Shown here: positions 1-51,757 of the stretch, one piece after another
Position numbering within the stretch: the stretch's first letter is position 1
How the letters are laid out: every line of letters starts with the position of its first letter
Source of the DNA: Candidatus Thiodiazotropha sp. 'RUGA'
GTDB lineage: Bacteria > Pseudomonadota > Gammaproteobacteria > Chromatiales > Chromatiaceae
Length of the DNA stretch: 51,757 bases
Direction of reading: 5' to 3'
Assembly: GCA_016842065.1 (NCBI GenBank)
Contig: JAEPDS010000028.1
Span: 1 to 51,757 of the forward strand
Translations under genes and position numbers: made by a program
Notes under the pieces: model-generated
Databases searched by the model: none
The model's input: only the letters and a program-made list of their open reading frames with translations
Told to the model about the DNA's origin: nothing

Positions 1-12
1 TCAATATGGGGG

Positions 13-111
13 GTTGCGCCTGAAAAAGCGCCACGAACCGTTGCTCGTCGCTCATTTGGAGCAACCAAACTTCGCTCCTCGCGCCTTGATTGGCGCTTTT
101 TCAGGTGCAAC
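13..111. repeat. MITE-like inverted-repeat element
   Basis: Two 21-bp arms (13-33 and 91-111) are reverse complements at 20 of 21 positions. Inside them a second pair, GTTGCTC (40-46) and GAGCAAC (59-65), can form an inner hairpin. The element carries no coding sequence. This architecture fits a non-autonomous miniature inverted-repeat element or a long structured intergenic repeat. The left limit may lie outside the window, and no target duplication could be recognised. Confidence 0.7.
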
Positions 112-120
112 AGGGCGCAT

Positions 121-142
121 TGGATTAGTGTTAACAGGCCCT
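121..142. repeat. 22-bp dispersed motif, copy 1
   Basis: The core GGATTAGTGTTAACAGGCCC with one matching base on each side (22 bp) recurs in inverted orientation at 49628-49649. Here it sits ten bases right of the MITE-like element, so it may be the outer end of the same repeat family. It contains the palindrome GTTAAC. Confidence 0.65.
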
Positions 143-530
143 AGTAATTCGATAGGCTATTTTATTTGATATCAATGCAAACTGTAAACACTTAAGAAAA
201 CTGAATGCAAATACAATTGCTGCACCGAACAAAATCAAGACATACGGACTATGGGCCCTATTTAAATAAAGACGACAGCAACAAAAGTCAAACCCCATAG
301 ACAGGCGATCTTAGTTCCTATTTCAGGCGCTGTCGAGAATCATTACCTCAATCCAAGAGTATGGCTCCACCCTCGACCTGATTAACCCCAAACCAGTTCC
401 ATGCTATCCATAAACCCAATGCAGCCCACAGTTTTGCTAACGCAACATACGGCGTATTGTAATGAAATGACATAAAAAACCTTTATTACTCCATTTGAAT
501 AAAAAATGAATTCCATGGTCGAATCAATTC
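143..530. other. AT-rich intergenic region, no gene seen
   Basis: No convincing open frame is present on either strand. The stretch presumably carries the promoter of the 531 gene, but no clear -35/-10 pair or ribosome-binding site could be assigned. Confidence 0.5.
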
Positions 531-1397
531 ATGATAAAAGCTTATTCACAACGTCTCATGCCGCCCTACTCAGGATTCGTACAAATTGTCGAGTCCGAAA
601 CCGCAAGGGCGCTTACACTTGACGTTCACAGCTGGGAGATACACTTTCTCTACGATGCCGAAGTCAATTTGAACAAAGCCGGGCAAACCGGGCGCAGGCG
701 ATTTATTCGGGTTCAGACTCTGGAGCATGAGGCAATGTGCACAATCGCAGAGACAGGATCCTTGCATGGCACTGCCATAGACGAAAGGATCGTTCAGCTG
801 GCCGAGTTTCTTGTTGGTGCAGCGTACCCTTTTCCGTCTGACGATCCCTATGAATACTGGATTCTTGACCCGAAAGATAATTCACCTTTAGCGCTGGTTT
901 TCAGCTGCAACACGCCTGATAATTTCAGTAACTTTCCAACTAAAACTGAGTGGAAAGCTCTACCTGCTGCCGTGATCCCAATCGAGTATACGGAGACGGA
1001 GAAACAGAACAAGAATCCACCGGTAAACTATAGAGTTGAACAGATGGTAATCAAAACAGCCGGATACTTTCCTAAAGCAAAGTGGTTCAAGCGGGGCAGT
1101 GACGAAGTGGACTATTTCCCACCCATGATGATCAGAGAGGAGTGGGGAGATGAGCAGAAAAACAATCTCTGTCAACGCTATATACAGAGACTGGCGCCAC
1201 GTTTACTCATGTTGCCCGGTTTAGAACTCGAGTGCAGGAGGAAGCTGGAATCATCAGCTGGAAAGCATGCCTTGGAAGTGGAGCGGTTCCATAAACTCTA
1301 TCCTGAAATCGCGGATGAAAAGAGGTTGAACACAATCCTGGTGGAAGCCCGAATCCGCAGAGCGACGAACGGGGATATATCTCAGCAACATCGTTGA
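531..1397 (+). CDS. hypothetical protein, 288 aa
   Basis: An intact 288-residue soluble protein with no signal peptide and no membrane segment. It is rich in aromatic and charged residues, and its sequence has the evenly mixed composition of a real protein rather than a shadow frame. I do not recognise the family. No strong ribosome-binding site precedes the ATG at 531; an in-frame ATG at 558 is an alternative start. It stands alone: the preceding 390 bases hold no gene, and the next gene starts 329 bases downstream. It lies close to the repeat element at the left edge, so it may be an accessory gene. No function is proposed. Confidence 0.7.
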   Translation: MIKAYSQRLMPPYSGFVQIVESETARALTLDVHSWEIHFLYDAEVNLNKAGQTGRRRFIRVQTLEHEAMCTIAETGSLHGTAIDERIVQLAEFLVGAAYPFPSDDPYEYWILDPKDNSPLALVFSCNTPDNFSNFPTKTEWKALPAAVIPIEYTETEKQNKNPPVNYRVEQMVIKTAGYFPKAKWFKRGSDEVDYFPPMMIREEWGDEQKNNLCQRYIQRLAPRLLMLPGLELECRRKLESSAGKHALEVERFHKLYPEIADEKRLNTILVEARIRRATNGDISQQHR

Positions 1398-1726
1398 TGC
1401 TGCACTCTGTATATTCCGCTACGGGATTACACACCCAAGGCTATGCACAGGGCAATAATAGAGATAAAGCCGAAAATCAGCGCCACCATTCGACTCTATT
1501 CGAGCACAGCGGTTAGTGACCTATTCTCCTAACGAACTTCTCATCCCGTAGTTCGAAGTAGTTACTCTTTCAATCAAAAATACCCGAAATCCTCAATCTT
1601 CCTCTGTCTTTCCACCTGTGGATCATTCAAGGTATTAACCCTCAATAATACGATGAACTTGCTTTTTCTATACGATCGTACTAATCTAAGTCGTTATTAA
1701 CACGCAGTCAGAAAAGGGAAACGCCC
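1398..1726. other. intergenic region
   Basis: About 330 bases between the hypothetical gene and the SDR gene. A 20-codon hydrophobic minus-strand frame (1427-1489) is present but lacks a ribosome-binding site and is not called. The region presumably includes the promoter of the SDR-peroxiredoxin pair. Confidence 0.4.
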
Positions 1727-2746
1727 ATGCGAGTTCTGATTACCGGCGCCACCGGCTTTGTTGGAAGTCATTGCATCGAAGCTCTGGCAAAACACCAGGA
1801 TGTGGTGACCATCGCCGCCTGCCGCGATCCTTCCAGATTGCCGGCTGAATTCCGCGGGGAGTCCAGAATTGGTGACTTACGCGACGTCCACTACCTCGAG
1901 AACCTGATGCATGGGGTCGATACTGTGGTCCATGCCGCCGCCTGGACTTCGCTCTGGGGCCATCGCAAGCAATCCGATGAGTTGTTTCTCAAGCCATCTC
2001 TGGCATTGATCGACTCGGCCCGTCGTCATGGAGTCAAGCGATTTATCTTCATCAGTACCGTGAGTGCCGCAGCGCCCGGGACTTCATCTGATCCGATGAG
2101 CCCTGGTATCAAGCGCGCCTACTGGCCCCACGAGACGAATGTGGTACGAATCGAGGATCGATTACGCGAGCTCTCCAGCGATAGTTTCTGCGCGATCAAT
2201 CTGCGCCTGGGTCTGTTCGCCGGCTCCCGATACGCACTCGGCCTGTTACCGATTCTGGTCCCACGCCTGAAGACCCACCTGGTGCCCTGGGTAAACGGTG
2301 GCAAAACCGATATGACCATCACCGATGGCCGTGATATTGGACAAGCCGTGGAACTCGCCTCCACCACCCCGGACCTTAGCGGCTATCAATCCTTCAATAT
2401 TCTCGGTCCGGAGGTTCCCCGGGTGCGGCAAGTGATCGACTACCTGCACCAGCAACATGGACTGCCAAGGCCTCATTTCAGTGTCCCCTTCCCGATCGCC
2501 TTTGCCTTTGCCTGGCTGATGGAAAAGCTCAATCCGTTGCTACCCTGGGAACCGCTCGTAACCCGCAGCATCATCCATCTGTTGCAAGAAACCAATGCCG
2601 ACAATGAGTGCGCATCAAGAATCCTTGGCTACCGGCCAAAACATCATTGGCGGGAAGCGATTGATATTCAGATGGCCGAGATGGACAAGCATCAGAGCAA
2701 AGCGATGTCGATGGCCAGGCCTCTTCCCAATGGGAGTGGCCGATGA
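1727..2746 (+). CDS. NAD(P)-dependent epimerase/dehydratase (extended SDR)
   Basis: A 339-aa protein starting with the Rossmann nucleotide-binding motif TGATGFVG at residues 6-13, typical of extended short-chain dehydrogenases of the 3-beta-HSD/dihydroflavonol-reductase type. The motif DTVVHAAA (about residues 65-72) is the usual second strand-turn of the fold, and FISTVSA is the catalytic-serine strand. The expected YxxxK catalytic pair is not evident: the matching segment reads roughly NVVRIEDRL, so catalysis may be altered or lost. AGGG lies about 8 bases before the ATG. Its stop overlaps the next start (ATGA), so the two genes are translationally coupled. Substrate is unknown; a steroid, sugar or isoprenoid-like substrate is possible for the family. 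Confidence 0.85.
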   Translation: MRVLITGATGFVGSHCIEALAKHQDVVTIAACRDPSRLPAEFRGESRIGDLRDVHYLENLMHGVDTVVHAAAWTSLWGHRKQSDELFLKPSLALIDSARRHGVKRFIFISTVSAAAPGTSSDPMSPGIKRAYWPHETNVVRIEDRLRELSSDSFCAINLRLGLFAGSRYALGLLPILVPRLKTHLVPWVNGGKTDMTITDGRDIGQAVELASTTPDLSGYQSFNILGPEVPRVRQVIDYLHQQHGLPRPHFSVPFPIAFAFAWLMEKLNPLLPWEPLVTRSIIHLLQETNADNECASRILGYRPKHHWREAIDIQMAEMDKHQSKAMSMARPLPNGSGR

Positions 2747-3327
2747 AACAGACTCAACTCAAACCCAGCGGGAGAGCTCCGGCATTCGAGACCCGCGACT
2801 GGCAAGGCACCCCGATAGAACCTTTCGGTTCTCACCCAGGTATGACTCTGCTCAGTTTTTTTCGCTACGCCTCCTGTCCACTGTGCAATCTGCGAATCAG
2901 GGAGCTGATAACCAAGCATCAGCAGTTTCTCGATAACGGCATCCGTATCCTGGCAGTATTCCAGTCACCACTCGAACGTATCGCACACTATGTGGGCCAC
3001 CAGTCACCGCCCTTCCCTCTCATACCCGACCCTGACCTGAAACTTTATCGTCTGTATGGAGTGGAGAGTTCCTGGCGCGGTTTCGCTCGTGCCTGGACCC
3101 TGGGAGTACCCCAGGTCTACCGTGCGGTAGTGACGAACGGATTCCTACCCGGCAGCATGGAAAACGAGATACATCGCCTTCCCGCCGATTTTCTCATCGA
3201 CCGCAACGGTCGATTGATAGAAGTCTACTACGGGCGGGATATTGGAGATCACATCCCACTGGAGCAACTGTTTTCCGATTCGTTGAATCCGGTTTCAAAG
3301 ATAGGGCGTATTAGTAACCTGACATGA
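2743..3327 (+). CDS. peroxiredoxin-like (AhpC/TSA, thioredoxin-fold) protein
   Basis: A 194-aa cytoplasmic protein of the alkyl hydroperoxide reductase/thiol-antioxidant superfamily. The motif FFRYASCPLCNLRI (about residues 40-53) places a CxxC pair at the peroxidatic position, and the C-terminal part has the strand-helix pattern PADFLIDRNGRLIEVYYG of redoxins. It is expected to reduce peroxides or act as a thiol-disulfide reductase. It overlaps the upstream SDR gene by four bases (ATGA), so the two probably form one operon. The family is common in Proteobacteria and mostly annotated only as 'peroxiredoxin-like'. The CPLC motif differs from classical two-Cys peroxiredoxins, so specificity is uncertain. 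Confidence 0.85.
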   Translation: MKQTQLKPSGRAPAFETRDWQGTPIEPFGSHPGMTLLSFFRYASCPLCNLRIRELITKHQQFLDNGIRILAVFQSPLERIAHYVGHQSPPFPLIPDPDLKLYRLYGVESSWRGFARAWTLGVPQVYRAVVTNGFLPGSMENEIHRLPADFLIDRNGRLIEVYYGRDIGDHIPLEQLFSDSLNPVSKIGRISNLT

Positions 3328-3432
3328 GTGTCGGCTTGGATATCTGTTGTACGTACAGGCTTATGTAGCGATGAACCGGATGACAGAAACTGAAAATCTG
3401 TCTAACCGAAGTATCACATGGAGTAATCAAGA

Positions 3433-3972
3433 ATGAAAAAGAAGGTTAACAACCTGCCCCTCCTGATTTTAATCACATCACTCTTCTGGCTACCGGCATG
3501 CTATTCACAACAGGCTGGCCCGGAGGAGATCTACCAACAGTACCGACAGACCCTGTCATCAAGCAGCGACTTTGACGCGCTCACCGGTCTGCTCTCAAAT
3601 CGCACCCTGAAGGCAAGATATCAATACATCGAAAAACTCAAATCGAGGGGAATCTCTGAGGCAGAAGCCAAGTCCAATCTGTTCAGAGGCCGGCAACGGG
3701 CCTTTAAATACGAAAAGAGTCGAAAACAGACAGACTTCCGCCAATCGGATAGAAAAGCCGTTATCACCTTTATCGTTGAAGACGAAAACATACCGAACCA
3801 TTTCAGTAACAAACCCTCTGTGGATTCCGTTAGCACCATTGAGAAGACCATTGAAGAGGTCCATTTGGTCGATGAAAATGGCTGGAAACTGGATCACAGA
3901 GTAATCAAACCCTTTAAAAAACCAATGAACCTACACCCCAAAAAAGTGTTTTCACATACATGGGCAGATTGA
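3433..3972 (+). CDS. predicted lipoprotein, 179 aa
   Basis: The N terminus has two lysines, a hydrophobic core and a lipobox LPAC with the cysteine at residue 23, so it should be lipidated and anchored in an envelope membrane. The rest (about 155 residues) is hydrophilic, with mixed helix and strand character; no known domain is recognised. GGAG lies about nine bases before the ATG. A second exported protein gene follows after 18 bases, so the two are probably co-transcribed and may act together in the envelope. Confidence 0.75.
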   Translation: MKKKVNNLPLLILITSLFWLPACYSQQAGPEEIYQQYRQTLSSSSDFDALTGLLSNRTLKARYQYIEKLKSRGISEAEAKSNLFRGRQRAFKYEKSRKQTDFRQSDRKAVITFIVEDENIPNHFSNKPSVDSVSTIEKTIEEVHLVDENGWKLDHRVIKPFKKPMNLHPKKVFSHTWAD

Positions 3973-3990
3973 GGTTAAAAGGCACTTAAA

Positions 3991-4476
3991 ATGAAACAGA
4001 TCCTTATGGTGACCCTGATTTTGCTGCTGATTTCTATACCGGTTCATGCCGGCCCCGACTACGACTATTTCTCCCATGTACTGCAGTTGGAGAGTCGCTG
4101 GGCTAGGCTTTCAACTAAGACAATACAAAACTATCAGCTTTACCTGGAGAAGAAAGGTCTGTACAACAATCTCACTACCGAAGCAAAGAGCGGGCTCAGA
4201 GAAGAAATTAATGCGCTACTCAAGAGCCGTCTGACCTGGGACAAGGTTGGAGAGCGGGCGGTAGCAACAATAATTTCTGCTTGCAGTGATGAAACACTAA
4301 GAGAATTTGCCAAGACCTACCGGAACAGCGGAACCAAAATCGCAGTTTCGGCAGCTTCGAAGTATCTGGATTGTGCAACCGAAGGTGTGAGCCGAACCAT
4401 ACCCATCTTTCAGATGGAGTTTAAAGAGGCAGCCCCTTCACTTTCGCGCATTACAAAGAAATACCACAACAAATAA
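3991..4476 (+). CDS. exported hypothetical protein, 161 aa
   Basis: A signal peptide with predicted cleavage after VHA (about residue 20) leads a mature helical protein of about 140 residues. Two cysteines (about residues 96 and 127) could form a disulfide in the periplasm. No family is recognised. It follows the lipoprotein gene by 18 bases, so both are likely expressed together. Confidence 0.7.
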   Translation: MKQILMVTLILLLISIPVHAGPDYDYFSHVLQLESRWARLSTKTIQNYQLYLEKKGLYNNLTTEAKSGLREEINALLKSRLTWDKVGERAVATIISACSDETLREFAKTYRNSGTKIAVSAASKYLDCATEGVSRTIPIFQMEFKEAAPSLSRITKKYHNK

Positions 4477-4683
4477 CCTGATATCAAAAGTAGCCCCATG
4501 CATAGCCCATAGCCAGACCGAAAGACCACGAAGCAAATCCCGATATAACAACCAGCAGATCTATATCCACACGCTGACAACCTCTACAATGAGAGAGAAG
4601 CCATATCCTGACGCGACAAAATAGCACAACCTTTCGGTGACAACGGGACTTGGTGACAATACCATCTCCCATAGGTGCAGATC

Positions 4684-5277
4684 ATGAAAACAGATCAGAA
4701 GAGACCGGCAAAACAGCCCACACGGTTAGGCATTATTGACGCGGCCCGAAGCCATATCTACCACAAAGGCTTTGCTGCAACCTCCTACGCAAATATCGCG
4801 CAGCAAACAAAACTGCAAAAAGGCAATATCCAGTACCATTTCAAATCCAAGGATGAATTACTACAAGCCGTTATCGAGCAACAGATTGAGGGCATCAGAG
4901 AACAGCTCGAGAGCTGGTCACTCGACTGCGGTACCACCTACGACTGCGTGGAGCGGTTCATCGCCATGGTTGATGACAATGCGGACAACCTGGCCCGGTA
5001 CGGCTGCCCCATGGGTACCCTGAACAGTGAACTCGGCAAGGATCATCGTCAACAGCAGCACCAGGCAAGGGCCATGTTCGAACTCTATCTGCGCTGGCTG
5101 GAAGCACGCTTTAGCGCTATCCTGCCGCGAGAATCAGCGCGGGCGCGTGCAGAGCAATTAATGGTGATGGCGCAGGGTGCAAGTCTCATGGCGCATATCC
5201 ATGAAGACCCGGAGATTGTCCGTCGGCAATCAATCGTGATGCGTGAATGGCTGACCGAAGTGTGCACCAACGCCTAG
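4684..5277 (+). CDS. TetR/AcrR family transcriptional regulator
   Basis: A 197-aa repressor-type regulator. Residues about 15-60 form the TetR helix-turn-helix domain, with the signature GFAATSYANIAQQ followed by KGNIQYHFKSKDELL. The C-terminal ligand-binding part contains GCPMGTL, typical of the LmrA/YxaF-like subgroup. The ATG at 4684 is preferred because AGG sits 8 bases upstream; a GTG at 4675 is possible. The GNAT acetyltransferase gene begins 14 bases after its stop, so the pair is likely one transcript and the regulator may control itself and that enzyme. The ligand is unknown. Confidence 0.9.
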   Translation: MKTDQKRPAKQPTRLGIIDAARSHIYHKGFAATSYANIAQQTKLQKGNIQYHFKSKDELLQAVIEQQIEGIREQLESWSLDCGTTYDCVERFIAMVDDNADNLARYGCPMGTLNSELGKDHRQQQHQARAMFELYLRWLEARFSAILPRESARARAEQLMVMAQGASLMAHIHEDPEIVRRQSIVMREWLTEVCTNA

Positions 5278-5291
5278 GACATGTAAGGTAG

Positions 5292-5783
5292 ATGGATAAT
5301 AGTATGGACACAGATATCACAATTCGTACGGCCACTGTCAACGATGTACAGAAAGTAGTCATGTTAGTGGATGAGTTGCTGACTGAAATCACCCGCACCA
5401 TTGATATTCAAGCATTCAAATATGACCCTGAAGAGACATCTTTAAAACTCAAGGACCTTATCGAGCAGGAAAAGTATTTCGTGTTCGTTGCTCATATCGA
5501 GCAGAGTGAGAGTATCGGACTGCTAACGCTGTATGAAAGTTATGCACTATATGCTGGAGGCACCTTTGGCACCATACCGGAGCTCTACGTACGACCGGAC
5601 TACCGTTCGAACAAGGTTGGACTACGGCTACTATCACACGCAAAACATTTCGCCACATCAAAAGGCTGGAGTCGCCTGGAGGTCACAACGCCCCCGCTTC
5701 CACAGTTTGACAAAACCCTGGCATTCTATGAACGTGAAGGTTTCTCGATAACTGGAGGTAGAAAACTGAAAATGGATCTGTGA
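5292..5783 (+). CDS. GNAT family N-acetyltransferase
   Basis: A 163-aa single-domain acetyltransferase. The region about 95-115 (ELYVRPDYRSNKVGLRLL) is motif A of the GNAT fold, where the R/Q-x-x-G/K-x-G/A turn binds acetyl-CoA pyrophosphate; here it is degenerate (RSNKVG). The C-terminal FYEREGF is the usual motif B tail. It would transfer an acetyl group to an amine on a small molecule or protein; the substrate is unknown. The gene is probably co-transcribed with the TetR gene upstream. A second in-frame ATG lies at 5304. A strong hairpin follows at 5888-5926. Confidence 0.85.
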   Translation: MDNSMDTDITIRTATVNDVQKVVMLVDELLTEITRTIDIQAFKYDPEETSLKLKDLIEQEKYFVFVAHIEQSESIGLLTLYESYALYAGGTFGTIPELYVRPDYRSNKVGLRLLSHAKHFATSKGWSRLEVTTPPLPQFDKTLAFYEREGFSITGGRKLKMDL

Positions 5784-5887
5784 ACCTGCAACTCAGTTTC
5801 TTGATTTTGTCACACAGTTCGGAACGGAAAAGTCGCCGGATAACTCTCCCAGCGCCAGCCAGTAAACTTCGCCACATTGTCCTTGTC

Positions 5888-5926
5888 ATAGGGCGCCTGG
5901 TTTTACCAACTCACCAGGCACCCTAT
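5888..5926. terminator. strong hairpin between convergent genes
   Basis: Arms of 14 bases (5888-5901 and 5913-5926) pair at 13 positions around an 11-base loop. The hairpin lies between the plus-strand GNAT gene and the minus-strand maeB stop, where a bidirectional terminator is expected. No clear T-tract follows on either strand, so it may instead protect 3' ends. Confidence 0.6.
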
Positions 5927-5950
5927 GTCGATCACAAAGCTGATTCAGAA

Positions 5951-8245
5951 TCAGGTTGAACAGACATTGTTCTCGCAATAGCGTTCAACATCCGCTGCTG
6001 TAATCGCGCTCATATTGAAGATCCCGCGTGCTGTTACCGAAGGAATCACTATGTGAGCCGGCTTGCTGATACCATTCAGGAACGGCCCAACCAGCAGTGC
6101 ATCGGTCAGCGAACGGATCAGTCCAAGAGCGATATTCGCCGCATCAAGGTTCGGCATGATCAACAGGTTTGCCGCACCCGTCAGATTGGCACCCGGTAAG
6201 ATACGTTTGCGAAGCTCCTCATTCATCGCCGTCAAAGCATGCATTTCACCATCGACTTCCACATCCGGATGTTTCTGTCTCAGAATTTTCGCCGCCTCGC
6301 GCATCTTATGCGCTGAACCGCCGCGTGAAGATCCAAAGTTGGAGTGTGACAGCAGCGCCACCTTCGGCTCGATGCCGAAATGACGCACAAATTCAATTCC
6401 GGACTCCGTAATGGAGACAAGTTCTTCAGTCTCAGGATCAAGATTGAGGAAAGCGTCAGCCAGGAACAGCGGGCCACTGGGCAGCAGCAATGCACATACC
6501 GTGGAAGCACGCTGGTTGTCACTGTTGGTGCCCAACACCTTGTGAATCGTCTTGAAATGGCTGTCAAAGCGACGCACTTTACCGCAGATCATGCCCTCTG
6601 CTTCACCCATCGAAACCATTACCGAGGCCAAAGCAGTCGGATTGTTGCGCACCTCGTTGCGTGCCGCCTCCACATCGACGCCATTTCGCCCGACCCGATC
6701 ATGGTAGTGCTGCCAGTAACGATCATGCTGATCGCAATCATTGGGATCGAACACCATCACATCCTCACCGAGCGTAAAGCGTAGTCCGAGACGATCCATC
6801 TTCTGCTTCACGATATCGGGGCGGGCAATCAGGATTGGCGTGGCAACACTTTCATCGACGATGGCCTGCATCGACATCAAAACATCATCATTTTCTCCCT
6901 CGGCATAGACCAGTCGACGCTTGGGTCCCTTCTTGGCGGCTTCAATCATGGGTTGCATGAACAAGCCGGAGGCATTCACGAACTCATGTAATGACTTGCG
7001 ATAAGCATCCAAATCCTCGATCGGTCTGGTCGCTACACCGCTCTCCATGGCCGCTCGAACCACAGCAACCGGCACCTCTTCAATCAAGCGGGGATCGAAA
7101 GGCTTTGGAATAAGATAATCCGGACCAAACTTGAGCTCTTCTCCCAAGTAAGCTTCGGCAACCACATCGGTTGCCTCCTTCATCGCCAGGTCGGCTATCG
7201 ACTTGACACAAGCCTGCTTCATCTCCTCGTTGATCGTTTTCGCACCACAATCCAGCGCACCACGGAAAATGAAAGGAAAACAGAGCACATTGTTGACCTG
7301 GTTCGGGTAGTCCGAGCGTCCGGTGGCGAGGATCGCGTCAGGGCGAACTTCCTTCGCCAGTTCCGGCCGGATCTCAGGCTCCGGGTTGGCCATGGCCAGA
7401 ATCAATGGCCGCTCGGCCATTTTCTTTACCATCTCCTGAGTCAGTACGCCCGGCCCGGATAGTCCCATGAAAAGATCAGCGCCATCGATGGCATCATCCA
7501 GCGTCCGCATCTCTGTCTCGCGGGCATATTTCTCTTTCCAGGGGTTCATGCCTGACTCCCTCCCCTGATAAATGACACCACTGCGGTCGATCAGGGTGAC
7601 GTGATCTTTTTGCAATCCCATGCTGACCAATAGATCAACACAGGCAATACTGGCAGCACCACTTCCAGAAACCACCAGCTTGATCTCTTCGATCTTCTTG
7701 TCGACCAGTCGTAAACCGTTGTAAACCGCAGCAGCAGCAACAATCGCGGTACCATGCTGGTCATCGTGAAAAACCGGAATACTCATCCGCTCACGCAACT
7801 TCTGCTCCACCAGGAAGCACTCCGGCGCTTTAATATCCTCAAGGTTTATACCGCCGAAGGTTGGCTCAAGGGCCGCTACGATATCCACCAGACGGTCAAC
7901 ATCACTCTCGTTGACCTCGATATCGAATACATCGATATTGGCAAACTTTTTGAACAGTACCGCCTTACCTTCCATCACCGGTTTGGATGCCAACGGACCG
8001 ATGTTGCCCAAACCCAGCACCGCAGTACCGTTGGATACAACACCCACCAGATTTCCACGCGCGGTCATCTTCGCAGCCTGACTCTCGTCCTCGACAATCG
8101 CCTCACAGGCATAGGCCACGCCCGGTGAATAGGCTCTTGAGAGATCACGCTTGTTGGAAAGCGGCTTGGTAGCCTGAATTGCCAGCTTTCCAGGCACCGG
8201 ACTGACGTGGTATCTCAGTGCACTTTCTTTAAAGTTTTCAGACAT
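5951..8245 (-). CDS. maeB: NADP-dependent malic enzyme with phosphotransacetylase-like domain
   Basis: A 764-aa protein of usual MaeB length. It catalyses oxidative decarboxylation of malate to pyruvate and CO2, yielding NADPH. The N-terminal malic domain carries [13 protein letters not shown] (about residues 36-48) and the substrate-site segment HDDQHGTA. The NAD(P)-binding domain has the glycine-rich stretch [14 protein letters not shown] (about 190-203). Residues about 435-764 match the phosphotransacetylase-type domain, which in MaeB is usually regulatory (acetyl-CoA) rather than catalytic. AGGAAA precedes the ATG. It is followed by the convergent hairpin at 5888-5926 and has its own upstream gap, so it is probably transcribed alone. 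Confidence 0.97.
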
Positions 8246-8620
8246 TCGGAGTTTTCCTGATGAAATGGATGTTCAGATTTCGAGTAGTATAACGGGCCAG
8301 ACGCTCGTTGTATCGCCGTATAGAATCTTGCGATGAGACTGCAGATGTAGATTCGGTTTGGTTATGCCCATGACAGATTTGGACGAAAAATTGCAGAGCC
8401 AAATCACCCCTCACAGATAGCGTGATCTTCATGCTCCAGGAAAGCAATAACAGAATTCAGCAGCTGAGAGTCTGCCAACCGTTGCTGTTTCACCGAGCGG
8501 CTGAATATTCATCTGTGCTTCCCGGCAAAAATAGGACAACTTCTGTAGATGCCCAGCCACACCACCCGACAGATAATATGGATTTTCCGACCTTCGGCGA
8601 CAATGGTAGCGAATCGCTGG
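8246..8620. other. intergenic region upstream of maeB
   Basis: About 375 bases between the minus-strand chemoreceptor gene and maeB. It should contain the maeB promoter and leader. Several short frames occur but none has a supporting ribosome-binding site or recognisable product. Confidence 0.4.
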
Positions 8621-10204
8621 CTAGCCGTTGAGCTGTCTGACCAGAACCTCCAGCTCTTTCGCGGTATCTTCCAATCCGACTGCGGCATTCGATGACTGCT
8701 GTGCAACCTGGGCTGTCTGACCGGAGATTCCATTGATATTGTTAATGTTGTGTGAGATCTCATCGACGACTGCATGCTGTTGCTCTACTGCACTGGCGAT
8801 ACTGACATTGAGCTCAGTCACACTGATGACCGACTCCTGAATCAGATCAAGCTCGGTGCGCAGTTTGGAGATCTTCTCTACCACCTGCTGCATTTGCTCC
8901 CGATTACCGGTCATGTCACTACGAACCCTGCTTATATCACCATCAAGTTTACCGAGCAGGGATTTGATGTTTTTGGTTGACTCTTTCGTCTGATTTGCCA
9001 GCAATCGCACCTGATCGGCGACCACCGCAAAACCACGGCCATGCTGGCCGGCTCTCGCGGCCTCGATGGCGGCATTGAGTGCCAGCAGATTGGTCTGCTC
9101 AGAGATCTCATCAATGAATCGCAATACGCCGTCAACGGCGCGGAAATCCTCTGTCAACTGGTCGATGACCCGACCGATATGCTCTACCTGCCCATTCAGG
9201 TCATTGATCTCGTCGGTAGCGCTCTCAAGGGCCTGACTACCCTCTTTGACCTGGGTTCTGGTGTCCTGGGTCTTTTCCGCTGTGGTGTTGGCGTTGCGCG
9301 CAATCTCTTCGATGGTGGCATTCATCTCGGTGACGGCAGTGGCCACCTGTTCGACTTCCTCTTCCATCTGCTTCACGTTGCCGAGACTCTGTTCAGCTGC
9401 GCTGGTCGAGAAGGTAGCCGCCTGCATCAGGTATTGGGCAAAATGTTGAAGCCGCCCCACCACGGTATTGAGCTTCGACTGCTGCATCAGAAGTGAATGC
9501 TCCACTGTGGATGCCTCCTGTCCCCTGCCGGAATAGACAAATTCCATCAGATCGTTGTCAGCGTAGAACTTGGCGGTTTTTCGCAGAGTGGCGAGGGGGC
9601 GCGTCGCCAGATGGGCGATGAGGAAAGCCAATGGCAGTCCGGCGATGAGGGCCAGCAAACCGTATAGAGGCGACAGCTGTCCGCTGAGGATTCCTGCCCC
9701 AATCCCTGTCAGAATCATGGCGGACATGATAACAAACGCGAGGTGGGCATAGTTGAAGCGAAACTGCAGCCTACCCAGCAGGCCAAGTCCGCCCTTTTTC
9801 TTATTGACGAGACGGTAGAGTTTGTCAGCCCGTTCCACCTGCTCCCGGGTGGGCGCATACCTGACCGACTGATAACCGCTAAGGTGCTCTCCCTCATAGA
9901 CCGGGGAGACATAGGCGTGTACCCAGTAGAAGTCGCCGTTCTTACAGCGGTTTTTTACCACTCCGATCCAGGGTTTGCCCGCCTGCAGAGTCTGCCACAG
10001 ATTTTCGAAAGCCAACGGGGGCATATCGGGATGACGCACGATGTTGTGACTGCTGCCGACAAGCTCTTCGCGGCTGAAGCCGCTGATGCGTATAAACACG
10101 TCGTTGACAGAGGTGATCATGCCCTTGAGATCGGTAGTGGATATGATTCGCTCATCCTGCCCGTAAGTAACTTCTCTATCGGTGACCGGGAGGTTGGTTT
10201 TCAT
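8621..10204 (-). CDS. methyl-accepting chemotaxis protein with N-terminal PAS (Aer-like)
   Basis: A 527-aa chemoreceptor. Residues about 15-115 form a PAS domain of the aerotaxis-receptor type; the signature [17 protein letters not shown] and the [13 protein letters not shown] strand match Aer, which binds FAD and senses redox state. Two hydrophobic segments (about 140-185) anchor it in the inner membrane with essentially no periplasmic domain, followed by a HAMP-like linker. The signalling tip [21 protein letters not shown] contacts CheA and CheW. A longer frame runs back to 10336, but the ATG at 10204 is preferred because GAGGAG precedes it by 8 bases. It probably steers swimming by electron-acceptor or energy state. 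No che genes are in the window. Confidence 0.93.
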
Positions 10205-10278
10205 ATTATAAGCTCCTCGTCGGTGCTCCCAGCAGCATTGGGTAACACTCCTGTCCTTAGGGGCTACAAGGGAAAAAG

Positions 10279-10289
10279 GTGCCAGGCAC
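10279..10289. repeat. REP-like palindrome GTGCCAGGCAC
   Basis: A perfect 5+1+5 palindrome within AAAGGTGCCAGGCACTTTG, located 75 bases before the chemoreceptor start. Similar GTGCC-N-GGCAC motifs are common intergenic repeats in Proteobacteria and are sometimes linked to REP-associated transposases. Only one copy is seen here, so assignment rests on recall. Confidence 0.35.
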
Positions 10290-10480
10290 TTTGCATTAGA
10301 GAGTGCAGATACAAATAGTATAGGTGAATGAGGCAATATCTTGAGGGCGGGTATGGCAGTAATGTCGCAGCGTTTATGGGGGCGACTGTTTCAATGTTGC
10401 TGAACACTTCGTCAATGCAAATAAATAGGAATTGCCTTCCCCTGCAAACAGCATAGGGAGACAGTTCTGATACCTCATGC

Positions 10481-11443
10481 TTATCCGGACGCTGCAGTCT
10501 CAAGCAGGTAGATACCGAACAAGCCCTCTTCCGCCAGCCAGTGGCGTACCTTAACCAGGCCGGCTTTTGATGCCAGGTCAAGGAACTCCTGCGGTTCGTA
10601 TTTATAGGAGTTTTCCGTATGCACCGACTCACCCTGCTCAAATTCAAAGCAACATCCGTTCAGGTGCAATAACTGATCCCGCTTGCTGACAAGGTGCATC
10701 TCGATACGTCCGGCTGCGGCGTTATAAAAAGCATGGTGATCGAACGATCTGGGATCGACCTTGATATCGAGTTCATCTCGCATGCGATGCAACAGGTTTT
10801 TATTAAACTCCGCAGTCACACCCGCCGCGTCATTATATGCAGCATTCAGTACGCACTCGGATTTCTTGGTATCCAAGCCGATCAGCAGCATGCCCTCTTC
10901 GCCCAGTATCTCGCGCACCAGTTTGAGAAATGCTTGCGCTTCAGTCTTATCAAAATTACCCAGACTCGAGCCCGGAAAAAATACCAACCTCGGGCTATCC
11001 GGCACCTCATCCGGCAGCGGAAGGGAATGAGAATAATCCACACAAGCAGCATGCACCGGCAGCCATGGGTATTCAGCTGCCAGTTGCGTGGCCACGCTTT
11101 TGAGGTAATCAAAAGAGATGTCCATGGGCACAAAAGCCGAAGGCTTCAGATCACCCAGTAACAGGCGCACTTTGGCGCCACTGCCAACTCCAGGCTCGAT
11201 CAGCAGTCGATTCTGCCCGGTCAATGAAGCGATCTCGGCGGACAATTCCGATAGCATCTTGCGCTCAACCGATGGCGGATAATACTCGGGCTGTTCACAG
11301 ATCCGGTCAAAAAGCTCGGAACCACGTTCATCATAAAAAAACTTCGGCGGTATGCTTTTATTCTCCTGCGACAGACCTTCGACGATGGCATCCAGGAAAC
11401 TCAAGGCCGGCTGCTTGTGATCATGAAAGGTGACATTCTGCAT
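10481..11443 (-). CDS. egtD: L-histidine N-alpha-methyltransferase EgtD
   Basis: A 320-aa SAM-dependent enzyme that trimethylates histidine to hercynine, the first step of ergothioneine synthesis. Family signatures are FFYDERGSELFDRICEQPEYY near residue 35, the SAM-binding loop LIEPGVGSGAK, and FFPGSSLGNF followed by the acidic DTKK segment. A longer frame starts at 11482, but the ATG at 11443 overlaps the egtB stop (TGATG) and has GGAGG upstream, so translation is coupled to EgtB. It is the last gene of the minus-strand run. EgtA, EgtC and EgtE genes are not in this window. Confidence 0.95.
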   Translation of the reverse strand: MQNVTFHDHKQPALSFLDAIVEGLSQENKSIPPKFFYDERGSELFDRICEQPEYYPPSVERKMLSELSAEIASLTGQNRLLIEPGVGSGAKVRLLLGDLKPSAFVPMDISFDYLKSVATQLAAEYPWLPVHAACVDYSHSLPLPDEVPDSPRLVFFPGSSLGNFDKTEAQAFLKLVREILGEEGMLLIGLDTKKSECVLNAAYNDAAGVTAEFNKNLLHRMRDELDIKVDPRSFDHHAFYNAAAGRIEMHLVSKRDQLLHLNGCCFEFEQGESVHTENSYKYEPQEFLDLASKAGLVKVRHWLAEEGLFGIYLLETAASG

Positions 11444-12708
11444 CAGACATCCTCCGCCAGGCGCAAGCCGGTAAAGGCCCATCGTTCATTCGGGTAGAAA
11501 AAATTACGGTAAGTCGCGCGGGTGTGCCCTGCGGGTGTCGCGGCGCTGCCGCCACGCAACACCATCTGGTTGGACATGAACTTGCCGTTGTACTCACCCA
11601 TGGAGCCCTCCAGAGGCTTGAATCCTGGATACGCCGTGTAGGGTGACGAGGTCCAGGCCCAAAGGTCGCCGAACCATTGGCCTTGTTCTGATGCCGGTAC
11701 CGGATGTAAAAAATCAGAGTCGGTAAAGTTACCTGTAACCGGCTTCAACGACAGCGCCAGTTCCAGTTCCGCTTCGAGTGGAAGGCGTTTGCCCGCCCAC
11801 CGCGCATAGGCATCGGCTTCAAAATAGGAGAGGTGACAAACCGGCTCATGCTCATTGAGCTCACGCAAGCCAGCCAAAGTGAACTGTTGCCAGCCATCTT
11901 CGCCTTGTAGCCAATAGAGGGGGTGCGTCCAGTTTTCGTCTTTAATCAAAGCCCATCCATCCGACAGCCATAACGCCACATCGTCGTATCCCCCATCCCT
12001 GATAAATTCAAGGTATTCGCCATTGGTGACAAAGCGGTCGGCCAAGAGATAGCCCCTTAGCAAGACCTGATGGCGCGGCGTTTCGTTATCATAGGCGAAC
12101 CCCTCACCGGCAAAACCGATCTCATGAATACCGCCGGTCTGTTCCAGCCAGCGCACAGGGCGGCTCTGGCCCTGAGGTATTTTCAGATCGTTGCGGTAAG
12201 CCGGCTTGATCGGATTGACCGAGAAATTGTGTTTAACATCCATGAGCAGCAATTCCTGGTGCTGTTGTTCATGGTTCAAGCCAAGGGTCACACGAAAAGA
12301 CAGCTCCTCACAGCGGGCGTCATCAATGTTCTGCATCAACTGCACCATTTGCTCATCCACATAGGCGCGGTAGTCATAAATCTCAGCCACGCTGGGCCTT
12401 GAAAGCAGTCCGCGGTTTGGTCGCGGATGCATCTGACCGTGCGTGTAGTAGTAGCTGTTGAATAGAAAATCCATGACCGGGTTGAAGGGTGTGTAAGCCG
12501 GATCAAAATGCGGCAAAACAAAAGCCTCATAAAACCAGGTAACATGGGCAATATGCCACTTGGGTGGACTGGTCTGCACAATGGACTGGATCTGATAGTC
12601 ATCCGTCTGCAACGGACGACACAAAGCTTCAGTGTATGCCCGCACTTCGAGGAAGCGGTTGATCAACTTCTCGCGTGCAGGGATCTCTTTGTCTACGGCT
12701 ACTTGCAT
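11443..12708 (-). CDS. egtB: hercynine oxygenase / ergothioneine synthase EgtB
   Basis: A 421-aa non-haem iron sulfoxide synthase. It couples oxygen, hercynine and a thiol donor (gamma-glutamylcysteine or cysteine). The N-terminal DinB-like domain has the iron-ligand histidine in WHIAHVTWFYE (about residue 50) and the HxxxHxE motif in NHEQQHQELLLMD. The C-terminal FGE-sulfatase domain ends with GGSAATPAGH and WAFTGLRLAE as expected. The ATG at 12708 is chosen over 12723 because GGAG sits just ahead of it. It overlaps egtD by one base. The thiol donor cannot be predicted from these features alone. Confidence 0.95.
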   Translation of the reverse strand: MQVAVDKEIPAREKLINRFLEVRAYTEALCRPLQTDDYQIQSIVQTSPPKWHIAHVTWFYEAFVLPHFDPAYTPFNPVMDFLFNSYYYTHGQMHPRPNRGLLSRPSVAEIYDYRAYVDEQMVQLMQNIDDARCEELSFRVTLGLNHEQQHQELLLMDVKHNFSVNPIKPAYRNDLKIPQGQSRPVRWLEQTGGIHEIGFAGEGFAYDNETPRHQVLLRGYLLADRFVTNGEYLEFIRDGGYDDVALWLSDGWALIKDENWTHPLYWLQGEDGWQQFTLAGLRELNEHEPVCHLSYFEADAYARWAGKRLPLEAELELALSLKPVTGNFTDSDFLHPVPASEQGQWFGDLWAWTSSPYTAYPGFKPLEGSMGEYNGKFMSNQMVLRGGSAATPAGHTRATYRNFFYPNERWAFTGLRLAEDV

Positions 12709-12727
12709 GTCGACTCCTAACACAAAC

Positions 12728-13555
12728 TTACTTCATCAGCGCTGCGCCATGGCCCTGCACCAGTTGCAGGAACTCAAGCAACATTGCCTGCGGATCGTTC
12801 GCTTCCAGCAACCTGGCATATGGCAGAATCGCCCCGACCCAACCTTCGCTATGCCAATAGGCCCCTTGTGGCAATGGCAGAACAGACCAGTTATCGGGCA
12901 TGGGATAAGCCGTGACATAAAAATAAGCTTCATCAATTGAAGCATCGCCGCTGACGAAACCAAAGTTCATCTGCTCATCCGCATTCTCCTCGTCGGCCGG
13001 GTCCACGCCGGGCACCAATCTGCCGGAAAACCAGTTCATCGCAATGTCGAGGTGATGGGGAAACAGTTGCACCGGACTGGTTTCCTGGCGCAAACCACCT
13101 TTGAAAGTCCTGAACGCCACATCAATCCAACATAGGGCACGGCGAAAATCATCCGCAGCATCCGCATCATAAGTCAGCACGCTATCATCATCAAAAGCGC
13201 TCAGCGGCTGCTCATCGAGATCGATACCCTGAGTGGCGAGCAGTTGTGTGATCTGCTGTCGCATTCCGGCGGCACTGTTTCCCTTGAGGGGAATGCTGCA
13301 ATTCCATCCGCTATCACTGCAAATCGATAACTGATGTGAAGTCAGATCGAGTTGCATCTCCAGATTCCGGCCATTTACTGGAAAAGGTGTCGTTGTCAGG
13401 CCATGTGTATTCACTGTCAGGGTGATATGCCACCAATGTTTTGCCTTGGGCATATAAAAACCGCGTATCTTGCCCATGATGCGGGCATACTGATGAATGG
13501 CATCACGGGTTGGTAGCCAGTCCACGAGATTTAAAGAGGGCAGAGTTACTGACAC
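12728..13555 (-). CDS. DUF5996 family protein
   Basis: A 275-aa soluble protein that I assign to the DUF5996 family from its overall pattern: an N-terminal segment with HQYARIMGKIR and KHWWHITLTVN, a central predicted beta region, and a C-terminal stretch with PMPDNWSVLPLPQGAYWH. No function is established for the family. It starts with GTG at 13555, with GGAG 7 bases upstream. The egtB start follows its stop by 19 bases, so it is the first gene of the ergothioneine unit and may take part in that pathway or its use. Confidence 0.75.
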   Translation of the reverse strand: MSVTLPSLNLVDWLPTRDAIHQYARIMGKIRGFYMPKAKHWWHITLTVNTHGLTTTPFPVNGRNLEMQLDLTSHQLSICSDSGWNCSIPLKGNSAAGMRQQITQLLATQGIDLDEQPLSAFDDDSVLTYDADAADDFRRALCWIDVAFRTFKGGLRQETSPVQLFPHHLDIAMNWFSGRLVPGVDPADEENADEQMNFGFVSGDASIDEAYFYVTAYPMPDNWSVLPLPQGAYWHSEGWVGAILPYARLLEANDPQAMLLEFLQLVQGHGAALMK

Positions 13556-13608
13556 GGTAAACTCCTTTTTTATGATTGATGATTGGGTATTTTCTAAGCA
13601 ATGCAGAC

Positions 13609-13633
13609 AAAAATTAAGCGCTGACTGCAGCGC
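13609..13633 (-). terminator. terminator-like hairpin inside the end of the small ORF
   Basis: Read on the minus strand, GCGCTG-CAGT-CAGCGC (6-bp stem, 4-base loop) is followed by TTAATTTTT. The stop codon TAA of the 51-residue gene lies in this tail. It could end most transcripts from the Rieske gene block while allowing some read-through into DUF5996-egtB-egtD. Confidence 0.5.
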
Positions 13634-13769
13634 GTCTACGTGAATCCTCTTGGGTGAAATCTATTTTGAAATACTGTTGGGCACAAAGCGTTGCCATGGA
13701 AAGAGCCATGAGCATCGGGACTGAAATAAACAGTTTGGGGAGTAACCAAAATCCAATCATCCCGATCAC
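13614..13769 (-). CDS. small membrane protein, 51 aa
   Basis: A short gene starting with GTG at 13769 that overlaps the antiporter stop in the arrangement GTGA. GGAGG, inside the antiporter 3' end, lies eight bases before it. The product has a hydrophobic N-terminal segment of about 28 residues (MIGMIGFWLLPKLFIS and onward) followed by a charged tail with the acidic-basic stretch TQEDSRRR, so it should be a single-pass inner-membrane protein with a cytoplasmic C terminus. The coupling and the signal-anchor composition make it believable. It may be an accessory subunit or regulator of the antiporter. No family is recognised. Confidence 0.6.
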   Translation of the reverse strand: MIGMIGFWLLPKLFISVPMLMALSMATLCAQQYFKIDFTQEDSRRRAAVSA

Positions 13770-15064
13770 GAATTATCCTCCATTTCCTTGAAGCTGGAGG
13801 ATAGTCGCAATGGCATCGCCTCAACACTGGCCTGTTCCGATGAAATGTCATCACCGCGACGCTGGCAGACTTTCAACACCCTGGCATACAGGCTCACCCC
13901 CGGCAATGCCGACAGTCCATGCAGAATGATGCTGAAAAACACCGTGACAATCACCGTATCGAATACCAACGTCTGATTCAGCAGTTGAGCATGCTCCAGC
14001 ACCAACAGGACAAACAGAATCGATGCCAGACCACGCGGCCCGAACCAGCCCAAAAAAAGTCCGGTCTCCCAACGCAGGTGTTTACCCAGCAACGAGACAA
14101 ACACCGGCAGCATGCGGATCAACGTCAGGCTTAACAGGGCGTAAACCACCATTTCGCCACTGATGCGTGGCCAGACCTGCGGCAGCAGGGCCACACCGAA
14201 CAGGAAGAAGATCACCAGGTTCAATAACTGGCCTTCGGATTCGGCAAATTCGTAAATCTCCTCATTGACATGCTTGAGCGTATTGCCGGTCGCCACACCG
14301 GCGACAAAGGCGGCGATAAAACCATTGCCGCCGACCAGGTCTGCCGCCAGGTAGGCAATAAACGTCATGCTCAGCAGATAGATATTGCAAAATTCATGGG
14401 TGAGAAAGCGTTTTTCAATCGCCATGTTGATGGCTTTGGAACCCGACCAGCCAACAAGTGCGCCTACCAGTGGTCCCAGCGTGATTTGCAGTAAGACAAA
14501 ATTCAGCCAGTCGGTTTCTTCTCCACCACCATGACTGCCGACAGCAAATGAAATCACAAACAGCAGGGCTGGCAAGGCAATGCCGTCATTCAGGCCGCTT
14601 TCCACATTAAGGGTCTGACGTATGCGTTGCGGCACTTTGGGACTGCTGACGACCGCCTGCCCCAAAGCCGCATCGGTCGGCGCCAGGATGACCGCCAGCA
14701 CCAATGCCTCGAGCAACAGCAGTTGCGGCATCACGGCCAGTGCCAAAGCCGTACCCAGACCGATGGTCAGAGGCATGCCGACCAGCAGCAGGCGCATAGG
14801 CACGTCATGATCCGACCACAGGCGCTTGAGTTTGATGCGTGCTGCATCGGTAAACAAAACCAGAATCAGCGTGATCTCGGCAATGGTGTGAATCACCGCA
14901 TTGTCCAGTCCGAGGTTGATCCAACCCAGCGCAATCGGACTGAGCAGCAGGCCAAGGGCGGTAAAGGTCATCGGCGGCGTCAGACTGCCGCGACTGATCG
15001 GCCCGGAAAAGAGTGCGAACAAGGCAATGCCGAGCAGCACCAGTAACAGGCTGGCTTCATTCAT
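13766..15064 (-). CDS. cation:proton antiporter (CPA1/NhaP type)
   Basis: A 432-aa integral membrane protein with about 12 hydrophobic segments. The CPA1 signatures VLAPTDAALGQAVV and ESGLNDGIALP (about residues 125-165) carry the conserved Asp and Asn-Asp residues used for cation/proton exchange. It should exchange Na+ or K+ for protons at the inner membrane. Its ATG lies 3 bases after the stop of the Rieske/ThDP gene, so it is in the same operon. The final codons overlap the small membrane gene. Its place in a redox-enzyme operon suggests ion or pH balance linked to that activity, which is inference. Confidence 0.9.
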   Translation of the reverse strand: MNEASLLLVLLGIALFALFSGPISRGSLTPPMTFTALGLLLSPIALGWINLGLDNAVIHTIAEITLILVLFTDAARIKLKRLWSDHDVPMRLLLVGMPLTIGLGTALALAVMPQLLLLEALVLAVILAPTDAALGQAVVSSPKVPQRIRQTLNVESGLNDGIALPALLFVISFAVGSHGGGEETDWLNFVLLQITLGPLVGALVGWSGSKAINMAIEKRFLTHEFCNIYLLSMTFIAYLAADLVGGNGFIAAFVAGVATGNTLKHVNEEIYEFAESEGQLLNLVIFFLFGVALLPQVWPRISGEMVVYALLSLTLIRMLPVFVSLLGKHLRWETGLFLGWFGPRGLASILFVLLVLEHAQLLNQTLVFDTVIVTVFFSIILHGLSALPGVSLYARVLKVCQRRGDDISSEQASVEAMPLRLSSSFKEMEDNS

Positions 15065-15067
15065 GGC

Positions 15068-17032
15068 TCAGACCAGTTCCGCATCGGTCAACACTTCCAC
15101 CAGGGCCGGTCCCGGGTGGTCCAGTGCTTCTTTGAGCGCGCCTTCCAGATCGGCGGCATCGGTCACGCGTAAGCCTTTGGCGCCGCAAAGTTGCGCATAC
15201 TCGGCAAAGTTGGGGTTGTGCAGGCTGGTCTGCCAGACCTCCCAGTTACCGGCGCGTTGCTCCTTGCTGATCTTGCCCAGCTCACCGTTATTCATGAGCA
15301 CATGAGTGATGTTCATGCCGTATTTGACTGCAGTGTTGATCTCCGCCAGATACTGACCAAAACCGCCGTCGCCAGAGACCGAAATAACCTGGCGGCCATT
15401 GAAGCGCGGATCATCTTCCTGGGTCGCGGCCCAGGCACCCATGGCCGCCGGGAAGGAGAAACCGATGGAGCCGAGATAACCCGACATCAGTACTGTATGA
15501 TCTTCACACTCGAAATAACGACCGAACGCGTAAGTGTTGTTGCCAACATCCACGGCAATGATGGCATCGCTGTCGGCACTCCTGGCGAGCTTATCAAACA
15601 GGATGGCGGAATTGATGCCTTTACCACGGTCATCCAGGGTGCGGCGCTGTTTCTCCTCGCGCCAGATGGCCCAGCGTGTGGCGACATCGTCTGTCTGCTC
15701 CTCGCTACCGCTATAACCGGCCAGCGCCTCAGACAACAGCCTGGCGGTCACACCAATCTCACCCCACACCGGCACATCGATGGCATGGAACTTGGCCAGT
15801 GTCATGAGATCGTAATCCACCTGGATGGTCGGACGTTTTTGCGTGATGCCGGTATGGTTGGAAAAACTCGCACCAAACACCAGCAGGCTGTCGGATTCAT
15901 TCATCAGCCAGCTCGCAATCGGTGTACCGCTGCGGCCCAGCACGCCACCGGCCAGCGGATGAGTGTCGGCGATCTGACCCTTGCCTTTGAAAGTTGTGAT
16001 GACCGGCGCCTTGAGCTGTTCGGCCAGGGCAATCACGGCATCCATCTGGAAACGCGCGCCATGTCCGGCCACAATGACCGGCCTTTTACTGTTGGACAAC
16101 AGCTCCACCGCAGCCTGCAGGGCATCGGCCGGTGGTGAGATTTCGCGTGAAGGCAAACGACCTTCGGGTGTACCGGCCGCTGGCGGGTTGTCCAGTTCAC
16201 GCTTGGGCACTTCATCGGGGAAAATCAGGTGCGACACGCCGCTGTTGAGAATGGCGCTTTTACAGGCCAGGTTCATCAGTTCAGTATGTTTGCTGTCATG
16301 CATAACCGTTTGTGACCACTGCGCCACGCTACCGAATGCCCCCACCTGGTCAATCTCCTGGAACGCGCCCGGGCCCAGCACCTGGGTCTCGACCTGGCCG
16401 GTCAACGCCAGTGCCGGAGCGCGATCCACATTGGCATCCCACAGTCCGGTGAGTAAATTGGTGGCCCCTGGACCGGCAATTGCCAGACAGGCAGCTGGAC
16501 GGCCGGTCAGTTTGCCATAGGCCGAACAGGCAAATGCGGCAGCGCCTTCGTGGCGGATACCGTAATAACTCAGGCGGCCGGCCTTCTCCTGGATGCGCAG
16601 GGCATCGGCCACACCCAGATTGGAATGGCCCACCATACCGAACACCTGCTTGACGCCCCAGTTGGTCATGGTTTCCATCATCAGATCGCCAACGGTACCG
16701 ATGTGGGTCTCTTCAGGCGCCAGACCGACATAGATGCCGTCGTCGCGAATTTCCACCGGAAAGGTTTCCACACCATCGTCAAAACCCGGCGCCTTGCCCG
16801 TGACCGGATGATAATCCCAGCCGTGCCAGGGACAGCGTAGTAGACCGTTTTCGATGCTACCCTCACCCAGCGGGCCACCCTGGTGCGGACATTTATTGTC
16901 AAGCGCGCCGTATTGCCCTTCGTGGTGACTCATGCATAGGGTTTTTTTCTTGCAGGTGACCGATGTGACCCGGCCTTCCGGCAATTCGTCCTTGTTCAGC
17001 ACCTTGTGCCAAACGAGTTCTTGATCCGCCAT
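15068..17032 (-). CDS. Rieske domain fused to thiamine-diphosphate enzyme
   Basis: A 654-aa fusion. Residues about 5-105 are a Rieske [2Fe-2S] domain with ligands in CPHQG and CPWHGW. The remainder is a complete ThDP enzyme of the acetolactate synthase/pyruvate oxidase type: the catalytic glutamate in RHEGAAAFA, the segment AGPGATNLL, a central domain, and the Mg-ThDP motif GDGGF followed by NN about 30 residues later. Such enzymes decarboxylate or cleave 2-oxo acids; a fused Rieske centre suggests direct electron transfer instead of oxygen or flavin use. The ATG at 17032 is preferred (AAAGGAG upstream). It is 33 bases from the Rieske/GltS gene and 3 bases from the antiporter gene. The substrate is not known. 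Confidence 0.85.
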   Translation of the reverse strand: MADQELVWHKVLNKDELPEGRVTSVTCKKKTLCMSHHEGQYGALDNKCPHQGGPLGEGSIENGLLRCPWHGWDYHPVTGKAPGFDDGVETFPVEIRDDGIYVGLAPEETHIGTVGDLMMETMTNWGVKQVFGMVGHSNLGVADALRIQEKAGRLSYYGIRHEGAAAFACSAYGKLTGRPAACLAIAGPGATNLLTGLWDANVDRAPALALTGQVETQVLGPGAFQEIDQVGAFGSVAQWSQTVMHDSKHTELMNLACKSAILNSGVSHLIFPDEVPKRELDNPPAAGTPEGRLPSREISPPADALQAAVELLSNSKRPVIVAGHGARFQMDAVIALAEQLKAPVITTFKGKGQIADTHPLAGGVLGRSGTPIASWLMNESDSLLVFGASFSNHTGITQKRPTIQVDYDLMTLAKFHAIDVPVWGEIGVTARLLSEALAGYSGSEEQTDDVATRWAIWREEKQRRTLDDRGKGINSAILFDKLARSADSDAIIAVDVGNNTYAFGRYFECEDHTVLMSGYLGSIGFSFPAAMGAWAATQEDDPRFNGRQVISVSGDGGFGQYLAEINTAVKYGMNITHVLMNNGELGKISKEQRAGNWEVWQTSLHNPNFAEYAQLCGAKGLRVTDAADLEGALKEALDHPGPALVEVLTDAELV

Positions 17033-17065
17033 CTGTTTTGCTCCTTTGGTTGTTTTTTCCAATCG

Positions 17066-18685
17066 TCAGTCCAGCTTCACACCCGCGTATTCAATGCCGG
17101 TCAGATGCGCCATCTCCCGGTCAAACGTGCTCAGGTCATCAATACAGAACTTATTCAGATGATCATGGCCGCAGGCGCGTGCCATCACCTGCATGAGCTC
17201 GGTTGAAGCGCGGAAAAAATTATTCAGTTGCTTGGCCCCTTTTTCGATCTTGAGCCGTTTGCGCAACTCCGGTTTCTGCGTGGCGATACCGACCGGACAG
17301 TTGTTGGTATGGCAGGCGCGCATACCCAGACAGCCAATCGCCTGAATCGCCGAGTTGGACACGGCAATGGCGTCCGCTCCCAAAGCCATGGCCTTGATGA
17401 AGTCTGCCGGCAGGCGCAGGCCACCGGTAATCACCAGTGACACATCGTTACGGCCTTTTTTGTCCAGATAACGGCGCGCACGTGCCAGCGCTGGAATGGT
17501 CGGCACGGAAATATTGTCACGAAAAATCAATGGCGCGGCCCCTGTGCCGCCGCCACGTCCATCCAGAATGATGTAGTCCACACCGATCTGCAGTGCCGCT
17601 TCGATATCACGTTCAATGTGCTGGGCCGACAGTTTCACGCCAATGGGAATGCCGCCGGTACTTTCCCGCACTTGCGCAGCGAAACGGCGGTATTCGTCGA
17701 TGTTGTCCCAGTCGGGAAAACGCGCCGGAGAAATCGCAGACTCACCTTCGTTGAGACCACGCACTTCGGCAATCTTGCCCTTGACCTTGTTACCGGGCAG
17801 ATGTCCACCGGTACCGGTTTTGGCGCCCTGGCCACATTTGAAATGGAACGCCTGGCACTGTTTGACCTTATCCATGGAGTAACCGAAACGTGCCGAGGCC
17901 AGTTCATACAGATAGTGGCTGTTGGCCTGTTGCTCGTCGGGCAGCATGCCGCCTTCGCCGGAACAGATACCGGTACCGGCCATTTCAGCCCCCATCGCCA
18001 AAGCCACCTTGGCCTCTTCCGACAGGGCGCCGAAACTCATGTCCGATACAAACAAGGGCCGATCCAGTTTCAGCGGTTTTTCCGCATTCGGACCGATAAT
18101 GACTTCAGTGCCGACCGGATCGTCATCGAGCATCGGCACCTTGTGCAGTTGCGCGGTGAGGATCTGAATCTCCTCCCACTTCGGCAACAGGTCGCGCGGT
18201 ACCCCCATGGCAGCGACACGGCCGTGATGACCGACCTTGGAAAGGCCGTGTTCGGCCAGATGCTGGATGTATTTGGTATGCGGTTCTTCTGGCGCGCCGT
18301 GAATATCCTGATAGAGTCCCTGGTAGGCGTCGCGGTTGTATGGCTGCGGATTGGTTTGCGTCCATTCGCGGATTTCGTCTTCATCCACCCAGACCTGGCC
18401 GGCTTCGACCCAGGCATTGAAGCGGTGCAGTTTTTCCGATGGGTTGTAAGAGCTGACCCCGGTTTTGTATTCATAGTCCCAGTCATGCAGACCACAGACA
18501 ATATTGCTACCTTCGATTCGGCCGTCCGACATCAGTGCACCACGGTGCGCACATCGGCCATAGAGTACTGAGACCTGCTCCTCATCAGGCCAGCGTACGA
18601 TCACCAGATCCACATCGGCCACCAAGGCATAAGCTGGTTTCTCCAGCTCCAGTTCAGACCACTGGGCAATTGGGATTTTGTTCAT
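17066..18685 (-). CDS. Rieske domain fused to FMN-binding glutamate-synthase-type domain
   Basis: A 539-aa fusion. The N-terminal 100 residues are a Rieske-type ferredoxin with ligands in CAHRG and CGLHDW. Residues about 150-520 match the central FMN domain of glutamate synthase: SDMSFGALSEEA, the glycine-rich ILDGRGGGTGAAP, and the cluster motif CLGMRACHTNNC (C-x5-C-x4-C), which in GltS binds a 3Fe-4S centre. No amidotransferase or FAD/NADPH domain is present, so it resembles stand-alone GltS-like proteins (GlxD/MgsC type) whose partner supplies nitrogen or electrons. It is the first gene of the minus-strand operon, divergent from an AraC regulator. Confidence 0.87.
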   Translation of the reverse strand: MNKIPIAQWSELELEKPAYALVADVDLVIVRWPDEEQVSVLYGRCAHRGALMSDGRIEGSNIVCGLHDWDYEYKTGVSSYNPSEKLHRFNAWVEAGQVWVDEDEIREWTQTNPQPYNRDAYQGLYQDIHGAPEEPHTKYIQHLAEHGLSKVGHHGRVAAMGVPRDLLPKWEEIQILTAQLHKVPMLDDDPVGTEVIIGPNAEKPLKLDRPLFVSDMSFGALSEEAKVALAMGAEMAGTGICSGEGGMLPDEQQANSHYLYELASARFGYSMDKVKQCQAFHFKCGQGAKTGTGGHLPGNKVKGKIAEVRGLNEGESAISPARFPDWDNIDEYRRFAAQVRESTGGIPIGVKLSAQHIERDIEAALQIGVDYIILDGRGGGTGAAPLIFRDNISVPTIPALARARRYLDKKGRNDVSLVITGGLRLPADFIKAMALGADAIAVSNSAIQAIGCLGMRACHTNNCPVGIATQKPELRKRLKIEKGAKQLNNFFRASTELMQVMARACGHDHLNKFCIDDLSTFDREMAHLTGIEYAGVKLD

Positions 18686-18906
18686 GTAAAGGTCCTCTTT
18701 TTATGAATTATTAACGCAGATACAACGTAATACGTAATAGGCGTGGAAATGGTTTTTTATTTTTGACTCTATAGTGAAGCCATCAATTGATTATTATAGA
18801 TAGGATCTTAGGTTGGCTTTATATGATATATTCTCAGTGGCAATTTCTACAGAAAATATCGATACCCATCGTTCACGTTATTTAACCAACCGTACATTTA
18901 ATCAAT
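18686..18906. promoter_or_regulatory. divergent promoter region with ACGTAAT tandem repeat
   Basis: This 221-base AT-rich space separates the Rieske/GltS gene (minus) from the AraC-type gene (plus). It holds a perfect tandem pair ACGTAATACGTAAT at 18725-18738, 40 bases upstream of the minus-strand start. Tandem direct half-sites are typical of AraC-family binding, so this is a candidate operator. No confident -35/-10 boxes were assigned. Confidence 0.45.
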
Positions 18907-19881
18907 ATGGAAATGCATGATCCCAATAACGACATCAAAGATGATGCATTGACTCACTTTCTGACCAGAACACACCTGCAGGCACGAATTTTCATGCACC
19001 GCAGCTATTGCGAAGAGTGGGCCATCGATATTGCGGGTACCGGACAGGTTCCCTTCTATCTGGTCGACAATGGTCAGGCATGGATACACATGGATGGCAT
19101 GGAACCCAGGTTAATCCAGGCAGGTGATCTGGTCATGTTTCCGCGTGATTCTCACCATGTACTTGCCAACAGTCGGAAACCACAGGACAGGGAAAACGTC
19201 AACCAACCAAAGGATTGTGTAAAACAGGAAAACTTGACCAGCGTTTTATGCGGCTTCTATGAATTTGACTCGGACACCGCTCAGTTGCTGTTAAATGATA
19301 TGCCCGATATCGTTCAGCTGAGTGATGCCCGCAATAATCCAACCACTGACGGCATCGCCCATATCCTGGACACAATCCTGATTGAACTGAAGAACAACAA
19401 TCCTGGACGCAGTATCGCACTGCGTGACCTGGCGCGCCTGCTGTTGCTGCACTTACTGCGCAACTGCTTTTCTGCCAATCTGTCACAGGGTTACCTCAAG
19501 GCATTGATCACACCGCAAATTGGCCACGCCCTGCAATTGATCCACACTCGATTCAATGAGGAGTGGACCCTGGATGAGCTAGCCCGCACAATTGGTATGA
19601 GCCGTACAGCCTTCGCCCAGAAGTTTCATGAATACGTGGGAATACCGCCAGCCAAATACCTGACCACATGGCGCATGCAGGAAGCCACCAACCTACTGAA
19701 AAACACCACGCTCAGTATCGAGAAAATTGCCGAGAAATGTGGCTACCAATCAGCCGCCTCGTTCAGAAAAGCCTATAAAAGTTTCACGGGGGATACACCC
19801 CGGCATATCCGCAACAGAAGCCGGGATTCATTGATCAATCGGGCCCGAAGGAAAATCCTGAGCTCCGCCTCCCCCAATTAA
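18907..19881 (+). CDS. AraC family transcriptional regulator with cupin sensor
   Basis: A 324-aa regulator. The N-terminal half (about 1-130) is a cupin-like ligand pocket with DLVMFPRDSHHVL, as in the AraC cupin-6 group. The C-terminal 100 residues are the double helix-turn-helix domain: DELARTIGMSRTAFAQKFHE, then IEKIAEKCGYQSAASFRKAYK. The family usually activates neighbouring genes in response to a small molecule or stress. Being divergent from the Rieske operon, it probably controls that operon. A ligand cannot be deduced. Confidence 0.92.
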   Translation: MEMHDPNNDIKDDALTHFLTRTHLQARIFMHRSYCEEWAIDIAGTGQVPFYLVDNGQAWIHMDGMEPRLIQAGDLVMFPRDSHHVLANSRKPQDRENVNQPKDCVKQENLTSVLCGFYEFDSDTAQLLLNDMPDIVQLSDARNNPTTDGIAHILDTILIELKNNNPGRSIALRDLARLLLLHLLRNCFSANLSQGYLKALITPQIGHALQLIHTRFNEEWTLDELARTIGMSRTAFAQKFHEYVGIPPAKYLTTWRMQEATNLLKNTTLSIEKIAEKCGYQSAASFRKAYKSFTGDTPRHIRNRSRDSLINRARRKILSSASPN

Positions 19882-20357
19882 ATCAGCAATGCTGTTCCAT
19901 TCAGGCTGCATATCCAGTAAGACATGCCCAGCAGGATCACACACCAAGTGGTCACCTATAACTTCGCCCCCCGATAGTCACAACCTCATGGGAGATATCA
20001 CTAGAACCCACCTCACGTGGCGCTACTAATGCAATTGGCGTTTTAGGTACAGATACCATCGGGTGTTAACACTCCCACCTTGGGTGGGTCAAACCTAAAC
20101 GAAACCCTCTTCTTATCCGTAGTTTAACCTAAGATTGGCTAACCGCCCTGCAGACATCTCACTTTTTAGCCAGAATCCGACTTTTTCCATAGAAACAGTT
20201 AGTTATAAAAATATCGAAAAGATAACTCAGAAGCTGATTATTGACCTGAAGCAACTCCCCCTGAAAACAAACAGCACCGTCTGAAAATTCTGATAGTCTT
20301 AAATACATAAACAGTGATCCATTCTTTATTATAAACAATTGCTGGAGGGAGATGGGC
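19882..20357. other. intergenic region with GC hairpin
   Basis: About 475 bases without a gene. A perfect 6-bp hairpin CCCACC-TTG-GGTGGG lies at 20074-20088, with no T-tract; it could be a stability or regulatory structure. The promoter of the following signalling operon should be in the AT-rich last 150 bases. Confidence 0.4.
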
Positions 20358-21530
20358 ATGGCTGATAAAAAACCGCCAAAACCTGAGGTACCGAATGAAA
20401 CCATCTACCGCTGGCACAAAACAGTCGATCTTGCATTAGCAAAAATGCATACGCCTGTCGCTGTCATTACACAGAAACAGGATGACACCTTCACCATCTT
20501 TTATACACATGTCACCGATGAAAATCCGTTTAAAACAGGTGACCGGATCACACTTGAGGGGAGTTTCACCGACTGGGTAATCAAAAATGATTCTGCATTG
20601 CATGTCAAAGACGCCTCACAGGATGATAAATGGAAGTCACACCGCCTGATTGACAAGGGGCTAGTATATTACCTGGGTTATCCAGTGCACTGGCCAGATG
20701 GCGAAATCTTCGGAACCATCGCTGTTTATGATCACAGGGCCAATGAACAAGCGGATAAACACCAGGATCTACTGGCCGAATTCTGTCATGAAATAGAGCA
20801 GGACCTACTGATACTGGTGCAGCAACAAGCACTGAAGATCGAAATCGAGCATAGGAAGCTGGCAGAAAACAGACTATCCAGTTTAACACCCAAGGAATTT
20901 CATGCGCTCTGGCATGCTGCGCAATCCGTGCTCGCTAATCGGAGCTTTGAGGTCTCGGCGCGCATTATCTTTGATGAAGCCTGTAATATGACTGGGGCGG
21001 TTTCCGGTTATGTGGCACTGTTGACAGATGATGGTAAAGAAAACGATGTGCTGTTTCTGGATTCTGGGGGTCTCTCCTGCGCAGTAGACCCGAGTCTACC
21101 CATGCCGATCCGCGGCCTGAGAGCCAATGCCTATAAATCAGGCAAGGCGGTGTATGACAATGATTTCATGAATACAGACTGGGTCAAGTACATGCCGGAG
21201 GGACATGTGGTATTGAAAAATGTACTGTTTGCACCCCTCAATATCAAAGGTAAAACAGTCGGCATCATGGGTCTTGCAAACAAGGATGGTGATTTTACCG
21301 GTTTTGATGCATCCGTTGCAGAAGCATTTGGAGAAATAGCCGCAATTGCCCTGAGTAATTCGAGGACCCTGGATCAACTGGATGAAAACAACAGGAAACT
21401 GGAGAGTTTCAATGAGACCCTGGTTGACAGAGAGTACAGAATTATCGAAATCAAGCAGGAAGTCAATGAACTATGCAGAGAACTGGGACGCGAACCCGTT
21501 TACAAAGACATAGCAAAACACGCGCAGTAG
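20358..21530 (+). CDS. double GAF-domain sensor protein
   Basis: A 390-aa cytoplasmic protein with two GAF-like domains (about 15-155 and 185-335) and a C-terminal coiled segment ending DREYRIIEIKQEVNELCRELGR, a tail often seen after sensory domains that dimerise with kinases. It has no output domain. The ATG at 20358 is chosen because GGAGG lies 9 bases upstream; an ATG at 20352 is too close to it. The solute-binding lipoprotein gene starts 15 bases after its stop, so it opens a four-gene signalling operon. It may sense a small molecule or redox state and tune the kinase; this role is inferred from context. Confidence 0.85.
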   Translation: MADKKPPKPEVPNETIYRWHKTVDLALAKMHTPVAVITQKQDDTFTIFYTHVTDENPFKTGDRITLEGSFTDWVIKNDSALHVKDASQDDKWKSHRLIDKGLVYYLGYPVHWPDGEIFGTIAVYDHRANEQADKHQDLLAEFCHEIEQDLLILVQQQALKIEIEHRKLAENRLSSLTPKEFHALWHAAQSVLANRSFEVSARIIFDEACNMTGAVSGYVALLTDDGKENDVLFLDSGGLSCAVDPSLPMPIRGLRANAYKSGKAVYDNDFMNTDWVKYMPEGHVVLKNVLFAPLNIKGKTVGIMGLANKDGDFTGFDASVAEAFGEIAAIALSNSRTLDQLDENNRKLESFNETLVDREYRIIEIKQEVNELCRELGREPVYKDIAKHAQ

Positions 21531-21545
21531 CCAGAGTATCTGTCG

Positions 21546-22574
21546 ATGAAAGAATTCAAATATATCTGGGTATGCCGCGCAGCAAACAGTGTCATATTGA
21601 TCGCTGCATTGTCTGTGTTATTGATAGCCTGTGACGGTAAACCAGAACAACATGAGGAAAAGGAGATAGAGTCTGTACGGGTTGCCCTAGCGATGCAGCC
21701 TGGCAGCGCTCTGGTTATGGTTGCCGAGAACCAAGGCTTTTTCAAACAAAACGGACTCAGGCTGGATCTATCAGAACATCCCAGCGGTAAACGAGCCCTA
21801 CATGATAGTTTTTTTGCTGACAAGAGCGATATTGTTATCTCTGCTGATGTGCCTGTGGCTTTGGCATCTTTTTCTGAAAATCCATTTGTTATCCTCGGTT
21901 CCATATTTTCCGCAAACAATATCAACCGCCTGATTGCGAGGACCGATGCCGGAATTAGCACTCCTGCCGACCTCAGAGGAAAGAAACTGGCGACCCAGAA
22001 GGCCTCGGCGGTACATTTTTTCCTACATCTGTTTTTAGTGGAACATGGGATATATGAAAGAGACCTGAGTCTCTCTTTTTTCAAGGCGGAGCAATTGCCT
22101 GACAAGCTTGCCTCTGGAGCTGTCGATGCCTTTTCGATGCGCGAGCCCTATATCAGTCTGACCAAAGATAAACTGCCGGGCGGCTATATAGTATTTGAGG
22201 AACCTGGACTCTACCAGCAACGGGACGTGGTTGTATCAAGCCGTGAATTCGTTTCAAACCACCCTTCAGTAGTAAGGCGATTTTTCAAGAGTCTTTTGCA
22301 GGCCGAGGAATACGTGCAAAACAATCCGAGAACTGCAATAAATATTATTTCGGAACGTTTGGGAGCTCCACCCTCTTCTCTTGAAACTAACTGGCCAGAA
22401 ATCAGCATGGAGGTCTCACTAGATCAGTCCATGCTGCTAGTACTTGAAGATATTTCCCGTTGGGCAATTCATGGGGGACTTGTGGAAGAGCGCACCCTGC
22501 CAGACTTTCTCACAAGAATTCATGGGCAGGTGTTGAACGAGATAGCACCAGAAGCAGTGACAATTATCCAGTAG
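21546..22574 (+). CDS. ABC-type solute-binding lipoprotein (NMT1/SsuA-like)
   Basis: A 342-aa lipoprotein with lipobox LLIAC (Cys29). The mature part has the NMT1/SsuA/TauA binding-protein pattern: GSALVMVAENQGFFKQNGL, then a DIVISADVPVALA segment and DLRGKKLATQKASAV. Family members bind sulfonates, nitrate, thiamine precursors or similar ligands. No permease or ATPase gene is adjacent. Instead a membrane-bound hybrid kinase gene follows after 7 bases, so this protein is more likely a ligand sensor for the kinase than an importer subunit. The ligand is unknown. Confidence 0.88.
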   Translation: MKEFKYIWVCRAANSVILIAALSVLLIACDGKPEQHEEKEIESVRVALAMQPGSALVMVAENQGFFKQNGLRLDLSEHPSGKRALHDSFFADKSDIVISADVPVALASFSENPFVILGSIFSANNINRLIARTDAGISTPADLRGKKLATQKASAVHFFLHLFLVEHGIYERDLSLSFFKAEQLPDKLASGAVDAFSMREPYISLTKDKLPGGYIVFEEPGLYQQRDVVVSSREFVSNHPSVVRRFFKSLLQAEEYVQNNPRTAINIISERLGAPPSSLETNWPEISMEVSLDQSMLLVLEDISRWAIHGGLVEERTLPDFLTRIHGQVLNEIAPEAVTIIQ

Positions 22575-22581
22575 TCCACAA

Positions 22582-25044
22582 ATGAAAATCAGACACAAAT
22601 TACTGGTAACGATTGGACTTAATATATTACTAGGACTGATATTTTTAACCGTACTATACAAGACAAACGAACTTTCCCGCTCCAATACGTTAATTGATGA
22701 TCGGCTTTATCTAATCCAAGTAGGCTCTTACGAGTTATCGATACTGACATATGAAGCCATCCTACACCCGCAAGAAGTGCGGCCCAGGCATCAATGGTTG
22801 CAGAAACATCAAACCTTGATAAGCCAGATAGAGAAAATCGACTCCAAACAATTTCCTGAACAGAGAAAAATCAAGATACTTAAAAGTAATTTATTGACAA
22901 TGAGCGAGTTATTCAAACGCCTTTCACCAACAACTGAGAACTCTCAAAGCAGTATATCGTTCGAAATTACTCCATTATTAGAACAAAGAAAACAACGTAT
23001 AGCTGCTAGCATACAGTCTGTTGGCTTGGAGGTTGCAACCACTGCGTCAGAATTGCGTAGCTCCGTAAATAGTGAACACAATGATTCCACGCAAAGGATG
23101 TTCAATACCGCTTTTGTCGTGACTATCGTCGCCACGCTACTGCTGCTATCACTCTCATTTGGTATTTTCAGGAACATTTTTACTGCAGTAACCAATTTAC
23201 TCGAAGGTGTTAATCAGGTAACAAAGGGAGACCTGAGCTACCGCTCATCACTTCATACTGGTGATGAACTTGAAGAGTATGCCAATGCGTTTAATGAAAT
23301 GGTTTCACGACTTGACGAAACCATGGCTTCACGGGATTTGCTGAACAAGCAAATCATCAAGCAGAAAGCTGCAGAGAAAAAGTTAACAGAATATAAAGAC
23401 GAACTGGAAGACAAGGTGAGATGGCGGACTGAGGCTCTCGAAAAATCCAGGCTGGCTGCAATCAGTATTATGGAGGATGTGAATATACAGCGAAAGAAAG
23501 CTGAAACTGCGCAACAACAGACTGAAAAGGTCAACAAAAACCTGGAGAAGGAAATCACTCAAAGATTAGAAGTTGAAAACCGCTTACGAGAAAACGAGAC
23601 CAGTCTCAAGCATGCAATAATCGAAGCTGATTCTGCAAACCGAGCCAAAAGTGTATTTCTGGCGAATATGAGTCACGAGTTAAGAACACCCTTAAATGCA
23701 ATCCTGGGTTTCTCTGAAATTCTGATACGTGACAATATGCTTAGTAGGGAGCAACGGGATAGTATCAATGTCATTAATCGTAGCGGCGAGCACTTACTCG
23801 ATATGATTAATGACGTTCTTGACCTATCCAAGATAGAGTCAGGAAGAATAGAAATTGAGGAGAGTCCCCTCGACCTGAAAAAAATGCTTTATGATCTTGA
23901 AAGCATGATCAATATCCGTGTCGAACACAAGGGACTCAAGTTCACGCTGGAGTTTGCCCAGGACCTGAATCACTGGATTGTCGCTGATGCTGGAAAACTG
24001 AGGCAGATCCTGATTAACCTGTTAGGAAACGCGGTAAAATATACTGAGCGAGGCGGTATATCACTACGCGCGAAAACCGAGCCATTAGACAGACAACAAG
24101 ACAGAGTCATGCTCTCTTTCGAGGTTGAGGATAGCGGTATAGGGATTCCGGAAGACGATTATGGTGCGATTTTCATACCTTTTGTACAGACTGGAAGCTC
24201 GGATCATCAAGGAAAAGGAACGGGACTCGGCCTGGCGATTTCAAAATCACTTGTGGAACTGCTCGGCGGTCATATATCAGTTCAGAGCGTAGTCGACAAA
24301 GGATCTATTTTCTCATTTCATATCCCTGTCTCCCTGACACAGGGAAACGAAGCACCCAAAGAGTTTGCCACAAGCAAACCTGCTGTACTTTGCCTTGCTC
24401 CGGATCAGCCAAAATGGCGGATTTTAATTGCCGATGACAACAGGGAGAACCTGCAGTTACTTAAAAAGCTCTTGACTCATGTCGGTTTCGACGTAAAAGA
24501 GGCGATAGACGGCCAGCAGGCAATTGACCTTTATAAGCAATGGAACCCGCACTTTATCTGGATGGATATGCGCATGCCCCGTGTGGACGGCTATGAGGCG
24601 ACAAAGATAATTAGAAATTTACCCAATGGTAAGAATATAAAGATTGTAGCTATAACAGCCAGTGCGTTTAAAGAGCAGAAAAGTAAGATTCTTGATGCTG
24701 GTTGTGACGAGGTGGTACGAAAGCCTTATCGCTCTCATGAGATCTTCGATGTAATGTCGGATATACTCGGTGCATCCTTCGTTTACGATGTTAGCGATGC
24801 GAAGGATCAGCCCAAGAACAAGCTTATTTCACCTGACAGGATCAAGTCATTGCCAAAGGAGATAGGCGATGAGTTACTCTTAAGTGCAAAGCAACTGGAT
24901 GCAGAATCCATACTTTCGTTCGTGGAGAATAATGACATCATTTCAGAGGATATCGGAGAAGTACTGGTGACTCTGGCAAAGGAGTTCCGCTTTGACACAA
25001 TAATTGAATTATTGTCACAGCACAATAATGTAACGGATCAATAG
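22582..25044 (+). CDS. hybrid sensor histidine kinase (HAMP-HisKA-HATPase-REC)
   Basis: An 820-aa inner-membrane kinase. Two transmembrane helices (about 7-27 and 175-197) flank a roughly 150-residue periplasmic helical domain. HAMP (about 198-250) and a long coiled coil lead to HisKA with the phosphorylatable histidine at 365 (MSHELRTPLNA), then the ATPase domain with N-box LLGNAVKYTE and GTGLGLAIS. A receiver domain follows, with acidic pair D618-D619 and phosphoacceptor D662. The last 80 residues are helical without a clear phosphotransfer histidine. It probably reads the solute-binding protein encoded just upstream and signals to the HD-GYP regulator encoded 12 bases downstream. Confidence 0.93.
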   Translation: MKIRHKLLVTIGLNILLGLIFLTVLYKTNELSRSNTLIDDRLYLIQVGSYELSILTYEAILHPQEVRPRHQWLQKHQTLISQIEKIDSKQFPEQRKIKILKSNLLTMSELFKRLSPTTENSQSSISFEITPLLEQRKQRIAASIQSVGLEVATTASELRSSVNSEHNDSTQRMFNTAFVVTIVATLLLLSLSFGIFRNIFTAVTNLLEGVNQVTKGDLSYRSSLHTGDELEEYANAFNEMVSRLDETMASRDLLNKQIIKQKAAEKKLTEYKDELEDKVRWRTEALEKSRLAAISIMEDVNIQRKKAETAQQQTEKVNKNLEKEITQRLEVENRLRENETSLKHAIIEADSANRAKSVFLANMSHELRTPLNAILGFSEILIRDNMLSREQRDSINVINRSGEHLLDMINDVLDLSKIESGRIEIEESPLDLKKMLYDLESMINIRVEHKGLKFTLEFAQDLNHWIVADAGKLRQILINLLGNAVKYTERGGISLRAKTEPLDRQQDRVMLSFEVEDSGIGIPEDDYGAIFIPFVQTGSSDHQGKGTGLGLAISKSLVELLGGHISVQSVVDKGSIFSFHIPVSLTQGNEAPKEFATSKPAVLCLAPDQPKWRILIADDNRENLQLLKKLLTHVGFDVKEAIDGQQAIDLYKQWNPHFIWMDMRMPRVDGYEATKIIRNLPNGKNIKIVAITASAFKEQKSKILDAGCDEVVRKPYRSHEIFDVMSDILGASFVYDVSDAKDQPKNKLISPDRIKSLPKEIGDELLLSAKQLDAESILSFVENNDIISEDIGEVLVTLAKEFRFDTIIELLSQHNNVTDQ

Positions 25045-25056
25045 TACTTATTAATA

Positions 25057-26490
25057 ATGAATGAAAAACAAAACAATCTGAGCTCTAAGATACTGATCGT
25101 CGACGACGTAGCGGATAATCTTTCTGTCCTATCCTCTCTACTACAGGCGGAAGGATTCAGGGTTTTTGCCGCAATCAGTGGCGATCTCGCATTGCAGGCT
25201 TTAGATACCCTGGTACCGGATCTGATTCTACTGGATATCGTCATGCCCGGCATGAATGGTTTTGAAATCTGTGCCCGCGTTAAAGAACGCGAATCATTGA
25301 GAAATATACCGGTCATTTTTATCAGTGCCCTTGATGACCCTCAGGATAAGGTCAAAGCCTTTTCAAGCGGCGGTGTGGACTACATCGGGAAACCTTTCCA
25401 AAAGGAAGAAGTACTTGCCAGAGTAAAAACCCATATTGAACTTGCAGGTGCACGTAACAAGCTTGAAATGCTAGTTGAAAACCGAACCCATGATTTAATC
25501 GAAAATCAGAAAAGGCTGAAGAAAACACAACAACTTGCGCGCCTGGGAAGCTGGGAGCTGGATTTTGTGAGTGGCAGTTTGTACTGGTCTGATGAGGTAT
25601 TTAGTATTTTTGGTTTAAATCCATCCGAATTCGTGCCGAGTTTTGAGGCATTCCTTGAGCAAGTCCACCCAGAAGAGCGTGATTCTGTAAAAACGACTTA
25701 TCTCAATGCCGTACAAGACAAGCAGTCATATGACTTAGTACACCGGATTACCCGAAAAGACAATGATGATATCCTATATGTTCATGAACTTGCCGACCAC
25801 GTAACAAATGAAGATGGTGAAGTTGTCCGCTCCATTGGCACCGTCCAGGACATAACAAATCTCGTTACCTTAGATAAAGAACGCCAGCATTACTTGGAGA
25901 AGTTCAGAAATTCACTGGAAAAAACCGTTATCGTTGTGTCCGCCACCCTTGAAAAACGAGATCCATATACCGCTGGTCATCAGCGAAATGTCTCAGAATT
26001 GGCAGTCTCCATAGCCAAAGAGTTGAATCTTTCTGACGAAATATTATCGGGAATCCGCCTAGGCAGCATTATTCACGATATTGGAAAAATCAATATTCCC
26101 TCAGAGATCCTTACTCGACCAGGAAAACTCAGCGATTTGGAATTTGAAATGATCAAGACCCACCCCTTGCATGGAAGCGAAATTCTCAAAGACGTGGAGT
26201 TTCCATGGCCGATAGCCGAGATGGTTTTACAACATCACGAGCGCCTGGATGGCAGTGGTTATCCCAACAGACTCAAAGGTGACGAAATCCTGCTTGAGGC
26301 AAAGATTATTGCTGTAGCCGATGTAGTCGAGGCGATGTCGTCCCACCGCCCCTATCGCCCGTCACTCGGTATAGATGTCGCTTTAAAAGAGATTGAGGCT
26401 GGCAGTGGGCGACTTTTTGATGAAAAAGCTGTTTCAGCCTGTATTAAACTTTTTCGTGAAAAAGATTTCAAACCATTCTCCTCAGGCTAG
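25057..26490 (+). CDS. response regulator REC-PAS-HD-GYP (c-di-GMP phosphodiesterase)
   Basis: A 477-aa output protein. The receiver (about 9-125) has phosphoacceptor D60 in LILLDIVMPGMNG and the conserved lysine in IGKPFQ. A PAS domain with PAC motif occupies about 150-275. The HD-GYP domain (about 285-475) has the HD pair at 340-341 (IIHDIGK), HHERLDGSGYP and the metal-binding histidines, so it should hydrolyse c-di-GMP to GMP or pGpG. It is the last gene of the operon with the kinase and binding protein, and likely lowers c-di-GMP when phosphorylated. The PAS domain offers a second input. Confidence 0.93.
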   Translation: MNEKQNNLSSKILIVDDVADNLSVLSSLLQAEGFRVFAAISGDLALQALDTLVPDLILLDIVMPGMNGFEICARVKERESLRNIPVIFISALDDPQDKVKAFSSGGVDYIGKPFQKEEVLARVKTHIELAGARNKLEMLVENRTHDLIENQKRLKKTQQLARLGSWELDFVSGSLYWSDEVFSIFGLNPSEFVPSFEAFLEQVHPEERDSVKTTYLNAVQDKQSYDLVHRITRKDNDDILYVHELADHVTNEDGEVVRSIGTVQDITNLVTLDKERQHYLEKFRNSLEKTVIVVSATLEKRDPYTAGHQRNVSELAVSIAKELNLSDEILSGIRLGSIIHDIGKINIPSEILTRPGKLSDLEFEMIKTHPLHGSEILKDVEFPWPIAEMVLQHHERLDGSGYPNRLKGDEILLEAKIIAVADVVEAMSSHRPYRPSLGIDVALKEIEAGSGRLFDEKAVSACIKLFREKDFKPFSSG

Positions 26491-26956
26491 ATTAGCATTC
26501 CCCACGTTCGAATTTGCCAAAATCAAAAATTGTCTCTCATAGCACTCTCAGAGTCGCTTTGAGGTACCTAAGTGATTATATTTTCTGCATGAAAGCTGAA
26601 GCCTGACAGCCCCTCGCTATCAGTATTTGCAATTCCATAGAAAATCATAAATCAGACGTCAAAATTTCACTTCACTGATTTTACGAAATAAATGATCCTA
26701 TCCTTAGATTGGCTCACGAAAAAGAAGACACATTGGTACGAAATTTGCTTACTACAGCCCGATATAAAAACTGATTTTACTCAAGAGAATCACTGTTAAT
26801 TAACTGAAGAAGAAAACAGTATCTGGATGTCTGCTATGATTTAATTACCCCGATTTATCTATAGTTATTATCGCCTTTCCTAACCCAGGCTAAGTCCAGA
26901 CAGTAACCTGAGATACCGGGGCGATGCGAAATCCTTTTGTTCAGCCAGAAACTTAA
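26491..26956. other. intergenic region, no gene seen
   Basis: About 465 AT-rich bases after the HD-GYP gene and before the large GGDEF-EAL gene. No frame with a ribosome-binding site was found, and no strong hairpin was recognised. The promoter of the next gene should be here. Confidence 0.4.
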
Positions 26957-29900
26957 ATGCTGCTTTTCCCTAAAAATGTCATAACAGGTGCTATTTTAGG
27001 GATTACTCTACTATTTTTCAGCCCGATTCTGGTAATTGCAGCGGATGCCAGTCGGATTCTTGTCATACACTCGTATAGTCAGGAATACCCCTGGACCAAA
27101 GGCCAGCATGACGGTTTTATCGAAGGACTGCGACAAGGGCAGCCGACACAATCCATCATTAAAACTGAATACCTGGATACCAAACGCACCGACTACAATA
27201 GCAGCTATGCCAACTGGTTCGGGCACTATCTTCAGATTAAATACCAAGACTTCAATCCGGATGCCATCTATGTGACCGATGACAATGGATTGGATTTCGG
27301 TTTGTCCCACCTTGTGAATATATTCCCAGAAAAGCCTTTGGTATTCTCAGGGGTCAATGACTACTCAAAACAGGAAAGACTCGACCCTGAATTACAGACA
27401 GGCGTATTCGAAAAAAAGGAAATCGGCCCCAACCTGGAACTGGTGCAACAGCTGTTCGGCCAGCCTGAAGCGATTTTTATCGTCGGTGACAACTCCAACA
27501 CCTACCAGGCAATCGAGCGTGAACTGCGAAAAAAACTCTCTACAGCACAATTCCCGAAAACGATTTTTTTAGCCGACAACAACATCGACAACATTACCAA
27601 ACCTCTCCGCTCGGTAAAAAAACCACTGGTTTTACTGACCACGCTCGGTGCCATGCGGAATAAAAACGGGTCAACCCTGAAACTCAATGACACAATAAAA
27701 TTCATTGTTACCTCAGGGTCAGAAGTTGTCATCAGTATGGAAGATGCCTACCTGTTTAATGGTGTACTCGGCGGTTATGTCACCAGCGGAAAAGCCCAGG
27801 GAATGGCGGCAGCTTCCCTGGTAAAAGCTATTCTAAAAGGAATAAAGCTTACAGAACTGCCGCCGATTACAAAAAGTCCAAACGAATATATTTTTTCCGA
27901 CCCCACTCTGCAGGCACTTAATCTTGAATTACCCGCAACCATCGCTGAAAAGGCAACCATACTAAATCCACGAATCGGTTTTTATGGACTTTACAAAAAA
28001 GTTATTGTAGCGACCATAGTTATACTGTTCCTGTCACTGATCGCCAGCCTCTTCCTGCATACCTGGCTTACCTCAAAGAAAAATAAAAAACTGCAGCAGC
28101 AATCAGAAATGCTCAGATTGAATAAAGAGCAGTTAAGCCAAAGTGAGGAAAAATATCGCTTGCTGTTTGAACGCCCCGAAGAACCCATGCTGGTTATTCG
28201 TAAAAACACCTTTGTCATTGCCAATGATTCTGCCGCCCGTCTTCTAGGATTTGAAAGCTCACAGGAACTTCAGCAAATCCACCCGTCCGCTTTGTCGCCC
28301 GACAAACAGCCTGACGGCAGGCAATCAACCGACAAAGCCGATGAAATGATAGAACAGGCCTACAAAACCGGTTACCACAAGTTTGAATGGCAACATTTAA
28401 AGAAAGACGGCACCCCGTTATTGATCGAGGTATCGCTGACACGTATTCCCTTTGAGAATGACTACGCACTGTTTTGCATATGGCGCAACATCACTGAATG
28501 GCGTAAAGCAGAAAATGCATTGCGCGAAAAAACCACTTATCTCAACAGCGTACTCAGCGCTTCGGTCAATATTGGTTTAATTGCCACTGACACCAGCCTA
28601 AAGATTAATTATTTCAACGAATCAGCCGCCCGCATTTTCGGACTGGAACCGGACCAGCTGAAACAACAAAGCATTCACATATTTCATGCAGGACATGGAT
28701 CTGAAAGCAAAAAGCGTTTTAAAGCAGCCATGCGGATTGCACAGGACAAGGGAGAGTATCGTTTTCAAATGAACCTACCAATCAAGGGTGAAACACGATA
28801 TCTGGACGCTAGGATCTCGCCGATCAGGGAGGAAAATCAGGAACTGCAAGGTTACATCCTGATGATCGAGGATGTTACACGTCAGCGTGAGGCTGAAAGA
28901 CTGATCAAATTCCAGGCTTCTTACGATCACTTAACCAACCTGCCAAACCGGCGTACGCTGCTGACTCGACTGCAACAAACTATCTCCCGCTGTAAACGTC
29001 ACAGTCACCTCGGTGCAATTCTTTTCATCGACCTGGATAACTTCAAACAGGTAAATGACACGCTTGGTCATTCTGTTGGTGATTCACTGCTGCAGGAAGT
29101 AGCTCAGCGCATGCTCAAGGACGTCCGTGATGAAGACACTGTTGCAAGGCTTGGAGGCGATGAGTTTGTTGTATTGCTATCTGAATCAGGCAACACACTG
29201 GAAAAAGCAATAGCCGACATCAAACAGGTTGCGGATAAACTTAATGAAAATATCGCTCAACCCTACCTGATTGACGGACATGAGATTCGTACGACTACCA
29301 GTATCGGCATCAGTGTCTTTCCTACGTCGGATGAAACGGCCGATGATATCTTACGCCAGGCGGATACCGCCATGTACCAAGCCAAGGAGGCCGGACGAAA
29401 TACCTTCAGATTTTTCTCGCTAAGCATGCAGAAAAACATTGAGGCACGCATGTACCTGCTTGACGAACTGCATCATGCTATTGAAGAGAACCAGTTCAAG
29501 GTCTATTTCCAACCTCAGTTTGACAGCGCCATGCAATTAATCGGCGTGGAATCCTTGGTGCGTTGGAAGAAAGCAGACAACAAAATCATACAACCAGGAG
29601 ATTTCATACCCGTGGCTGAGGAGAGCGGTTTAATCCAGCCAATCAACAACTTTGTCCTGCGCCACTCTTTGCTCAAACAGTGGGCATGGAACAAAACCTA
29701 TGCAGAAAAAGTTGTTAAACGCATCTCAGTCAATGTCAGTGCTGTTCAGTTCAACCAGGATAATTTTGTGCAGAATATTCTGGATATCATCAGCCAAACA
29801 GGTACTGACCCATCTGTCCTGACGCTCGAGGTCACTGAAAGCATGCTTTTGCATGACATTGATGCAACGGCGTTCAAGATGAAACAACTGAAAGCCTCCG

Positions 29901-30268
29901 GCGTACGCTTTTCAATAGACGATTTTGGCACGGGTTATTCATCCCTGGCCTACCTGAAACGTCTACCCATCAGCGAAATCAAGATCGATCGCTCGTTCAT
30001 CCATGACATGCTTGATGATCCCAATGATGCTGCGGTGGTTGAGACCATCGTCAAGCTGGCCACTCAACTCGGCATGGAAACCGTGGCTGAAGGCGTCGAA
30101 AACAGGGATGTCCTTGAGCAATTGGTCAATTTTGGCTGTCACGCATTCCAGGGATTTTATTTCAGTCAGCCTGTGGCTGCCAAGGAATTCGAAGAGCGCT
30201 TCCTGAAACAGAGTACTGACTGGGCTGCCAAGCAAAATAAACGCTTATGGACTGAATTAGAGCCATAA
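26957..30268 (+). CDS. periplasmic-binding domain, PAS-PAS-GGDEF-EAL protein
   Basis: A 1103-aa inner-membrane c-di-GMP enzyme. A signal anchor (1-29) leads to a periplasmic domain of about 300 residues resembling ABC-type substrate-binding proteins (start ILVIHSYSQEYPWTKGQ). One transmembrane helix (about 346-370) leads to two PAS domains (about 400-640). The GGDEF motif is intact at 733-737, with an inhibitory-site RxxD (RDED) five residues before it. The EAL domain reads ESL at 865-867 and keeps DDFGTGYSS and TVAEGVEN, so phosphodiesterase activity is still plausible. It should couple an external ligand to c-di-GMP turnover. It is monocistronic by spacing. Confidence 0.93.
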   Translation: MLLFPKNVITGAILGITLLFFSPILVIAADASRILVIHSYSQEYPWTKGQHDGFIEGLRQGQPTQSIIKTEYLDTKRTDYNSSYANWFGHYLQIKYQDFNPDAIYVTDDNGLDFGLSHLVNIFPEKPLVFSGVNDYSKQERLDPELQTGVFEKKEIGPNLELVQQLFGQPEAIFIVGDNSNTYQAIERELRKKLSTAQFPKTIFLADNNIDNITKPLRSVKKPLVLLTTLGAMRNKNGSTLKLNDTIKFIVTSGSEVVISMEDAYLFNGVLGGYVTSGKAQGMAAASLVKAILKGIKLTELPPITKSPNEYIFSDPTLQALNLELPATIAEKATILNPRIGFYGLYKKVIVATIVILFLSLIASLFLHTWLTSKKNKKLQQQSEMLRLNKEQLSQSEEKYRLLFERPEEPMLVIRKNTFVIANDSAARLLGFESSQELQQIHPSALSPDKQPDGRQSTDKADEMIEQAYKTGYHKFEWQHLKKDGTPLLIEVSLTRIPFENDYALFCIWRNITEWRKAENALREKTTYLNSVLSASVNIGLIATDTSLKINYFNESAARIFGLEPDQLKQQSIHIFHAGHGSESKKRFKAAMRIAQDKGEYRFQMNLPIKGETRYLDARISPIREENQELQGYILMIEDVTRQREAERLIKFQASYDHLTNLPNRRTLLTRLQQTISRCKRHSHLGAILFIDLDNFKQVNDTLGHSVGDSLLQEVAQRMLKDVRDEDTVARLGGDEFVVLLSESGNTLEKAIADIKQVADKLNENIAQPYLIDGHEIRTTTSIGISVFPTSDETADDILRQADTAMYQAKEAGRNTFRFFSLSMQKNIEARMYLLDELHHAIEENQFKVYFQPQFDSAMQLIGVESLVRWKKADNKIIQPGDFIPVAEESGLIQPINNFVLRHSLLKQWAWNKTYAEKVVKRISVNVSAVQFNQDNFVQNILDIISQTGTDPSVLTLEVTESMLLHDIDATAFKMKQLKASGVRFSIDDFGTGYSSLAYLKRLPISEIKIDRSFIHDMLDDPNDAAVVETIVKLATQLGMETVAEGVENRDVLEQLVNFGCHAFQGFYFSQPVAAKEFEERFLKQSTDWAAKQNKRLWTELEP

Positions 30269-30759
30269 AAGCGCTGGTCACCGGAATGGATGATTGGATT
30301 GTCTTTGACCCGGAAAACCAGCCCACCAGCGTTGAGTGATTGTTTTTAACCTGCTTACCGAATTGATCGACCAAGACCAATTTTTCTGGGGTAACGGAAC
30401 AAATTATCCGAACACCTTTTCAGCGCCATATGCTTGTGGCGCTGCAATCGACTTGAGTTCAGGCAGATGTCACAGTTTAGTAACACCCACTGCCTGATAC
30501 CATTATCCGAATCCACATTCAAAGTGTGAAAATACCGCTTGTTCTTGAAGTGCGCCATGCCAGTAAAATCAACAAGATTGCGCTCATCTCTTCAGCAACC
30601 AGACTCTGATCTTCATGGGAAGAGCAGAGTCTCTCTCTACAAGAGAATACCATAGCGCCGGAGCACCCAACTGCCCTGCAACTACGCCATCACCCGCCAG
30701 TTAGTTTTTCACAGGATTCGGTTATACTTGCAGGAAATTTGCAGTATGGGGGCACCGCC
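30269..30759. other. intergenic region, no gene seen
   Basis: About 490 bases. A 67-codon minus-strand frame (30355-30558) lacks a ribosome-binding site and is not called. No recognisable repeat or RNA was found. Confidence 0.4.
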
Positions 30760-31410
30760 ATGCACATTCAACGTCAGGGACAATGGATCTTCGCGATCGG
30801 GCTGGTCGTCGTATTGACCAGCGTACTCGCCGGCAACCTCATCCAGGACGAACTGGTCAGCCTGGGAGACCGGGCCTTTCTGGCCAAACATGGCGCAACA
30901 GGCTGGCTGGCCTTTATGTCTTTCGCCTTCGGTTTTCCATTGGGCATGGCAGTCTGTGCCACCGGCATGTTCATGGCGAGCGAACCCGCGGCCGGGAAAC
31001 GCTTGCTGTTTGCGCTTACCGCACTGCTTGTCGCCCTGTCGGCCATACTGGTGCCAGGAGTCGTCGGGCGGGCACCCAGTCCCAGTTTCTTCGGTACTGG
31101 CGGGTACACCATTCTGGTTCTGGTGTTGGCAACCCTCTGGTTCTGGGGCAGGCATCGGGCCAGTCTACCTCCTGAGGCGCGTCTAGGTGCGGACCTGCAG
31201 GGCGCCGGATACCTATGCTTCGCCGTTGTCGCCTGGAATCTGTGTGGCGTAGGCGGCATGCCCTCCTTTGCCCTGGATCCGGAAAAAATGCTGGCCATGG
31301 GCAACCGCGGTTTTGCCATTGGGCAGATGAAAGCGATCATGGTGGCGCTGGTGGCAGGCTGGGTACTCACGGCGGCCGGTTATCGCTTGTCGCTTAAAAA
31401 CTCGCAATAA
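30760..31410 (+). CDS. six-helix inner-membrane protein of unknown function
   Basis: A 216-aa protein with six predicted transmembrane helices (about residues 9-28, 46-70, 82-103, 113-131, 147-167, 184-208 of the ATG-started form). A frame from a TTG at 30739 exists, but the ATG at 30760 with GGGGG 7 bases ahead is preferred. Small polar loops and no catalytic motif are seen. The DUF6279 lipoprotein gene follows after 19 bases, suggesting co-transcription. The family is not recognised, so no function is assigned. Confidence 0.75.
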   Translation: MHIQRQGQWIFAIGLVVVLTSVLAGNLIQDELVSLGDRAFLAKHGATGWLAFMSFAFGFPLGMAVCATGMFMASEPAAGKRLLFALTALLVALSAILVPGVVGRAPSPSFFGTGGYTILVLVLATLWFWGRHRASLPPEARLGADLQGAGYLCFAVVAWNLCGVGGMPSFALDPEKMLAMGNRGFAIGQMKAIMVALVAGWVLTAAGYRLSLKNSQ

Positions 31411-31429
31411 CGCGCTCGGAGCCGGCGAT

Positions 31430-32338
31430 ATGCAGTACAACCCGTTCCCTATCGGCAACTACAGCAGATCAGGCCCGCTTTTGCGGATAATACAAACACT
31501 CCTGCTGGCGTTACTGCTGTCGGCCTGCAGTCGTATCCAGCTGGCCTACAATAACCTCGACTGGCTGTTACCGCATTACCTCAGCTCTTACATGCCCCTG
31601 TCAGATAACCAGGACAACCTGCTGGAAATGGGTGTCGAGAATTTCCTGCAGTGGCATTGCAGCACCCAGGTCGCGAGCTATGCCCACCTGTTGCGCGACG
31701 TCGATAGACGCTTCCGAAGCGACGACCTGGTCCGGACCGAACTGGTTACCTTCAACGATCGAATCCAACAGGCCTGGACAGGCATCCTGCAGCAGGGCAG
31801 CCCGGCGTTGGGTAATATTCTGCTCAGCGCGGATGAAACCCAGATCAGGGAACTCCTCGAAGGCTTTGAGCAGCGCAATAACGAGTGGCTGGAGGAGTTC
31901 GAAGCCACCAGTCACGAGGAGTTGCGCGATGACTACCGGGACCGCATGAGCAAGGAACTGCAGCGCTGGTTCGGTGAGCTGGACGAGCAGCAGGAACAGA
32001 TGCTGGTCGTCTGGAGCAGGCAGTTCCAGCCGCTGGGCCTGCAAGGATTGGAAGTGCGGCGACGCTGGCAATCGCGCCTGGGGGAGATCGTCAACACCCG
32101 CAATGACCGGGAGGCTTTCCAGCACGAATTCGCTGAACTGCTGACCAACCCGGGTACACTTCGCACCCCCCTTTACCAACAGCGCCTAGATCACAATCGT
32201 GATGTGACGATCGACATGATCTATAGCATTGTTCAACAGCTCAGCGATGCGCAGAAGCACCACCTGAAGCGACAGGTCAAAGCTGTGGCAGGCGATTTTG
32301 ACGGCTTGGCATGTAGCGGTAAACCGATCGCTTCTTGA
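31430..32338 (+). CDS. DUF6279 family lipoprotein
   Basis: A 302-aa lipoprotein with lipobox LLSAC (Cys33). The mature start YNNLDWLLPHYLSSYMPLS is the hallmark of DUF6279, a family found widely in Gammaproteobacteria with no established role. The rest is predicted almost entirely helical and acidic, suggesting an alpha-helical bundle in the periplasm. It lies 19 bases after the six-helix membrane protein gene. The last 20 residues contain a lone cysteine. Confidence 0.85.
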   Translation: MQYNPFPIGNYSRSGPLLRIIQTLLLALLLSACSRIQLAYNNLDWLLPHYLSSYMPLSDNQDNLLEMGVENFLQWHCSTQVASYAHLLRDVDRRFRSDDLVRTELVTFNDRIQQAWTGILQQGSPALGNILLSADETQIRELLEGFEQRNNEWLEEFEATSHEELRDDYRDRMSKELQRWFGELDEQQEQMLVVWSRQFQPLGLQGLEVRRRWQSRLGEIVNTRNDREAFQHEFAELLTNPGTLRTPLYQQRLDHNRDVTIDMIYSIVQQLSDAQKHHLKRQVKAVAGDFDGLACSGKPIAS

Positions 32339-33029
32339 ACAGAGAACTGTGTTATCAACCGGGTAATCGATTTGCCGCAATAACTTCCCAATACTATCAA
32401 GGCAACCATTGCAACAAACATGGTACAAACCGATTGTTCGGCACCAAGAAGTACCACCAGTCAAGGATCATGTGGCCTGTCCAATCAACCACCAGAGGAT
32501 ACACACGGACATCAATGGCTATGCCTTTTTAGCAGAATGTAAATCGATTGCCGACAATCAACGGTAGGAGAAACGGTTGATCTGATTACGGGATTGATAT
32601 TTCAGTAGTCTGGCTCAACTGTCGTGAACGACCTTGTACCAAGGTGTATTCAGCGCCCTCCAGGGTCTGAGCCATCCCAGAGCCGACCGGCTCATCCATC
32701 CTCTTTGTTGTTCTGCCATGCGATTGGTTCATTAGGACAACGAAGCGCTTTGGAAGCTGTTTCTATATCTGCCAACTGATGGATATCCCTGATCTTTTTT
32801 TTAAGCAGAGCTTTATGCGCACATTGCCCCCCCTATACAAGTAAATCATTCAGTTGTTGAATGAAATTGAGGTAAAAACTAACGCTTGGTTTGAAAAAAA
32901 CAGCCGATTAGCCATCGGAGATCAACTAAACCTTGAAATGTCACCTATAGATTCTGGATAATCTGACTATTGGTCTAGTTGTAGATCAAACACCTATTTT
33001 GGCCCTTGACCCGCCAATACAGAAACGAC
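32339..33029. other. intergenic region, no gene seen
   Basis: About 690 bases with scattered short frames but none with a credible start and composition. It ends at the hairpin at 33030-33048. Together with the following 130 bases it forms an 840-base gene-free space ahead of the PAS-GGDEF-EAL gene. Confidence 0.4.
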
Positions 33030-33048
33030 AAGCACCTGAAAGGTGCTT
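33030..33048. terminator. perfect 8-bp hairpin with short T run
   Basis: AAGCACCT-GAA-AGGTGCTT forms a perfect 8-bp stem with a 3-base loop, followed by TC. It lies 130 bases upstream of the PAS-GGDEF-EAL start. It may be a weak terminator for upstream transcription or an element in the leader of that gene. Confidence 0.5.
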
Positions 33049-33177
33049 TCATAAAGACGGCCCAACCTCCGCCGAGAATAACACTGCAGGCACCTGAACG
33101 GGCAGATATTGGTAAATATTTACCAGAACCCCCTGTTTCATTGTGACCGGCATGGTAGCGATCGATGGACGGCGAGT

Positions 33178-34998
33178 ATGAAAAATGGGTTGAATAAACG
33201 AGGGTCACAGCCGCGATGGGCCAAGCGCTTCGCCGAAAAGAGACAGAATAAGGCGAAATTCCCAAACAACAATAATCATAGGGACCCGCTTCTTGCTCAC
33301 CGTATTTTCAGCGCGTTCAAGGACGGCATCCTGGTAACTGATGCCAATCTGCAGATCATTGACGTCAATGAATCCTTCAGCCGAGTTACCGGCTACTCCC
33401 GTAAAGAGGCCCTCGGGCAGACACCCCAGTTGCTCTCCTCCGGCCGACATGGCCGCGAGTACTATGAGCGCATGTGGCAACAACTTGAGCACGATGGATA
33501 TTGGCAAGGCACAATCTGGAATCGCCGAAAAAACGGGGAAATCTATCCTGAGTGGCTATCCATTGAGACTTTAACCGACAGGCGTGGTGATGTGACTCAC
33601 TATACCGCGGTTTTCTCAGACCTGAGCAAACACAAGGATATCCACAATCAGATTCACCTGATGGCCTACTACGACTCACTGACCGGTTTGCCGAATCGTC
33701 AGCTGTTCTCGGACCGGCTCGATCTGAGCCTCTCCCTGGCCAGGCGTGAAAAACAGAAAGTGGCTCTGTTTTTCATGGATCTGGACCGCTTTAAGGACAT
33801 CAATGACTCTCTGGGCCACAGCACCGGGGATCAATTGTTGAATGCCGTCGCCAATCGACTGACCAACAGCCTGCGTCAATCCGATACCATCGCCAGGTTG
33901 GGTGGCGATGAGTTCACCGTGATCCTCTCTGGCATCCAGGATGATGAAAAAGCTCTCAATGTGGCAGACAAAATTCTAGACTGCTTTCAGCAGCCGTTCC
34001 GTGTTGGCCGGCGTGACATCCATATCAGTACCAGTATCGGCATCAGCCTCTACCCTGAACACAGTACAGACAGCGAGCATCTCGTCAGGCATGCGGATAC
34101 CGCCATGTATCAAGCCAAAGAGGCCGGAAAGAACCGTTTCATGCTCTACACGCCTCAGATGGGCAGCCAGCACAAAATGCGGGTGACTCTGGAGAATGAA
34201 CTGCGCAAAGCCTTGGCTGAGAACTCCCTGAAGCTCGCTTATCAGCCGCAAATTGACCTGGTTTCCAATAATGTCATCACCATCGAGGCTTTGGCACGTT
34301 GGAACCACCCGGATATCGGAGCCATACCGCCAAACCACTTCATTCCAATCGCCGAGGAGTGCGGTCTGATCAATGATCTGGGCAGTTGGGTGCTTCACTC
34401 CGCCTGCAGTCAGTTAGCACAGTGGCGCCAGCAGATAGGAATTGATCTTCGAATCGCCGTCAATGTCTCCGGCATTCAACTGCTGGAAGGCCGGCTCGAC
34501 AGTGATGTCCGCCTCGCGTTGAGTGCCAATAAACTCCCCCCATCCTCACTCGAGCTAGAGATCACTGAAAGTGTGCTCATGCTTGAGAATCATGAGGCAC
34601 TCAACGTGCTTTCGAATATCAAACAGATGGGTGTTTTGATCTCCATCGACGATTTCGGCACCGGTTACTCTTCACTCAGTTATATAAAACGATTTGATAT
34701 TGACAAGCTGAAGATCGATCGCTCGTTTATTTGCGACATCAGATCCAGTGATTGTGACCGTCAGCTGGTCAGAACCATCATCAACATGGGACACGACCTC
34801 TCCCTGAAGGTGACTGCAGAGGGCATTGAGGACAAGCTACAACTCGATTTTTTACAGGAGTCCGGGTGTGATCTGGCACAGGGCTATTATATCAGCCCCC
34901 CGGTGAGTAGCGGAGAGTTGACCCAACTACTGCAAGAACAGCAACGACAATTGCTGGCACAAGCGCCCGATGAAAGCGATTGTCTTGATCCCATCTGA
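33178..34998 (+). CDS. PAS-GGDEF-EAL protein
   Basis: A 606-aa cytoplasmic c-di-GMP enzyme. After about 35 basic residues, a PAS domain (about 38-160; FKDGILVTDANLQIIDVNES) is followed by GGDEF (242-246 intact, inhibitory-site RQSD before it) and EAL (370-372 intact, with DDFGTGYSS and TAEGIED). Both domains keep their key motifs, so it may make or break c-di-GMP depending on PAS input. A frame continues to a non-ATG start at 33109, but the ATG at 33178 is preferred. No transmembrane segment is visible. Confidence 0.92.
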   Translation: MKNGLNKRGSQPRWAKRFAEKRQNKAKFPNNNNHRDPLLAHRIFSAFKDGILVTDANLQIIDVNESFSRVTGYSRKEALGQTPQLLSSGRHGREYYERMWQQLEHDGYWQGTIWNRRKNGEIYPEWLSIETLTDRRGDVTHYTAVFSDLSKHKDIHNQIHLMAYYDSLTGLPNRQLFSDRLDLSLSLARREKQKVALFFMDLDRFKDINDSLGHSTGDQLLNAVANRLTNSLRQSDTIARLGGDEFTVILSGIQDDEKALNVADKILDCFQQPFRVGRRDIHISTSIGISLYPEHSTDSEHLVRHADTAMYQAKEAGKNRFMLYTPQMGSQHKMRVTLENELRKALAENSLKLAYQPQIDLVSNNVITIEALARWNHPDIGAIPPNHFIPIAEECGLINDLGSWVLHSACSQLAQWRQQIGIDLRIAVNVSGIQLLEGRLDSDVRLALSANKLPPSSLELEITESVLMLENHEALNVLSNIKQMGVLISIDDFGTGYSSLSYIKRFDIDKLKIDRSFICDIRSSDCDRQLVRTIINMGHDLSLKVTAEGIEDKLQLDFLQESGCDLAQGYYISPPVSSGELTQLLQEQQRQLLAQAPDESDCLDPI

Positions 34999-35238
34999 CG
35001 CCTGGGAACAGTTTGTATATGATCACCTCGTTATTCGAGGCCTATAAAATAATCGCCGCACAATCATAAATTCAGTGTATATGCGGTGCCATTTCCAAAT
35101 GACTATTCTATAACTGATGACAGACATCAACGACTCTAATAGCGTAAAGTATTACAATCCGATTAGGCATGGATGCCCACATCGAAGTCCTATTTTGTGC
35201 ACTGGAAGTACGATCATGAATACTTGGCGGGCTTTAGC

Positions 35239-35832
35239 ATGAACAAGCAGGCCAAACTGTTACTTGTGGATAGCGATCAGCCTTTGCTGAAGGCGATGCG
35301 TTGCAGTCTTGAAACAACAGGCTACAGGGTATACACCGCATCCAACAGACAGGACGCTGTGCGACTGAACAATCTTGAAAAACCCAACCTCGTCATTCTC
35401 AGCAATCAATTGATAGGCAGCATAGGATTAGACCTGGCGGATACGCTATTGGATTCAGGTACTCCCTTCATCTTTCACCAGCATCAGCAAGTGCCAGACC
35501 CGGTGCATCCGCACGAAACTGGTGAGGATTCTGCCAGACTGCTCAGACAGGATGAGCAGATCTCTAGCTTGATTGCCTGCATCGAGTCCTTACTAAAGCA
35601 GTCCTTTGATTCAGAGGAGCTCAAAAAGCAAGAACAGCACTATATCAAGGCGATCGAGACAGGTAAGATCGTTGGTACGGTAGTAGGCATTCTCATGGAA
35701 CGACATCGACTCAATCGTGCCGACGCATTCGAGCTGCTGCGAACGAGAGCCCGTTCCCAGCGACGCAGTCTGGTTGAATTGGCACAAGAGATTCTGGATG
35801 CGCTGGAAACGCTCACCCAGATTTGTGAATGA
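35239..35832 (+). CDS. ANTAR-domain protein with pseudo-receiver
   Basis: A 197-aa response-regulator-like protein. The N-terminal domain (about 5-115) has the receiver fold (LLLVDSDQPLLKAM), but the phosphoacceptor position is serine (S55 in NLVILSNQL), so canonical aspartate phosphorylation is not expected. The C-terminal ANTAR domain (about 135-195; KIVGTVVGILMERHRLNRADAFELLR) binds two-hairpin RNA motifs to prevent termination in known members such as NasR and EutV. ATG at 35239 is preferred; an upstream ATG at 35173 would add 22 residues. No nitrate or ethanolamine genes are adjacent, so the RNA target is not evident. Confidence 0.88.
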   Translation: MNKQAKLLLVDSDQPLLKAMRCSLETTGYRVYTASNRQDAVRLNNLEKPNLVILSNQLIGSIGLDLADTLLDSGTPFIFHQHQQVPDPVHPHETGEDSARLLRQDEQISSLIACIESLLKQSFDSEELKKQEQHYIKAIETGKIVGTVVGILMERHRLNRADAFELLRTRARSQRRSLVELAQEILDALETLTQICE

Positions 35833-36601
35833 AGGCAGCGTCGTCTGCTATACACAACCCCCGGTATATACAGGCACAAAACGGAAGGCGGGACATACTT
35901 CAACATCCGGCTATCCTGTCTTAATCGAGTCACCAGCGTGGATTTCAGCCTGAGCTCTTGCGCTCATTTTCAGGCATTCAGAATTGCAACAGACAACATG
36001 ACGCCGGCCACCTGCACTACGCTGACGTGACGTGTTGTAATTGCTGGTAAAAAAACCGGGCCAATACAAACCAGTCTGATGTGGGTGAGACACGCATCCA
36101 ATGCAGTTGATTGGTTGTTTGGGGAGAGGCACCAATCTTCATGAGGTACGTAATAATCTGGTTGATAATCGGCTGATCCTAATTTAAGTAATTAAAGGTC
36201 TATAACCCCATAAATCGATTTTTTATGCGCTTTTGCTCAGGGTCTATGATATTGCGCAGAGCTCTAAGGAGAAGGTCTTGCATATTGATATGAACCTAAT
36301 TCCTGTTCATGTGCTCAGCAAGCGTTACTCGAGAGCATTATTATCAACCGGTCACCTTCCTTGCTGAAACTGGCCTGAGATCCGAATCGTCAATCTAAGC
36401 TAGTAACACCAAGCTGAGCCACTTGCGCCTGATTCAACCTAGATTTACCAACTATCTCTAAAGTATCTATTTGTTACAAATCAGGACCAATACACAAGGG
36501 GCACTATTTCCTAAAATAGAGAGGACCTGAGAAACTTGCGAAATCGCTAAATAATTCTATAGTTAAGATGGTTCTTACCCCATTCCAAAGCACCTGACTT
36601 A
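35833..36601. other. intergenic region, no gene seen
   Basis: About 770 bases between the ANTAR gene and the large PAS-GAF-GGDEF-EAL gene. No gene, tandem repeat or recognisable RNA was found, although the length leaves room for a small RNA or an ANTAR target leader. This should be examined for paired hairpins. Confidence 0.4.
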
Positions 36602-39600
36602 GTGAACAAAAAGCCTTCCCAATCTCAAGCTGCTATGGATGCCGAGATCGAAAGAAGTAATTTTTTTGATCTCTCAATTGATCTACTGGCTGTCGCAAAT
36701 ACCGAAGGGAAATTTGTAAAAGTCAATCATGCCTGGAAGGAACTACTGGGTTGGGAACCTGAGGACCTTCTTAGTGATACCTTTCTGAGTTTTGTCCATC
36801 CGGACGATATTGACGCCACAGTTAATCAGATTCAAAGCCAAAAAGAGAGCGGCACAACAGTGCAGCAGTTTGTTAACCGCTATCGCTGCAAAGATGGTTC
36901 TTATCGTTGGCTTGAGTGGACTGCATCTGCTGAGATTGATGGATTCGTTTACGCCATTGCACGAGATAAAACGGATCAGAAGCGGACCGAACAGGAGAGA
37001 GACCGCTTTTTCGACATCTCTATTGATCTACTGGTAATCGCCAATACCGATGGAACTTTCAGAAAGGTCAATGAAAGGTGGACAGAAGTTCTTGGTTGGG
37101 AACAGTCGGAATTGGTTAACCGTCCGTTTTTCGATTTTGTTCATCCCGATGATATAGCGCCGACTCTGGTCGAACTCGAGCGCGAAAAAAGGGGGGAACG
37201 GGTTACCAAATTCGTAAACCGATATCGATGCAAAGACAACTCATATCTCTATCTGGAGTGGACAACACAACCTGAACCTGATGGTACGATTTATGCCGTT
37301 GCTCGTGACATCACTCAACGAAAACTGGCAGAACAGGCAATCATGCAGAGTGTTGAACGTTATCAGTCTGTCATTGAAACGGCCAACGATGGTTTTTGGG
37401 TGATCGATATCCATGGAAATATTCTTGAAGTCAATGACTCCTATTGTCGACTGTCAGGATACTCTCGTGAAGAACTGCTGCAGATGCATATTTCCGATAT
37501 AGATGCCACTAAAACACGAGAAGATACCCTTACTCATATTAAGGAAATCGTCAATAAAAAGAATGTTCTTTTTGAAACGAGACATCGCCACAAGAATGGT
37601 ACATTCTGGGATGCTGAAATCTCATCCAGCCATTCAAATATAGAAGGTGGACGTTTTTTCGTATTCATCCGTGATATCAGGGAACGAAAGTTTAACGAAC
37701 AAATCGCCAACTTGCGTGACGGATTATCAAAAATCGTATACCAGGGAGAGATGGATAACATCATGCGTGTTGCGCTTGATATTGCTGAAAGCATTACCCA
37801 AAGCCAAATTGGATTTTATCACTTCGTAGAAAAAGACCAGAAAACCCTGTCACTTCAAGTCTGGTCAAGCAATACGCTTAAAAACATGTGTCGTTCAGAA
37901 GGGGAAGATATGCACTATCCAATCGATCAGGCAGGCGTCTGGGTCGATTGCATACACCAGCGCAAACCTATAATTCATAATGATTACGAGGCGCTTGATC
38001 ATAAAAAGGGCATGCCGGAAAGCCATCCGAAACTGGTGAGAGAGATCACTGTTCCCATTTTCAGAGACAGCTTGATCGTAGCCGTGGCCGGACTCGGCAA
38101 TAAGGAGATTGAATACAGTAATTGGGACCTGAACGTACTCGAACGAATCGCTGACGTTGCTTACGACTTTATTGAGCGTAAGCAATCAGAAATGCAGATC
38201 GAACACATGGCCTATTACGATGCCCTTACCGGACTTCCGAATCGTACGCTTTTTTCAGAAAGGATGTCACAGGCAATGAGTCAATGCTCTCATACCGGGC
38301 TTGTACTGGCTGTCTGTTATCTGGATTTAGATGGATTCAAAGCGGTTAACGATGAGCATGGACACGACGTAGGCGATGAATTACTGATCAGCCTGGCAAA
38401 ACGCATGATGAACATACTGCGCGAAGGAGACACGCTTGCGCGTCTTGGTGGCGATGAGTTTGTAATACTGCTCAACAATCTAAAAGAAGGCAAGGAAAGT
38501 GAATCCTTTCTTAGTCGTGCCATAGAACGCATAGAGAAGCCATTCGTTGTCAAAGGATACCGATTAGCGATATCAGCGAGTATTGGTGTAACCATATTTC
38601 CTGAAGATGATTCGACAGCCGATACGCTTCTTCGACATGCCGACCAGGCAATGTACAAAGCCAAAGCCGATCCTGATATCGACTATCACATGTACGATTT
38701 AATCGAGGAGCAGGAGATACGCAGCAAACGCCAAATGCTTGATCAGTTCAAACAGGCATTGGAACGAGAAGAGCTTGTCTTACACTACCAGCCCCGCATC
38801 GATTTGTTTAGCGGTGAAGTTGTCAGTCTTGAAGCACTCATTCGCTGGCAGCACCCGGACAAGGGTTTACTGATGCCAGGTCAGTTTTTACCCAATATCG
38901 AAGGTACCCCTGAAGAAGTACAAATGGACGAATGGGTTGTCAATCAGGCTCTGGAACAACTCAATCAATGGCTGGATCATGACACAGCAATACCGCTGAG
39001 TATCAATATAAGCCCGCATCATATTCAGCAGGGTAACTTCTCAGAATATCTTACCGATCAACTAACCCACTACCCTGATGGCATTGCGCAGAATCTTGAG
39101 CTGGAAGTATTGGAGACCGCAGCAATTCACGATATTGAACACGTCGCGAAAATGATGAACTCCTGCTCAAAGCTAGGCGTCTCTTTTTCACTGGATGACT
39201 TTGGCACTGGCTACTCATCACTGACACACTTCCATCGTTTACCAATAAATGTATTAAAAATCGATCAGAACTTTGTTCGCTCAATGATTGATGACGTCAA
39301 TAATCTTGACATTGTCAAAGGGGTTGTACAACTCTCCAAGGCCCTACAACGACCCGTCGTAGCAGAAGGCGTTGAGAACATCGAACTCGGTATGATCCTG
39401 CTCTATCTGGGATGCCAATACGCGCAAGGCTACGGAATCGCACGTCCCATGCCGATTGAAGCATTTGATGACTGGATGATGTACTGGAAGAAAGAGCGAC
39501 TTTGGCATCGCTTGCATGATCAGGAAGAACTCAGTAGTGAGGATATCGAGCTAAAAATCGCTGTTTACAGCCACCGGCGATGGCTTGAATCGGTTGAACA

Positions 39601-39877
39601 ATACATTCAAACCAACGGCAACAGTGAGCTCCCCTCTCTTGATAGTGGTCAAAGTACGTTTTCTCATTGGTACTATGGAATGGGAGTTGCTCGATATGGA
39701 AACAGGCCGGCTTATGCCTTTCTCCTTCCCAAGCATCTTCATACCCATGAGGTGGCCGCGTCACTGATAAAGCTGGTTGATAAGGGAGAGCAGAAAGAGG
39801 CAAAGGAACTGCTTGGTAGTTTAGCTACAGCGAGTGATTCACTGCTTGATATTCTCACCAATCTTTCTGCGCAGTAA
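36602..39877 (+). CDS. PAS-PAS-PAS-GAF-GGDEF-EAL protein with C-terminal CZB-like domain
   Basis: A 1091-aa cytoplasmic c-di-GMP enzyme. PAS1 and PAS2 (about 18-125 and 135-240) are close duplicates sharing FVNRYRCKD. PAS3 (about 250-360) and a GAF domain (about 365-525) follow. GGDEF is intact at 616-620 with REGD inhibitory site; EAL is intact at 744-746 with DDFGTGYSS. The last 110 residues match the zinc-binding CZB domain of DgcZ: H991, H1045 and H1049 have DgcZ spacing, but the ligand cysteine is S1018. The start is GTG at 36602 without a good ribosome-binding site; ATG at 36635 is an alternative. A multi-input sensor is likely. Confidence 0.92.
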   Translation: MNKKPSQSQAAMDAEIERSNFFDLSIDLLAVANTEGKFVKVNHAWKELLGWEPEDLLSDTFLSFVHPDDIDATVNQIQSQKESGTTVQQFVNRYRCKDGSYRWLEWTASAEIDGFVYAIARDKTDQKRTEQERDRFFDISIDLLVIANTDGTFRKVNERWTEVLGWEQSELVNRPFFDFVHPDDIAPTLVELEREKRGERVTKFVNRYRCKDNSYLYLEWTTQPEPDGTIYAVARDITQRKLAEQAIMQSVERYQSVIETANDGFWVIDIHGNILEVNDSYCRLSGYSREELLQMHISDIDATKTREDTLTHIKEIVNKKNVLFETRHRHKNGTFWDAEISSSHSNIEGGRFFVFIRDIRERKFNEQIANLRDGLSKIVYQGEMDNIMRVALDIAESITQSQIGFYHFVEKDQKTLSLQVWSSNTLKNMCRSEGEDMHYPIDQAGVWVDCIHQRKPIIHNDYEALDHKKGMPESHPKLVREITVPIFRDSLIVAVAGLGNKEIEYSNWDLNVLERIADVAYDFIERKQSEMQIEHMAYYDALTGLPNRTLFSERMSQAMSQCSHTGLVLAVCYLDLDGFKAVNDEHGHDVGDELLISLAKRMMNILREGDTLARLGGDEFVILLNNLKEGKESESFLSRAIERIEKPFVVKGYRLAISASIGVTIFPEDDSTADTLLRHADQAMYKAKADPDIDYHMYDLIEEQEIRSKRQMLDQFKQALEREELVLHYQPRIDLFSGEVVSLEALIRWQHPDKGLLMPGQFLPNIEGTPEEVQMDEWVVNQALEQLNQWLDHDTAIPLSINISPHHIQQGNFSEYLTDQLTHYPDGIAQNLELEVLETAAIHDIEHVAKMMNSCSKLGVSFSLDDFGTGYSSLTHFHRLPINVLKIDQNFVRSMIDDVNNLDIVKGVVQLSKALQRPVVAEGVENIELGMILLYLGCQYAQGYGIARPMPIEAFDDWMMYWKKERLWHRLHDQEELSSEDIELKIAVYSHRRWLESVEQYIQTNGNSELPSLDSGQSTFSHWYYGMGVARYGNRPAYAFLLPKHLHTHEVAASLIKLVDKGEQKEAKELLGSLATASDSLLDILTNLSAQ

Positions 39878-40126
39878 ACAATATAGTTTCCGTTTTTTAC
39901 ATGGCGTGAATCAGAGACAAAATAGGCCGAAGAGACAGTTGTTGGAACCACACTGTTAAACAGATCCATTGCCACAGCCAGACCTCACCCGGACCCTAGC
40001 CAAAACCAAAATGGAAGCGCGTCACTTGACCGATTATCTTACTCTCAATAGAATGATTGCCACACTTTTATCGACACTATCGACCGGCCAGGCAGCCAAA
40101 TCGTAAACCTCACCCAGAGTAACAAC

Positions 40127-41131
40127 ATGACAGCCAACCGTTGTGATAATTTAACTTGGGTCTTTTCACTTCCATGCATTAAACCCTACTCAACAGCCAC
40201 AAACACCAAAACGATTATATTTAGAATCACTATTCTGTCTCTACTCCTTGTCTTTGCTTTAAGCCTGCTGCTTTCAGGTTGCTCAACAACTCCAGTCCTC
40301 AGTACCAAACGCACTTCAGAGCTTCATGAAGCACTAATCGGGCGGGAGTTTGTATTTCGTACTGACTGGTATGAAAAGTACACTATCTATAAAGGAGAAT
40401 ATGGCCATGAGGCAATTTTAAGCACACCAGAGGGTAAAAAACCTTCCCATGTTCAACTAAAACGGGCAGAAAGACCAGGAGAGCTGCAGGCAATTGCCGG
40501 TACACTAGCCCATATTTCTGACATAAAATCCACGCAATACTGGCTGCTTAAAGTCTATTTCTCAACAGAGAAGGGACAACAGGGTGAGATTAGTATCTGG
40601 CAACTCGATAAAGGCATCCACGACGACATCGTAACGGCTGCATGGCTGGAAGATCAGCTGTCACATTCCGCCATCAAATTTCTCGATAAGGCCGATATGG
40701 AGATCGATGAGATTAAGAAGGCGCTACCAACTCCTCCGCTGCAACCAACATTGACTGCCGCACCCAAGCGCGTTCACACAAGCGCACCAAAGGTGGCATC
40801 CGGACCGGTGATAAACGACCTCGAGGCGACGGCATCACCCTCACCAGTAAGACATGGCGAAACCTTGAAATTGATACTCAATTATTCACTTCAGAGTGGT
40901 GGCAGTGATTCAGTGGAAGTTACAGAGACTCGTAACTTGCTCTACAACGGCAAGACGTTACCCGGTTACCCCAAGCAGAGGGTAGAGCATAAACACAGTG
41001 GACCGCAAACTTCCATTTTTCGCCAGAGAATCCCACCAAAGGCGAATCCTGGTACTTATACCTATAAGGGAGAGGTGTGCATAGAGACCGGATGCATAAG
41101 CCGACTGACAAGATTTACCATCAGTCAGTGA
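40127..41131 (+). CDS. predicted lipoprotein, 334 aa
   Basis: The lipobox LLSGC has its cysteine at residue 52, after an unusually long N-terminal region of about 30 residues before the hydrophobic core, so the true start may be downstream or the region non-standard. The middle has a helical domain; residues about 200-334 follow a proline/threonine-rich linker and form a beta-rich C-terminal domain with a possible disulfide pair in CIETGC. The protein is expected at the periplasmic face of an envelope membrane. Family not recognised. It lies in the segment before the broken DUF3185 gene. Confidence 0.75.
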   Translation: MTANRCDNLTWVFSLPCIKPYSTATNTKTIIFRITILSLLLVFALSLLLSGCSTTPVLSTKRTSELHEALIGREFVFRTDWYEKYTIYKGEYGHEAILSTPEGKKPSHVQLKRAERPGELQAIAGTLAHISDIKSTQYWLLKVYFSTEKGQQGEISIWQLDKGIHDDIVTAAWLEDQLSHSAIKFLDKADMEIDEIKKALPTPPLQPTLTAAPKRVHTSAPKVASGPVINDLEATASPSPVRHGETLKLILNYSLQSGGSDSVEVTETRNLLYNGKTLPGYPKQRVEHKHSGPQTSIFRQRIPPKANPGTYTYKGEVCIETGCISRLTRFTISQ

Positions 41132-41315
41132 GGATTAAGCGCCACAGACTCTGATACTACTTGCGTAAAAAATTTTCCCGAACGCAACCATTCCTGCGCA
41201 AACTGAAATATATAATAGTTGACACTTGCCCCTTTAATTGAGACAGGATCTAAATAATGTAAATCTTAATCTGAAAGTACATAATAGATCTAAAACTCAA
41301 TAAACTGTAAGGATC

Positions 41316-41507
41316 GTGTATAAAAAGATTACTGGCGTTGTGTTAACAATTGCTGGTGTTGCTTTGGAAGCTAGTAATTATAACATTGATTATTCTGCTT
41401 ATTCTCAGGTTAGCAGAGTCTTAAGGGGTGACGCGCCTACCAAGGTATGAACCGGGATAGTAGGTGACACCATTTATATCGTATTTAGCACCTTAAAATT
41501 AAAGTAA
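41316..41507 (+). pseudogene. DUF3185-like small membrane protein, broken by an in-frame TGA
   Basis: From the GTG at 41316 (AAGGA just upstream) the frame encodes a hydrophobic N terminus and then YSQVSRVLRGDAPTKV, which resembles the conserved SQVSRxLxGDxP segment of DUF3185 proteins (about 65 aa). A TGA at 41448-41450 stops it after 44 codons, but the same frame continues with TGIVGDTIYIVFSTLKLK and ends at TAA 41505-41507, giving the family length. In the family a tryptophan usually sits near the TGA, so TGG to TGA is the simple explanation. DUF3185 is of unknown function. Confidence 0.6.
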
Positions 41508-41541
41508 AAACAACATACCAGGTCTAACAAAAAACATTTCT

Positions 41542-41911
41542 AGCGGTAAAGACAACTTCAATCCAGCCTGTTTATTAAGAAAGTGCCGTTCGGGTCAGTC
41601 AGCAATTGTTTCTTATATTTAGTGTCTATGTTTGTGAATGATGTTATTTCAGGTTTAACTAGTAAATACCACTCCGCTCCGACCCTGATTATTAACAAAC
41701 CTTAAGAAAGCACCTTTCGGCTCAGTTAGCTTTTGTTTCTTATATCAGAGTTTATCTTTACAAATGATATTTTTAGGTTCATTTAGTAAAGATAATTCCA
41801 CTCTGGTCCTGTTTATTAAGAACCCTTAAGAAAACACGCTTCAAGTCAGTCAAGGTTCGTTTTTTATGTAGGTGTTTATGTTAACTGATGCTGTTTTTTC
41901 AGCACTGAACT
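41542..41911. repeat. three tandem diverged ~120-bp repeats
   Basis: Units at 41542-41660, 41661-41784 and 41785-41911 (119, 124 and 127 bp) align end to end. Shared blocks include AGTAAA at unit starts, a TTATTAAG segment, CTTAAGAAA, a CAGT-AGC stretch, TTGTTTCTTATAT and a T-rich tail. Units differ by many substitutions and an 8-base gap in unit 1, so they are old. The motif TTAAG...CTTAAG is palindromic in units 2 and 3. They lie between the DUF3185 remnant and the diheme cytochrome gene. No open frame spans them. Confidence 0.75.
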
Positions 41912-41947
41912 CGTTTTTTCTCAATCAAATGCTACTATTATCGTACA

Positions 41948-41968
41948 CTGCAGGATGCTCGCCTGCAG
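41948..41968. other. hairpin CTGCAGG/CCTGCAG upstream of cytochrome gene
   Basis: A perfect 7-bp stem (41948-41954 with 41962-41968) around a 7-base loop, about 70 bases before the cytochrome ATG. It may be a leader structure or end of the repeat array. No T-tract follows. Confidence 0.4.
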
Positions 41969-41991
41969 CATAGGAGTGGTGCCATAGGGAT

Positions 41992-42005
41992 CTGATCAAA
42001 ATCAA
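41992..42005. promoter_or_regulatory. FNR/ANR-like site
   Basis: CTGATCAAAATCAA matches the FNR consensus TTGAT-N4-ATCAA at 9 of 10 defined positions. Its centre is about 38 bases before the cytochrome start codon. For class-II activation the transcript would start about at the ATG, so the site may repress or be coincidental. Oxygen control of this cytochrome is possible but unproven. Confidence 0.35.
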
Positions 42006-42036
42006 AATAATTAAGTCTATGAGAGAGAGGATTTAT

Positions 42037-42648
42037 ATGAATAATAAGCAACGCGCTGCCATGTTTGGTGTACTTTCATCCATGTGTCTAGTGTTCTCAA
42101 GTTCCGTATTTTCGGCCAGCTTATCCGACATGGCAAAGGAGTGTGATGACTGTCATGGAAGCAACGGCAACAGCACAGATGACAAGGTTCCTTCTATCGC
42201 CGGTTTTTCCGAATCTTCATTGGTAGATATGATGGAACAGTACAAGGCGGGAGATCGACCCGCGGACAAGTACAAAGCCAGTGGTGGCGAGGAAACCGAC
42301 ATGCAGGTGGTTGCCAAGGATATGAGTGATGATGATATCGTTGCGATCTCCGCCCACTACGCCAAGCAGACCTTCAAACCCATCAAACAGGATTTCGATG
42401 CCGCAGCTGCCAAACGAGGTGGTGAAGTGCACGACAAGCTATGTGAAAAATGCCACTCGGAAGGCGGCGCCAATGCCGACGACGACGCGGCAATCCTGGC
42501 TGGTCAGTGGCGCGGCTATCTGGAGCGACAGTTCGTGTTGATCACCTCGGGCGAACGTGAAACGACAAAAAAGATGAAGAAGAAAATGAAGAAGGTCAAA
42601 GACGAAGATATACAACCGCTGATCGAGTTTTACATCAGCAAACAATGA
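42037..42648 (+). CDS. diheme c-type cytochrome (FccA/c4-like)
   Basis: A 203-aa periplasmic cytochrome. A signal peptide ends near FSA (about residue 28), and two heme-binding CxxCH motifs are at 36-40 (CDDCH) and 136-140 (CEKCH). The second half, HDKLCEKCHSEGG followed by ILAGQWRGYL, resembles the cytochrome subunit of flavocytochrome c sulfide dehydrogenase (FccA) and related c4-type proteins, which accept electrons from sulfide oxidation. No flavoprotein partner gene is adjacent. A lysine-rich stretch near residues 175-190 (TTKKMKKKMKKVK) is unusual and may mediate docking. The ATG at 42037 is preferred (GAGAGG upstream). A strong terminator follows. Confidence 0.9.
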   Translation: MNNKQRAAMFGVLSSMCLVFSSSVFSASLSDMAKECDDCHGSNGNSTDDKVPSIAGFSESSLVDMMEQYKAGDRPADKYKASGGEETDMQVVAKDMSDDDIVAISAHYAKQTFKPIKQDFDAAAAKRGGEVHDKLCEKCHSEGGANADDDAAILAGQWRGYLERQFVLITSGERETTKKMKKKMKKVKDEDIQPLIEFYISKQ

Positions 42649-42660
42649 ATTAACATTCCA

Positions 42661-42703
42661 AGGCGGCCGTCATCCCGTATTGGCCGGGGATGTCCGGCCG
42701 CCT
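42661..42703 (+). terminator. intrinsic terminator of the cytochrome gene
   Basis: Arms AGGCGGCCG (42661-42669) and CGGCCGCCT (42695-42703) are perfect complements, with an inner CATCCC/GGGATG stem, followed by AATCTTT. It starts 13 bases after the cytochrome stop. Confidence 0.75.
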
Positions 42704-42879
42704 AATCTTTCAACACTGTTTTCCCAGCACGACATGCGAGCCGGATGGCTGCAAGCACCCACCCTGCAGGAATTGACAGCAATGGTGCATACGATCAGCC
42801 ATCACAGTCCTGAACTGTGGGTAGTGCCGCTCGATGATTTGATAGAGAAACATCTGTTCCGGTGGATGACGGCGTACTG

Positions 42880-43098
42880 AAGATATCAAGAGCCACATGC
42901 GAAATACCGGAAACTCGTTGATGATCCAGCGCGAGGTCTCTTCCAGAAAATCAAACGGCAGACAGGCAAACCTGACGGTCATGTAATCCATCCTCTTCAC
43001 CGCCCTCAAGGTCACCACATACTCGTAACGACGTGCATACTCTTTCTTGGCCTCGCGAAGTATTCGCACACCGAGCCGTGGTCCGGGAAAGGGGTGAG
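42880..43098 (-). pseudogene. guaA (GMP synthase) C-terminal fragment
   Basis: The minus strand reads HPFPGPRLGVRILREA, then RRYEYVVTLRAVKRMDYMT, then CLPFDFLEE and RWIINE. These are the conserved C-terminal blocks of GMP synthase (HPFPGPGLGxR, YDYVVALRAVxTxDFMTA, LPYDFL, RIINE). About 60 family residues between the first and second block are missing, and a frameshift near the end moves the last motif to another frame. No N-terminal glutaminase or ATP-binding part is present. It is a decayed fragment, not a working enzyme. Confidence 0.8.
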
Positions 43099-43352
43099 TG
43101 ATATCTCCTATATACAAAACCCCACTTGGTTTGCCTGCGCGATACAGAATCGGCTCTACTCCTCGCCTTCTCCATCTTTCGGATCAACTATGGGGATTCC
43201 GCCACTGAGATTGACTAGCCATTTGGAAACATTGTTGCATACCATCAGCCATCGGTTTGCTGGTTTTTTAGTGGGGACAGGCAGACTTGAGCGTGATGAG
43301 GGAAACAGCTACCTGATAGCGAGGCGAGATGACACCCTAATAACGTCACCAG

Positions 43353-43569
43353 GCGATGGTCTGGGCACAACGCATCAAACGGGTGTTTAACACTGACGTG
43401 TCTATCTGCACTCAGTGGGGGAGGTGATTCCAAGGTGATCGCCAGAATCGAGGATCAGGCGATTATCAACAAGGTGCTGAATCGTCTGCAAGCCGAGGGG
43501 GCATCGCCAACACCGTCGGGTCTGCTTCCTGCTACGCGGCCCTCGCCCGAGTCGGATTGTTTTACATAG
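43353..43569 (+). pseudogene. IS91-family transposase C-terminal remnant
   Basis: The first frame reads AMVWAQRIKRVFNTDVSIC, matching the WAQRLKRVFxxDI segment of IS91-type Y2 transposases. Near 43425 it shifts frame; the second frame continues GGDSKVIARIEDQAIINKVL, matching the CxxCGGxxKVIAxIEDPxVIxKIL tail, and ends at TAG 43567-43569. The zinc-finger cysteines are mostly lost. Only the last 70 codons or so remain. It marks an old insertion or rearrangement. Confidence 0.75.
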
Positions 43570-44119
43570 TTTCGATACATGACAGGGTACAGCAGCATGA
43601 AGGAGAGGCAGTCTGGCGGACTGTTACCCGAATCAAGTCAGAAGGCCAGAGACGCGTTGCGGATCACTGCGCAAATTTTCATAAAAAATCGGCAAAAATG
43701 CTACGGAAATGGCGAATGCCAGTCAGTCGCACGGCGATCGACACCCATACTTTTCAGGTTGGCACCGATTGAGGGATGCCTGGTAATTACCTAGTGCGCA
43801 ACCAGGTAATAGATCAGACATTTGACCCAAATCATCAAAAGAGTAATAAACCACCAATCACCCGTGAAACATATGTTCCACAGGCGTATGCTGTAATAAA
43901 TCAGTAATAAAAATGCAATATACCAGGATGGTGGGCAGACGGAACCCGGGTTTATTCCGAGCGTGGCAGAGCCCACCGATCAGCAAGCTAAGACCCGGAG
44001 AGCCCCAACCAAGGGTTTCATGCGTGGATGAATATTAGTAATCCTGTATATACAGATAATAAAACTGGAGAAAAACGTCCCACCCCTATTACGTAGGGAA
44101 ATCAGGCGCCCAACAAATA
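43570..44119. other. decayed intergenic region before ppk2
   Basis: About 550 bases with the REP-like element at 43930-43977 and several short frames without ribosome-binding sites. It is the right part of the rearranged patch. The ppk2 promoter is presumably in the last 150 bases. Confidence 0.45.
43930..43977. repeat. REP-like hairpin with GGTGGGC/GCCCACC ends
   Basis: GGTGGGC (43930-43936) and GCCCACC (43971-43977) are perfect inverted ends of a 48-base segment. Such GTGGGC-flanked elements are common intergenic repeats in Gammaproteobacteria. Only one copy is in the window. Confidence 0.5.
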
Positions 44120-45100
44120 ATGACCAACGACCTACAGTCAAATCTGATTCATCAGGAGGGGGGTACACCCACCACCTTAATCGCACCTGCCAGTGACGAT
44201 ACCCCTGATGTCGAGCAAAACAGAACGGTAGAGATAGACTCACCGAAATCGCTGGTAGCCGAAATACAAGCACTTAAGGAAGAGATCAGCAGATCGAAAA
44301 ATGATAATCGACCCGCTATCCGGCGTTACCGTAACGAACGGGAACTAAAACCCTACCAGGCCGAGCTAATCAAGATGCAGCAGTGCCTGGAAGATCACAA
44401 CAAGCGCATGGCTATCCTTTTCGAAGGCCGCAGTGCCGCAGGCAAGGGTGGCGCCATCCGGCGAATCACCCGCTACATGAACAAAAAACACTATCGCACC
44501 GTGGCGCTCGGTAAGCCGAACGATGAAGAACGCAGCCAGTGGTATTTTCAACGCTATATCAGTCGACTCCCCCGTGCCGGCGAGGTCGTACTGTTCGACA
44601 CGAGTTGGTATAGCAGAGCGATGGTGGAACCGGTGCTTGGTTTCTGCACTGCCAAGGAGTATCGAGACTTCATCAAGGGTGTGATCGGATTCGAAAACGA
44701 TATGGTGCGGCAGGATACCATCCTGGTGAAGCTCTACTTCAGCATCAGCCGCAAGGAGCAGCAGAAGCGTTTCGATCGACGCAGGGTCGATCCGTTACGC
44801 CAGTGGAAGCTGGACGAGGCCGACATACAGATCCAGGAAAAACGCGACGAATTCACCAAAATGAAATATCGAATGTTGCGCCGGACCCATACACATTTTG
44901 CCCCCTGGACGATCATCCGCTCGGACAACAAGCACCTGGCCAGGCTCAATGCCATCAAGGCGATTCTCAACGCGGCGCCCTACGAGCGCGTAGACACCAG
45001 CCTGGACCTGACAACCGACCCGTCGGTGGTTATATCCGGTGCCCGGGAGCAGGAGATCATGCAGGCGCAACTGCTGAGAAACGGTTGCTTGGAGGTCTGA
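44120..45100 (+). CDS. ppk2: polyphosphate kinase 2 (PPK2)
   Basis: A 326-aa cytoplasmic PPK2-family enzyme that transfers phosphate between polyphosphate and nucleotides. The Walker A loop GRSAAGKGG (about residues 103-111) and the lid/Walker B region FDTSWYSRAMVEPVLGF (about 156-172) are present. PPK2 usually reads DRSWYNRA there, so arginine to threonine and asparagine to serine are departures that could affect catalysis. The first 70 residues are a variable acidic extension. It leads the phosphate block: DUF47, PiT and the phosphatase genes follow on the same strand. No strong ribosome-binding site is visible. Confidence 0.92.
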   Translation: MTNDLQSNLIHQEGGTPTTLIAPASDDTPDVEQNRTVEIDSPKSLVAEIQALKEEISRSKNDNRPAIRRYRNERELKPYQAELIKMQQCLEDHNKRMAILFEGRSAAGKGGAIRRITRYMNKKHYRTVALGKPNDEERSQWYFQRYISRLPRAGEVVLFDTSWYSRAMVEPVLGFCTAKEYRDFIKGVIGFENDMVRQDTILVKLYFSISRKEQQKRFDRRRVDPLRQWKLDEADIQIQEKRDEFTKMKYRMLRRTHTHFAPWTIIRSDNKHLARLNAIKAILNAAPYERVDTSLDLTTDPSVVISGAREQEIMQAQLLRNGCLEV

Positions 45101-45278
45101 ACCATCGATTAAAGATACGCACAACAATCGTAGCTGTGCCCAACGCGACAATCTGCCGTGACGGGAGAGCTTATAACTGGTTTTTTTTACAGGAAGAAGC
45201 TAAGGTCTAAGTGTGCTTTGAGTGACTTCCTGAGCTTACTTTGGTGATTTCACCGTTTACTTATACTTCGGAGGTTTT

Positions 45279-45959
45279 ATGCGATCAACCAACCCCATAG
45301 CATCGCTACTCGGGCACTCCCCTTTCAAGCCTATGCAGGAGCACATGCGAATAATAAAGGAGTGTGTTACAGAGGTTCCGGCTCTATTTGACGCCCTAAT
45401 CGCCAAGGACCAGGAGAAACTGCTTGTTCAGAAAGACAAGATCTTTGCCAAGGAGCAGGAAGCTGACGACCTGAAAAACAACCTTCGGGCACACCTGCCA
45501 AAGAGCCTGTTCATGCCGGTGGATCGGCGCGACTTGCTGGAACTACTGAACCGCCAGGACAGCATCGCCAATACCGCTCAGGACATCGCCGGACTCATGA
45601 TGCAGCGGGACATGTCTGTCCCCGCAGGAATGGAAGAGCCCCTGGCCGCCATGGTGCAACGCTGCGTGGAGACCTGTAACCAGGCCGCCAACATTGTTGA
45701 AGAACTTGACGAGCTGATCGAGACCGGCTTCCGCGGAAAAGAGGCAAGCCGGGTAGAAGAGATGGTTGCCAAGCTTGGCGAGGCCGAAAATGAAACCGAT
45801 CACATGGGCATCGCTCTTACCCGCACGCTGTTCGATAAAGAGGATGAGATGAGTCCGGTATCGGTCATGTTCTGGTACCAGATGATTCAGTGGATCGGCA
45901 ACCTGGCTGACTCTGCAGAGCAGGTTGGCAACCGAATGAGCCTGCTGATCGCCCGTTAA
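45279..45959 (+). CDS. DUF47/TIGR00153 PhoU-like phosphate transport accessory protein
   Basis: A 226-aa all-helical protein of the DUF47 family, related to PhoU. Matching features are the N-terminal LLGHSPFKPMQEHM, the PVDRRDLLELLNRQDSIANTAQDI segment shown here in parts, and acidic helical repeats. These proteins are typically encoded directly before PiT transporters and tune them. GGAGG lies 7 bases before the ATG at 45279. The PiT gene follows after about 120 bases. It should act in the cytoplasm against the inner membrane. Confidence 0.92.
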   Translation: MRSTNPIASLLGHSPFKPMQEHMRIIKECVTEVPALFDALIAKDQEKLLVQKDKIFAKEQEADDLKNNLRAHLPKSLFMPVDRRDLLELLNRQDSIANTAQDIAGLMMQRDMSVPAGMEEPLAAMVQRCVETCNQAANIVEELDELIETGFRGKEASRVEEMVAKLGEAENETDHMGIALTRTLFDKEDEMSPVSVMFWYQMIQWIGNLADSAEQVGNRMSLLIAR

Positions 45960-46076
45960 AGAGCAAGCATCTCGCGCGGTTCGCCGAATTCCAGGCACAT
46001 CCCGCATAACTTGATATTTCGAGTTGCAGTGCATTTTAAGCGCTTTGGCAACTCTCGCATGAATAAGGAGTCCGCA

Positions 46077-47342
46077 ATGGACATTATCTCCGAATGGGGT
46101 TTCGTATTTCTGACCTTAGCCGTCATTTTCGGCTTCTACATGACTTGGGGCATTGGCGCCAACGACGTGGCCAATGCCATGGGCACCTCGGTGGGTTCAG
46201 GCGCCATCACCGTCAAACAGGCCATCATCATCGCGGCGGTATTTGAATTCGCCGGCGCCTTCATTGCCGGCGGCGCGGTCACCAAGACCATCCGCAAGGG
46301 CATCATCGATCCCAGCTCTATAACCGGGTCACCCGAGCTATTGGTCTACGGGATGCTGGCAGCACTGCTGGCGGCCGCCATCTGGCTGATGGTCGCCTCC
46401 ACCCGAGGCTGGCCCGTCTCTACCACCCACACCATTGTTGGCGCCATCGTCGGCTTCGCCGCCGTCGGCATCGGCATGGATGCGGTCAACTGGGCCAAGA
46501 TCGGTGGCATCGTCGCCAGCTGGATCGTATCCCCGCTGGTCGGTGGCTTCTTCGCCCTGCTGCTGATGATCAGTATTCGCAAGCTCATTCTGAACACGGA
46601 GAATCCATTCCGGTCAGCACAGAAATGGGCTCCTGTTTATGTATTCCTTGTGGGCTGGATCGTCTCACTGGTCACCATGTTCAAAGGATTGAAACACCTC
46701 AAACTGGAGTTGAGCATAATCGAGAGCTTCATCGCCGCAACCGTAGTCGGCCTGATCGTGGCAGCCATTGGCAAGATGCTGGTCAACAAGGTCGTAGTGG
46801 ATGACGATGCAGACAAGGACTACCACTATGCCAGCGTGGAGAAGGTATTTACCCCGCTGATGATCTTCACCGCCTGTGCCATGGCCTTTGCCCACGGCTC
46901 CAATGACGTGGCCAACGGTATTGGCCCGCTGGCTGCCGTCGTCTCCATCGTGGAGAGTGGTGGTGAGGTGGCACAGAAGGCTTCGTTGCCCCTGTGGATT
47001 CTGTTCCTCGGTGGTGCCGGCATCGTGGTCGGTCTGGCCACCATGGGTTATAAGGTAATGCAAACCATCGGCACCAAGATCACAGAGCTGACCCCCACCC
47101 GAGGCTATGCAGCCACTCTGGCTGCCGCCATCACCGTGGTCGTTGCCTCCAAGACCGGCCTGCCCGTATCCACCACCCAGATTGCCGTTGGCTGTGTCAT
47201 GGGTGTCGGTTTGGCTCGCGGCGTCGGTGCCCTGGACCTGCGGGTCGTGGGTAACATCGTGGTCTCCTGGCTCATCACCCTGCCGGCAGGCGCCTTTCTT
47301 GCTGCAGCCTTCTTCTTCCTCTTCAAGGCTATCTTCAGCTAA
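46077..47342 (+). CDS. inorganic phosphate transporter, PiT family
   Basis: A 421-aa inner-membrane carrier with about 10-12 helices. It has the duplicated PiT signatures GANDVANAMGTSVGSGA (near residue 25) and GSNDVANGIGPLAAV (near 280), and two STTHT/STTQ turns (VSTTHTIVGA and VSTTQIAVG). It imports phosphate (often as a metal-phosphate complex) with protons or sodium. The ATG at 46077 is preferred over 46011 because AAGGAG lies 6 bases ahead. It follows the DUF47 gene in the classic pair. A GC hairpin follows at 47354-47373. Confidence 0.95.
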   Translation: MDIISEWGFVFLTLAVIFGFYMTWGIGANDVANAMGTSVGSGAITVKQAIIIAAVFEFAGAFIAGGAVTKTIRKGIIDPSSITGSPELLVYGMLAALLAAAIWLMVASTRGWPVSTTHTIVGAIVGFAAVGIGMDAVNWAKIGGIVASWIVSPLVGGFFALLLMISIRKLILNTENPFRSAQKWAPVYVFLVGWIVSLVTMFKGLKHLKLELSIIESFIAATVVGLIVAAIGKMLVNKVVVDDDADKDYHYASVEKVFTPLMIFTACAMAFAHGSNDVANGIGPLAAVVSIVESGGEVAQKASLPLWILFLGGAGIVVGLATMGYKVMQTIGTKITELTPTRGYAATLAAAITVVVASKTGLPVSTTQIAVGCVMGVGLARGVGALDLRVVGNIVVSWLITLPAGAFLAAAFFFLFKAIFS

Positions 47343-47353
47343 CCGGGATTACT

Positions 47354-47373
47354 CCCCCCGCTATCGCGGGGGG
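47354..47373. terminator. GC-rich hairpin after PiT gene
   Basis: CCCCCCGC-TATC-GCGGGGGG is a perfect 8-bp stem with a 4-base loop, 12 bases after the PiT stop. Only AATAT follows, so it lacks a T-tract; it may partly terminate or stabilise the message before the ATPase gene. Confidence 0.6.
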
Positions 47374-47427
47374 AATATCCATGCCACAGGTTTTGTCTGG
47401 CACGACACCCGGGGATAAGATATCGGA

Positions 47428-48039
47428 ATGTTCTTTTTAAAGACCGAGCCAATAACGGAACTCAAGCTGATCAAGGAGGTTCCTTTCCCTGCGAATGTCA
47501 CCTTTCGGCAATTGCTGATATCCGGACCACCGGGGGCGGGCAAGAGCACACTGGTAAGAATGATCAGCGGCTGGTCCGAAGAGGGCTATGTGGACCTGGC
47601 GGCAAACAAGTGGTGGACAGCCCAATGTCTATCCCTGCGCCCCCGGGAGATACATCTCGGGCTCCCCTTCGAGGGATTCAAACAATCCCTTGCCATCTTC
47701 GAAGCGGAGTGGACAGAGGCGGATCCACCGCTAAGACTGGAGCTGGATCGCATCCGCATACCCCCGGTCAAACGCCACTTCTGGTCCGTAGACTGGCACA
47801 AACGCTATGTGTTTGAATTCATACTTCCTCCCGTGGATACGCTCTACCGACAACGCATGGAGAGGGGCAAACGCGGTACCCACCCAGTGGACAAGGGCAT
47901 CACTGAAGAGCTGGTGAGAAGGCAGGTACTCACCTACAGCACAATCGCACACCACCTTCAACAATCAGGGCTGAATGTTTACGTACGTGAAGGCACTGAT
48001 CAGCCTCCAATGCGGATCATCGGCCTGGAGAACGACTAA
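47428..48039 (+). CDS. P-loop ATPase, 203 aa
   Basis: A small protein with Walker A GPPGAGKST near residue 34. The rest (Trp-rich KWWTAQ, then the segment FWSVDWHKRYVFEFIL and basic RQRMERGKRG) does not match a kinase family I recognise. It could be a nucleotide-binding kinase-like enzyme or a regulator. Its stop is followed directly by the ATG of the first metallophosphatase (no gap), so the two proteins are probably made together. It belongs to the cassette of ATPase, two phosphatases and a GHKL protein. Confidence 0.8.
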   Translation: MFFLKTEPITELKLIKEVPFPANVTFRQLLISGPPGAGKSTLVRMISGWSEEGYVDLAANKWWTAQCLSLRPREIHLGLPFEGFKQSLAIFEAEWTEADPPLRLELDRIRIPPVKRHFWSVDWHKRYVFEFILPPVDTLYRQRMERGKRGTHPVDKGITEELVRRQVLTYSTIAHHLQQSGLNVYVREGTDQPPMRIIGLEND

Positions 48040-49494
48040 ATGGCTAGGCAGACCAGTAAACCGAAGAAGAGTTTTCTGAAGCAGATACGGGAGAGCCTTG
48101 AGGATCTCGAAGCCTGTCATGACGTGGAACTGAAAGAGTCATATCGCCTGCCGGAAAAAAAGAAAGTTCGCGTCTCTATCAAGCAATATCCGATTCAGCT
48201 GAGTCTCAGGCCCGACGGCAGAGCGCTGCACCTCTATCCGGAAAATCCACTCAATGCAAACCATCACGACGATGAGCCGGCCGCCTACATCCTTTTCGAT
48301 CCGCAACAGTTTTACGACGGCATCAGTGGTTTCCTTCGACTGGAAGGGGGGGACAAAATCACTATCGGACCGAAGGAAGCGGACCATCTCGCTCAATTGG
48401 GCATAGATCCGCCAACCGAACGATTACTCAGCATCACCAACCGGGATGGGCAACTTGTTTTCAAGAATCACTCCGGAAAACTCGGATCCTGTATATCACC
48501 ACTGACCAGTGGCAAGAAAATCAACCGCATTACAAATTGGCGCTACGACAAGCTTAAGCGCATCCAGACGATTTTCGGTGGACCGATCGAGTTGCTCTCT
48601 CCAAAAGAGGCATTGGCACTCATCAAGTCCGTAAACGAGCGAAACACAAAGGAAGCCTATCGGGCAAAAGACAACAACGGCAGACTCGGCGGTGTGCTCG
48701 CCCTGCCCAAAAAGCTCAATCCCATACTGGTGGGCGACCTGCATGCGAAGCCTGACAACCTTCTGACCCTGCTCACTCAGAACAGTTTCCTTGAATCCCT
48801 TGAAGACGGCAGTGGCAGCCTGATCATTCTCGGCGATGCGGTACACCGGGAAGACAAGGGGCATTACGAGGAGATGGAGAGTTCTCTGTTGATGATGGAT
48901 CTGATCTTCAAGATCAAACTCCGCTTCCCGGATCAGGTCTTCTACATCCACGGAAACCACGACAGTTTTTCCAACGAGATTGGCAAGGCAGGAATCCCGC
49001 AAGGACTGCTATGGAAAAAGGCGATTATCAAGACTCGGGGCAAGGAATATCTCAAAGAGATGGAAAACTTCTATGCACAACTTCCCCTGGTTGCCTATTC
49101 AAAAAACTTCATCGCCTGCCACGCCGCGCCTCCTGTCTCCGACATTAACATCGATGACCTGGTGAATGGCCTGGGCAACAACAAGCTATACAGGGAACTC
49201 ACCAGCAATCGCTTACGTGCACCCCATCGACCAGGCGGCTATGCAAAGGCGGATATCAAGCGGTTACGTAAATGCCTGGATGTATCCGAAGACACCCCCG
49301 TGGTGGTCGGTCATACCCCGCTGTCCCTGGACCAAAGCCTGTGGGAGAGAGTTGGCGACATCGAGAATCATTATATCGTGTACGGAAGCCACGATGATTG
49401 GATCAGTACACTGACCATGGTGGCCGGCAGACTAAGGCCGCTGCTCTACCCGGTGGAGCCAGTGACCCCCCTGATCAACTCACTCAATGACTAA
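48040..49494 (+). CDS. PPP-type metallophosphatase with FHA-like N-terminal region
   Basis: A 484-aa protein. The C-terminal half has the PPP/calcineurin-like metal motifs: GDLH (232-235), GDAVH (265-269), GNHD (305-308), ACHAAPP and VGHTP. The usual GDxVDRG is changed to GDAVHRE. Residues about 95-160 read like an FHA-like beta-sandwich (FLRLEGGDKITIG, then RLLSITNRDGQLVFKNHSG), which in other proteins binds phosphothreonine. It likely removes phosphate from proteins or nucleotides in the cytoplasm. It abuts the P-loop ATPase gene, and its close paralogue is 270 bases downstream. Confidence 0.85.
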   Translation: MARQTSKPKKSFLKQIRESLEDLEACHDVELKESYRLPEKKKVRVSIKQYPIQLSLRPDGRALHLYPENPLNANHHDDEPAAYILFDPQQFYDGISGFLRLEGGDKITIGPKEADHLAQLGIDPPTERLLSITNRDGQLVFKNHSGKLGSCISPLTSGKKINRITNWRYDKLKRIQTIFGGPIELLSPKEALALIKSVNERNTKEAYRAKDNNGRLGGVLALPKKLNPILVGDLHAKPDNLLTLLTQNSFLESLEDGSGSLIILGDAVHREDKGHYEEMESSLLMMDLIFKIKLRFPDQVFYIHGNHDSFSNEIGKAGIPQGLLWKKAIIKTRGKEYLKEMENFYAQLPLVAYSKNFIACHAAPPVSDINIDDLVNGLGNNKLYRELTSNRLRAPHRPGGYAKADIKRLRKCLDVSEDTPVVVGHTPLSLDQSLWERVGDIENHYIVYGSHDDWISTLTMVAGRLRPLLYPVEPVTPLINSLND

Positions 49495-49506
49495 TCGACC
49501 AGTTGT

Positions 49507-49635
49507 TTAGAGGAGCTCCACCCTCACCTCGATGACTGAGCGGGCAGCTGACTTCATCGGCGTGATGCGATGCCCCTCCTCGTTGATGATGGGAATGTAC
49601 CGAAGACGATTGACGATCAAACCAGCCAGGGCCTG
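49507..49635 (-). pseudogene. 3' end of an unidentified gene abutting the 22-bp motif
   Basis: On the minus strand a 42-codon frame reads ALAGLIVNRLRYIPIIN, then EEGHRITPMKSAARSVIEV and VELL before TAA. Its amino-acid mix and codon use look like real protein, but there is no start: the frame opens at the 22-bp repeat, which supplies a stop. It may be what remains of a gene cut when the repeat arrived. The family is not recognised. Confidence 0.4.
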
Positions 49636-49649
49636 TTAACACTAATCCA
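49628..49649. repeat. 22-bp dispersed motif, copy 2 (inverted)
   Basis: Reverse complement of 121-142, identical over 22 bases, 49.5 kb away. It lies at the edge of the gene fragment at 49507-49635, and no MITE arm is next to it. Confidence 0.65.
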
Positions 49650-49765
49650 TGGATAGATCGATGCTCTCATCATGAATATCCGACTCTCTAGGACTGTCCC
49701 AATGCTGGATGTGGTAAAATCACTTTCGGTTTGGAGTATCCCAGCGACCACATTGGTTTTGAAAA

Positions 49766-51235
49766 ATGAAACAAAAGGTTACTGCTGACAAAGGTTTTTT
49801 TAGCCGACTCAAATCGGTTTTCGGCAATCCCGAACAGTGCCCGGAAATAGCCCTGACTGAAGCGTTCCATCTAAGAAAGGAAAGCGCGAAGATTCCGCTG
49901 GAAAAATGTATGTCCGGAATCACTCTGGACTACGGAGGAAGGACCCTGAGTCTCGTCCGGGAGCAGTTCGTGGGCGACGCACACGGTGGTGACGGCTCCG
50001 CATTTCTATTATTGAACCCGGAAAAGTTTCAAACCCGGATCAGTGGCTTTGTACGGGTCTCTGCAAACGATCATCTGATCGTGGGACTCGAAGATGAACA
50101 CCAACAGGCGATGTTGGACCTTCCCGCGTCGGGGGCGCAAAGGCTCTTTTCCATTGCACACGAAGGTGATGTACTGATCTTCAAGGATCTGACCGGTGAT
50201 CCAGGCACCATCCTGACGCCGATCGTCGAAGACGAACTGAATATCACTGCAAGGCGTATAGCGAATCTGAGAGAGATCTACAGAATTTACGGCGGCCCTA
50301 TCCAGCCGCTGTCGTCAGAACAGGCATTAAAGGACCTCAACAAGGTCAATGACCTGCTTGAAAGAGAACCATTGCGGCCCAGGGATGTCCGGGGGAGACC
50401 GGGCGGTGTGGTAAGCCTGCCAAAGAAAATGGTACCCATCATCGTTGGCGATCTGCACGCCCAGGTAGACAATCTACTCACCCTGCTTACCCAGAATCAG
50501 TTTCTCGAAGCGATGTCGCAAGGCAAGGCCACTATGGTGATTCTGGGCGATGCCGTCCACTCCGAAATGGATGGACAGATGGAAGAGATGGATTCCTCCC
50601 TTCTCATGATGGACCTGATTCTACGTCTGAAACTTTGGTTTCCACAGCAGGTGTTCTACTTGCGTGGAAACCATGACAGCTTTGCAGAAGAGATCGGCAA
50701 AGAGGGGATTCCGCAGGGACTACTGTGGGCCAGGGCATTGCGTGAGGTGCGAGGGGATGCTTACAAAAAGGCAATGGACCGCTTTTACGAGTTATTGCCG
50801 TTCGTTGTTTTGTCTAAGAGCTATGTGGCATGTCATGCCGCACCCCCGAGAGGGAAAGTCGACATGGATATGTTGATCAATATACACAAGTATCCGGGTT
50901 TGATCCGGGAGGTTACCTGCAATCGGCTCAGCCGGCCGAATCGACCGGCCGGTTACACCAAAGGCGACGTGAAACGCTTTCGACGTACCTTGAAACTGAG
51001 TGGTAAGGCGGAGTTGTTCGTTGGTCATACCCCCCTTACACGACATGACACCCTTTGGTCGAATGTAGGCGGTATTGAGCATCATGATGTGGTGTTCAGC
51101 GGGAATATTCCATGGATCGGTGTTTATACCAGCGCCAACGGTGAGATGATCCCGCTGCGATATCGTTCCGAATCCCTGTTGCCGATCCTCAATGGCATGA
51201 GCGACGTGGCGTTATACGACGAACTGGAACGTTAG
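49766..51235 (+). CDS. PPP-type metallophosphatase, paralogue of the upstream one
   Basis: A 489-aa protein clearly homologous along its length to the 48040 product. It shares GDLHA, GDAVH, GNHDSF, ACHAAPP and VGHTPL, with GDAVHSE in place of HRE. The same FHA-like region is present (FVRVSANDHLIVG, then RLFSIAHEGDVLIFKDLTG). The N-terminal 40 residues differ. The two genes are a tandem duplication that has diverged. The GHKL protein gene starts 7 bases after its stop, so it is likely in one unit with it. Its substrates may be distinct from the paralogue. Confidence 0.85.
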   Translation: MKQKVTADKGFFSRLKSVFGNPEQCPEIALTEAFHLRKESAKIPLEKCMSGITLDYGGRTLSLVREQFVGDAHGGDGSAFLLLNPEKFQTRISGFVRVSANDHLIVGLEDEHQQAMLDLPASGAQRLFSIAHEGDVLIFKDLTGDPGTILTPIVEDELNITARRIANLREIYRIYGGPIQPLSSEQALKDLNKVNDLLEREPLRPRDVRGRPGGVVSLPKKMVPIIVGDLHAQVDNLLTLLTQNQFLEAMSQGKATMVILGDAVHSEMDGQMEEMDSSLLMMDLILRLKLWFPQQVFYLRGNHDSFAEEIGKEGIPQGLLWARALREVRGDAYKKAMDRFYELLPFVVLSKSYVACHAAPPRGKVDMDMLINIHKYPGLIREVTCNRLSRPNRPAGYTKGDVKRFRRTLKLSGKAELFVGHTPLTRHDTLWSNVGGIEHHDVVFSGNIPWIGVYTSANGEMIPLRYRSESLLPILNGMSDVALYDELER

Positions 51236-51242
51236 CCGTAAA

Positions 51243-51757
51243 GTGAAGGAAAATATCGAATATTTTGCAAAAGGCAGGTCGCTCAAAGACGGTCCGGTTA
51301 TCTGTCAGTCCGAGGACTTTCTGTTAGAAGACAACAGGGAAAAAAAGGATCTTACCCTGGCCGAGCTCAATCATGTCTTCAAGATGTACCTGCAGGAGTG
51401 CGGTATCCGAAAAAAAGATATATCCATCGTGGGCCAGTTCTCTTTATTGTTCAATGACCCCAAGTTTTCTGAATGGCACACCTTGAGCAAGTCTGAGCAG
51501 AGCGATTCGCTCTCTGATCAGGTGGTATTTCCGCAAGTCTATGACGAACTGATCATTCCCCTTGGTGTAACGGCTGGTGATGCGGAAACAATAAAGGGTG
51601 TGGTGAAGGACGCTGTTCAGAATGCAATAGATAGTTTTTCACATGCAGCATTTTTACAGAAAAAGTTCATCAGTCGTTTTCCTGGCGTAAAAATCATCCT
51701 GTTCATGGACCAGGCCAACAAGCGGATGATTCTGGCTGTGGTGGATAACGGCTTTGG
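51243..51757 (+). CDS. GHKL (histidine-kinase-type) ATPase domain protein, cut by window end
   Basis: About 171 codons of a larger gene are visible from a GTG at 51243; the ribosome-binding site is weak. The last 60 residues look like the start of a GHKL ATPase: N-box KDAVQNAIDSFSHA and the G1 box ending VVDNGFG. The first 110 residues hold no domain I recognise. Proteins of this kind include histidine kinases, anti-sigma kinases and Hsp90/MutL relatives. Following two phosphatases, an opposed kinase is attractive, but the truncated end prevents a decision. Confidence 0.6.
   Translation, partial: MKENIEYFAKGRSLKDGPVICQSEDFLLEDNREKKDLTLAELNHVFKMYLQECGIRKKDISIVGQFSLLFNDPKFSEWHTLSKSEQSDSLSDQVVFPQVYDELIIPLGVTAGDAETIKGVVKDAVQNAIDSFSHAAFLQKKFISRFPGVKIILFMDQANKRMILAVVDNGF

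Follow-up and report, generated by a model that had tools for sequence, protein, structure and literature searches.

The genome of Candidatus Thiodiazotropha sp. 'RUGA', a clam symbiont, encodes two adjacent enzymes that each carry an N-terminal Rieske domain, one fused to a glutamate-synthase-type FMN/[3Fe-4S] core and the other to a pyruvate-oxidase-type thiamine-diphosphate (ThDP) enzyme. We will henceforth refer to these as GLT and TPP, respectively. Their architectures, invariant cluster ligands and conserved linkage, as well as the exchange of their N-terminal modules in other organisms, are described below. With a probability of roughly 0.4, we favor the reading that the genes form a mobile modular redox operon, in which TPP and GLT would meet a shared one-electron partner through their Rieske domains and a co-encoded antiporter would offset the accompanying proton and cation changes.

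Gene organization

The window, that is the whole stretch of DNA analyzed, comprises 51,757 nt (contig JAEPDS010000028.1 of assembly GCA_016842065.1, positions 1 to 51,757, forward strand). Its relevant features are listed in Table 1.

Table 1. Features of the GLT/TPP region (positions within the window)
Feature	Position	Strand	Basis
EgtD, L-histidine N-alpha-methyltransferase	10481..11482	(-)	NCBIfam TIGR03438, 361 bits, cut-off 291
EgtB, ergothioneine biosynthesis	11443..12723	(-)	NCBIfam TIGR03440, 547 bits, cut-off 360
DUF5996 protein	12728..13555	(-)	Pfam PF19459, 189 bits
51-aa ORF overlapping the antiporter stop, DUF2721-type remnant by look	13614..13769	(-)	Comparison with loci L034 and L150
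CPA1-type cation/proton antiporter, 432 aa	13766..15064	(-)	Pfam Na_H_Exchanger
TPP, N-terminal Rieske and pyruvate-oxidase-type ThDP enzyme	15068..17062	(-)	Pfam, ligands, AlphaFold/Foldseek
TPP Rieske domain	16790-17011	(-)	Profile search of whole genome, over cut-off, no stops
GLT, Rieske and glutamate-synthase-type FMN/[3Fe-4S] core, 539 aa	17066..18685	(-)	Pfam/NCBIfam, ligands, alignment to solved GltS
GLT Rieske domain	18434-18679	(-)	Profile search of whole genome, over cut-off, no stops
CGATACCCATCG block, candidate operator upstream of the AraC gene	18860..18871	.	Kept in aligned intergenic regions
AraC-family regulator with Cupin_6 sensor domain, divergent	18907..19881	(+)	Pfam Cupin_6 and AraC HTH

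A first-pass annotation of the window had placed both Rieske fusions in one operon together with a CPA1 antiporter and a small membrane protein, with an AraC regulator divergent from it. The antiporter was recovered with 164 bits against Pfam Na_H_Exchanger (cut-off 26), its best NCBIfam model being that of a K+/H+ antiporter (147 bits, below the cut-off of 355), and the divergent regulator was likewise found. The small membrane protein, on the other hand, does not complete the unit. Judged from its sequence, the 51-aa ORF in question appears to be a shortened membrane protein of the DUF2721 type: over 41 aa it is 46% identical to the corresponding protein of L034, which is of DUF2721 type and 137 aa long and of which it matches only the first 41 residues, and the protein at this place in L150 is a DUF2721 protein as well. 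The unit continues past position 13614 on the same strand with DUF5996 (after 58 bp) and egtB (after a further 4 bp), which in turn overlaps egtD. The gene order through these three genes is the same in L034 and L150. An Rfam scan of positions 9000-22000 gave no match at gathering scores.

The regulator is a distant relative of E. coli RclR that falls outside the RclR family by its sequence score (101 bits against the NCBIfam RclR cut-off of 400). Both proteins combine Cupin_6 with an AraC HTH, and C115 aligns with an RclR cysteine, whereas overall identity is 28% and the genes adjacent to the regulator differ from those of the rcl operon.

Two Rieske fusion enzymes

Both fusions proposed in the first-pass annotation were confirmed by domain searches, as were the Rieske ligands. 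GLT matches Pfam Rieske (45.9 bits, cut-off 20.3) and Glu_synthase (323 bits) within one continuous ORF. Its Rieske ligands C45, H47, C64 and H67 are invariant in 71/71 homologues, a set for which at least 85% query cover was required and which therefore excludes Rieske-less forms. Equally invariant (71/71) are the 3Fe-4S cysteines C452, C458 and C463, aligned to those of solved GltS, as well as K289 and R309, which correspond to K972 and R992 of Synechocystis GltS (chain numbering). At the position of Gln978 all 71 homologues carry a histidine (H295 in GLT). We take K972, Q978 and R992 of GltS to be 2-oxoglutarate contacts. No glutamine amidotransferase domain was found in the 539 aa of GLT, for which Pfam returned Rieske, Glu_synthase and FMN_dh only. 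GLT shares with the glutamate synthase large chain (GltB/Fd-GltS) the FMN barrel core, the [3Fe-4S] cysteine triad and the equivalents of K972 and R992, while differing by the lack of a recognized amidotransferase domain, by His in place of Gln978 and by a Rieske domain as its putative electron port.

TPP, likewise encoded by a continuous ORF, matches Pfam Rieske with 59.0 bits and three TPP_enzyme domains with 104-122 bits. Translation probably starts at ATG 17032 (654 aa) rather than at TTG 17062, because AGGAG lies just upstream of the former. The Rieske ligands C58, H60, C77 and H80 and, aligned to the ThDP-binding and catalytic residues of PoxB, E172, F234, Q235 and D565-G-G, together with K597, are invariant in 106/106 homologues, of which 80 came from a scan with two peptide patterns containing the Rieske ligands. 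The 26 homologues found without patterns show the same invariant Rieske ligands and catalytic residues. A chance or mis-called fusion was therefore rejected, the ORFs being continuous and the ligands invariant over phyla, including these 26.

The AlphaFold model of TPP (pLDDT 89.7) has E. coli PoxB as its top Foldseek match, and the top NCBIfam and PDB-sequence matches are pyruvate oxidases, too. None of the best 25 NCBIfam models listed reaches its own cut-off. Many ThDP enzymes other than oxidases fit the model just as closely, so that the fold match does not single out a pyruvate oxidase. The PoxB membrane tail is missing from TPP, since only 11 residues follow the last GP[ASV] in 99/99 sequences with this motif (106 examined) and the model, which aligns to PoxB 2-531, ends together with the sequence at PoxB 528-531 of about 571-572. 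Moreover, K597 occupies the position of PoxB F465 in 106/106 homologues. As we take an aromatic residue at this position to be important, the invariant lysine makes pyruvate oxidation uncertain and a more anionic substrate possible. In sum, TPP resembles E. coli PoxB and C. glutamicum PQO in the ThDP fold, the catalytic Glu and the FQE and GDG regions, and departs from them in its fused N-terminal Rieske domain, the absent C-terminal membrane tail and Lys for F465.

High-potential, bc-type Rieske proteins have extra disulfide cysteines in their cluster loops, which ferredoxin-type proteins do not. No such cysteines are conserved in the Rieske loops of TPP, GLT or a third fusion to a ferric reductase (see below), as expected for ferredoxin-type clusters. 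In a tree of 42 Rieske domains these three kinds form separate groups, the TPP group with a support of only 86/85 and with long branches between GLT and TPP. Spread of a single Rieske domain among the three enzymes is accordingly not supported. The accessible part of PMC12487129 treats the Rieske domain only in general terms.

Distribution and linkage of GLT and TPP

The rarity claimed for these architectures holds for TPP, found in 5 of 398 genomes sampled from the phylum, our own included, but relatives of TPP are encoded in at least 570 stretches and reach many phyla and haloarchaea. Rieske-GLT was seen in 60/80 TPP genomes. All five TPP-positive genomes of the phylum sample have Rieske-GLT, compared with 12/398 overall in which the Rieske end was seen. 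The two genes thus co-occur elsewhere. Of 22 loci that contain both genes and extend at least 4 kb to either side, 11 have them at most 170 bp apart. When GLT and TPP of one locus are compared, their pairwise distances correlate (r = 0.68, 52 loci; at most 0.14 in 1000 permutations), though weakly among distant pairs (r = 0.28). The overall distribution is scattered and extends to haloarchaeal plasmids.

Each gene is also found alone. GLT is present without TPP in 7/22 genomes of the same genus, and TPP occurs without a close GLT in 4/7 genomes of another family and in 14/80 genomes, many of them incomplete bins. Consequently, each enzyme must also work with a partner other than its neighbor. 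The earlier suggestion that adjacency reflects electron transfer between the two is only half supported: it gains from their co-occurrence (5/5) and from swaps of the N-terminal module, and is weakened by these solitary genes.

Exchange of the N-terminal module

At the same end, the GLT core carries either a Rieske domain or tandem CDGSH [2Fe-2S] motifs, and a more distantly related protein has rubredoxin there. The tandem-CDGSH forms (15 sequences) constitute one clade with a support of 100/98, and their cores are 65-72% identical to that of the window GLT. The CDGSH motif was found in 0/71 of the Rieske-GLT set, and the window GLT itself lacks PF09360 and contains PF00355. In the best tree the Rieske-GLT sequences do not form one clade; a single clade is not rejected (p-AU 0.099).

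A protein composed of two CDGSH motifs, Rieske and ThDP enzyme is encoded in 7/57 genomes of one family, next door to a CDGSH-GLT in two of the seven (G511, G832). Among the 15 CDGSH-GLT in the tree, 11 surroundings were examined: the ten fetched as L113-L122 contain no ThDP partner, and in L156, which equals L094, the partner adjoins. G832, not among these 15, is the second such case. A pirin gene adjoins the L094 operon.

The CDGSH counterpart of GLT is already in print. Type 5 CISD proteins, in which tandem CDGSH is fused to a glutamate synthase FMN domain, have been on record for more than 10 years and are described by sequence and structure in the accessible parts of the reports (Lin et al. 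2011, PMC3174974; PMC5859297). As far as described there, they share with the window GLT the core and an N-terminal His-ligated [2Fe-2S] module; the window protein differs in having Rieske instead of two CDGSH motifs and in lying beside a Rieske-ThDP gene. No published description of the Rieske form and its ThDP pairing was found in the literature searched, and the earlier remark that this set belongs to no familiar pathway continues to hold. The exchange of N-terminal modules suggests an electron-transfer unit, and these domains are best read as exchangeable one-electron wires that would link 2-oxo-acid oxidation and glutamate/2-oxoglutarate chemistry to a shared carrier other than NAD(P)H.

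Neighboring genes and a third Rieske fusion

Operons elsewhere include, outside the window, a heme ferric-reductase membrane protein fused to Rieske, in addition to DUF5996, the antiporter and malic enzyme. This third fusion has a Ferric_reduct transmembrane domain with conserved histidines, like MsrQ and ferric reductase heme proteins, from which it is set apart by a C-terminal Rieske domain and, at most of the loci examined, by a neighboring protein, C4, that is not assigned to a known family. C4 lies near TPP in 13/80 loci and was used instead of the raw ferric-reductase count (18/80), which is inflated by cross-hits to the TPP Rieske domain (L044, L058 and L069, three among 45). No ferric-reductase-Rieske gene was found in 22 same-genus genomes, where 12/12 matches at 1e-15 were to the TPP Rieske domain.

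Among the 45 TPP loci flanked by 4 kb or more in each direction, DUF5996 is nearby in 19 and none of the named partners in 14. Malic enzyme, a source of pyruvate, was found in 7/80 TPP loci, several of which are from related Bacteroidota. Outside the genus, the regulator (1/80 loci) and EgtB (2/80 loci) are rare beside TPP. TRAP-transporter-like and two-component-like genes, recognized by eye beside the operons of L127, L128 and L130, were set aside.

A proposed redox operon and its alternatives

According to the reading we favor, TPP would oxidatively decarboxylate a 2-oxo acid, pyruvate being the default guess, on ThDP and presumably FAD, and its Rieske domain would take the electrons off singly in place of the PoxB membrane tail. 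GLT would perform glutamate-synthase-core chemistry, converting 2-oxoglutarate/imine to or from glutamate on FMN and [3Fe-4S], with its Rieske domain as an electron port replacing the NAD(P)H subunit or ferredoxin. The two ports may share a one-electron partner, plausibly the co-encoded ferric-reductase-Rieske protein in many lineages, and in Thiodiazotropha some other carrier, or GLT and TPP each other; the antiporter would compensate for proton or cation changes. This reading draws on the cluster ligands and catalytic residues kept over many phyla, the ferredoxin-type Rieske loops, the missing PoxB tail, the core residues of GLT kept without an amidotransferase domain, the exchange of modules, the third Rieske fusion and malic enzyme as a pyruvate source. 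K597, H295 at the 2-oxoglutarate site, the undiscriminating fold match, the 14/45 loci lacking every named partner, the search of the genus that gave no ferric-reductase-Rieske gene and the solitary GLT and TPP genes speak against it. An extension to an NAD(P)H-independent circuit, in which Rieske, CDGSH or rubredoxin wires the enzymes to each other and to the heme membrane protein as one electron pool, is tentative and rather doubtful. If true, 2-oxo-acid oxidation and glutamate metabolism would run on a dedicated one-electron carrier, and type 5 CDGSH proteins would obtain a first functional setting. Together, Rieske-GLT, the ThDP enzyme paired with it, the ferric-reductase fusion and the two CDGSH pairs provide a concrete, testable electron-transfer hypothesis for the type 5 CISD class as well as for this gene set, which occurs in many phyla and in haloarchaea.

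A direct transfer of electrons from TPP to the GLT Rieske domain, by which 2-oxoglutarate and ammonia would give glutamate independently of NAD(P)H, seems unlikely to us: close spacing, joint presence in the phylum and the CDGSH motifs on both enzymes where they adjoin in G511 and G832 argue for it, whereas the solitary GLT and TPP genes and the separate, long-branched groups of their Rieske domains argue against it. Somewhat less probable still is that TPP is a carboligase, or a decarboxylase of another, more anionic 2-oxo acid such as oxaloacetate, 2-oxoglutarate or hydroxypyruvate. K597 and the equal matches to many non-oxidase enzymes, with no listed NCBIfam model at cut-off, are consistent with this, but the best matches are pyruvate oxidases, malic enzyme is among the neighbors and a non-redox enzyme would have little use for a fused redox cluster.

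We give slightly less credence again to the clusters being sensors, that is, pH- or redox-labile His-ligated [2Fe-2S] switches acting on the enzymes under oxidative, chlorine or pH stress. The Cupin_6 regulator, whose top NCBIfam model is RclR and whose cysteines lie close to the RclR ones, would fit such a role, as would EgtB/EgtD downstream, the antiporter, the use of both His-ligated cluster types (Rieske and CDGSH) and the pirin next to the L094 operon; the RclR score far under cut-off, the scarcity of the regulator and Egt genes beside TPP outside the genus, and rubredoxin as third module together with the ferric-reductase fusion, which favor electron transfer, speak against it. A loose cluster of separately useful genes, transferred horizontally as a group and sharing no electron path, is improbable. 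Partners do vary by lineage, 14/45 well-flanked loci have none nearby, and the scattered distribution extends to haloarchaeal plasmids; yet the GLT/TPP pair recurs across many phyla, the distances of the two correlate, if weakly among distant pairs, and three separate Rieske fusions occur in one operon type.

A candidate operator

CGATACCCATCG, the block that precedes the AraC gene, is kept with at most one change in 9/9 aligned intergenic regions of the genus, the window included, which represent about three distinct lineages. At up to one mismatch it has a single match in the window, where 0.19 are expected.

Organization of the operon and its variation

In the window, which belongs to a genome of 4.77 Mb, a gene for GLT (a Rieske domain fused to a glutamate-synthase-type FMN/[3Fe-4S] core) is followed by one for TPP (a Rieske domain fused to a pyruvate-oxidase-type ThDP enzyme) and by further genes on the same strand, adjacent genes either overlapping or lying 3-58 bp apart. 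The arrangement is best read as a modular redox operon. Among the titles and abstracts listed by full-text literature searches, none dealt with the Rieske pair or with such an operon. A block conserved in the AraC-GLT intergenic region, CGATACCCATCG (window 18860-18871), is a candidate operator.

Genes of the operon region and the C4 genes of related loci
Feature	Position	Strand
GLT, Rieske + Glu_synthase	17066-18685	minus
TPP, Rieske + three ThDP-enzyme domains	15068-17062	minus
CPA1-type antiporter	13766-15064	minus
51-aa ORF	13614-13769	minus
DUF5996	12728-13555	minus
EgtB + EgtD	beyond DUF5996	minus
Cupin_6-AraC regulator	from 18907	divergent
C4, adjoining the ferric-reductase-Rieske gene	L085:8833-9594; L092:8793-9590; relatives	

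Among 22 genomes of the genus, Candidatus Thiodiazotropha, full GLT is present in 20 and TPP in 13. The gene order of the window recurs at loci L034 and L150 (AraC, GLT, TPP, antiporter, DUF2721, DUF5996, EgtB, EgtD). At L131 and L132, in stretches lacking TPP and the antiporter, EgtB and EgtD still accompany GLT, as does DUF5996 at L131. The genus also has an additional, CDGSH-form copy of GLT (L159, genome G018), whose matched stretch is reported to contain one in-frame stop.

Exchange of N-terminal modules

That unrelated electron-transfer domains replace one another at a single end of a common core is the strongest evidence for reading the fused N-terminal domains as wires. Close GLT relatives lacking the Rieske domain carry two CDGSH motifs instead (15 of 15), and PF09360 was confirmed in all three such proteins scanned. 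In the GLT tree these 15 forms constitute one clade (support 100/98), which lies either next to the Rieske forms or nested among them. They correspond to the 'type 5 CISD' proteins of Lin et al. (2011; PMC3174974); PMC5859297 likewise mentions that CDGSH proteins of bacteria can have Glu_synthase and Rieske_2 domains, respectively. In one less closely related core, 46% identical to that of the window, the N-terminal domain is a rubredoxin rather than Rieske or CDGSH (L160:683-2140, genome G221).

In the endosymbiont of Escarpia (L094), CDGSH-GLT starts about 20 bp or less from where a ThDP gene ends; the product of that gene combines two CDGSH motifs with a Rieske domain and is the only one of 106 TPP sequences to contain CDGSH. 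Such CDGSH2-Rieske-ThDP proteins were found in 7 of 57 genomes of the same family. CDGSH-GLT adjoins them in two (G511, G832); a third (G817) has a lone CDGSH protein nearby and GLT fragments on other contigs, a Rieske end among them. No close GLT was found in the remaining four, and TPP is thus not dependent on GLT.

In the proposed scheme, TPP would oxidize a 2-oxo acid and GLT would perform glutamate-type chemistry, the fused one-electron modules joining both reactions to one common partner; we infer the substrates, the electron direction and the role of the antiporter. Where present, that partner is plausibly the ferric-reductase-Rieske protein, a heme ferric-reductase membrane protein with a Rieske domain, which was found in none of the 22 genomes of the genus.

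Neighbourhood of TPP

Across 45 TPP loci flanked by 4 kb or more on each side, which are not independent of one another, the stretch contained GLT in 22, DUF5996 in 19, ferric-reductase-Rieske in 10 (13 raw minus 3 cross-hits), C4, the protein encoded beside it, in 10, the antiporter in 8 and malic enzyme in 7; none of the six was found in 14. DUF5996 recurs as an operon partner in 28 of 80 TPP loci, often between GLT and TPP; a literature search turned up no paper naming it. A Pfam census of 140 of the 149 neighbours listed gave Na_H_Exchanger 8, Ferric_reduct 8, Rieske 7, malic 6, DUF427 4, carbonic anhydrase 3 and DUF2721 3. In three Nitrospirales bins (L035, L037, L039) the gene after TPP encodes a carbonic anhydrase of eukaryotic type.

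A second sample comprised 295 genomes of another family of the phylum, grouping with the alphaproteobacterium Hellea in the GLT tree. Of its 16 genomes with TPP, 13 had GLT in the fetched stretch, 8 ferric-reductase-Rieske with C4, and 5 the antiporter. A frequent order was GLT, small membrane protein, ferric-reductase-Rieske, C4, TPP; sometimes the antiporter precedes them. At a Rieske-GLT locus whose stretch lacks TPP (L124), the start of the next gene resembles, by eye, peptide methionine sulfoxide reductase.

Distribution of TPP and GLT

In a peptide-pattern scan of genome contigs, at least 570 of the 590 matches listed encode TPP relatives; because each of the two patterns falls within the Rieske domain, the scan is blind to Rieske-less forms. 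Record titles of the matches listed name about 15 phyla of bacteria as well as haloarchaea; most are metagenome bins, and a few of these may be misbinned. Relatives occur on four haloarchaeal plasmids (63-65% identity) and a Mycobacteroides plasmid (54%), near an antiporter and a GLT homologue in Halorarius and near a GLT homologue in Salinirubellus.

The best 80 of the at least 570 loci were taken further. A close GLT core was detected at 1e-80 in 66 of these 80 genomes (36/40 and 30/40) and in none of the other 14. The Rieske end was seen in 60 of the 66; three have cut fragments without it (G467, G470, G495), two the CDGSH form (G463, G511) and one only a distant core (G501). In a phylum sample of 398 genomes, including the window's own, TPP was present in 5 and the GLT core (1e-100) in 43, 12 of these with a visible Rieske end, among them all 5 TPP genomes. 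TPP matches begin at or before residue 18 in 5/5 genomes here and 16/16 of the second sample, and hence include the Rieske part.

C4, without Pfam or NCBIfam matches, has by eye a single hydrophobic stretch close to its start. Alignment of 22 sequences revealed conserved cysteines and a histidine, with the motif GEI-D-CY-G-M-P-H-CA-CI-GG-P.
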